Part shown: positions 1 to 32,756 of the stretch, piece after piece
How the letters are laid out: each line of letters opens with the position of its first letter
Position numbering within the stretch: position 1 is the first letter of the stretch
NCBI GenBank assembly: GCA_023512255.1
Contig: JAILZY010000035.1
Location: 1-32,756, forward strand
DNA from: a bacterium
GTDB taxonomy: Bacteria > SZUA-182 > DTGQ01
Length of the DNA stretch: 32,756 nt
Direction: 5' to 3'
Notes under the pieces: model-generated
What the model was told of the DNA's origin: nothing
Seen by the model: the letters and a program-made list of their open reading frames with translations, nothing else
Database searches by the model: none
Program-made: the position numbers and the translations under genes

Positions 1-76
1 ACTATTGTCTTTTACCTCAATACCCTTCCCCTGCAGCTTATCTACTTCTCCTAATTTTAAATATGGGGAACATCTG
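1..76. repeat. Dispersed repeat, left-edge copy
   Basis: These 76 bases match, in inverted orientation, bases 32681-32755 at the other edge, with about six mismatches and one single-base gap. The shared core includes TTTTACCTCAATACCCTT and GGGGAACATCTG. A shorter relative of the same family lies at 3071-3098. Because both window edges fall inside copies, the simplest reading is a dispersed genomic repeat at which an assembly stopped. A real terminal inverted repeat cannot be excluded from this sequence alone. Confidence 0.8.
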
Positions 77-93
77 TTGGAAAAATTTTATTA

Positions 94-122
94 TTGAGAT
101 TGGCTTTTATATTTAGTATAAT
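94..122 (+). promoter_or_regulatory. Sigma70-type promoter upstream of inositol-phosphate synthase
   Basis: A -35 box TTGAGA (94-99) and a perfect -10 box TATAAT (117-122) are separated by 17 bases. The promoter is bracketed by an 8-base inverted repeat, ATTGAGAT at 93-100 and ATCTCAAT at 123-130, which could be an operator. Transcription would start near 129 and leave a leader of about 280 bases before the gene at 412. Confidence 0.6.
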
Positions 123-129
123 ATCTCAA

Positions 130-411
130 TTCGCATGAAAAATCCATTCATCGTTGGGTTATTCCAGCCGATCCACTGTTAAGGTTGCCTAATAAAGTCC
201 ACCCTCACAAGCTTTGAGACAAAGTTATGGGCATGGGTGATTTAACATATTGAGATTTAATGAGATAAGATGGGCACTTAGATAGGTGCAGGATATGGCG
301 TTAGGGATGTTAGCCGCGAAGGTTTGCGGGGAATGAAAAGGAGATGAGGCTCCACATGGGAATTTTGAGGGTAATTTCCATGCTTATTAAATTTATAGGA
401 GGTCATCATTT
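130..411 (+). other. Long untranslated leader of the inositol-phosphate synthase gene
   Basis: No convincing reading frame lies in this stretch. It holds a small hairpin (CCGC at about 315 pairing with GCGG at about 327) and ends in a strong ribosome-binding site, AGGAGGT at 397-403, eight bases before the GTG start at 412. I could not match it to a known riboswitch class. Confidence 0.35.
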
Positions 412-1515
412 GTGGATAAGATCAGAATTGCCGTGATAGGGGTCGGTAATTGTGCAAGCTCATTAATTCAAGGCATTGAATACTATAAACGAAATGAGGG
501 TCGAGAGCCTGTTGGATTGATGCATTGGGATATTGGCGGATACAAACCGTACGATATCGAAGTAGTGGCTGCTTTTGATATTGATAAGAGAAAAGTGGGC
601 AAGGATATATCCGAGGCTATTTTTGCCCTGCCAAACTGTACGGCCATATTTTGCAGGGACATACCCCGAAAAGGGGTTAGAGTGCGGATGGGAAAAATCC
701 TGGATGGCTTTTCCGATCACATGCGAAATTACGATGAAGCTCGAACCTTTGTCCTGGCGGAAGAAAAAGAATCCTCCAAGGAGGAAATAGTGGATCTGCT
801 GCAAGAGTCAGGGACGCAGATACTGCTTAATTATCTGCCTGTAGGCTCTGAGCAAGCTACCCGTTTTTATGCCGAATGCGCTCTTGAGGCCGGCGTGGCT
901 TTCATCAATAACATGCCGGTATTTATTGCTAGTGATCCTGAGTGGGCTGAAAGATTCAAGGCTAAGAACATACCGGTTCTGGGTGATGATATCAAGGCTC
1001 AGCTTGGTGCGACTATAACTCATAGAGCCTTGGCTGACCTATTCAGGAAGCGGGGTGTTAAGCTTGAGAGAACCTATCAGCTCAATACCGGCGGCAATAC
1101 CGATTTTCTCAATATGCTCAATAGAAACAGGTTGGTCTCAAAGAAGAAATCAAAAACAGAGGCGGTCCAGTCAGTGCTGGCTGAGCGGCTCGATGCCGCC
1201 AATATCCATATTGGACCGAGCGATTATGTAGCCTGGCAGAATGATAATAAGGTTTGCTTCATCAGAATGGAAGGTCGGCTCTTTGGTGATGTGCCGATGA
1301 GCCTTGAATTGCGGCTTTCGGTTGAGGATTCTCCAAACTCTGCTGGAGTGGCTATCGATGCTATAAGGTGCTGTAAATTGGCTCTCGAGAGAGGCAGAGG
1401 AGGGGCCTTGTATTCTCCTTGCGCCTACTTTATGAAGCATCCGCCAAAGCAGTTCCCTGATGATGAGGCCTACCGGATGACCGAGGAATTTATTGCTGGT
1501 CTCAGGAATGATTAA
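412..1515 (+). CDS. ino1: Inositol-3-phosphate synthase (myo-inositol-1-phosphate synthase)
   Basis: The 367-residue product converts glucose-6-phosphate to inositol-3-phosphate with bound NAD, the first step towards inositol lipids or inositol-derived solutes. The Rossmann-type nucleotide-binding start is visible (IAVIGVGNCASSLIQGIEYY, residues about 6-25). The middle carries the family's conserved stretches GDDIKAQLGATITHR and LNTGGNTDFLN. Length fits the short bacterial/archaeal form rather than the roughly 500-residue eukaryotic one. The GTG start is chosen because AGGAGGT lies eight bases upstream. The gene appears monocistronic: its promoter is about 290 bases upstream and a repeat-rich spacer follows. 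The family call is confident; the physiological use of inositol here is unknown. Confidence 0.93.
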   Translation: MDKIRIAVIGVGNCASSLIQGIEYYKRNEGREPVGLMHWDIGGYKPYDIEVVAAFDIDKRKVGKDISEAIFALPNCTAIFCRDIPRKGVRVRMGKILDGFSDHMRNYDEARTFVLAEEKESSKEEIVDLLQESGTQILLNYLPVGSEQATRFYAECALEAGVAFINNMPVFIASDPEWAERFKAKNIPVLGDDIKAQLGATITHRALADLFRKRGVKLERTYQLNTGGNTDFLNMLNRNRLVSKKKSKTEAVQSVLAERLDAANIHIGPSDYVAWQNDNKVCFIRMEGRLFGDVPMSLELRLSVEDSPNSAGVAIDAIRCCKLALERGRGGALYSPCAYFMKHPPKQFPDDEAYRMTEEFIAGLRND

Positions 1516-1550
1516 AATCTTTTAGCCACCTTTATGGCAATCAGACCATG

Positions 1551-1796
1551 ACACAATCCCTATAGGCCTGTGGCCAGCCAGAGAGGCGGCCAGAGCTATG
1601 AAAGAGGCGGCCAGCTATGAGGGTAGCTTTAACAAATCCTATAGGCTTGGGGCCAGCTCCTCTTTTCCAGATTCCGGAATTGCTCTTGGAACACAATCCC
1701 TATAGACCTGTGGCCAGCAGGCCAGATTAACGCAGTAAAATCGAGAATAACCGCCCGATAAAGAATAACCATACAATCCTTTATGGCCTGGCCAGC
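1551..1796. repeat. Four interspersed copies of a ~27-base repeat
   Basis: Copies lie at 1551-1578, 1631-1657, 1691-1718 and 1771-1796. The first and third differ at one position; the second and fourth are more diverged. The core is CAATCCCTATAGGCCTG followed by TGGCCAGC. Intervals between copies are 52, 33 and 52 bases. A further small duplication (AGAGGCGGCCAG) lies between copies one and two at 1582-1621. There are no cas genes and spacing is uneven, so I do not call it a CRISPR array. Confidence 0.7.
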
Positions 1797-2327
1797 AACT
1801 TCATGGCCTTCTTGTAGCTTGAAGATTATCTCAGTAAATATCGTTGATGTAATTAGCTCAATCATCAATCATGGCCTTTGCTGGTCATACCGAAATTAAA
1901 ACTGAGTTAACGTGGGTTCGATATAACTGTGGTGAAAAAGAATAAGTAAATCAATCGGATAAATATTTTAGTACTCAAAAACCGTGAATATAAGACTCTA
2001 AGTAAGAGTACAAATAGTTAATCAAATCTATAAATTGAGATGACAATATTATTTAATTCCCTAGAAGCGTCAAAAAAATAAAAAGTTAATAAGTTCTTAT
2101 AAGGTCGCTTATGTAGACCTCACGTTAGTTATCGGGGACTGTTTGATGGCCGGAGGTTTGTGAATTTACCAGCATCTTTAATTCATCCCTTGACCTAAGT
2201 CAGTGAATATCACCAATGATTGTGGTATAATTGTGCTGGCAGGCCTAGAGCAAAAGAGAGAGCTAGTATTGGTAATTTTATTCAAGAATTACTTAAAACC
2301 AACCGCTATCCAGAAAAGGAGGCTCTT
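1797..2327. other. AT-rich spacer without a recognisable gene
   Basis: I see no supported coding region. The final bases before the cupin gene include AAAAGGAGG at about 2315, a good ribosome-binding site for the ATG at 2328. A longer open frame from 2220 merely extends the cupin frame upstream. Confidence 0.4.
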
Positions 2328-2670
2328 ATGATCAAGAGCGTTAGGCCAGAACAGGCTCCAGAGGTAAAGACTCCTCACGGTGTGGATGTCCGAAAACTTC
2401 ATGATACCGAACATGCCCAGCTCATGCACATCAGGCTGCTGCCTGCTGAGGAGCTAAGGCGGCACATTACTCCGGTAGACGTATTCTTTATATATCCTTG
2501 AAGGTACAGGCCTGGTCGAGATTGGAGAGGAGCGAGCCAGAGTTTCGGCGGATACGCTAATTGAGAGCCCGGCCAATATCGCCCACCGACTGATCGATGA
2601 CAGCCAAGAAGTCTTTCGGTTTCTAGTGGTCAAAACTCCGCGACCAATTACGGCTACCCAGCTACTGTAG
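2328..2670 (+). pseudogene. Small cupin-domain protein, broken by a one-base frameshift
   Basis: From ATG 2328 the frame reads MIKSVRPEQAPEVKTPHGVD and continues to HITPVDVFF, then meets TGA at 2499. One frame over, the reading resumes without a gap as LEGTGLVEIGEERARV and ends at TAG 2668-2670. Joined, the two give a single-domain cupin of about 113 residues. The shift is explained by one extra base in the run TTTATATAT at 2487-2495. Cupins are small beta-barrels that often bind a metal; the exact role is unknown. Relatives of this small cupin sit next to HD-domain and 4Fe-4S genes like those downstream. It could be a genuine pseudogene or a sequencing error. The rest of the gene shows no other damage, which suggests a recent event or an error. 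Confidence 0.75.
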
Positions 2671-2680
2671 TCTTCCCAGG

Positions 2681-2740
2681 CTTTTATCCATAATATCTAT
2701 ATATCTATGCTTTTATCAATATCTATGCTTTTATCCACAG
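2681..2740. repeat. Tandem 18-base repeat
   Basis: ATATCTATGCTTTTATC occurs exactly at 2701-2717 and 2719-2735, with a degenerate third unit starting near 2680. It lies in the spacer after the cupin pseudogene. Confidence 0.8.
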
Positions 2741-3054
2741 GGGGTTGGACTGCTCCTCCAGTGTGGCCAGATAAATCTTCAGGGCACGGAGCTGCTCGAT
2801 GCGGCCAATACAAGCGCCGCATGGTCATCCAAGCGCCAGCCACAGGGTGCCGCTTGGGGTCAAAATATTAGCCCGAGACCAAGCCAGCCTGCCTTTGTCA
2901 GTCCAGGAGTGCTTGAGGTTTTAGTCAAAAATTTCAATATCATGCCAATTACGACTCCTGATATTATGACCTTGCGGGCCGCTCTTTTGCGGGCAGCAGG
3001 GGGCGGGCAGCGTGGGAGAGAGCACCAAACTATAAGGAGAGGCAAGAGGCAATA
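2741..3054 (+). other. Possible decayed coding fragment
   Basis: One frame on the plus strand stays open to TAA at about 3052-3054 and reads as plausible protein, for example QINLQGTELLDAANTSAAW and later VLEVLVKNFNIMPITTPDIM. It has no ATG near its beginning. The segment is GC-richer than the flanking spacer and ends in an Arg/Gly-rich tail. I do not recognise a family; the last part faintly resembles helical segments of flagellar hook-length proteins, which is not enough to name it. Confidence 0.2.
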
Positions 3055-3070
3055 ATAGGCAATAAGTAGA

Positions 3071-3098
3071 TGCAGCAAGACAGATGTTTCCCATCTTT
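3071..3098. repeat. Partial copy of the window-edge repeat
   Basis: This segment (starting TGCAGCAAGACAGATG) matches 24 of 28 bases of the right-edge repeat and its inner flank (32671-32698). Just downstream is another local duplication, GGAAGATAATCTATAG at 3145-3160 and a near copy at 3165-3181. Confidence 0.55.
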
Positions 3099-3250
3099 GC
3101 TGGAAGATTCTCATACTCCCCCTCTTGTCTTCTAATCTTATGTGGGAAGATAATCTATAGGATAGGAAGATAATCTTATAGAGGAGGGAAGAGGGAAGAT
3201 CTAGAAGTGGGGAAGAGGGAATATCTGGCAGAAAGATTGAGGAGTTTGCT

Positions 3251-4027
3251 ATGAGATGCCCAGGGCAGGATACCCGATTTTGGAAGCCGGACGCCATATT
3301 TGAGGTCAAGTGTCCAGGATGCGGGCAGGCGGTGGAGTTTTTCAAAGATGAATCAAGCAGGCGCTGCAAGCAGTGCGGCTATAAGATAATCAACCCGTGG
3401 CTTGATTTTGGCTGTGCCTCCTGGTGTCGCTATGCCAGCCAGTGTCTGGCAAATATGGACAGCGGGGAGGCTCAGAAAGGTGATCTTCTCAAATCGCGGG
3501 TCGCCTTAGCTATGAAGAGCTACTTTCAAAAGGATTTTAAAAGGATTGGCCATGCGACCAAAGTGGCCCGCTACGCTGAGCAGATTGCCAGAAATAGCGG
3601 CGGCACTAATCTGGCTGTAGTTCTCTCAGCCGCCTGGCTGCACGATATCGGCATTAAGGAGGCGGAGCGAAAGTATAACAGCCAGGAGGCACGCTACCAG
3701 GAGATAGAAGGGCCACCCATAGCCAGGCAGATCCTGGCTGAAGTCGGGGCTGATCAAGCTCTGATCGAGGAGGTGGCTGACATCGTCGGCCACCACCACC
3801 ATCCTAGGGCTGAGGAGAGTGCCAATTTCAAGGCGGTGTATGATGCCGATCTTATCGCTAACCTTGAGGAGGAGCAAGGGAGCCGAGAGACAGCAAAAGA
3901 TCGGCAGCAGATTGCGGCTATCATTGACCGGATGGCTCTGACCGAAAGCGGTCGTGAGCTAGCCAGAAGCTTACTATTGGGGGAGGATAGCATGATCAAA
4001 GGAGAGGAAGCAATCCATGAAAGTTAG
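3251..4027 (+). CDS. HD-domain phosphohydrolase-like protein with N-terminal zinc ribbon
   Basis: The 258-residue protein begins with a cysteine-rich region: a CPGCG...CKQCG zinc-ribbon pattern (residues about 24-44) followed by a GCASWCRYASQC segment. An HD domain follows, with the histidine of IGHATKVARYAEQ, the HD pair in WLHDIG, the GHHHHP motif and a DADLIANL segment. HD domains bind metals and usually cleave phosphoester bonds; the substrate is unknown. GGAG lies about eight bases before ATG 3251. The end overlaps the next gene by 11 bases, which indicates translational coupling. In anaerobes this architecture often neighbours a 4Fe-4S protein, a small cupin and the hybrid-cluster protein Hcp; that association is recalled, not tested. 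No Hcp gene is in this window. Confidence 0.85.
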   Translation: MRCPGQDTRFWKPDAIFEVKCPGCGQAVEFFKDESSRRCKQCGYKIINPWLDFGCASWCRYASQCLANMDSGEAQKGDLLKSRVALAMKSYFQKDFKRIGHATKVARYAEQIARNSGGTNLAVVLSAAWLHDIGIKEAERKYNSQEARYQEIEGPPIARQILAEVGADQALIEEVADIVGHHHHPRAEESANFKAVYDADLIANLEEEQGSRETAKDRQQIAAIIDRMALTESGRELARSLLLGEDSMIKGEEAIHES

Positions 4028-4859
4028 ACGCAAGATTATTGAGATCAATGAGGAGCTTTGCAACGGCTGCGGCCAATGCGTGCCCTCGTGCGCCGAGGGG
4101 GCTATTCAGATTATTGACGGCAAAGCCAGGCTAGTAGCTGAAAAATACTGCGATGGGCTGGGAGCCTGTCTTGGGGAATGTCCCACCGGAGCGTTGAAGA
4201 TTACTGAGCGATTGGCTGATGAGTTTGACGCCGATGCTGTTCAGGAGTATCTGGACCAACAAGAGGGCCAGAGAGAGCATGAGCCGAAGAGCCAGACTTA
4301 TCAGCAGAATCAGGCTGATCAGCAAAAAGAGGGCAGGGGAGGGCAAAAAACCCAAGGCTTTTTAGCCTGCGGCTGTCCCTCTGCTGCTCACCCTGAGAGC
4401 CTCGGACATCCAAAGGGAGCAGACTCTAGGGCCAAGGCTAGCAGCAGCCAATCAAGTGGGCAGGAAGCTACTAGCCCCACCACCCCATCAGCTCTCTCTC
4501 ATTGGCCGGTGCAGATTAGACTGGTGCCGCCCTCTGCTCCCTTTCTCAAGGGAGCAGAGCTGTTAGTGATTGCTGACTGCACAGCCGTTGCCTACCCAAG
4601 TCTACATAGTGATTTTCTGCCCGGCAGAGTCGTCCTTATGGGATGTCCTAAATTCGACCAGGCCGATGAATATATCAGAAAATTTGCTGCTATCTTTAAA
4701 ACTGCCGGAATTCAAAAAGTTACCGTGCTAATGATGGAGGTTCCCTGCTGTGGGGGGCTGTCGGTAATTGTTGAGCGGGGGCTCGCTGAGGCAGGAGTAA
4801 CTATTCCGGTTGAGAGGCTGAGAATTACTACCCAGGGGAAGCTTCTAAAAGTCCCATAA
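4017..4859 (+). CDS. 4Fe-4S ferredoxin-type protein with a second cysteine-rich domain
   Basis: The N-terminal ~75 residues carry two iron-sulfur motifs, CNGCGQCVPSC and YCDGLGACLGECP. A low-complexity linker rich in Gln, Gly and Ser follows (residues about 80-170). The C-terminal domain has further cysteines: IADCTAVAYP, LMGCPKFDQADEY and EVPCCGG. This layout matches a family of cytoplasmic electron-transfer proteins next to HD-domain proteins in anaerobes. It starts inside the upstream HD gene behind AAAGGAGAGG, so the two are co-translated. The linker looks locally expanded (repeated CAG-rich stretches near 4300-4330). The precise redox partner is unknown. Confidence 0.85.
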   Translation: MKVRRKIIEINEELCNGCGQCVPSCAEGAIQIIDGKARLVAEKYCDGLGACLGECPTGALKITERLADEFDADAVQEYLDQQEGQREHEPKSQTYQQNQADQQKEGRGGQKTQGFLACGCPSAAHPESLGHPKGADSRAKASSSQSSGQEATSPTTPSALSHWPVQIRLVPPSAPFLKGAELLVIADCTAVAYPSLHSDFLPGRVVLMGCPKFDQADEYIRKFAAIFKTAGIQKVTVLMMEVPCCGGLSVIVERGLAEAGVTIPVERLRITTQGKLLKVP

Positions 4860-5017
4860 GTGCCCGAGCATAAAGATCTGTAAATTACTCCGGTTTAGTC
4901 TGGTAGCGCGGCAAGCCTCAAGCCTTTGCTGGATGAGCGAGGCGCTTAATCCTAATAGTTAATCCTTGACAAAGCCACAGCGTCAAGAGAAGCTAGATCG
5001 ACCGGGGGAGGATAATG

Positions 5018-5058
5018 GGGGCAAGGGAATTTGCCCGCGGGCAAATTCCGCTTGCCCC
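5018..5058. terminator. Strong hairpin between convergent genes
   Basis: GGGGCAAG (5018-5025) pairs with CTTGCCCC (5051-5058), and inside it GAATTTGCCC (5027-5036) pairs with GGGCAAATTC (5039-5048). The stem is about 19 base pairs with one bulged G and a two-base loop. On the plus strand TTTT follows. It lies between the 4Fe-4S gene (plus, ending 4859) and hsp20 (minus, ending 5073), so it may serve both. Only the plus direction has a T run. Confidence 0.7.
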
Positions 5059-5072
5059 TTTTAGGACTTTCT

Positions 5073-5549
5073 CTACTCTGATTTTATGGGTATCTTTTTG
5101 CGTGCTCGCTCGGCTGACTTTTGCATTTCAATCCTTAGAACTCCATTTCGATAAGTAGCATTAACCCGCTCACTGTCTACGCTGGCTGGAAGCTCTACAG
5201 TTCGGCTAAAGGATCCGTATCGGCGCTCGCGAAAGTGAGTGTATCGTCCTTCCTCTTCTCTTTCTTCCTGTTTTTCGCCTCGTATGGTGAGCGTATCTTC
5301 TGAGACAGAAACATCAATGTCTTCAGGTTTGACTCCCGGCAAATCCACCGTAGCGATCACCTGATGATCAGTTTCAGAGATATCTATTGGTGGCGCCCAC
5401 ATGACCGGAGGGCCGAACTCCTCCATCCCAAAGAACTCATCAATCATCCTGCTCATCCGATCCATCTGCTCACGCAGTGAAGGGAAAAATGAACCTATTG
5501 GTCGAGGCATAAGCTCTCGGCCACGCCGTCTTAAAAATTCAGGTGCCAT
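5073..5549 (-). CDS. hsp20: Hsp20-family small heat-shock protein
   Basis: The 158-residue protein holds unfolded proteins in a refoldable state without ATP. It has an N-terminal arm of about 45 residues and then an alpha-crystallin domain. The diagnostic segments are VIATVDLPGVKPEDIDVSV, LTIRGEK and YRNGVLRIEM. The C-terminal IPI motif (KKIPIKSE), used for oligomer contacts, is intact. AAGGAG lies about nine bases before the start. The gene stands alone and its 3' end faces a strong hairpin. I did not find a convincing heat-shock sigma promoter or thermosensor in its upstream region. Confidence 0.95.
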   Translation of the reverse strand: MAPEFLRRRGRELMPRPIGSFFPSLREQMDRMSRMIDEFFGMEEFGPPVMWAPPIDISETDHQVIATVDLPGVKPEDIDVSVSEDTLTIRGEKQEEREEEGRYTHFRERRYGSFSRTVELPASVDSERVNATYRNGVLRIEMQKSAERARKKIPIKSE

Positions 5550-5789
5550 ACTGTATTCTCCTTGAAGTAAGGTTGTGTTTGGATTTAAATGTTAGTTTTT
5601 CCGGCCTTCGATTTGCCCGGTAAATTTATCCGATCGTCTATTCTACGATCATGGTTTATGTTTATGGTATCGTTCTTTTTGTTGATTTTGCTTACACTGA
5701 GATGGAGGATAAAAGGAGGAGAAGAAAAGAAATTGAGGTAGAAACAGCCCGATCTTTTACTGCTTTTTCGAATCGCCCTGGTTTTTCTC

Positions 5790-5816
5790 TTGACATTGTC
5801 AAGGGCAGATTATAAA
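5790..5816 (+). promoter_or_regulatory. Candidate promoter with palindromic -35 region
   Basis: TTGACA (5790-5795) and TATAAA (5811-5816) lie 15 bases apart, shorter than the ideal 17. The -35 box is half of a perfect palindrome, TTGACA-T-TGTCAA (5790-5802), a possible operator. Transcription would run into the hairpin series at 5861-5978. Confidence 0.4.
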
Positions 5817-5860
5817 TTTACAAATAAAAGTTTTGTATTAATTCTTGCTCATTTTGGGCA

Positions 5861-5978
5861 AAAGGTTAGAGGTCCTTTCGCTGAGTGCGTAACACAAAGT
5901 GCGCAGCGAATCAATTACGCTATCAATTGTAGAGGTGCAGAGCTTGTGCCGCCGCAGCTTGCGCATTTTGTTAGCGAA
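5861..5978 (+). ncRNA. Candidate structured non-coding RNA
   Basis: Three hairpins can form in order: AAAGG (5861-5865) with CCTTT (5874-5878); TTCGCTG plus GTGC (5877-5888) with GTGC plus CAGCGAA (5899-5910); and CGCTA (5918-5922) with TAGCG (5972-5976). The hexamer AGCGAA occurs twice (5905-5910 and 5973-5978), so TTCGCT at 5877-5882 has two alternative partners, as in a switching RNA. A promoter-like pair lies just upstream. A 66-codon frame from TTG 5790 covers the same stretch but lacks a ribosome-binding site and family resemblance. No T-run terminator follows. I do not recognise a known RNA family. Confidence 0.3.
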
Positions 5979-6048
5979 AGAACCATTTAGGATTAGGATC
6001 TAGTAAGTAATTCTGGCAAGAATAGTTATATTTCAAAATATTTATATT

Positions 6049-6072
6049 TCTCATAAGAATTCTCATAAGAAT
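6049..6072. repeat. Exact 12-base tandem duplication
   Basis: TCTCATAAGAAT occurs twice head to tail at 6049-6060 and 6061-6072, just upstream of the receiver-domain gene. Confidence 0.85.
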
Positions 6073-6155
6073 ATAGTTATGTTTCTCAATCAGCCGTCTA
6101 ATAAAAAAGGGGGCAAAAGATTCTCATCATTGATGATGATATCGCCTTATGCACG

Positions 6156-6488
6156 GTGTTTAAAGATATTCTCGATCAGAGCGGGTATGAGACCTTTGTG
6201 GCCCAGAATGAACAGGATGTCTTATCGATCATCAACCGTGAGGCGGTTGATCTGGTATACGTAGATCTGGAAATGCCAGATCTTAACAGTCGTGCCATTT
6301 CAAATCAGATAAAAAGAGTCAATCCGAACACCATCATTGTCCTTATCTCAGGCTATCCTCCCCATTTTGTCGAAGATGAAATAAAGTCGACTATCGGCAG
6401 CGGTATCGTGGATAAGTTTGTCGACAAGGGCGAGTTGAGTAACCTGTCAATCATCACCGAACAAATCCTGTCTGAAAGAGCGAACTAA
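6156..6488 (+). CDS. Stand-alone response-regulator receiver domain
   Basis: This is a CheY-like phosphoacceptor domain without an output domain. Homology starts earlier than the GTG at 6156: the same frame from 6114 reads QKILIIDDDIALCTVFKDIL, including the acidic DDD pocket. The phosphorylated Asp lies in VYVDLEMPD, followed by the Ser switch (LISGYPP) and the Lys in VDKGEL. In that frame TAA at 6102-6104 lies just upstream and no standard start codon occurs before the DDD motif. The neighbouring frame from ATG 6079 would join if one base were added to the A6G5 run at 6103-6113. So the gene has either a frameshift, a sequencing error or a non-standard start such as ATT 6120, which has AAGGGGG upstream. 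The partner kinase is unknown. Confidence 0.75.
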   Translation: MFKDILDQSGYETFVAQNEQDVLSIINREAVDLVYVDLEMPDLNSRAISNQIKRVNPNTIIVLISGYPPHFVEDEIKSTIGSGIVDKFVDKGELSNLSIITEQILSERAN

Positions 6489-6506
6489 ACTAAACAGCTA
6501 TTGCCG

Positions 6507-6533
6507 ACACAGCAACAGCATGGATTGCTGTGT
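6507..6533 (+). terminator. Hairpin after the receiver-domain gene
   Basis: ACACAGCAA (6507-6515) and TTGCTGTGT (6525-6533) form a perfect nine-base stem with a nine-base loop, followed by the pyrimidine-rich TTGTCTCTTCTCTT. It begins 18 bases after the stop, consistent with an intrinsic terminator. Confidence 0.6.
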
Positions 6534-6598
6534 TTGTCTCTTCTCTTATGAAGAAGGGTAATTTTGCCTGGATCAATGCAAGGTCTCACTGATTTGCT

Positions 6599-6635
6599 CC
6601 TGAAGATTTTTGCCCCCTCCCTGAAGGTTTTTGCC
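6599..6635. repeat. Direct repeat, 16 bases, period 21
   Basis: CCTGAAGATTTTTGCC at 6599-6614 recurs with one change at 6620-6635 in the spacer between the receiver-domain gene and the 3' end of the aminopeptidase gene. Confidence 0.75.
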
Positions 6636-6686
6636 TTCCTTAATGAATCAGGGTTGTTTGCCTCTTTATTAGCTTTTTTCCCCTCT

Positions 6687-7733
6687 CTACTGATGTCGGG
6701 TGATAATCTCCTCAACGAGCTGGACCGTTGCCTGAAGATCGTCTAGCGAGACAACCTCAACTGTGGAGTGAGTATAGCGGCAAGGAATGCAGATAGCAAG
6801 CGCTGCTATTCCATCTGCGGCTAGTTGTACTGCTGCCGCATCAGTTGATCCTCCGACTACACCCATCTGCAAGGGGATATCCCTTTCGGAGGCGATTTGT
6901 TCAATAAACTTTCGCAATCCTTGATGGGTAACCATGCGGCTGTCGACCAGCCTCAATAGAGGACCTTTGCCTATCTGAAACTGGTCTCGATAAATTTCAG
7001 GCACACTGGGAAAATCAGGAGCGCTGGCAGTGTCAATGATAAAGGCTCGATCAGGTCTGGTCCGGCAGCCAGCTACGGTTGCTCCCCGCAGGCCGTATTC
7101 TTCCTGCGTGCTAAAAATCCAGCTAATTCGAGGGCCAGGCTGGATTTTCTTCATTTCTTGGATCACCTTAATTATGACCGCGCAGCCGGCCCGATTATCC
7201 ATCCCTCGCGAAGACACAAGATTATTGGCCAGCCTAAAGGTCTGCTTGGCAAAACCGATCGGATCACCGACCCTTACTCCCATCGCCCTGACCTCCTCCG
7301 CACTACGGGCTCCGATATCAATAAGCAGATTTTGCCAGGGGACCACCTTATCCAACTCTTTTTGCCCCTCGATAGCCATATGCGGTGGAACCCAGGCTAT
7401 AATCCCTGGAATTTCAGCGCCCTGTGAGCTAAAAAGCCTTACCTGTCTCGAGGGAAGAACGCGGTCGTCGATCCCGCCCATTTTTTTGAACCGTATGAAC
7501 CCATCGCTGGTGATATTGGCTACGACTAGACCAAGCTCATCCATATGGGCAAAAAAAGCGATATGGCATTTCCCCTCACCCTCCCGGATGCCGATGAGAT
7601 TACCCAGGGCATCGACTTCTATCCGATCGAGACAGTCTTTGGTCAATTCCCTGATCCGTTCCCTGACCGGCTCTTCATATCCGCTTACGCCGGGCACCAT
7701 GAGTAATTCTTCAAGCAGCTTGCTAAGTTCCAT
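6687..7733 (-). CDS. M42-family metallo-aminopeptidase
   Basis: The 348-residue protein belongs to the M42 aminopeptidase/endoglucanase family (FrvX/YsdC-like), cytoplasmic enzymes with two metal ions that usually assemble as large tetrahedral shells and trim peptides. All expected metal and catalytic residues are present: His in FAHMDE, bridging Asp in RGMDNRAG, the Glu pair in STQEEYGLRG, Asp in IIDTASAP and His in RYTHSTVE. Length is normal for the family. AAGGAG lies about 11 bases before the start. It is transcribed divergently from the ABC exporter. Substrate preference cannot be told from sequence; an acyl-peptidase or glucanase label sometimes attached to this family would be less likely. 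Confidence 0.93.
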   Translation of the reverse strand: MELSKLLEELLMVPGVSGYEEPVRERIRELTKDCLDRIEVDALGNLIGIREGEGKCHIAFFAHMDELGLVVANITSDGFIRFKKMGGIDDRVLPSRQVRLFSSQGAEIPGIIAWVPPHMAIEGQKELDKVVPWQNLLIDIGARSAEEVRAMGVRVGDPIGFAKQTFRLANNLVSSRGMDNRAGCAVIIKVIQEMKKIQPGPRISWIFSTQEEYGLRGATVAGCRTRPDRAFIIDTASAPDFPSVPEIYRDQFQIGKGPLLRLVDSRMVTHQGLRKFIEQIASERDIPLQMGVVGGSTDAAAVQLAADGIAALAICIPCRYTHSTVEVVSLDDLQATVQLVEEIITRHQ

Positions 7734-8053
7734 AAGTATATGATCTCCTTAATTTTATTCTTTTAGTCTGAATATTCTTTTATTCTAAACACTTATTACC
7801 TTATTTCCAAACCTTATTCCGAAATTCTATCCAAGCGGATAATTTTGCCCATACATACCCGCGCAGTTTTTTTGGGATAAAAACTGCTCTGGAAGAAGTG
7901 CACTGCACAATAATATTGACCATAAGTGATATTTTACTATAAAGTAGTATACATTTGATAGCCGATAAAGATCGAGTTGATATTTTATCCACTTAAATAG
8001 TTATTATCTCCCTATTGTGTGGGCGGATAGATGATCCGAAAGGGAAAAGTCGC
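7734..8053. other. Divergent spacer with a perfect hairpin
   Basis: This spacer separates the aminopeptidase and the ABC exporter. GCAGTTTTT (7863-7871) pairs with AAAAACTGC (7879-7887) around a seven-base loop. It could be an operator or an RNA structure for either gene. A 63-codon minus-strand frame here (7801-7992) has no ribosome-binding site or family resemblance and is not called. Confidence 0.4.
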
Positions 8054-8974
8054 GTGGAGTATGTCATTGAGGCTGAGAATCTGAGAAAGGTTTTCAATAA
8101 CTTTGTAGCTGTTGATGGGATTTCTTTTCAGGTCTACCCTGGGGAGTGCTTTGGTATACTCGGTCCGAATGGGGCTGGCAAGACCTCAACAATTCGCATG
8201 ATCTATGGATTTTCTCCGATAACTAGCGGCAAGCTGAGGGTTTTCGGCCTTGATATAACCCAAAAATGGCGTAAGATCAGGGCTAGAGTTGGGGTCTGTC
8301 AGCAGGATAACAACCTTGATGCGGATCTGAATGTGCGGGAAAATCTTGAAATCTTTGCCCAATATTTCAATATTTCTAGAAAACAGGCCAGGGGCAAAGC
8401 TCAAAGTCTGCTTAAATTTATCGCTCTTGAGCATCGACAAGATGATGAGGTGATCAATCTTTCAGGTGGAATGAAGCGCAGACTGGTCTTGGCCAGGGCT
8501 TTGATCAATGACCCGGACCTTCTGATTCTCGATGAGCCTACCACTGGCCTTGATCCTCAATCCCGTCATCAGGTATGGGATCGGCTGAGAGAGCTCAGAT
8601 CAAAAAAGGGGCTTTCTATTCTGCTGACTACTCATTATATGGAGGAAGCCTCCCAGCTTTGCGACCGGCTGATAATCATGGATCATGGCCGCATCTTGGT
8701 AGAGGGGAAACCTGCCGATCTTATTCGCCATCACGTAGGCCATGTGGTTATTGAAGTTGATGATCCAAGCCCCAAATTGCGAATCTTTGTCCAGAACCAT
8801 AACCTAAAACATGAAGACCTGGGCCATCGCCTGATAATCTACGGCCAAAACCAAGATAGCGGCAGGCTGTTTCAGGAGATAGATGATCAATTTGTCAACG
8901 AGAACTGCATCTTACGTATGGCTACCCTGGAGGATGTTTTTCTGAAGTTGACCGGAAGAGAGTTGAGAGAATGA
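8054..8974 (+). CDS. ABC exporter ATPase subunit (NodI/DrrA-like)
   Basis: This cytoplasmic ATPase powers an ABC-2 type exporter together with the permease that overlaps it by four bases (ATGA). It shows Walker A (GPNGAGKTSTIRM), the Q-loop (CQQDNNLD), the signature LSGGMKRRLVLARALI, Walker B (LLILDEPTTGLDP) and the switch His (LTTHYMEEA). A C-terminal extension of about 80 residues follows, as in NodI and drug-exporter ATPases. I chose GTG 8054 because AAAGGG lies about ten bases upstream and the family begins near VIEAENLRKVF. The frame stays open back to a TTG at 8015. The exported compound is unknown; NodI/NodJ homologues outside rhizobia are not nodulation genes. Confidence 0.9.
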   Translation: MEYVIEAENLRKVFNNFVAVDGISFQVYPGECFGILGPNGAGKTSTIRMIYGFSPITSGKLRVFGLDITQKWRKIRARVGVCQQDNNLDADLNVRENLEIFAQYFNISRKQARGKAQSLLKFIALEHRQDDEVINLSGGMKRRLVLARALINDPDLLILDEPTTGLDPQSRHQVWDRLRELRSKKGLSILLTTHYMEEASQLCDRLIIMDHGRILVEGKPADLIRHHVGHVVIEVDDPSPKLRIFVQNHNLKHEDLGHRLIIYGQNQDSGRLFQEIDDQFVNENCILRMATLEDVFLKLTGRELRE

Positions 8975-9801
8975 AAGCGAGAGTCTCGGTAGGGCATGAA
9001 TTAATGCGTAGAAAAAACGCGGTTTTTTTTACTATCTCAAGACGCTTTATCCGGGTGTGGCAGCGAAACTGGAGCGTTTACCGCAAAACCTGGAAAGTCA
9101 GCTTTCTGCCACCACTTTTCGAACCCTTGTTTTACCTCCTAGCCTTTGGGATTGGATTGAGCTCCTTCGTCGGAGAGCTTTCCTATCGAGGCTTTCAGGT
9201 TTCCTATATAAGCTTTATTGCTCCGGCCCTGATAGCCGTCAATATCATGTATAATGCCTTCTTTGAGAATACCTATACCTCATTTGTCAGAATGTATTAT
9301 CAAAAAAACTTTGATGCCATGCTGGCTACTCCCCTGTCTCTGGAGGAGATTATCACTGGAGAAATCATGTGGGGGGCAACCAAATCGGTCATCGCCACTG
9401 CGATCATGCAGTCAGTGATCAGTCTGCTCGGTTTTATTCACTATCCGCAAGGTGTTTTAATTCTGCCACTTTCATTTTTAGGTGGCTTTGCTTTCGGATC
9501 ATTCGGCATGTTTATTACCAGCATCATGCCGAATATTGAAATATTCAATATCCCCGTATTTTTATTCATAACTCCCATGTTTCTCTTTAGCGAGACATTC
9601 TTTCCAATAAATCATCTACCAGACTGGGTTCAGAAGCTATCTCTCCTCTTCCCCCTGACCCACCTAGTGAGGATTACCCGATCTTTGAGCTTTGGGCTGC
9701 TAGATTCCGGCCTGCTTTGGAATCTTGCCTACCTTCTGATTTTCTCCCTTATTTTCTTTCCTCTGGCCTTGCTGAAAATGCATAGCAGGCTTATCAAGTA
9801 A
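8971..9801 (+). CDS. ABC-2 type permease (NodJ-like)
   Basis: The 276-residue membrane subunit pairs with the upstream ATPase; the two overlap by ATGA, so they are translationally coupled. About six hydrophobic segments can be seen, starting with PPLFEPLFYLLAFGIGL and ending with LLIFSLIFFPLALL. The conserved ABC-2 stretches LATPLSLEEIITGEI and FPLTHLVRI match the NodJ/lipid-export branch. The substrate could be a lipid-linked sugar or a small hydrophobic compound; nothing here decides. The last bases of the gene are part of a short duplication that continues past the stop codon. Confidence 0.9.
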   Translation: MKARVSVGHELMRRKNAVFFTISRRFIRVWQRNWSVYRKTWKVSFLPPLFEPLFYLLAFGIGLSSFVGELSYRGFQVSYISFIAPALIAVNIMYNAFFENTYTSFVRMYYQKNFDAMLATPLSLEEIITGEIMWGATKSVIATAIMQSVISLLGFIHYPQGVLILPLSFLGGFAFGSFGMFITSIMPNIEIFNIPVFLFITPMFLFSETFFPINHLPDWVQKLSLLFPLTHLVRITRSLSFGLLDSGLLWNLAYLLIFSLIFFPLALLKMHSRLIK

Positions 9802-9828
9802 ATCGTCGCAAGGCTTATTAAGTGAATC
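9787..9828. repeat. Direct repeat spanning a stop codon
   Basis: An 18-base unit beginning AGGCTTATCAAGT (9787-9804, containing the permease stop codon) recurs with two changes at 9811-9828. Confidence 0.75.
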
Positions 9829-10367
9829 AAAGATTATTTCCAGGACTACTTCCAGATCATTTTTTTGGCCTGGCCGCGCTTTTACCAGATTATCTGTCTG
9901 GGTTATCCGATCGGGTTATCCATTCAGGGGGCGAGTTAACAGGTATCTAACAGGCATTGGCCCACCTGGCCCTAGCAATGATTCTGGCTGGTCTAAGTGT
10001 GTAAGCCTATCTCCTTGAAATATCTCCTGCCGTGAGTGTTACTTGAGCTTAGAGTTTCTCTGAAAATTCGAAGAAAAATTTGACATTATTGATTATTTAA
10101 CGGTAAATTTTATATAAATATTTATATCATGGATATTTATATAAATACTATAATTTTATAATTTTATAAATTAATACTTCTAGTTATTTAATTTATTTTT
10201 ACAGAATATATTTTTAGAGGAGGGGATGTTCGTTTTCGGATTAAAGACATTCCGATCCAGAAATAGTTTTGTTCCCTCAAGAAGAGAGAGCACTTTTTCG
10301 AGAAATGTATTGTTAATAATGTAATTGTTAATAGAGTTGTTCTACGCGGTCAGAAGGAGAATCAAGA
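9829..10367. other. AT-rich spacer upstream of the beta-helix gene
   Basis: No gene is supported here. The stretch contains short duplications (GGGTTATCC at 9900-9908 and 9913-9921; ATTGTTAATA at 10309-10318 and 10324-10333) and a very AT-rich block around 10090-10220. TTGACA at 10080-10085 with TAAATT 18 bases on is a weak promoter candidate. AAGGAG before ATG 10368 serves the next gene. Confidence 0.4.
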
Positions 10368-13300
10368 ATGCAAGAAGCATTTGAAACAAAAGCAACTCTA
10401 CTGAATTATCTATGCTCATTGGTAATCTTATCATCATTTTTGGCTCTGTTTCTCTTAGCCGCTGATGCCTCCTGGGCCACAGTAGGTGACATAGCTATAT
10501 ATTGGCCAGGGGTAGGGGGAATGCTGACCCCAAAGGAGCAGGAAGAGTGTGCCAATTATATTTATACCCATGTGGATCTTGTCCAGTCAGCCACAAAGAC
10601 GCTATTTTGTGGCTTTGGGCAAGATATGGTCAAATCTTTCAAAACCTGGCTTGATGCGCACCTGAAAGACGGTCAGGCGGACCTTGTGATCATAATTGAT
10701 ATTTGTCCTAATCTGGTATATGACGGCGAGGTGGATCGGTCGATGGCCGAGCAGTGGATGGAGAGCGGCAATATGCTGATTTGGACCGGCTCTGAGCCTT
10801 TTGGCAGCTATATCGACACTGAGGGTATTTGCCACAGCGAGGGGGCTGGGCAGATGGGGGCAAGCCGGGTGCTGGATGTCTCATCGGCTGGGCTTTGTCG
10901 GGGCGTGGGGAGGCAGGAGGCGACTACAGCAGTGCGGGATTGGGATGATCCTGATGGAGACTATGATATTGGCTCTTTTGTTGAGTATGAGGCTCAACAT
11001 GCCTTGCGCTACGATCAGCTTTTGATTGATACTCTTTCTTCTAACTGGCACCGGGCGCCTTTTTGGCGGCCTGAGGAGATCTTTGCCGAAGACAGTGAGC
11101 GGTATCAGTCTGACTGCTTGGTGTTGGTGAATGAGAAAGGTGGCCGCTATGGGCAATTTTACTGTCTGGCTGGCTTTAATCAGGCTAGGATGAGGGTAAT
11201 CAGCGAAGTAATCAACCACTGGCTCAGCCTGCCCTGCCGCACCCTGGTGGTGCCGAGCCGCCAGTATCCAACCATTCAGTCGGCCATTAATGCGGCCCAA
11301 AGCCGAGATACGGTTGTGGTCATGCCGGGCACATACCGCGAGCAGCTTGTTTTGAAGCGGGGCGTCAAGCTGGTGAGCGACTGGCGAGGTGGGGGCAACA
11401 ATCTTGTGCCTGGACCTGGCCAGGCCGATAAGCTGTATGGGGTAGAGTCAAAAAAGGTGCTGGCCAGGGCAAGCCGGACGATCATTGACGGTACGGGATT
11501 TTCCGGTGGGGTTGAGGCTCGGCCCATGATTGATTTTCCCCCTGGGGCTACAGTAGCTACCCTGGTCGATGGCTTTACCATAACTCATATGCCCAGGGTG
11601 GATCATACCCTGCCTGGCCATGCCCATACTGTGCAGATGCGGGGTGCTTCGGGTACGGTAATAAACTGCATTATCTGCGACAATGGCAGCAGCGGCCTTG
11701 GCTGCCATGCCCTAATGAAGGGCGAGGAGAGCAGCCCCATGGATCATCGGCAGATTGATTTTCGCTACTCTAACATCAAGTATGACTCCCATCCGATTGT
11801 GATCAATAATGTTGTCTGCCGCAACGAGGGTAACAACCTGGGCAATAATCACTATGCCTATGCTATTTTTTATAATAATGAGTGCTTTGAGTCCCTGTCG
11901 GTCGATGGTCATGATGCCCCAGGCATTGGCAATCAGCACGGAGCCCATGCTTTGATTGTTGGCAATCTAGTCTACCAAAGTGCCTGGGTTGGGATTGGAG
12001 CTCGGCAAGGCGAAGAGCAGGGTCGCTATCCGGTTAATCGGCCTACTCATCCGACGGTTCGGAAAAATCGGGTCTATGATTCGGGACAAAACTACACCTG
12101 CCAGGATGACAAGGAGTGCGGAGCAGGGATTGGGGCAGATGACACCGGCGGCTTTGATCCTAAGTTAGGCAGGCTAGTCTATCATCTGATTGAAGACAAC
12201 TATGTCAGTGGATCAGCCAATGCCGGCATCGGCTGCCGCTCAACTAACCCGACCACAGGTTATGTCAGGATTGTCGGCAATGAGGTTACCCAATCTGGTC
12301 GATTGGGTTGGGGAGCTGGCATTGGGATTAGAGGAGCAACCCATGTGGCTGCCATCAGCCGCAATGTAACTTATGGAAACCGTGGCCCTGGCATTGGTCT
12401 TCGAGAGGGGGCCGCCTGTGAGCTGATCAGCAACAATGAATCGTTCGAAAATGAAGCGGCTGGTATTGGGCTTCGGGAGGGAGCGAAAGTGGTTGAAATT
12501 AGCCATAATGACCTCCATGACAACAGGGCCGCGGGCTGCGGGCATGATGGCTCTCAAGAGGGCGGCAGGGTCTGGGTCGGGCTCGAATACGGAAACCGAA
12601 TCCGCCAAAACAGTGGGGCAGGCCTTGGCATTGTCTGCTCGGATGTGCTGGAAATTCGAGACAATCTAATTGAGCACAATGACCAGCCGGGCATTACCCT
12701 CATGGGAGGCTCCACTGTCGGGCTGATCGTCGCCAACACCCTTGACTACAACGGCGCATCCTGCAAAGCTAGCCTTTCGGCTCATGAGGGCTCATCAGCC
12801 ACAATCAAAGACACTATCATTAGCCACAGCGGTGCGGTCGGCATCAGTGCTTTAGGTCCTGAAACCTCCCTGCTGCTTGAGGGCTGCAAGATCACCGACA
12901 GCGGCCAGTGCAGCTATGGGCCAAACCTGACTGCTCAGGCAGGAGCCAAGGTCCAGCTTGTGGGCTGTCGCCTTGAGCGCACCCTCGGCTCTCCTAACAT
13001 CATGGTGAGTGGCAGCGCTACTACCCTTAGCCTGGTCGAGTGCACGGTCCGAGATAGCGCCAAGCCGGGTCTTGTGGCCAGTAGCGATGCCAAAATCAAC
13101 ATCCGTGATACAACCTTTGACCGCAACGGCACGGATGGCACCCGTGGCCTCATGATCGATGACTGTGAGATAGTTCTCGAAAGGGTTACTGTCTGCAACA
13201 GTCCTCATCATGCTCTGGCAGCTACAAACTGCACGGGCAGGATCGAGGGATGTGAATTTTACCGCAATGGCTTGGTCGGAGGCGGCCAGATAACTATCAG

Positions 13301-13793
13301 CGGCAGCAGGCTCAGCCTTATCCGCAATCTGCTCCATGATCCCGGAGGCTACCACAATCAGATCGCACTCTTGAGTGGATCGGATTGTAAGGTATATCAT
13401 AACACCATAGTCGGCAAGGCTGATGGTAAGGCAGGGGCTTTCAACCAGGGTCCGGGCGACGGCCTATACGTTGATGGCACCAGCAGAGCAGAGGTTCGCA
13501 ATAATATCTTCTCCTGCCTTCCCAAGGGCATCAGCCAGGGCGTAGTTAAGAACGATCGACAGGAGATTGTAGCTAAGGCTTTTGTGCTGGCTTCCAGCAA
13601 TTGTTTTCACCAGATGAGCGATTTTTCAGACAAGGGAATTGTCGGCCAAAAGATCATCCTTGCTGACCCACAATTGACCAAAACTTACTCCCTTGGGCCA
13701 AACTCACCATGCCTTGATGCAGCCGAGTTGATTCGTGGGGTAAACGATGCGTTCAGAGGAGCGGGGCCTGACATCGGAGCTAAAGAGAACTGA
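10368..13793 (+). CDS. Very large secreted right-handed beta-helix protein
   Basis: The 1141-residue protein starts with a signal-peptide-like segment (hydrophobic residues about 13-33, ending near ADASWA). Residues about 36-290 form a separate alpha/beta-looking domain, with DLVIIIDICPNL and NMLIWTGSEPFGSY, that vaguely resembles ThuA/glutamine-amidotransferase-like folds. From about residue 300 (VPSRQYPTIQSAINAAQSRD, then VMPGTYRE) the protein becomes a pectate-lyase-type parallel beta-helix of NosD/CASH type. It has many imperfect coils such as GAGIGIRGATHVAAISRN and AAGIGLREGAKVVEISHN. Such proteins bind or cleave polysaccharides outside the cell or act as surface adhesins. No catalytic site is evident. 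The start is backed by AAGGAG eight bases upstream. A terminator-like hairpin follows but faces the opposite strand. Confidence 0.85.
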   Translation: MQEAFETKATLLNYLCSLVILSSFLALFLLAADASWATVGDIAIYWPGVGGMLTPKEQEECANYIYTHVDLVQSATKTLFCGFGQDMVKSFKTWLDAHLKDGQADLVIIIDICPNLVYDGEVDRSMAEQWMESGNMLIWTGSEPFGSYIDTEGICHSEGAGQMGASRVLDVSSAGLCRGVGRQEATTAVRDWDDPDGDYDIGSFVEYEAQHALRYDQLLIDTLSSNWHRAPFWRPEEIFAEDSERYQSDCLVLVNEKGGRYGQFYCLAGFNQARMRVISEVINHWLSLPCRTLVVPSRQYPTIQSAINAAQSRDTVVVMPGTYREQLVLKRGVKLVSDWRGGGNNLVPGPGQADKLYGVESKKVLARASRTIIDGTGFSGGVEARPMIDFPPGATVATLVDGFTITHMPRVDHTLPGHAHTVQMRGASGTVINCIICDNGSSGLGCHALMKGEESSPMDHRQIDFRYSNIKYDSHPIVINNVVCRNEGNNLGNNHYAYAIFYNNECFESLSVDGHDAPGIGNQHGAHALIVGNLVYQSAWVGIGARQGEEQGRYPVNRPTHPTVRKNRVYDSGQNYTCQDDKECGAGIGADDTGGFDPKLGRLVYHLIEDNYVSGSANAGIGCRSTNPTTGYVRIVGNEVTQSGRLGWGAGIGIRGATHVAAISRNVTYGNRGPGIGLREGAACELISNNESFENEAAGIGLREGAKVVEISHNDLHDNRAAGCGHDGSQEGGRVWVGLEYGNRIRQNSGAGLGIVCSDVLEIRDNLIEHNDQPGITLMGGSTVGLIVANTLDYNGASCKASLSAHEGSSATIKDTIISHSGAVGISALGPETSLLLEGCKITDSGQCSYGPNLTAQAGAKVQLVGCRLERTLGSPNIMVSGSATTLSLVECTVRDSAKPGLVASSDAKINIRDTTFDRNGTDGTRGLMIDDCEIVLERVTVCNSPHHALAATNCTGRIEGCEFYRNGLVGGGQITISGSRLSLIRNLLHDPGGYHNQIALLSGSDCKVYHNTIVGKADGKAGAFNQGPGDGLYVDGTSRAEVRNNIFSCLPKGISQGVVKNDRQEIVAKAFVLASSNCFHQMSDFSDKGIVGQKIILADPQLTKTYSLGPNSPCLDAAELIRGVNDAFRGAGPDIGAKEN

Positions 13794-13806
13794 AAAAAAT
13801 AAAGCT

Positions 13807-13852
13807 GATTAAGCACACAGGAAGGATACAGAGCTAGTCGCCTTGCTTAATC
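13807..13852 (-). terminator. Terminator of the DUF302/DUF6132-like operon
   Basis: On the minus strand GATTAAGCA (13852-13844), overlapping the stop codon of the small selenoprotein gene, pairs with TGCTTAATC (13815-13807). The sequence AGCTTTATTTTTTTC follows, an intrinsic-terminator layout with a long loop of about 28 bases. Confidence 0.55.
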
Positions 13853-14017
13853 CGGAGTCAGCAGATATCCCAAAACAGCGCCAATAATTACCCCTGACCA
13901 GGGGCTGGCAGTCAACCCTCAGCTTCTGCCCCCTGCTCCTAGACAGCGGTTTAGATAGCCAAGAGCAAACCCTGCAATTCCTCCGATAACTGCTCCTAGG
14001 ATTCGTTTGCTGCTCAT
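13847..14017 (-). CDS. Small membrane selenoprotein candidate, DUF6132-like (TGA read as Sec)
   Basis: From ATG 14017 the frame gives MSSKRILGAVIGGIAGFALG, then YLNRCLGAGGRS, an in-frame TGA (13921-13919), then GLTASPWSGVIIGAVLGYLL and TPD before TAA. Read with Sec, the 56-residue product has two Gly-rich membrane segments around a Cys/Sec loop. The small DUF6132 family has a loop cysteine in CPITSNP followed by a YGAxLG-type helix. The TGA falls exactly on that cysteine (U-G-L-T-A-S-P), and GAVLG aligns downstream. Codons on both sides stay in one frame, so this is not a frameshift. AAGGAGG lies upstream, but about 15 bases away, which is long. It follows a DUF302 gene on the same strand, probably in one operon. 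Alternative: a pseudogene with a nonsense mutation. The start codon is less certain than the Sec site. Confidence 0.75.
13891..13904 (-). promoter_or_regulatory. Bacterial SECIS-like hairpin for the DUF6132-like gene
   Basis: Reading the minus strand after the TGA, CCCCT (+15 to +19) pairs with AGGGG (+24 to +28) around the loop GGTC. The apical loop starts 20 bases after the TGA and begins with G-G. This satisfies the known bacterial rule of a hairpin with G in the first two loop positions, 16-37 bases downstream of the UGA. SelB would bind this structure within the coding region. Confidence 0.65.
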
Positions 14018-14128
14018 CTTTTTCTGCTATGTCCTCCTTTTTTATTATTTTGATCACCATTGTATAGAGGCTGATTATGGAAGTCAAGTTTCAATTAGTT
14101 CATCATTGAAATTTAAGCCTTGCAATTA

Positions 14129-14527
14129 TTATTTTCGATCTTCAATAGAATCGAATATCTTCCTGAGCTTGCGCTCCATGTCCAGGATGATCTGGTGAAG
14201 ATCGAGGTTATCAACTAGTTCCGCGATCGCTGTTGGTTTGATGATTGAAAGAACAGTTTTTTTATCTCGTTCATAGAGAGCAATATTATAGGGAAAGATT
14301 AGCCCGATATTTTCTTCAGCAAGTATAGCTTGATAAGCATTTGGTGGATAATAGGTGCCTAAGATTACGTATTTTTTAAAATCAATACCAAGTTTTTCTT
14401 TAAATTTTTCCTTTAAATCGATGATACTTAAAACCAGAAGATCTGATTTCTTTAACTCTACCGATACTTTTTCCAAAGTTTCCTCAAACTGCATATTCAA
14501 TTCTTTTGTCAATCCATAGGTAAGCAT
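14129..14527 (-). CDS. DUF302-family protein lacking the usual cysteines
   Basis: The 132-residue protein fits the DUF302 fold: an N-terminal MQFEETLEKVSVELKK helix region, then GIDFKKYVILGTYYPPNAYQ and NIGLIFPYNIALYE. Most members have cysteines in ILGACNP and LLPCNV; here both positions are Tyr (GTYYP, FPYN). Function of the family is unknown; members often accompany sulfur- or redox-related genes. Translation may start at ATG 14527, or at the Met of MQFEETL (14494), where family homology begins. The next gene on the strand, about 110 bases on, is the DUF6132-like selenoprotein candidate, so the pair probably forms one transcript. Confidence 0.8.
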   Translation of the reverse strand: MLTYGLTKELNMQFEETLEKVSVELKKSDLLVLSIIDLKEKFKEKLGIDFKKYVILGTYYPPNAYQAILAEENIGLIFPYNIALYERDKKTVLSIIKPTAIAELVDNLDLHQIILDMERKLRKIFDSIEDRK

Positions 14528-14629
14528 TTTTGATTTTTTCCCCTATATGTTCCTTTGTCCACCTTTCTCTTCTTATCTTATATATTCGTTAGTTAGCGAA
14601 AAAGTCCATTATTTCAATATGTGTTTTTA

Positions 14630-14753
14630 GGGGAAAACCCTTTTGAAAAAGGGTTTTCCCCTCTTCACCCCTTTCCTAAAACTTTACCTATTGTTATTAA
14701 AGTTTTAGGAGGATGGTGTGGAAGGAACCCTTTTTCAAAAGGGGTCCTTCCAC
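14630..14753. repeat. Cluster of three palindromes (REP-like element)
   Basis: Palindrome A is GGGGAAAACCCTTTT (14630-14644) against its complement (14647-14661). Palindrome B is TCCTAAAACTTT (14674-14685) against AAAGTTTTAGGA (14699-14710). Palindrome C is GTGGAAGGA (14718-14726) against TCCTTCCAC (14745-14753), with the core of C resembling that of A. The arrangement, two similar hairpins flanking a third, looks like a composite extragenic palindromic element or a small non-autonomous mobile element. It lies between DUF302 and the mosaic protein gene and contains no gene. Confidence 0.75.
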
Positions 14754-15033
14754 CTAGCCGATATTTTCGCAGATTTGGTTGACCCTGACCCTCTATTTTG
14801 GTTATCATATGCATAGTTAATAGTAAAAAAAGGAGATATTTCATTAGTAAAGTAAACAAGTCCACTGGCCTTATTTTTGCATAAATTAAAAATGGGGGGA
14901 ATATTTAAAACTATGACCAAAAAATATGACCACTTACCGTGATCCAAAACAGATTAGAACAGATTAGATAAGAGAATGGCTTAGGTATTTTTGCTGGAAA
15001 TCTCAAGGAGGTGATTCACAAAGTGCAGATAAG

Positions 15034-15162
15034 ATGAGAGATGGAATGAACATTGATGTATACTCGATGTGTAACATTAAATTTCAGGTAAGTTACTTAG
15101 TTGAGTTACCTATATTGAGAGCCTCAGAAGTTGACGGGTTTATGGGCTTGTCCACAGTCTGA
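15034..15162 (+). CDS. Possible 42-residue small ORF with an upstream perfect Shine-Dalgarno
   Basis: A perfect AAGGAGGTGAT (15005-15015) lies in an otherwise empty spacer. Eight bases after it a GTG opens a four-codon frame (MQIR) whose TGA overlaps the ATG at 15034. From there a 42-codon frame runs to TGA 15160-15162 (beginning MRDGMNIDVYSMCNIKFQV). The strong site suggests real translation, perhaps a leader peptide for the large secreted protein starting at 15192. No family is recognised. Confidence 0.25.
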   Translation: MRDGMNIDVYSMCNIKFQVSYLVELPILRASEVDGFMGLSTV

Positions 15163-15191
15163 GGAATGAGTAATCGGAAAAGGAAGGGATT

Positions 15192-18100
15192 ATGAGAAGT
15201 TATTGTAGGTTAAAGAGAATATTCATACTTTTGAGTGTGGTTGCGGTATTTGCTCTGGCGGGGGCTGCCACAGGAGATGCTTTTGCCCAGGGTACGGCCA
15301 AGAGTGCCTGGCCATGCCGGGGATACCATTCGGGGCGCACTGGTCAAAGCCCTTATGTCGGAGCACAGAGTAGCACCCTGAAATGGAAATACCAGATCGC
15401 AGATAAGATATACTCCTCGCCAGCTATCGGAGTAGACGGCACAATCTATATCGCTGGCCTGGACAGTAAGCTTTATGCCCTTAGGCCGGATGGAAGCCTG
15501 ATCTGGAAATACCAGGCTACTGATAAGATATACTCCTCGCCAGCTATCGGAGTAGACGGCACAATCTATGTGGGAAGCTATGATGGCAAGGTCCATGCCA
15601 TAAATCCAGATGGCAGTCAGAAATGGGTTAGCCAGACTGGGTATCAAACCGAGTCCTCGCCGGCCATAGGAGCAGATGGCACGGTGTATATTGGCAATCA
15701 TGATGGAAAGATTTATGCTCTCAGAGCTAATGATGGCCAGCTTATGTGGGCCAGCCAAACAGCGCCGCTCTATATGTATTCCTCACCAGCTATTGGGCCG
15801 GATAGTACAGTCTATGTGGCCGCCTATGATGGCAGGCTTTACGCCTTTAGCCCCGATGGAACTATATGTCAGGATTATCAAATCAGCGAAAACGGCTCCC
15901 TCTCTCCTCTCGTTGGGCTAGCTATAGGAGCTGATCATACCATTTATGTTGCAAGTGATGACGGTGCAGTATATGCCCTCTGGCTGAATGGCAATAATTG
16001 CATTCTGAAATGGAAATTCCGAGCCAGCACTCAGTTTCATTCCTCACCAGCGATAGGAAACAATGGTCTTGTCTATATCGGCAGTCATAATGGTCAGATT
16101 TATGCCATAAAGCCAGATGGCAAGCTAAAGTGGAGCTATCCGACTGGAGGTGCTATCTATTCCTCACCAGCCATTGGTGCCGATGGCACAATCTACATTG
16201 GAAGTACCGATGGCCGAATTTATGCTTTGCGACCTGATGGAAGTCTAGTCTGGAGCTACCGTACCAGAGCTCAGATTTATTCCTCACCAGCTATCGGTGA
16301 GGACGGCACCCTTTATATTGGAAGTTATGATTACCGGCTCTACGCCTTTAGTGCGATAGTCTGCCAGGATAACGGTGACTGTAGCGCCGGGGGAGGATTC
16401 TGTCAGCATGGAGTCGGAAATTGCACTGGGCAGGGAGTTTGCTCAAATCTTCCCAAGAGCTGTCCAGATGTATTTGATCCAGTCTGTGGATGCGATGGCC
16501 TAACCTACGATAACTGGTGCCAGGCGGCTGCCCATTCGGTAAGTGTGGCCTATCAGGGAGTATGTGGAGTAGTGCAGGAGCAGGGTGAAGAGGTGTGCGA
16601 TGGGAAGGATAATGATTTAGATGGTCTTGTGGATGAGGACCTGAAAAGAGCCTGCTCAACCGCCTGTGGGAGCGGCATAGAGATTTGCCAAGCCGGGCAG
16701 TGGGTTGGCTGCACTGCGCCCCAGCCTCAAACCGAAGTCTGCGATGGGCTAGACAATGACTGCGATGGTCTTGTGGATGAGGACCTGACAAGAGCCTGCT
16801 CAACCGCTTATGGGAGCGGCACAGAGATTTGCCAAGGCGGGCAGTGGGTTGGCTGCACTGCGCCCCAGCCTCAAGGTGAAGAGGTGTGCGATGGGAAGGA
16901 TAATGATTTAGATGGCCTTGTGGATGAGGACCTGACAAGAGCCTGCTCAACCGCCTGTGGGAGCGGCATAGAGATTTGCCAAGCCGGGCAGTGGGTTGGC
17001 TGCACCGCGCCCCAGCCTCAAGATGAGGTGTGTGATGGGCTAGATAACGACTGCGATGGTCTTGTGGATGAGGACCTGACAAGAGCCTGCTCAACCGCTT
17101 GTGGGAGCGGCACTGAGATTTGCCAAGCCGGGCAGTGGGTTGGCTGCACTGCGCCCCAGCCTCAAACCGAAGTCTGCGATGGGCTAGATAATGACTGCGA
17201 TGGTCTTGTGGATGAGGACCTGACAAGACCATGCTCAACCGCTTGTGGGAGCGGCACTGAGATTTGCCAAGCCGGGCAGTGGGTTAGCTGCACTGCGCCC
17301 CAGCCTCAAGATGAGGTGTGTGATGGGCTAGATAATGACTGCGATGGTCTTGTGGATGAGGAAGTAATGAATACTTACTATGCAGATAAAGATAGCGATG
17401 GCTATGGCAATCCTTCCGTAAGTATTCAGGCTTGCTCTCCTCCGAGTGGTTTTATGAGCGACAGTAGCGATTGTAACGATGAAGACTGGAATATTCATCC
17501 CGGGACCCCGGAAATTCCGTGTAACGGCCAGGATGAAGATTGTCTTGGAGGGGACAGCACGCTTGTTTGTAGCTCGTATGGACAGGTGGAAGATGAGTCA
17601 GGACAACTGGATATCCAAGGGACCACAGCTAAGGCGAGTCAGGACAAGATTATGGTTCCCGTGAGGATTCAGTCGGCACCGAATGAAATTCACGTCTTTG
17701 GATTTGAGGTCATCTATGATCCGCGGGTTTTGACCTATTCAGAAAATTTCGAGCCGGGGGAGCTGGCAAGCGCTTTCTCTATCTTTGAGGTCAAGCCTCT
17801 TTGTCCCGGCAGAATCTGGATAAATGGAGCTTCTCCTGAGGGAGAGGGAATTGTCAAGGGAGCAAGCGGCTATCTGGTCTGGTTGGAATTCAAGACTGCG
17901 AACGGCCAGGAAAATCAAGGCCATTTCTTGCAACTAGAAAATCTTGATGCCGATCTAATTGATTTTTCTACAACTGGCGGTATATTGACTGTTTTGCCTC
18001 GATGCAATGGAGATATAGATGGTGATGGGAAAATTGGCATTCAAGATGTTAGTATAGTTTTTAATTGCTACCTTAAGGCTGGACCATGTCCTGAGTGCGC

Positions 18101-18194
18101 CGATGTCAATCAGGATGGGAGTATAACCATGGCCGATGTCTTATGCCTGTCAGCGAAATCTACAGGCCAGCCCTCATGTCTTGATAGGCGATAG
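15192..18194 (+). CDS. Secreted mosaic protein: beta-propeller, Kazal, MopE-type repeats, cohesin and dockerin
   Basis: The 1000-residue protein has a signal peptide (hydrophobic residues about 9-28, ending GDAFA). Residues about 45-390 hold eight PQQ-like blades, each with a YSSPAIG-type core and GTIYIGS strand, making an eight-bladed propeller. Residues about 395-460 are cysteine-rich with a Kazal-like signature (CPDVFDPVCGCDGLTYDNWC). Then come six EVCDGLDNDCDGLVDE acidic motifs, interleaved with five CSTACGSGTEICQ modules, and a related DSDGYGNP/DCNDED calcium-type segment. A cohesin-like domain follows (about 805-930, VPVRIQ...FGFEVIYDPRVLTY). A dockerin ends the protein (CNGDIDGDGKIGIQDVSIVF and ADVNQDGSITMADVLCL). 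Cohesin and dockerin in one chain suggests self-association or assembly with other surface proteins. AAGGAAGGG precedes the start. Confidence 0.9.
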   Translation: MRSYCRLKRIFILLSVVAVFALAGAATGDAFAQGTAKSAWPCRGYHSGRTGQSPYVGAQSSTLKWKYQIADKIYSSPAIGVDGTIYIAGLDSKLYALRPDGSLIWKYQATDKIYSSPAIGVDGTIYVGSYDGKVHAINPDGSQKWVSQTGYQTESSPAIGADGTVYIGNHDGKIYALRANDGQLMWASQTAPLYMYSSPAIGPDSTVYVAAYDGRLYAFSPDGTICQDYQISENGSLSPLVGLAIGADHTIYVASDDGAVYALWLNGNNCILKWKFRASTQFHSSPAIGNNGLVYIGSHNGQIYAIKPDGKLKWSYPTGGAIYSSPAIGADGTIYIGSTDGRIYALRPDGSLVWSYRTRAQIYSSPAIGEDGTLYIGSYDYRLYAFSAIVCQDNGDCSAGGGFCQHGVGNCTGQGVCSNLPKSCPDVFDPVCGCDGLTYDNWCQAAAHSVSVAYQGVCGVVQEQGEEVCDGKDNDLDGLVDEDLKRACSTACGSGIEICQAGQWVGCTAPQPQTEVCDGLDNDCDGLVDEDLTRACSTAYGSGTEICQGGQWVGCTAPQPQGEEVCDGKDNDLDGLVDEDLTRACSTACGSGIEICQAGQWVGCTAPQPQDEVCDGLDNDCDGLVDEDLTRACSTACGSGTEICQAGQWVGCTAPQPQTEVCDGLDNDCDGLVDEDLTRPCSTACGSGTEICQAGQWVSCTAPQPQDEVCDGLDNDCDGLVDEEVMNTYYADKDSDGYGNPSVSIQACSPPSGFMSDSSDCNDEDWNIHPGTPEIPCNGQDEDCLGGDSTLVCSSYGQVEDESGQLDIQGTTAKASQDKIMVPVRIQSAPNEIHVFGFEVIYDPRVLTYSENFEPGELASAFSIFEVKPLCPGRIWINGASPEGEGIVKGASGYLVWLEFKTANGQENQGHFLQLENLDADLIDFSTTGGILTVLPRCNGDIDGDGKIGIQDVSIVFNCYLKAGPCPECADVNQDGSITMADVLCLSAKSTGQPSCLDRR
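16587..17357 (+). repeat. 144-base tandem coding repeats
   Basis: Units begin near 16587, 16731, 16875, 17022, 17166 and 17310, a period of 144 bases (one interval is 147). Each encodes a 48-residue module: an acidic Cys/Asp motif and a CSTACGSG module. Long identical nucleotide stretches show recent duplication or gene conversion. Units alternate in their opening sequence (GAAGAGGTG, ACCGAAGTC, GATGAGGTG), hinting at duplication of multi-unit blocks. Confidence 0.9.
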
Positions 18195-18209
18195 AGAGTT
18201 AAAAAAACT

Positions 18210-18251
18210 CCGATCAGAACCTGCCTCTTTGAAGAAGCAGGTTCTGATCGG
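18210..18251 (-). terminator. Intrinsic terminator of the proline-rich protein gene
   Basis: CCGATCAGAACCTGC (18210-18224) and its perfect complement (18237-18251) form a 15-base-pair stem with a 12-base loop. Read on the minus strand it is followed by GAGTTTTTTTAACTC, a classic T run. It lies 50 bases past the minus-strand gene ending at 18303 and just after the plus-strand mosaic gene, which it may also stop. Confidence 0.85.
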
Positions 18252-18302
18252 ATTGAATCATAACCAATCTCTAGCTTACACAAACCCTAATATGATTGCT
18301 TA

Positions 18303-19001
18303 TTAGATTATGGCACTCGGAGTTAAGAGAGGAACAGTAGTTGCAGGGAGTGTTGGGGCCGTGGGAGGAACCGGCGGAAGAGTAGTGGTAGGCACAGGTG
18401 GCACAGGAGGAGCTGGGACAGTAAGAGCTGTGGTAGGAATAACAGGAACAGGAGGAGATGGAGGAACGGGCGGAATAAAAGAGGGTGCAGTGGTCGGTGC
18501 TGGGGGCAGGGCAAATTTAGGTAAGGATTTCAGATAAAGCGCATTAGCGATCGGCACATATGTGTTAAGCCAAATGGTACTGGTTGGCGGCAGGTTAGCA
18601 TAATTGGGAGGCAGGGATATTGGTCCAAGGGTTAAGTAGCTTGGTGGCCAGAGGTTGATTCCAAATAAGGGATCGTAGTAAGCCATACCAAGTGGAGTAT
18701 TGTACAGGAGCCAGGGATAAAGTTTTGCTGGATCCCAGGTCAGGCCAGGCTGCACGGGAAGTACCGTCGATGGAGCCAGGTTGCTCACTATGGGAGTAGG
18801 AAGCCCGGTAGCTGGATTAATAGGAGAGAGTGCCGGTGACCAAAGAGGCCAGAGAGTGTTGTAGGGAGGCAGCGCCGCCCAATTCGCTCCCGATCCTCCG
18901 GGAACTGCCTGAACCATTGATGAAAAACCAAGGATTACCATGAATATGATTAACAGCCATGCTCCTGCTAACAAACTTTTGGTGCTAGGTTTTATAACCA
19001 T
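18303..19001 (-). CDS. Secreted proline-rich protein
   Basis: The 232-residue protein has a clear signal peptide (LLIIFMVILGFSSMVQA, cleavage near residue 33). The mature part is rich in Pro, Leu, Trp and Tyr (for example LPPYNTLWPLWSPALSP). From about residue 165 it becomes a Pro/Thr/Val-rich tail with repeated PPVPPVPTTTLP-type units. It has no recognisable domain and no cysteines. Such tails usually act as stalks through the cell wall or periplasm. GGGAGG lies about eleven bases before the start and a perfect terminator follows, which supports a real gene. It is convergent with the mosaic surface protein. I do not recognise the family. Confidence 0.75.
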   Translation of the reverse strand: MVIKPSTKSLLAGAWLLIIFMVILGFSSMVQAVPGGSGANWAALPPYNTLWPLWSPALSPINPATGLPTPIVSNLAPSTVLPVQPGLTWDPAKLYPWLLYNTPLGMAYYDPLFGINLWPPSYLTLGPISLPPNYANLPPTSTIWLNTYVPIANALYLKSLPKFALPPAPTTAPSFIPPVPPSPPVPVIPTTALTVPAPPVPPVPTTTLPPVPPTAPTLPATTVPLLTPSAII

Positions 19002-19753
19002 AACATTTTTCCTCCCTTATGAATATGTTGGATAAATATAAGCCAAAAATAGTTAATTAAAAAATTAGTATAATAAAAATATTAATCTATTATTTATTTC
19101 GAATAGAAACTCCACCTCCTTTCCCCTGCTTACTTAAAGTGCTTACTTAAAGGCATTGTTTTCTTGCTGATAGATACATAAAAACAGAAACATAAAGAAA
19201 GATAGAAACAAAAGATTAGGAAAGAGAAAAGACTAACTTATCAAGTAAAATTAAGAGGTTCTCCTGAAAGGTATTTTTGAATACTGCCTCCCTTGCTGAT
19301 TCTCTAATTTCTTTCTTTTATTTATAGCATATTCGGTGCCAAGTTTACTCACAGGTTTACTCACGGAGTTTAGACATTAAACCAGCAGCACTCAGCATGG
19401 TAAATTATGGTCTGTATCAGGTAGAGTGCATGACCTTGACGGATTATGAATGCGTCTATTTTTGAGACGTATTGAGTTTGAGGTTTCTATTTTTCGGTCT
19501 ATCGGCTAGTTAATCTATCCGACCGAGAACTAGCCATAAGCGATTCATAAATGGCTCACCATGATTGATGGTTCAAAATGATTCGTAGATTATATTCATT
19601 TTGCTGGGATGACTGATTTGGCTTATTGAGAGTTTTGCATTATAATTTTATAGTATGGAACTTTATTGTAAAGTTTGCCATGACTAAGTTTGAATTTTGA
19701 CCTTGGGATAAGGATTTATGGGATAGAGGTTTAAATTTGAGGGGTCGAAAAGT
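19002..19753. other. AT-rich spacer with short tandem duplications
   Basis: This stretch lies between the divergent proline-rich protein and response-regulator genes. It contains GCTTACTTAAAG twice (19128-19139, 19141-19152) and GTTTACTCAC twice (19343-19352, 19355-19364). I see no supported gene and no -24/-12 sigma54 promoter with correct spacing before the regulator. Confidence 0.4.
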
Positions 19754-21154
19754 ATGTCGTTTAAAATCCTGGTGGTAGATGATGAGGAGAGTGTGGGTCT
19801 GGGAATATCCCGCTGGCTGATTAAGGATGGGTATCAGACTACATGGGTCAAAAGCGGAGAAGAAGCGCTGGAAAGATTGACCCGGGAGGACTTTCACCTG
19901 ATTTTCCTGGATCTTTTTTTGCCAGGCTTAAGCGGAATTCCTTTATTGGAGCGGATCAAGAAGGAATTTCCTGATATTTTGGTTATTGTTCTTACCGCTT
20001 ACGGAGATGTTCATATGGCTGTGCAGGCTATGAAAATGGGAGCCTTTGATTACCTCACCAAGAGCTCTGACATGGAAGAGTTGAGGCTGGTGGCCAGGAA
20101 AGCGCTGGAAACCAAACAACTGCACAGAGAGGTTAAGGTTTTGCGGGCAGAGATTGACCGCCATTATGAGGCGATGACCCTGGTAGGTAATAGTCAGCAG
20201 ATTCAGGAGGTTAACTTCCTTATTAAAAAGATATCCCAGATCGATCAATGTACGGTCTTGATTGTTGGAGAGAGCGGCACCGGTAAGGAACTGGTAGCCA
20301 GAACCATTCATCGGCAGAGCAGCAGGGCAGCCAATCCCTTTATTGATATTAGCTGTTCTGCCTTGCCGAATCCCCTTATGGAAAGTGAGCTTTTTGGTTT
20401 TGAGCGGGGTGCATTCACTGATGCCAAAAGCAGAAAATTGGGTCTTGTGGAATTGGCAGATGGGGGGACCCTTTTCCTTGATGAAATCGGAACTCTAGAT
20501 CTAGCTATGCAGGCCAAGCTGTTGCGTTTTTTGGAGCAGCGATCATTTCGCAGGATTGGAGGGGTAAAGGACATTCCGGTGAACATCAGCGTGATTGCCG
20601 CTACCAACAACGATCTGGGGAAAATGGTTGAAGAGGGAACCTTCAGGCATGATCTCTACTATAGGCTTAACGTCTTTTTAATTCGAGTTCCTCCTCTGCG
20701 ACAGAGAAAAGAGGATATTCCCCTTTTAGTTCAATATTTTATAAATAAATTTAACCATGATTTTCATAAAAACATCCAAGGTATCCATCCTGAGGCACAA
20801 AAAATGCTTGTTGATTATGATTATCCTGGCAATATTCGGGAGTTAAAAAATATCATCGAGCGGGCCATGATCATGGAAGAAGGAAATATGATCACCGTCC
20901 ATTCCCTGGATTTCTTCAGAACAATGCGGCCCAATGGCCAAACTCTCCGACAGGTGGCTGCTGCGGATGAGTTTCAGGGTGAATGCAAGACCGAAGCCAA
21001 ATTGAAATTGGAAGAATTGGAGCGGCATTATATCTTGGAGGTCCTGAGGGAAACGGGTGGCAATAAAGCTCAGGCTGCTCTGATTTTGGGAATTGCCCGA
21101 TCAACTTTATTCAAAAAAATCAAGGAATACCAGTTAAATGACTATTTGCAGTAG
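19754..21154 (+). CDS. Sigma54-dependent response regulator (NtrC/AtoC type)
   Basis: The 466-residue protein has three domains. The receiver (residues 1-120) has VVDDEE, the phospho-acceptor Asp in FLDLFLPG, Thr in LTAYGD and Lys in LTKSS. The AAA+ domain (about 145-380) has Walker A GESGTGKE, Walker B TLFLDEIG and the R-finger region. The C-terminal Fis-type helix-turn-helix is GGNKAQAALILGIARSTLFKK. It would activate RNA polymerase-sigma54 at -24/-12 promoters after phosphorylation. The sigma54-contact loop reads GAFTDA instead of the usual GAFTGA. A sensor kinase gene begins 37 bases downstream and is the obvious partner. Targets are unknown. Confidence 0.95.
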   Translation: MSFKILVVDDEESVGLGISRWLIKDGYQTTWVKSGEEALERLTREDFHLIFLDLFLPGLSGIPLLERIKKEFPDILVIVLTAYGDVHMAVQAMKMGAFDYLTKSSDMEELRLVARKALETKQLHREVKVLRAEIDRHYEAMTLVGNSQQIQEVNFLIKKISQIDQCTVLIVGESGTGKELVARTIHRQSSRAANPFIDISCSALPNPLMESELFGFERGAFTDAKSRKLGLVELADGGTLFLDEIGTLDLAMQAKLLRFLEQRSFRRIGGVKDIPVNISVIAATNNDLGKMVEEGTFRHDLYYRLNVFLIRVPPLRQRKEDIPLLVQYFINKFNHDFHKNIQGIHPEAQKMLVDYDYPGNIRELKNIIERAMIMEEGNMITVHSLDFFRTMRPNGQTLRQVAAADEFQGECKTEAKLKLEELERHYILEVLRETGGNKAQAALILGIARSTLFKKIKEYQLNDYLQ

Positions 21155-21191
21155 GCTGGTAATTACGAAACGACATTGGTTTTGATTGACA

Positions 21192-23375
21192 ATGTTCGCC
21201 AAGAAATTTTTGAGAAAATCAAACTTTAAAGCCCTCTCTATTTATCTGCTTATCATTGGCATTGTCATTCTCATTGCTCAGTGGCTTCATATCAGCGCTG
21301 GAAGAGAGATCATAGGCCAGGTTAATGAGAGTCAGGTGATGATTATCAAGGAAATCGCTTCTGATATAGAATATCTCATCCACGAATTGCAGGAAAAGCT
21401 TGTTACTTTGGCCAAACTTTATCCTCTGCGCCGGCTGAAAACTGATGAAGCGCTTTTTAATTTACAAATCTATTATGAGCTGATGCATGATCAGGTTTCC
21501 CATATTGGAATCATGAATGAGCAGGGGCGATACGAATATCTTTATCCTCCAATTCCTCGCTGGCAGGAAATGCAACTGAAAGATTTCTCAAAAACGGATT
21601 TTTTTCAGGACGCTGTGAACCAGTTCCATCATGGTCCGACCCAGAGGCCGTATATTAGCAACCAGTACGATCAAGGGTTCGGGATCAGCGCTATTCCGGT
21701 CTCATTGCCACTTTACACCGACCAGGCTCTAAGAGAAACTATGGAGGGGAAAAAGGAGTTTCTGGGGGTATTGGTCCTATTTCTTAATTTTGCAGTGATT
21801 GATAATTTTTGCCAGAATCATTATTCACATCTTCATGATTATTCTTCATTCTGGCTACTTGACAATGAGGGGAAGGTCTTATCCCATGAGAATAAGTCTT
21901 GGATCGGAAAGAAGATTTTTCAAGTGCATCAAGAGAAGCTATTGACTGGGAGCTCTCATAGTTTGAATCAGATCGTCCAGAAGAGAATGCTTAAGGGAGA
22001 GACTGGAACGGAGGTCTACTTCGATTGTGCTCCTAATTCTCCACAAGGTCCACTTGAGAAATACTACCTGAATTATACACCTGTCCGGCTTCCAGGCCGT
22101 ACCTGGTCAATCGCCGTAACCACTCCGGCCATAAAGATGGATCACTGGGAGCGTCGGGTTCTAAAGAGCGCCTGGCAGTGGCTGCTGTTTGTTATCTCCT
22201 TTGTCTTGGTAGCCTTGTCATTTGTGCAGGTAGTGATTATTCTGATTCACCGACGACGGATTGATTGGGAAAAAGAGCAAAAAGAGAAATTTAAGTCTGC
22301 TTTCGATGGGATTACGGATCTGGTATATATGATAGATCTAAACTACCACCTGCAGATCGTAAATAAAGCCTTTATCAACCTCTGCGGCCAGAGCGAGAAG
22401 GAAATCAAAGGGAAGAAATGCTTTCAATTTATTCGCCAGAGGGAAAATCCCTGTCCTGATTGTCCGATTCCCAAGACAAAATCAACTCATAAAGCCCAGA
22501 GACTTGAGCAGATCATCTTTCAGGAGACTGCTAATCTCTATGCCTATCCACTGATCAACGGCGATGGAGAGACAACCGCTATTGTGATTTTTGCCCGGAT
22601 CATTACCAAGGAAAAAATACTGGAGCAGGAATTGCAGCATCGGGAGCGACTGAGTCTATTGGGAAAACTGGCCGCCTCTATCGCCCACGAGATCAAAAAC
22701 CCCCTGGTGGGTATTAGCATGTTGACAGAGCTGGTTCGAGACAGCCTTCCAGCGGAAAGCCCAGTAAGCGAAGATTTAGAGAGAATCTTGAAAGAGTGCC
22801 GGAGGCTGGAGCAGCTGCTCAACAATCTGTCAAGATTTTCCCGCCCGGCGCCGCTAGCTTTGGAAAAGGGTGATATTCATAAACCGCTGGATCTTGCCCT
22901 GGCTCTCCTCAGAGAGAGACTGAGAGAACACAAGATCCAATTACAGACTAAATACCAGGCTGATCTCCCTCCGATTCCTCATGATGCTCAGAAGATGCAG
23001 CAGGTATTTTTAAATCTGATTATAAATTCCCTAAACGCCATGCCGAGCGGAGGAAAATTGACCATTCAAACCTATCTTGGCCCTGCTTTTAGCGGCAGGG
23101 GCAGCTTTGACCTTGAGCAGACAGTTTGCATTGATATTCAAGATACCGGCCCAGGAATCCCGCTTCATTTCCAAAGCCGGATCTTTGAGCCCTTTTTCTC
23201 TACTTCTCCTAAGGGAACGGGGCTGGGATTGGCTATCGTTCAAAGCATCATTCAGCAACATGGCGGCCAGATCCATCTGAAAAGCGAGCCCGGTGAGGGA
23301 ACCATCATCAGCATCTGCCTTCCCGTAAACTCAGAAAGTAATGCCTCTCTACTTTCCCTTTATGATTATCAATAG
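21192..23375 (+). CDS. Membrane-bound sensor histidine kinase with PAS domain
   Basis: This 727-residue kinase has an N-terminal membrane helix (about residues 14-32), an extracytoplasmic sensing region of roughly 285 residues of the Cache type and a second helix (about 330-352). A PAS domain follows (GITDLVYMIDLNYHLQIVNK) and carries a cysteine group CPDCP that might bind metal or sense redox. Then come the HisKA domain (phospho-His in SIAHEIKNPLVG) and the ATPase domain with N box LNLIINSLNAM, G1 DTGPGIP and G2 GTGLGLAI. It phosphorylates the response regulator just upstream. I prefer ATG 21192; a TTG two codons earlier is possible. No strong ribosome-binding site is visible, so coupling to the upstream gene is likely. 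Confidence 0.93.
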   Translation: MFAKKFLRKSNFKALSIYLLIIGIVILIAQWLHISAGREIIGQVNESQVMIIKEIASDIEYLIHELQEKLVTLAKLYPLRRLKTDEALFNLQIYYELMHDQVSHIGIMNEQGRYEYLYPPIPRWQEMQLKDFSKTDFFQDAVNQFHHGPTQRPYISNQYDQGFGISAIPVSLPLYTDQALRETMEGKKEFLGVLVLFLNFAVIDNFCQNHYSHLHDYSSFWLLDNEGKVLSHENKSWIGKKIFQVHQEKLLTGSSHSLNQIVQKRMLKGETGTEVYFDCAPNSPQGPLEKYYLNYTPVRLPGRTWSIAVTTPAIKMDHWERRVLKSAWQWLLFVISFVLVALSFVQVVIILIHRRRIDWEKEQKEKFKSAFDGITDLVYMIDLNYHLQIVNKAFINLCGQSEKEIKGKKCFQFIRQRENPCPDCPIPKTKSTHKAQRLEQIIFQETANLYAYPLINGDGETTAIVIFARIITKEKILEQELQHRERLSLLGKLAASIAHEIKNPLVGISMLTELVRDSLPAESPVSEDLERILKECRRLEQLLNNLSRFSRPAPLALEKGDIHKPLDLALALLRERLREHKIQLQTKYQADLPPIPHDAQKMQQVFLNLIINSLNAMPSGGKLTIQTYLGPAFSGRGSFDLEQTVCIDIQDTGPGIPLHFQSRIFEPFFSTSPKGTGLGLAIVQSIIQQHGGQIHLKSEPGEGTIISICLPVNSESNASLLSLYDYQ

Positions 23376-23497
23376 ACTTAAGATTTGCTGAGATAGCCCC
23401 TCCTGCGATAGCCTCTCTTTTTAATGGATTCTTCAAGGCTGGCACTTTTGCCGAAAATCTCTCCATGCCTTGAAATTTCTTGAAAGTTATCTTTCAT

Positions 23498-23543
23498 CCC
23501 AAGCCCGGTAAAATCAAGGGCCCAAGCCCGGTAAGATCAAGGG
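23498..23543. repeat. 23-base tandem duplication
   Basis: A 23-base unit starting CCCAAGCCCGGTAA occurs at 23498-23520 and 23521-23543 with one mismatch, in the spacer between two convergent genes. Confidence 0.9.
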
Positions 23544-23580
23544 TTAGAAGAAAAATCATAAAGGTATGGTTCAATGGAGA

Positions 23581-25092
23581 TTATTGAAATCCTCCCTGAT
23601 ACCGGACATTATTAATGAATAGGGTGGGTGAGGCATGGATATTCATAGTCTGAGCCTTGGCCAGATTTTCCCTGAAAAGCTGTAAACTACTTTTGGAGGC
23701 GATCAGCTCTTCTAGTTTCTTTAAGTCAACTCCTGCCTTCTTGGCGCATTCCCTCCAGTCAGTGGTTTTAATGTTCTCGTTTCGAAGTCTTAGATAAGAA
23801 AAAAGTTTTTCTGGAAAATACTTTTGGATCAAAACTTGCCTAAGATCCTCTTCCACCTCCGGCAGGCCGTGAAGACTGGCGAACGAATCGGCTAATTTAT
23901 CTGAGCCCTCTGTTTTTGATTGAGCGATAAAGTAGATCTGAAGGTCAATTTTAGACCCTAATTCAGCCATAATATTATCAAGGGCCTTCTCTGCCCGCAG
24001 GGCAAAGGGACAGTAGCTCATAGCAAAGAGATCAAGCTTAGCCTTCTTACCATCTTTCAGTGCATTTTGAATCGCCTCTCGAAGAGATGGCCGCGGAGGC
24101 TGTGGACTGTTGCTGGTTGAGGCTGCTACTGCTGCCGGTCCATAAATTTGACGTACGGCTTCGGTGATCTTCTCATCAGGAAAATTTTGCGTAACCAGCA
24201 CCTGAATCAGAGCCTTCATGGGCAAGCATTGGCTGCTATTGCACCCAGCCAGATTATGAACAACATTGCCAGCCACAAAGTTATAGAGGGGGAAAAGCTT
24301 TCTAGCCCGATCACTGTAAGTAATCTGGGGTAGAAAAGTCTGGGCTGAACCCTGCTGGTGGCTGCCCATTGAGTTTTGATTTTCAGACAGAACTCGGCCA
24401 GTCACATAGAGAGTTACCTGCGGAGTGTGAGGATTGTCGGTACTGATAATCACTTGCCCCCAGGTTCTTTCTTTCATGCTGGCTGCATCCACGCTTACCT
24501 TGAAAGTTGCCTTCTCGTTTTGTTTTAGGGAAAGGGGCAGTTTTAGGCCAGCAAGATCAATGCTGACAAAATCATAAGGAGAGGTAATAGAGTTTATTTT
24601 CAAAAGATTATTACTTAAGTTGACTACCTCTACGGTCTCGGTCTTTTTCTCTCCGGGTAAGAGCTCTCTGAAATTTACAGTAGTGGGGTTGACATCAACT
24701 TCTACCTTGACCATAGCCATGAGTTCTAGTTTAAATACCGGCGTGTTAGGATCATTTGAATTCACATAGATTGTTTTCGTCTGTTTTCCACGGTAAGATT
24801 TTGAGTGAAAAGTAGCTTTGATTTCTCCGGTTTTTCCTGGGGCGATATCTCTCTCCGAGAGATTGACAGCAGTACACCCTCAGCCACCCTTGACACTCTC
24901 AATTTTCAGGGTCTCCGTACCTGTATTTTTAAACTTGAAGATATGGCTTTTTTCCTGATTCTGATACATCTCTCCGAGATCGTACTTGGTTTCCATAAAC
25001 TCAATTCTGGGTTTGGCCGATGTTAGACCAGGGAGCAGGCAAAGACCAACAAGAGTAAGAAAAAAGCAAAAAAATTTAGATCGTTTTGTCAT
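23581..25092 (-). CDS. Exported DUF1573-thioredoxin fusion, selenoprotein candidate (TGA read as Sec)
   Basis: Read through one TGA (24882-24880), this is a 503-residue protein. It has a signal peptide (FFCFFLTLVGLCLLPGLTSA) and a DUF1573 domain (RIEFMETKYDLGEMYQNQ, then IESVKGG-U-GCTAVNL and IAPGKTGEIKATF). A second Ig-like domain follows (about 115-215), then a region with GCNSSQC. A C-terminal thioredoxin-fold domain has one active-site Cys (LDLFAMSYCPFALRAEKA) and the cis-Pro loop ASPTLFINN. DUF1573 proteins have a conserved CGCT motif, and the TGA replaces its first cysteine, giving UGCT. The frame is intact on both sides. ATG 25092 is preceded by GGTGAT, complementary to 16S rRNA. It probably acts in periplasmic thiol-disulfide chemistry. 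Alternative: a pseudogene with one nonsense codon. Standard gene calling would report two fragments, 25101-24880 and 24765-23581. Confidence 0.82.
24847..24863 (-). promoter_or_regulatory. Bacterial SECIS-like hairpin for the DUF1573 fusion gene
   Basis: After the TGA on the minus strand, ATCTCTC (+17 to +23) pairs perfectly with GAGAGAT (+27 to +33) around the loop GGA. The loop begins 24 bases after the TGA and its first two bases are G. This fits the known spacing and loop rule for bacterial SECIS elements. Confidence 0.72.
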
Positions 25093-25252
25093 GATTATCA
25101 CCTACCTCTTCATTGATTGATAATAAATAGCAATAAATAAGATAAATCAAAAAACAATTATAGTCAAGTCGAGAAAGATTTGTCCAGCGAAAAATGAAAG
25201 GTTGTCTCCATGAATCTTTCACTTTTCGGCAAAAAAGCATAAAAAGTTCGAT

Positions 25253-25306
25253 CTTGAGCTAGCCCAGATGACTAGTTTTCTTGAGTTAGCCTAGATGACT
25301 AATTTT
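25253..25306. repeat. 27-base tandem duplication
   Basis: A 27-base unit beginning CTTGAGCTAGCCCAG occurs at 25253-25279 and 25280-25306 with three mismatches. The second copy runs into the last codons of the DciA-like gene. Confidence 0.9.
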
Positions 25307-25934
25307 TTTCGAGAAAATGCTGATCATGAAGACAGTGTTTGATAAGGATACCCCTTAGAGTCTGCTTTAGCCTATCGTTATTTTTGATTGGGCCAAGCAG
25401 TCTGTCAATTTCTGCCTCCCGCTCAGCGGTAATCTTCGCGGGCTGCTGCTCCGCCTCTACCTTTGATGAAGATGAGAGATTAGGTAAGGGTTTGGGGAAA
25501 ACCCTCTTTAGACGCAACTCAAGGCTGATCGGCTGACTTGCGTTTAGAAACTCATTCACCTTCTTGCTTAACAGGGCTTCAATCTGCTGCAGGGCGACCA
25601 TCCACTTTGGTTCATCAACAGCCACGATAAGTTTGTGGTTTTGAAGGGCAAGCGGCGCAGTGTGCTCTGACAGCTTAGGGCCAACGATTTTTATCCAGTT
25701 TTTTCTTAATGCCTGCCTCTGAATCTGGCTCTCGATAGCTTCCGTTATTCTCTTGTTTTGCAGATAAGGCAGTTTACTTAAGATGCTGGAGATAGCAGGC
25801 GGAAACTCGGAAGGATAATCAGGATCTGCAGGCTCAGGAGGAAGAGCATGATTGCTACCCTGCTGAGAGCCAGCGAGCAGACTTTTTGTGGCTTGATGAG
25901 AGAGATCATGTTTTTTTGGGCTGTCGTGGTTCAT
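25299..25934 (-). CDS. dciA: DUF721/DciA-like protein
   Basis: The 211-residue protein has a central DUF721 domain (about residues 60-135), including LRKNWIKIVGPKLSEHTAPL, KLIVAVDEPKWMVALQQ and LSKKVNEFL. DciA-type proteins help load or operate the replicative helicase DnaB in bacteria lacking DnaC/DnaI. The disordered N-terminal ~45 residues (rich in Ser, Gln, Pro) and the C-terminal ~60 residues are not part of the core. It is not next to gyrase or secA genes as is often seen. The last codons overlap a recent tandem duplication, so the C-terminus may be lineage-specific. The start lacks an obvious ribosome-binding site. Confidence 0.8.
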   Translation of the reverse strand: MNHDSPKKHDLSHQATKSLLAGSQQGSNHALPPEPADPDYPSEFPPAISSILSKLPYLQNKRITEAIESQIQRQALRKNWIKIVGPKLSEHTAPLALQNHKLIVAVDEPKWMVALQQIEALLSKKVNEFLNASQPISLELRLKRVFPKPLPNLSSSSKVEAEQQPAKITAEREAEIDRLLGPIKNNDRLKQTLRGILIKHCLHDQHFLEKN

Positions 25935-26727
25935 GACCGAGAGCTCATATTATTGATCTAAGGTTTGAAAAACCGTGATATTTTATATATTATTTAATTG
26001 GTATAATAATCTAGGCCGAGACATTTTTATACGAGATATTTTTTATAGTTGATATCATAAACCAGCCGAATAATGCAAGAATATAGGTGCGTGAGATAAT
26101 AAAAAAACGCAGTAGATAAGCGATTGAAGGGGGAGTTTTTGAGTCATTGATACTTCAAGAGAGGCTGCCCGGCTTTGACCATTGCCAGATGGGGCGATTT
26201 GGTTTGGTTGGCGTTGATGCCCAGGCCGCCTTTGGCTTTTTGAGTAATACCGGCGGAATACTCAATCAGCCTTTTTGCCTTACTCTGACTCAGGCCATGG
26301 TTTAAGTAAGTAAAAACACTTAAAATAAACAGAATAAGGCACGGCGGCGCCGGGCAACAACTGGGGGGGACTCTTACATACCGCTTTTATAATACACCTT
26401 TAATACACCTTCGTCATTTTAAGCCAAGGCTCAGGATTATCAAGGGCTTCAAATTCCTAATTACTTAAACTTGCTTAAAAATGACGAAAAGCGCGAAAGT
26501 ATAGACAAGATAAAATTATAAAGATATAAATGCAAGAAATATACCAAAAAAGATTTTATATAATGTAATAAACTATTAAATTAAAATTATAAAACTATTT
26601 AAAATTATTAAATATTTTAGTGTATCAATAACCTGTATTATGAAATTTTTTGCAGGATATAGGTATTTTATTTCATAACCGGAATAATTTTTGAGATAGA
26701 CTCATGCTCACAAGAAAAGTAAGATAC
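25935..26727. other. Long AT-rich divergent spacer
   Basis: About 1 kb separates dciA from polX. It contains the open minus-strand stretch at 26144-26386 described separately, an 11-base exact duplication (TAATACACCTT at 26390-26400 and 26401-26411) and a very AT-rich block at 26500-26650. No other gene is supported. Confidence 0.4.
26144..26386 (-). other. Open stretch, possible gene remnant
   Basis: On the minus strand one frame stays open for about 80 codons and ends at TGA 26146-26144. Its last 50 codons read as plausible protein (HGLSQSKAKRLIEYSAGI, then SPHLAMVKAGQPLLKYQ) and are GC-richer than the surroundings. There is no ATG in frame at the beginning and no recognised family. It may be the 3' remnant of a lost gene. 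Confidence 0.2.
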
Positions 26728-26776
26728 TGTGGTATAATAATCGATGGCCGATGTATACTTATAATACCATACCACA
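26728..26776. promoter_or_regulatory. Inverted repeat enclosing two TATAAT boxes
   Basis: TGTGGTAT (26728-26735) and ATACCACA (26769-26776) form an 8-base inverted repeat. TATAAT occurs at 26733-26738 and 26760-26765 inside it. This may be the operator-promoter region for polX-ligA. No good -35 box is spaced correctly to the first TATAAT. Confidence 0.35.
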
Positions 26777-26876
26777 TGGATTGAGCTCTTATGTATATCA
26801 GAGTGATTAGTAGGGATAACACCTTGCAAGAGTTGATTGTAAGGAGAGTGAATGTTTAAAAGTAGTCTAAAAGCGT

Positions 26877-26953
26877 ACTGAGGGCCAACCTAGTGTTTGA
26901 GGCTAGGGCAGTGAGCAGGGATACACGGCGACTCTAAAGCGTTGTGGGGCAAC
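26877..26953 (+). promoter_or_regulatory. Structured leader of polX
   Basis: ACTG (26877-26880) and CAGT (26909-26912) enclose CCTAG (26889-26893) pairing with CTAGG (26903-26907). A second small hairpin is GTTG (26941-26944) with CAAC (26950-26953). The stretch is GC-richer than the flanks and lies 50-120 bases before the polX start. I could not match it to a known riboswitch. Confidence 0.25.
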
Positions 26954-26999
26954 CAATGCTGGAGAGAAAGATCAAAAGAGGGAGGAAGTAAGTTAATAT

Positions 27000-28724
27000 A
27001 TGCCTGTCCACAATGCGGACATTGCCACAGTGTTAAACAGGGTGGCAGATTTGTTGGAAATCGAAGGGGCCAATGTGTTTCGAATTCGGGCCTACCGCAA
27101 TGCTGCTCGCACCATAGCCAGCCTCCCCTGGAGTGTGGCTGAGGTGCTAGCCGAAGGTGAGGATCTGCCCAAACTGCCAGGGATCGGTGAGGATCTGGCT
27201 GGAAAAATCAAAGAGATTGCCACAACAGGCACTCTCTCCCAACTGGAGGAGATCGAGCGCCGCATCCCTGCCGCCTTAACTCAGCTCATGAAAATACCAT
27301 CTCTGGGGCCGAAGCGGGTTCAGGCCATTTACCAGAAACTGAACATCACCACTCTTGACGAATTGGAAAAGGCAGCTAGAGAGGGGAAAATTCGGGCCTT
27401 GTTCGGCTTTGGCCAAAAAACAGAAGAAAAGATCATCGAAGAGATCGAGCAAAAAAAAGAGAAAAAAGAGCGAATCAAGCTGCCGGTGGCCGAAGAGGTG
27501 GCCCAATCAATAGTTAATTACCTGCGCCAGGTGAGCGGGGTGAGTGAGGTGGTTGTAGCTGGAAGCTATCGCCGGCGAAAGGAAGTGGTAGCTGATCTTG
27601 ATATTTTGGCCGTAGCCAGCCAGGATTCTCCCATCATGCAGCGGTTTATCAACTATGAGGATGTAGACAGAGTGGTGGCCAGGGGAGAGACCAAGTCTAC
27701 GGTTTTGCTTCGCTCAGGGCTTCAGGTGGACCTTAGGGTAGTGCCTAAAGAGAGCTACGGCGCTGCCTTGCACTATTTTACCGGCTCATCGACCCACAAT
27801 ATCGCCATCCGCAAGCTTGGCCTTAAGGCTGGTCTGAAGATTAACGAATATGGAATCTTTCGGGCAGAAGAGCGGATCGGTGGCCGGGAGGAGGAGGATG
27901 TTTTCCGCTCAGTCGGCCTGCCTTTCATTGAGCCTGAGTTGCGGGAGGGGCGGGGAGAGATCGAGGCTGCGGCCCGCCACATGCTCCCTCGGCTGATCAG
28001 CTTGGCTGATATCCGAGGGGATCTGCATCTTCATACCACAGCCACTGATGGCCGCTTTAGCCTGGAAGAGATGGTTGAGGCCGCAATCAGGAAAAATTAT
28101 CAGTATGTGGCCATTACTGACCACTCTCGGCATGTGAGTGTGGCTCATGGCCTTGATGCCAGGCAAATTTTGCAGCAAATCGAAGCTATCGACCGCCTGA
28201 ATAAGCGGCTTGAGGGCAAGATTAGGGTACTCAAGGGGGTTGAGCTTGATATTCTGGAAGATGGCTCTTTGGACCTTCCCGATGAGGTCCTGAAACTCCT
28301 TGATCTTACTGTTTGCTCGGTGCACTACAATTTCAATCTGCCTCTTGAGAAGCAAACCGAACGTATTATCCGGGCTATGGACAATCCCTACTTTAATATT
28401 TTGGCTCACCCGACAGGCCGGCTCATTAATGAGCGAAAGCCCTATGAGGTTGACATGGAGCGGCTGATCGAGGCCGCCAGGCAAAGAGGCTGCTTCATGG
28501 AACTGAATGCCCATCCTGATCGGCTGGACCTCAATGACATCCACTGCAAGATGGCCAAAGAGATGGGAGTAAAGATTGCGGTGTCAACGGATGCTCATAA
28601 TTTGACTGATCTTGACTTTATGCGCTATGGGGTAGATCAGGCTCGCCGAGGCTGGCTTGAGCCAGAGGATGTTTTAAATACTCGCGACTGGCCTAAGTTA
28701 CAGCAGTTATTGAAAAGGAGATGA
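27000..28724 (+). CDS. polX: DNA polymerase X with PHP domain
   Basis: The 574-residue enzyme fills short gaps in base-excision repair. The N-terminal part has helix-hairpin-helix motifs (LPKLPGIGEDLAGKI and IPSLGPKRVQAIY), then the polymerase X core with catalytic Asp residues in VVADLDILA and LQVDLRVV. From about residue 335 a PHP domain follows (GDLHLHTTATDG, ITDHSRHVSVAHG, GVELDIL, LAHPTGR, MELNAHPDRLDL, STDAH). All its metal ligands look present, so 3'-5' exonuclease or AP-processing activity is likely. It ends six bases before ligA starts; polymerase and ligase thus form a repair operon. Confidence 0.95.
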   Translation: MPVHNADIATVLNRVADLLEIEGANVFRIRAYRNAARTIASLPWSVAEVLAEGEDLPKLPGIGEDLAGKIKEIATTGTLSQLEEIERRIPAALTQLMKIPSLGPKRVQAIYQKLNITTLDELEKAAREGKIRALFGFGQKTEEKIIEEIEQKKEKKERIKLPVAEEVAQSIVNYLRQVSGVSEVVVAGSYRRRKEVVADLDILAVASQDSPIMQRFINYEDVDRVVARGETKSTVLLRSGLQVDLRVVPKESYGAALHYFTGSSTHNIAIRKLGLKAGLKINEYGIFRAEERIGGREEEDVFRSVGLPFIEPELREGRGEIEAAARHMLPRLISLADIRGDLHLHTTATDGRFSLEEMVEAAIRKNYQYVAITDHSRHVSVAHGLDARQILQQIEAIDRLNKRLEGKIRVLKGVELDILEDGSLDLPDEVLKLLDLTVCSVHYNFNLPLEKQTERIIRAMDNPYFNILAHPTGRLINERKPYEVDMERLIEAARQRGCFMELNAHPDRLDLNDIHCKMAKEMGVKIAVSTDAHNLTDLDFMRYGVDQARRGWLEPEDVLNTRDWPKLQQLLKRR

Positions 28725-28730
28725 TCAGCT

Positions 28731-30788
28731 ATGGCTGAGATGGCTGAAATCAGAGAACCAAAAGATCGGCATGAGGCTGAAGCCGCTATCAGGCAGTTGA
28801 CCGACGAGATCCGCTATCACGACTGGCACTATTATGTCCTTGACAGCCCGGTCATTTCAGATGCAGAGTACGATCAACTTCTAGCCAGACTTCGTGATCT
28901 TGAGCAGCGCTTCCCCGATCTTCGAGACCCTGATTCCCCAACTCAGCGAGTCAGTGGTCAGGTTAGACCAGAGCTTGGCACGGTCAGGCATCCGAGTCCG
29001 ATGCTCAGCCTAAAGTCTGCTTACCAGGAAGATGAGGTCAGGAATTTTGATAAAAATTGCCGCCAGGAGCTTGGCCGGCAGCGGGTTGAGTATGTGGCTG
29101 AGCCCAAATATGATGGTCTGGCCGTTGAGCTCATCTACCGGAACGGGCGCCTTGAGGTAGCCTCAACTAGGGGGGATGGTCAGGTGGGTGAGGATGTTAC
29201 GGCTAACGTCAAAACTATCAGGGAGGTTGTGCCTGTGCTGATTACTGCGCCGGGTGAGATGATCCCCTCATATCTGATCGTGCGGGGTGAGGTTTATATG
29301 CGAAAGGATGAGTTTCAGAGACTTAACCGGCAGCGAGCCGAGGCCGGAGAGAGCCTATTTGCTAACCCTAGGAATGCAGCCGCCGGCTCCCTTCGCCAAT
29401 TGGATTCCGCAATCACGGCCCGAAGACCTCTACATATATTTTTCTATGAGATTATCCAGGTAGAGGGGGTGAGTTTTACAACTCATTGGGAGGTACTAAA
29501 TATCCTCCCCCGCTGGGGGCTTAAGACCGATCTGGCCCATGTGCAGTTGTGCTCTAGCCTTGAAGAGGCCCTTTTGTATCATCGGCAACTTGAGAAGATC
29601 CGGGATGAGCTTGAATATGACCTCGATGGTGTAGTCTTCAAGGTCAATCAGCTTTCAGACCGTGAGCGGCTCGGCTTTCGTACCCGTGATCCGCGATGGG
29701 CCCTGGCCTATAAATTCACTCCTCGGCAGATGACCAGCAGGATCAGGGCGATCAGGGTACAGGTAGGCCGCACTGGCCTGCTCACTCCTGTGGCCGAGCT
29801 CGATCCTGTGCATATCGGCGGTGTTGAAGTCAAAAGCGCCTCACTCCACAACCAGAGCGAGATCGAGCGCAAAGACATCCGGATCGGAGACCGGGTTTTG
29901 GTCGAGCGGGCCGGAGATGTCATCCCTTATGTGGTCAAACCGATCAAGGAAGAGCGCAACGGCTCAGAGCAGGTGTTTCATTTTCCCGAAACCTGCCCAG
30001 TCTGTGGGGCGGCGGTGGTCATGAGTGAAGATAAAAAGGCAGCCATGTGCACCGGCATGACCTGCCCGGCTCAGATCAAAAAGCGGATCGTTCACTTTGC
30101 CTCTAAGCGTGGCATGGACATTGAGGGGCTTGGCGAAAAAATGGCCGAACAACTGGTTGATCAGGGGCTGGTCAGGAGGCTGTCTTCCATTTATCAACTG
30201 CGCCGGCAAGATCTTCTTGCCCTGGAGAGAATGGGAGAAAAGTCGACCGATAATCTCCTTCGGGCTATTTCAGCCAGCAAAAGCCAACCCCTGGACCGTT
30301 TTCTCTACGCTCTTGGCATTCCGCTGGTCGGTGAGCATCTGGCTAGGGTTTTGGCTGAAAACTTTGCCGGACTCGATGAGCTGATGGCAGCCTCAAGGGA
30401 TGATCTGGACAGGATCAGGGAGATCGGCCCAGCAGTAGCTAACAGCATAGCTTCCTTTCTGGCTAACCCTGATAACCGGGCCGTGATCGAAGAGATGCGC
30501 CAGGCAGGTTTATCCTTACCTAATCCTCATTTTAAGCGGAAAGCAGCTGGCAGGCTGCCCCTTTCCGGTCGCACCTTTGTCTTTACCGGCAAACTGGAGC
30601 GATGGACCCGTGAGCAGGCAAAAGCAGTGGTTGAGTCACTGGGCGGCAGAGTTACCGAGCGGGTTAGCGCAGACACTGACTATCTTGTGGCCGGACCAGG
30701 TGCCGGCTCAAAACTTGATGAGGCAAAAAGACGCGGCATACAGATTATTAGCGAGGATGAGCTGGTTAGACTGATTAAGGAACGTTGA
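28731..30788 (+). CDS. ligA: NAD-dependent DNA ligase LigA
   Basis: The 685-residue ligase seals nicks in replication and repair using NAD. It has the N-terminal Ia domain (YHDWHYYVLDSPVISDAEYD), the adenylation site EPKYDGLAVEL (Lys near 126), the OB fold and a four-cysteine zinc finger (CPVCGAA...MCTGMTCPAQ). Helix-hairpin-helix repeats and a C-terminal BRCT domain (GRTFVFTGKLERWTREQA) complete it. Length is normal. GAAAAGGAG precedes the start, inside the end of polX. The first codons are a small tandem duplication (ATGGCTGAGATGGCTGAA), so either Met could initiate. Confidence 0.97.
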   Translation: MAEMAEIREPKDRHEAEAAIRQLTDEIRYHDWHYYVLDSPVISDAEYDQLLARLRDLEQRFPDLRDPDSPTQRVSGQVRPELGTVRHPSPMLSLKSAYQEDEVRNFDKNCRQELGRQRVEYVAEPKYDGLAVELIYRNGRLEVASTRGDGQVGEDVTANVKTIREVVPVLITAPGEMIPSYLIVRGEVYMRKDEFQRLNRQRAEAGESLFANPRNAAAGSLRQLDSAITARRPLHIFFYEIIQVEGVSFTTHWEVLNILPRWGLKTDLAHVQLCSSLEEALLYHRQLEKIRDELEYDLDGVVFKVNQLSDRERLGFRTRDPRWALAYKFTPRQMTSRIRAIRVQVGRTGLLTPVAELDPVHIGGVEVKSASLHNQSEIERKDIRIGDRVLVERAGDVIPYVVKPIKEERNGSEQVFHFPETCPVCGAAVVMSEDKKAAMCTGMTCPAQIKKRIVHFASKRGMDIEGLGEKMAEQLVDQGLVRRLSSIYQLRRQDLLALERMGEKSTDNLLRAISASKSQPLDRFLYALGIPLVGEHLARVLAENFAGLDELMAASRDDLDRIREIGPAVANSIASFLANPDNRAVIEEMRQAGLSLPNPHFKRKAAGRLPLSGRTFVFTGKLERWTREQAKAVVESLGGRVTERVSADTDYLVAGPGAGSKLDEAKRRGIQIISEDELVRLIKER

Positions 30789-30898
30789 AAAAGAAAAAAA
30801 TAGCCTTCTCACTACCCGCCATAGCAAGCTGGATCACAACATTTAGTAAAAGCTTTGGGATTAGCAATGCTCTAGCCTTACTGAGGCTTCGAAATTGA
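30789..30898. other. Convergent spacer between ligA and lysK
   Basis: It holds a weak hairpin, AGCCT (30874-30878) with AGGCT (30884-30888), without a T run. No clear terminator is seen. Confidence 0.3.
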
Positions 30899-32476
30899 TT
30901 ATGCCTCGATTGCTGAGGCCTCGGCCAGCCGCTTTTGGACGAATTCCACGCCAATGGTTTTAACAAACCATCCAGCCCGCGGCCCATGCTCTTTATCGAT
31001 CAGAGCGGTGTAGAATGCCTGAAACACCTCCTTGATGGATAAATCCTTCTCCTGTTGGGCAGCCTCGTAAAATGAGCGGTGAATCTCTTCGGCAGAGATA
31101 TCCTTCTCCTCTTTCTGAGAAAGCATAGTGCTCAGCAGATCAGATAGTTTTCCCAACACCCGGCGTTGGCTAGGGGTGAGAGACTGAACCGACTGAGGGA
31201 TACTCTCAGCTACCGAGAAGCGGTATTCGGCAGGTGCAAAGTGCTCTAGCCAATTGAGGGCATAGCGGCAGCGCTCTTCGAGCTCTTTGGCTGAGGACTC
31301 AGGGATCTGATATCCGCCGCGCTTTAGAATAGCGGAAACCCTTGCAGGATCACCACCGGCAATCTGGACAATGCTGATTAGGTGATTGAAGGGAACTTTA
31401 ATCGGTACAAAGCCGCTGGCCAAAGAAAGCTCCAAGGATCTTGGGTCGCGGTATTTCGCCTGCTCGTTGTCTACCTCGTCGAAGACATTTAACAGTTGAT
31501 TCACCGGGTCAAAATTGATCCGCTGCTTAGGCAGGGCTTTAATGATCAAATAGCGCAGGACGTCTGCCGGGACCACCTTGAGCACATCTTCAATGGCCAC
31601 GACATTTCCCTTGCTGGAGGACATATCGCCCATACCCTCAAGCCGAATCCATTCATAGACAATCGGAAAAGGCGGCTCCTTATGGAATACCCGACGGACG
31701 ATCTCCTGCCCGGTATCGTACGAGCCTCCTTTACTGCCGTGGTCTTTGCCCATCGGCTCAATGTCCACATTGAGGAAGCTCCATCGGGCTGGCCAGTCAA
31801 CCCGCCAGGTTAGCTTACCATGCCCCTGGACTGGCACCCATCCTTGATTCTGGCACTGCTGACAAAGGTAGCCTACCAGCTCCCTTTCCCTGTCCCAGCC
31901 AATGACTTTGGTTTCAGCCATAGAACCACAGCTTTCACAGATAGGAACAAAGGGAGACCAGAATTCGTCTATTTCTTTGCCGGTCAGTCGGAAGAGAATC
32001 TCGGCAATGGTATCTCTGGCCTCAAGGGCCTGGATAATAACCTGGTTATACCGGCCGCCTTTGTAAAGTTCACTGGCACGCAAAACCGTAAGATCGATTT
32101 TTAATTGGCTCATGGAGGCCAAAAAGGGCTCCAGGAAGTGCTCGGCATAGCTTGGGTGCTGATCGCAAGGGCAGGGGATATCACTCAAAGGGTGGCCGAC
32201 AAACTTTTGATACTTTTGCGGATCCAAAAATGGATAGACCTTGCGCAGCGGATCATAATCATCGGCTACATAAAATAGCTTAGCTTTTTTACCCCTCTCC
32301 TGTAGAATACGGTAGATTACATCCGCGGTTAGCACCTCACGCAGGTTACCGATATGAATGCGACCCGAGGGAGTGATTCCAGTAACGATATGATACACAT
32401 GATCTTCGGGGTGAGGCTGAGCAAGAATCTGATCAACTATACGATCTGCCCAATGTTGACTTTTTCTCTCTGGCAT
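30899..32476 (-). CDS. lysK: Class I lysyl-tRNA synthetase
   Basis: The 525-residue enzyme charges tRNA-Lys with lysine. It is the class I, Rossmann-fold form typical of archaea and scattered bacteria, not the common class II LysS. The HIGH-type motif is TPSGRIHIGNLREV and the KMSKS-type motif is MGDMSSSKGN. A zinc-binding pair, CESCG and CQQCQ, sits near residues 175-205. The C-terminal anticodon-binding helical part is present, and length matches the family. Whether the genome also carries a class II enzyme cannot be seen here. AGGAG lies about eleven bases upstream of the start. Confidence 0.96.
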   Translation of the reverse strand: MPERKSQHWADRIVDQILAQPHPEDHVYHIVTGITPSGRIHIGNLREVLTADVIYRILQERGKKAKLFYVADDYDPLRKVYPFLDPQKYQKFVGHPLSDIPCPCDQHPSYAEHFLEPFLASMSQLKIDLTVLRASELYKGGRYNQVIIQALEARDTIAEILFRLTGKEIDEFWSPFVPICESCGSMAETKVIGWDRERELVGYLCQQCQNQGWVPVQGHGKLTWRVDWPARWSFLNVDIEPMGKDHGSKGGSYDTGQEIVRRVFHKEPPFPIVYEWIRLEGMGDMSSSKGNVVAIEDVLKVVPADVLRYLIIKALPKQRINFDPVNQLLNVFDEVDNEQAKYRDPRSLELSLASGFVPIKVPFNHLISIVQIAGGDPARVSAILKRGGYQIPESSAKELEERCRYALNWLEHFAPAEYRFSVAESIPQSVQSLTPSQRRVLGKLSDLLSTMLSQKEEKDISAEEIHRSFYEAAQQEKDLSIKEVFQAFYTALIDKEHGPRAGWFVKTIGVEFVQKRLAEASAIEA

Positions 32477-32680
32477 TGAAAATTTACTCCTGTATCTCCT
32501 TATGTATCTCCTGAATTAAGCTTGTGATAGGCTTGCCCGCCGCTGCACCTTAAAGAATAAGAATAGCTCGAAAAGCAGAAATTTTATCTTTCGGCTAGTT
32601 AAGGCACGGCGGGAAAAATCATCTAAAATAAATTATTATATCACTTTTTACTTCAATTTCCACTACTAAATGCAGCAATT

Positions 32681-32755
32681 CAGATGTTCCCCATGTTTAA
32701 ATTAGGAGGAGGAGATAAGCCGCAGGGTAAGGGTATTGAGGTAAAAGACAATAGT
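32681..32755. repeat. Dispersed repeat, right-edge copy (inverted relative to the left)
   Basis: This is the reverse complement of bases 1-76 with about six mismatches and one gap. The homology with the internal fragment at 3071-3098 extends ten bases further inward, to 32671, so the three copies have different boundaries. Different boundaries favour a degenerate dispersed repeat family over a precise terminal repeat. Confidence 0.8.
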
Positions 32756-32756
32756 A

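Follow-up and report, generated by a model that had tools for sequence, protein, structure and literature searches.

The locus and its in-frame TGA

The window, the whole stretch of 32,756 nucleotides analysed here, carries on its minus strand a complete gene (23581..25092) that very probably encodes a selenoprotein of 503 amino acids followed by a TAA stop. Translated with TGA as a residue, the frame from 25092 to 23581 comprises 504 codons including the stop, and its sole internal TGA is codon 71 (24882-24880), in the context SVKGG-U-GCTAVNLSERDIAPG. A first-pass annotation had described a single TGA within an otherwise intact frame of this length, lying on the first cysteine of a CGCT motif, and this was reproduced base for base. 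The codon (24880..24882, minus strand) supplies the first position of U-G-C-T and falls in the column that is invariantly Cys among Cys-form homologues, and its partner Cys73 (24874..24876, minus strand) occupies an invariant column of the U/C-G-C motif in alignment A1. Translation table 11 alone yields just a 394-aa fragment that begins at an internal GTG at 24765. The gene is a clear example of standard gene calling dropping a protein's N-terminal part; in this case the predicted signal peptide and active site are lost along with it.

A DciA-like gene (25299..25934, minus strand) lies just upstream on the same strand, and the same neighbor was found immediately upstream in all four family genomes examined (the window's own genome, G000, and G001, G002 and G003). 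Elsewhere in the window, 15192-18194 on the plus strand encodes a beta-propeller protein of 1000 aa, in which five metal-binding stretches of the MopE type, a Kazal domain and a match to dockerin were identified.

Domain anatomy of the encoded protein

The protein begins with a predicted signal peptide (residues 1-26; 25015..25092, minus strand), judged by eye to end between GLTSA and KPRIEF, and the hydrophobic N-terminus is kept in relatives; export of the protein can be inferred from this feature. An Ig-like DUF1573 domain (PF07610) follows at residues 30-119 (24736..25005, minus strand), as seen both in an AF2 model and in a Pfam match of 107.2 bits against a gathering score of 26.1, and the NCBIfam model NF041425 matches at residues 33-129. 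The PDB matches of this Ig part are to Ig domains of the ASH/HYDIN type. Domain searches and the AF2 model place a second Ig-like domain, of the HYDIN/choice-of-anchor D type, at residues ~131-236 (24385..24702, minus strand), and a linker connects it to a helical segment at residues ~255-325 (24118..24330, minus strand). The helices of this segment are predicted with low confidence, and it contains a conserved pair, Cys284-x4-Cys289, that reads CNSSQC, CNTGQC, CDFGRC or CKLGRC among relatives. A CcmH-like identity for the segment was considered and dropped, as no Pfam match appeared at E values up to 10 and a PDB profile search returned ribosomal proteins only.

The C-terminal part (residues 349-503; 23584..24048, minus strand) is a thioredoxin-fold domain of the GILT/DsbA-like kind. 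Pfam scores exceed the gathering thresholds for both DsbA-like families (PF01323, 32.7 against 25.6; PF13743, 36.1 against 27), and the AF2 model of the domain (pLDDT about 90) retrieves GILT (6nwx) and DsbA (3bci) in Foldseek. PDB sequence searches with the domain gave weak, mixed matches only, and the fold was assigned by the structure search. The domain contains Cys361 within SYCPFA, a cis-Pro-type loop (SPT, residues 488-490) and Cys449. In place of the CxxC active site of classical DsbA and GILT, all three fusions carry C-P-F-A/G, so the domain is not a textbook DsbA. In the AF2 model of the full-length protein, the domains are not positioned relative to each other (pTM 0.41). The full fusion was found in G000, G001 and G002 only, which belong to one small family; the relative in G003 retains the Sec domain together with the C-x4-C segment, and that copy ends before the thioredoxin domain.

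A candidate SECIS hairpin within the coding sequence

Downstream of the UGA lies a hairpin, AUCUCUC-GGA-GAGAGAU (24847..24863, minus strand), that would serve as the SECIS element. It spans positions +17 to +33 after the UGA, and its seven base pairs, GGA loop, start at +17 and loop at +24 agree with the earlier description. The loop also presents a conserved G within its first two positions at a distance of 16-37 nt from the UGA, as is required of bacterial SECIS hairpins. By itself, such a hairpin is about a 1% event: equally good ones follow 13 of the 1346 TGAs in the window (about 1%), occur at 0.7% of all positions, and arise in 186 of 20,000 synonymous recodings that leave the peptide unchanged. 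RNA z-scores of the folded regions were unremarkable (-0.5 to -1.4) and, not being significant alone, were dropped as proof of a SECIS; an Rfam search of the window gave no match.

On comparison of the relatives' sequences, it is conservation that raises the hairpin above chance. Its bases are unchanged in G001, G002 and G003, and are thus the same in four species of one family, with proteins 79, 60 and 50% identical overall to the window protein. Codons 77-82 (NLSERD) are invariant among these four species, in which a single codon is kept at 21 of 134 other conserved columns and at 0 of 20 columns for Leu, Ser or Arg. In G004 (L026), with a protein 33% identical, one stem pair has become U-G and the loop GGC. 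The distant Sec forms of G009, G066 and G085 have different hairpins after the UGA; these lie nearer the UGA in G009 and G066, and a simple scan of G085 gave stems whose loops do not begin with G. Among the Cys homologues, no hairpin of comparable strength with a loop-start G was found at that position, L041 being the nearest and marginal.

Distribution of the TGA and selection downstream of it

Nine DUF1573 genes, distributed over eight genomes, have a TGA at one shared motif position, where the remaining homologues compared have Cys. Besides the window's genome, the TGA genomes are the independent assemblies G001, G002, G003, G004, G009, G066 and G085, a count that leaves out a weak TGA match of 82 residues in G047. 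Alignment of Cys homologues across the TGA, proposed with the original reading, places Cys at the Sec column. Scattered additional stops or frameshifts in close relatives, which had been named as evidence that would speak against Sec, were not what emerged: the relatives have the same single TGA and no others, including the full-length L023 (79%) and L024 (60%). At one locus in G085 (L036, on C12), two adjacent DUF1573 genes each have a separate UGA at the CGCT position. In another homologue, L034 (G007:C87), a Cys-form DUF1573 was matched through an in-frame TAG and may represent a truncated gene or a frameshift.

Across the nine genomes compared in the phylum, the Sec form occurs in two families and the Cys form in three. 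The selB gene was present in 8 of 8 TGA-form genomes, compared with 12 of the 29 others that were tested (Fisher p = 0.004). Those 29 comprise four Cys-only genomes from the same small phylum, none of which has selB, and 25 further genomes with some match, of which 12 have it; the genomes compared are not entirely independent of one another, and some among the 25 match solely via the thioredoxin part. Between G000 and G001, dN was 0.02 and dS 1.3 just after the TGA, and 0.15 and 0.91, respectively, at the C-terminus, values indicating that the downstream protein evolves under purifying selection.

These comparisons bear directly on whether the TGA might be a true stop, whether in a pseudogene or through a nonsense mutation or a sequencing or assembly error in a Cys gene. 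The assembly does consist of 172 contigs, and the frame splits in two without Sec; but the same TGA recurs in seven independent assemblies with no further stops before the gene end, selection downstream appears purifying and the hairpin codons are frozen, which together make a true stop highly improbable. On conservation, in fact, this reading can be considered already refuted. It is similarly improbable that the locus yields a short DUF1573 peptide plus a second, separately initiated protein from GTG 24765. The 394-aa frame does begin there, but this GTG falls inside the DUF1573 domain, past the invariant GC motif, such that initiation at it would break the fold, and the residues from the TGA to the GTG codon are kept in relatives.

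Selenocysteine machinery and decoding

The genome carries selA and selB adjacent to each other on contig C114, the tRNA-Sec gene selC (61.1 bits, cut-off 47; anticodon TCA by ARAGORN) together with a second selB on C90, and selD on C107 (L060; G000:C107:16722-17648). With selA, two selB genes, selC and selD, it is equipped for the use of Sec; the search for these four genes had been proposed as a check, with a lack of selB or tRNA-Sec counting against Sec, and all of them are present. The selD gene itself encodes Sec, with a TGA at the active-site position (SAG-U-ASKLG) followed by a 6-bp stem whose loop, CGGGU, has a G at its second position.

Two SelB proteins per genome are seen in the genus (L001 on C114 and L002 on C90 in G000; on C31 and C2 in G001), with a mutual identity of 38-39% within the pairs; the two selB genes of G000 neighbor selA in one case and selC in the other. 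A literature search on paired SelBs reading different SECIS elements found nothing. The second selB belongs to a selenium cluster (L021, G000:C90:8000-27000; 7181-12984) ordered selC, selB2, a Cys-form DUF1573 gene, yedF (TIGR03527) and a gene of the cysteine desulfurase family. The DUF1573 gene begins about 39 bp past selB, and the order selC-selB2-DUF1573 recurs in G001 (L056).

An internal TGA within an otherwise open frame could also reflect genome-wide reassignment of the codon (to Trp or Gly, for instance) or reading by a suppressor tRNA. But TGA terminates polX, directly before ligA, and several further genes of the window, and is therefore a normal stop here; the homologues have Cys at the site rather than Trp or Gly; the genome has both tRNA-Sec and SelB; and SelD uses the same device. 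This reading has next to no probability. In a scan of frames of at least 200 aa, no further annotated gene of the window was interrupted by an in-frame TGA.

Sec decoding is thus strongly supported, about as well as sequence evidence permits. The presence of the Sec machinery, the occurrence of TGA and Cys in the same column and the conserved hairpin uphold the original proposal of Sec decoding at the TGA, and the gene is, with high probability, a Sec-coded fusion of DUF1573 to a thioredoxin-fold domain. In the proposed mechanism, SelB with GTP and Sec-tRNASec would bind the hairpin 17-33 bases past the UGA, and Sec would be inserted at residue 71 of a presumably exported 503-residue protein.

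Relation to known protein families

DUF1573 is a widespread domain for which, to our knowledge, neither a function nor an enzymatic activity is known. A DUF1573 selenoprotein with the motif UGC is listed in PMC9312934, where Zhang & Gladyshev 2007 is given as the source, and again in PMC13188914; in PMC2398784, pfam07610 appears as OS_HP2 with the motif UxC. NCBIfam has a model for this family, NF041425, 'OS_HP2 family (seleno)protein', and all nine DUF1573 proteins of alignment A1 match it. The window protein (P0001) shares with the family a Sec that stands first in the U-G-C of the DUF1573 domain, in keeping with Sec or Cys at this motif in OS_HP2, and it covers positions 2-98 of the 98-position model. 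Its score of 85.8 bits lies below the curated cut-off of 100, so it is a divergent OS_HP2 relative and not a certified member; the distant Sec relatives L027 and L030 score above the cut-off, at 104.8 and 102.3 bits.

The window protein differs from the published lists in its C-terminal C-x4-C segment and thioredoxin fold. A fusion of DUF1573 to a thioredoxin fold was not found in PMC9312934, PMC13188914 or PMC2398784, or by text search of the open-access literature. In the first-pass annotation, neither the UGC-motif selenoprotein nor the fusion was known to have been described; the former has been listed since 2007, while for the latter the remark stands within the open-access literature. 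On the sequence evidence, the product is a genuine selenoprotein that is divergently related to a known family and has a domain architecture for which no report was found.

Two further comparisons help to place the protein. With GILT/DsbA-like oxidoreductases, it shares the fold, Pfam DSBA and Thioredoxin_5 scores over the cut-offs and a cis-Pro-type loop, but it has a single active-site Cys (CPFA) and its domain sits behind DUF1573. The Cys-form DUF1573 paralogue of the same genome (L010, on C90) is 43% identical, with a matching N-terminal domain order and the motif SCGCT; it differs in having Cys for Sec, in lacking both a SECIS-like hairpin and a thioredoxin domain, and in its location within the selC-selB-yedF cluster.

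Proposed function

The most likely role for the protein is that of an exported selenenylsulfide/disulfide oxidoreductase. Sec71 and Cys73, in a loop between two strands of the Ig domain, could form a redox centre that cycles via a selenenylsulfide. This centre may in turn exchange disulfides with Cys361 of the C-terminal GILT/DsbA-like domain through a putative contact, with the Cys284-x4-Cys289 pair perhaps acting as intermediary between the two. For a presumably exported Ig-like domain that bears a U-G-C centre and is joined to a one-Cys thioredoxin fold and an extra Cys pair, the simplest reading is a thiol/selenol exchange relay, to which we would give a little less than an even chance. 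On that reading, it would work in the envelope as a self-contained thiol oxidoreductase or peroxidase-like enzyme, and it is possible, though somewhat less likely than not, that the Sec-Gly-Cys centre of DUF1573 is recycled by the protein's own GILT/DsbA-like domain.

Another way that the DUF1573 Sec could function is by binding a metal or selenium in a structural or delivery role, in which case the protein would still be a selenoprotein. Selenium handling is the main alternative for DUF1573 because the Cys paralogue sits in the selenium cluster with selC, selB and yedF, and a domain without known enzymatic function could also fit such a role. However, Sec is found mostly at redox sites, and the fusion to a thioredoxin fold, along with the conserved Cys pairs, points to thiol exchange, making a binding role rather unlikely.

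Since 2007, the Sec form of DUF1573 has been hardly more than one line in selenoproteome tables. The thioredoxin-fold fusion, together with the Cys paralogue in the selenium cluster, provides a concrete lead to the chemistry of DUF1573, and the fusion protein offers a test object for the role of the UGC motif. The thioredoxin-like fusion hints at disulfide chemistry by the DUF1573 family outside the cytoplasm, and if the fusion is indeed self-recycling, the whole family would gain a role in thiol/selenol redox.
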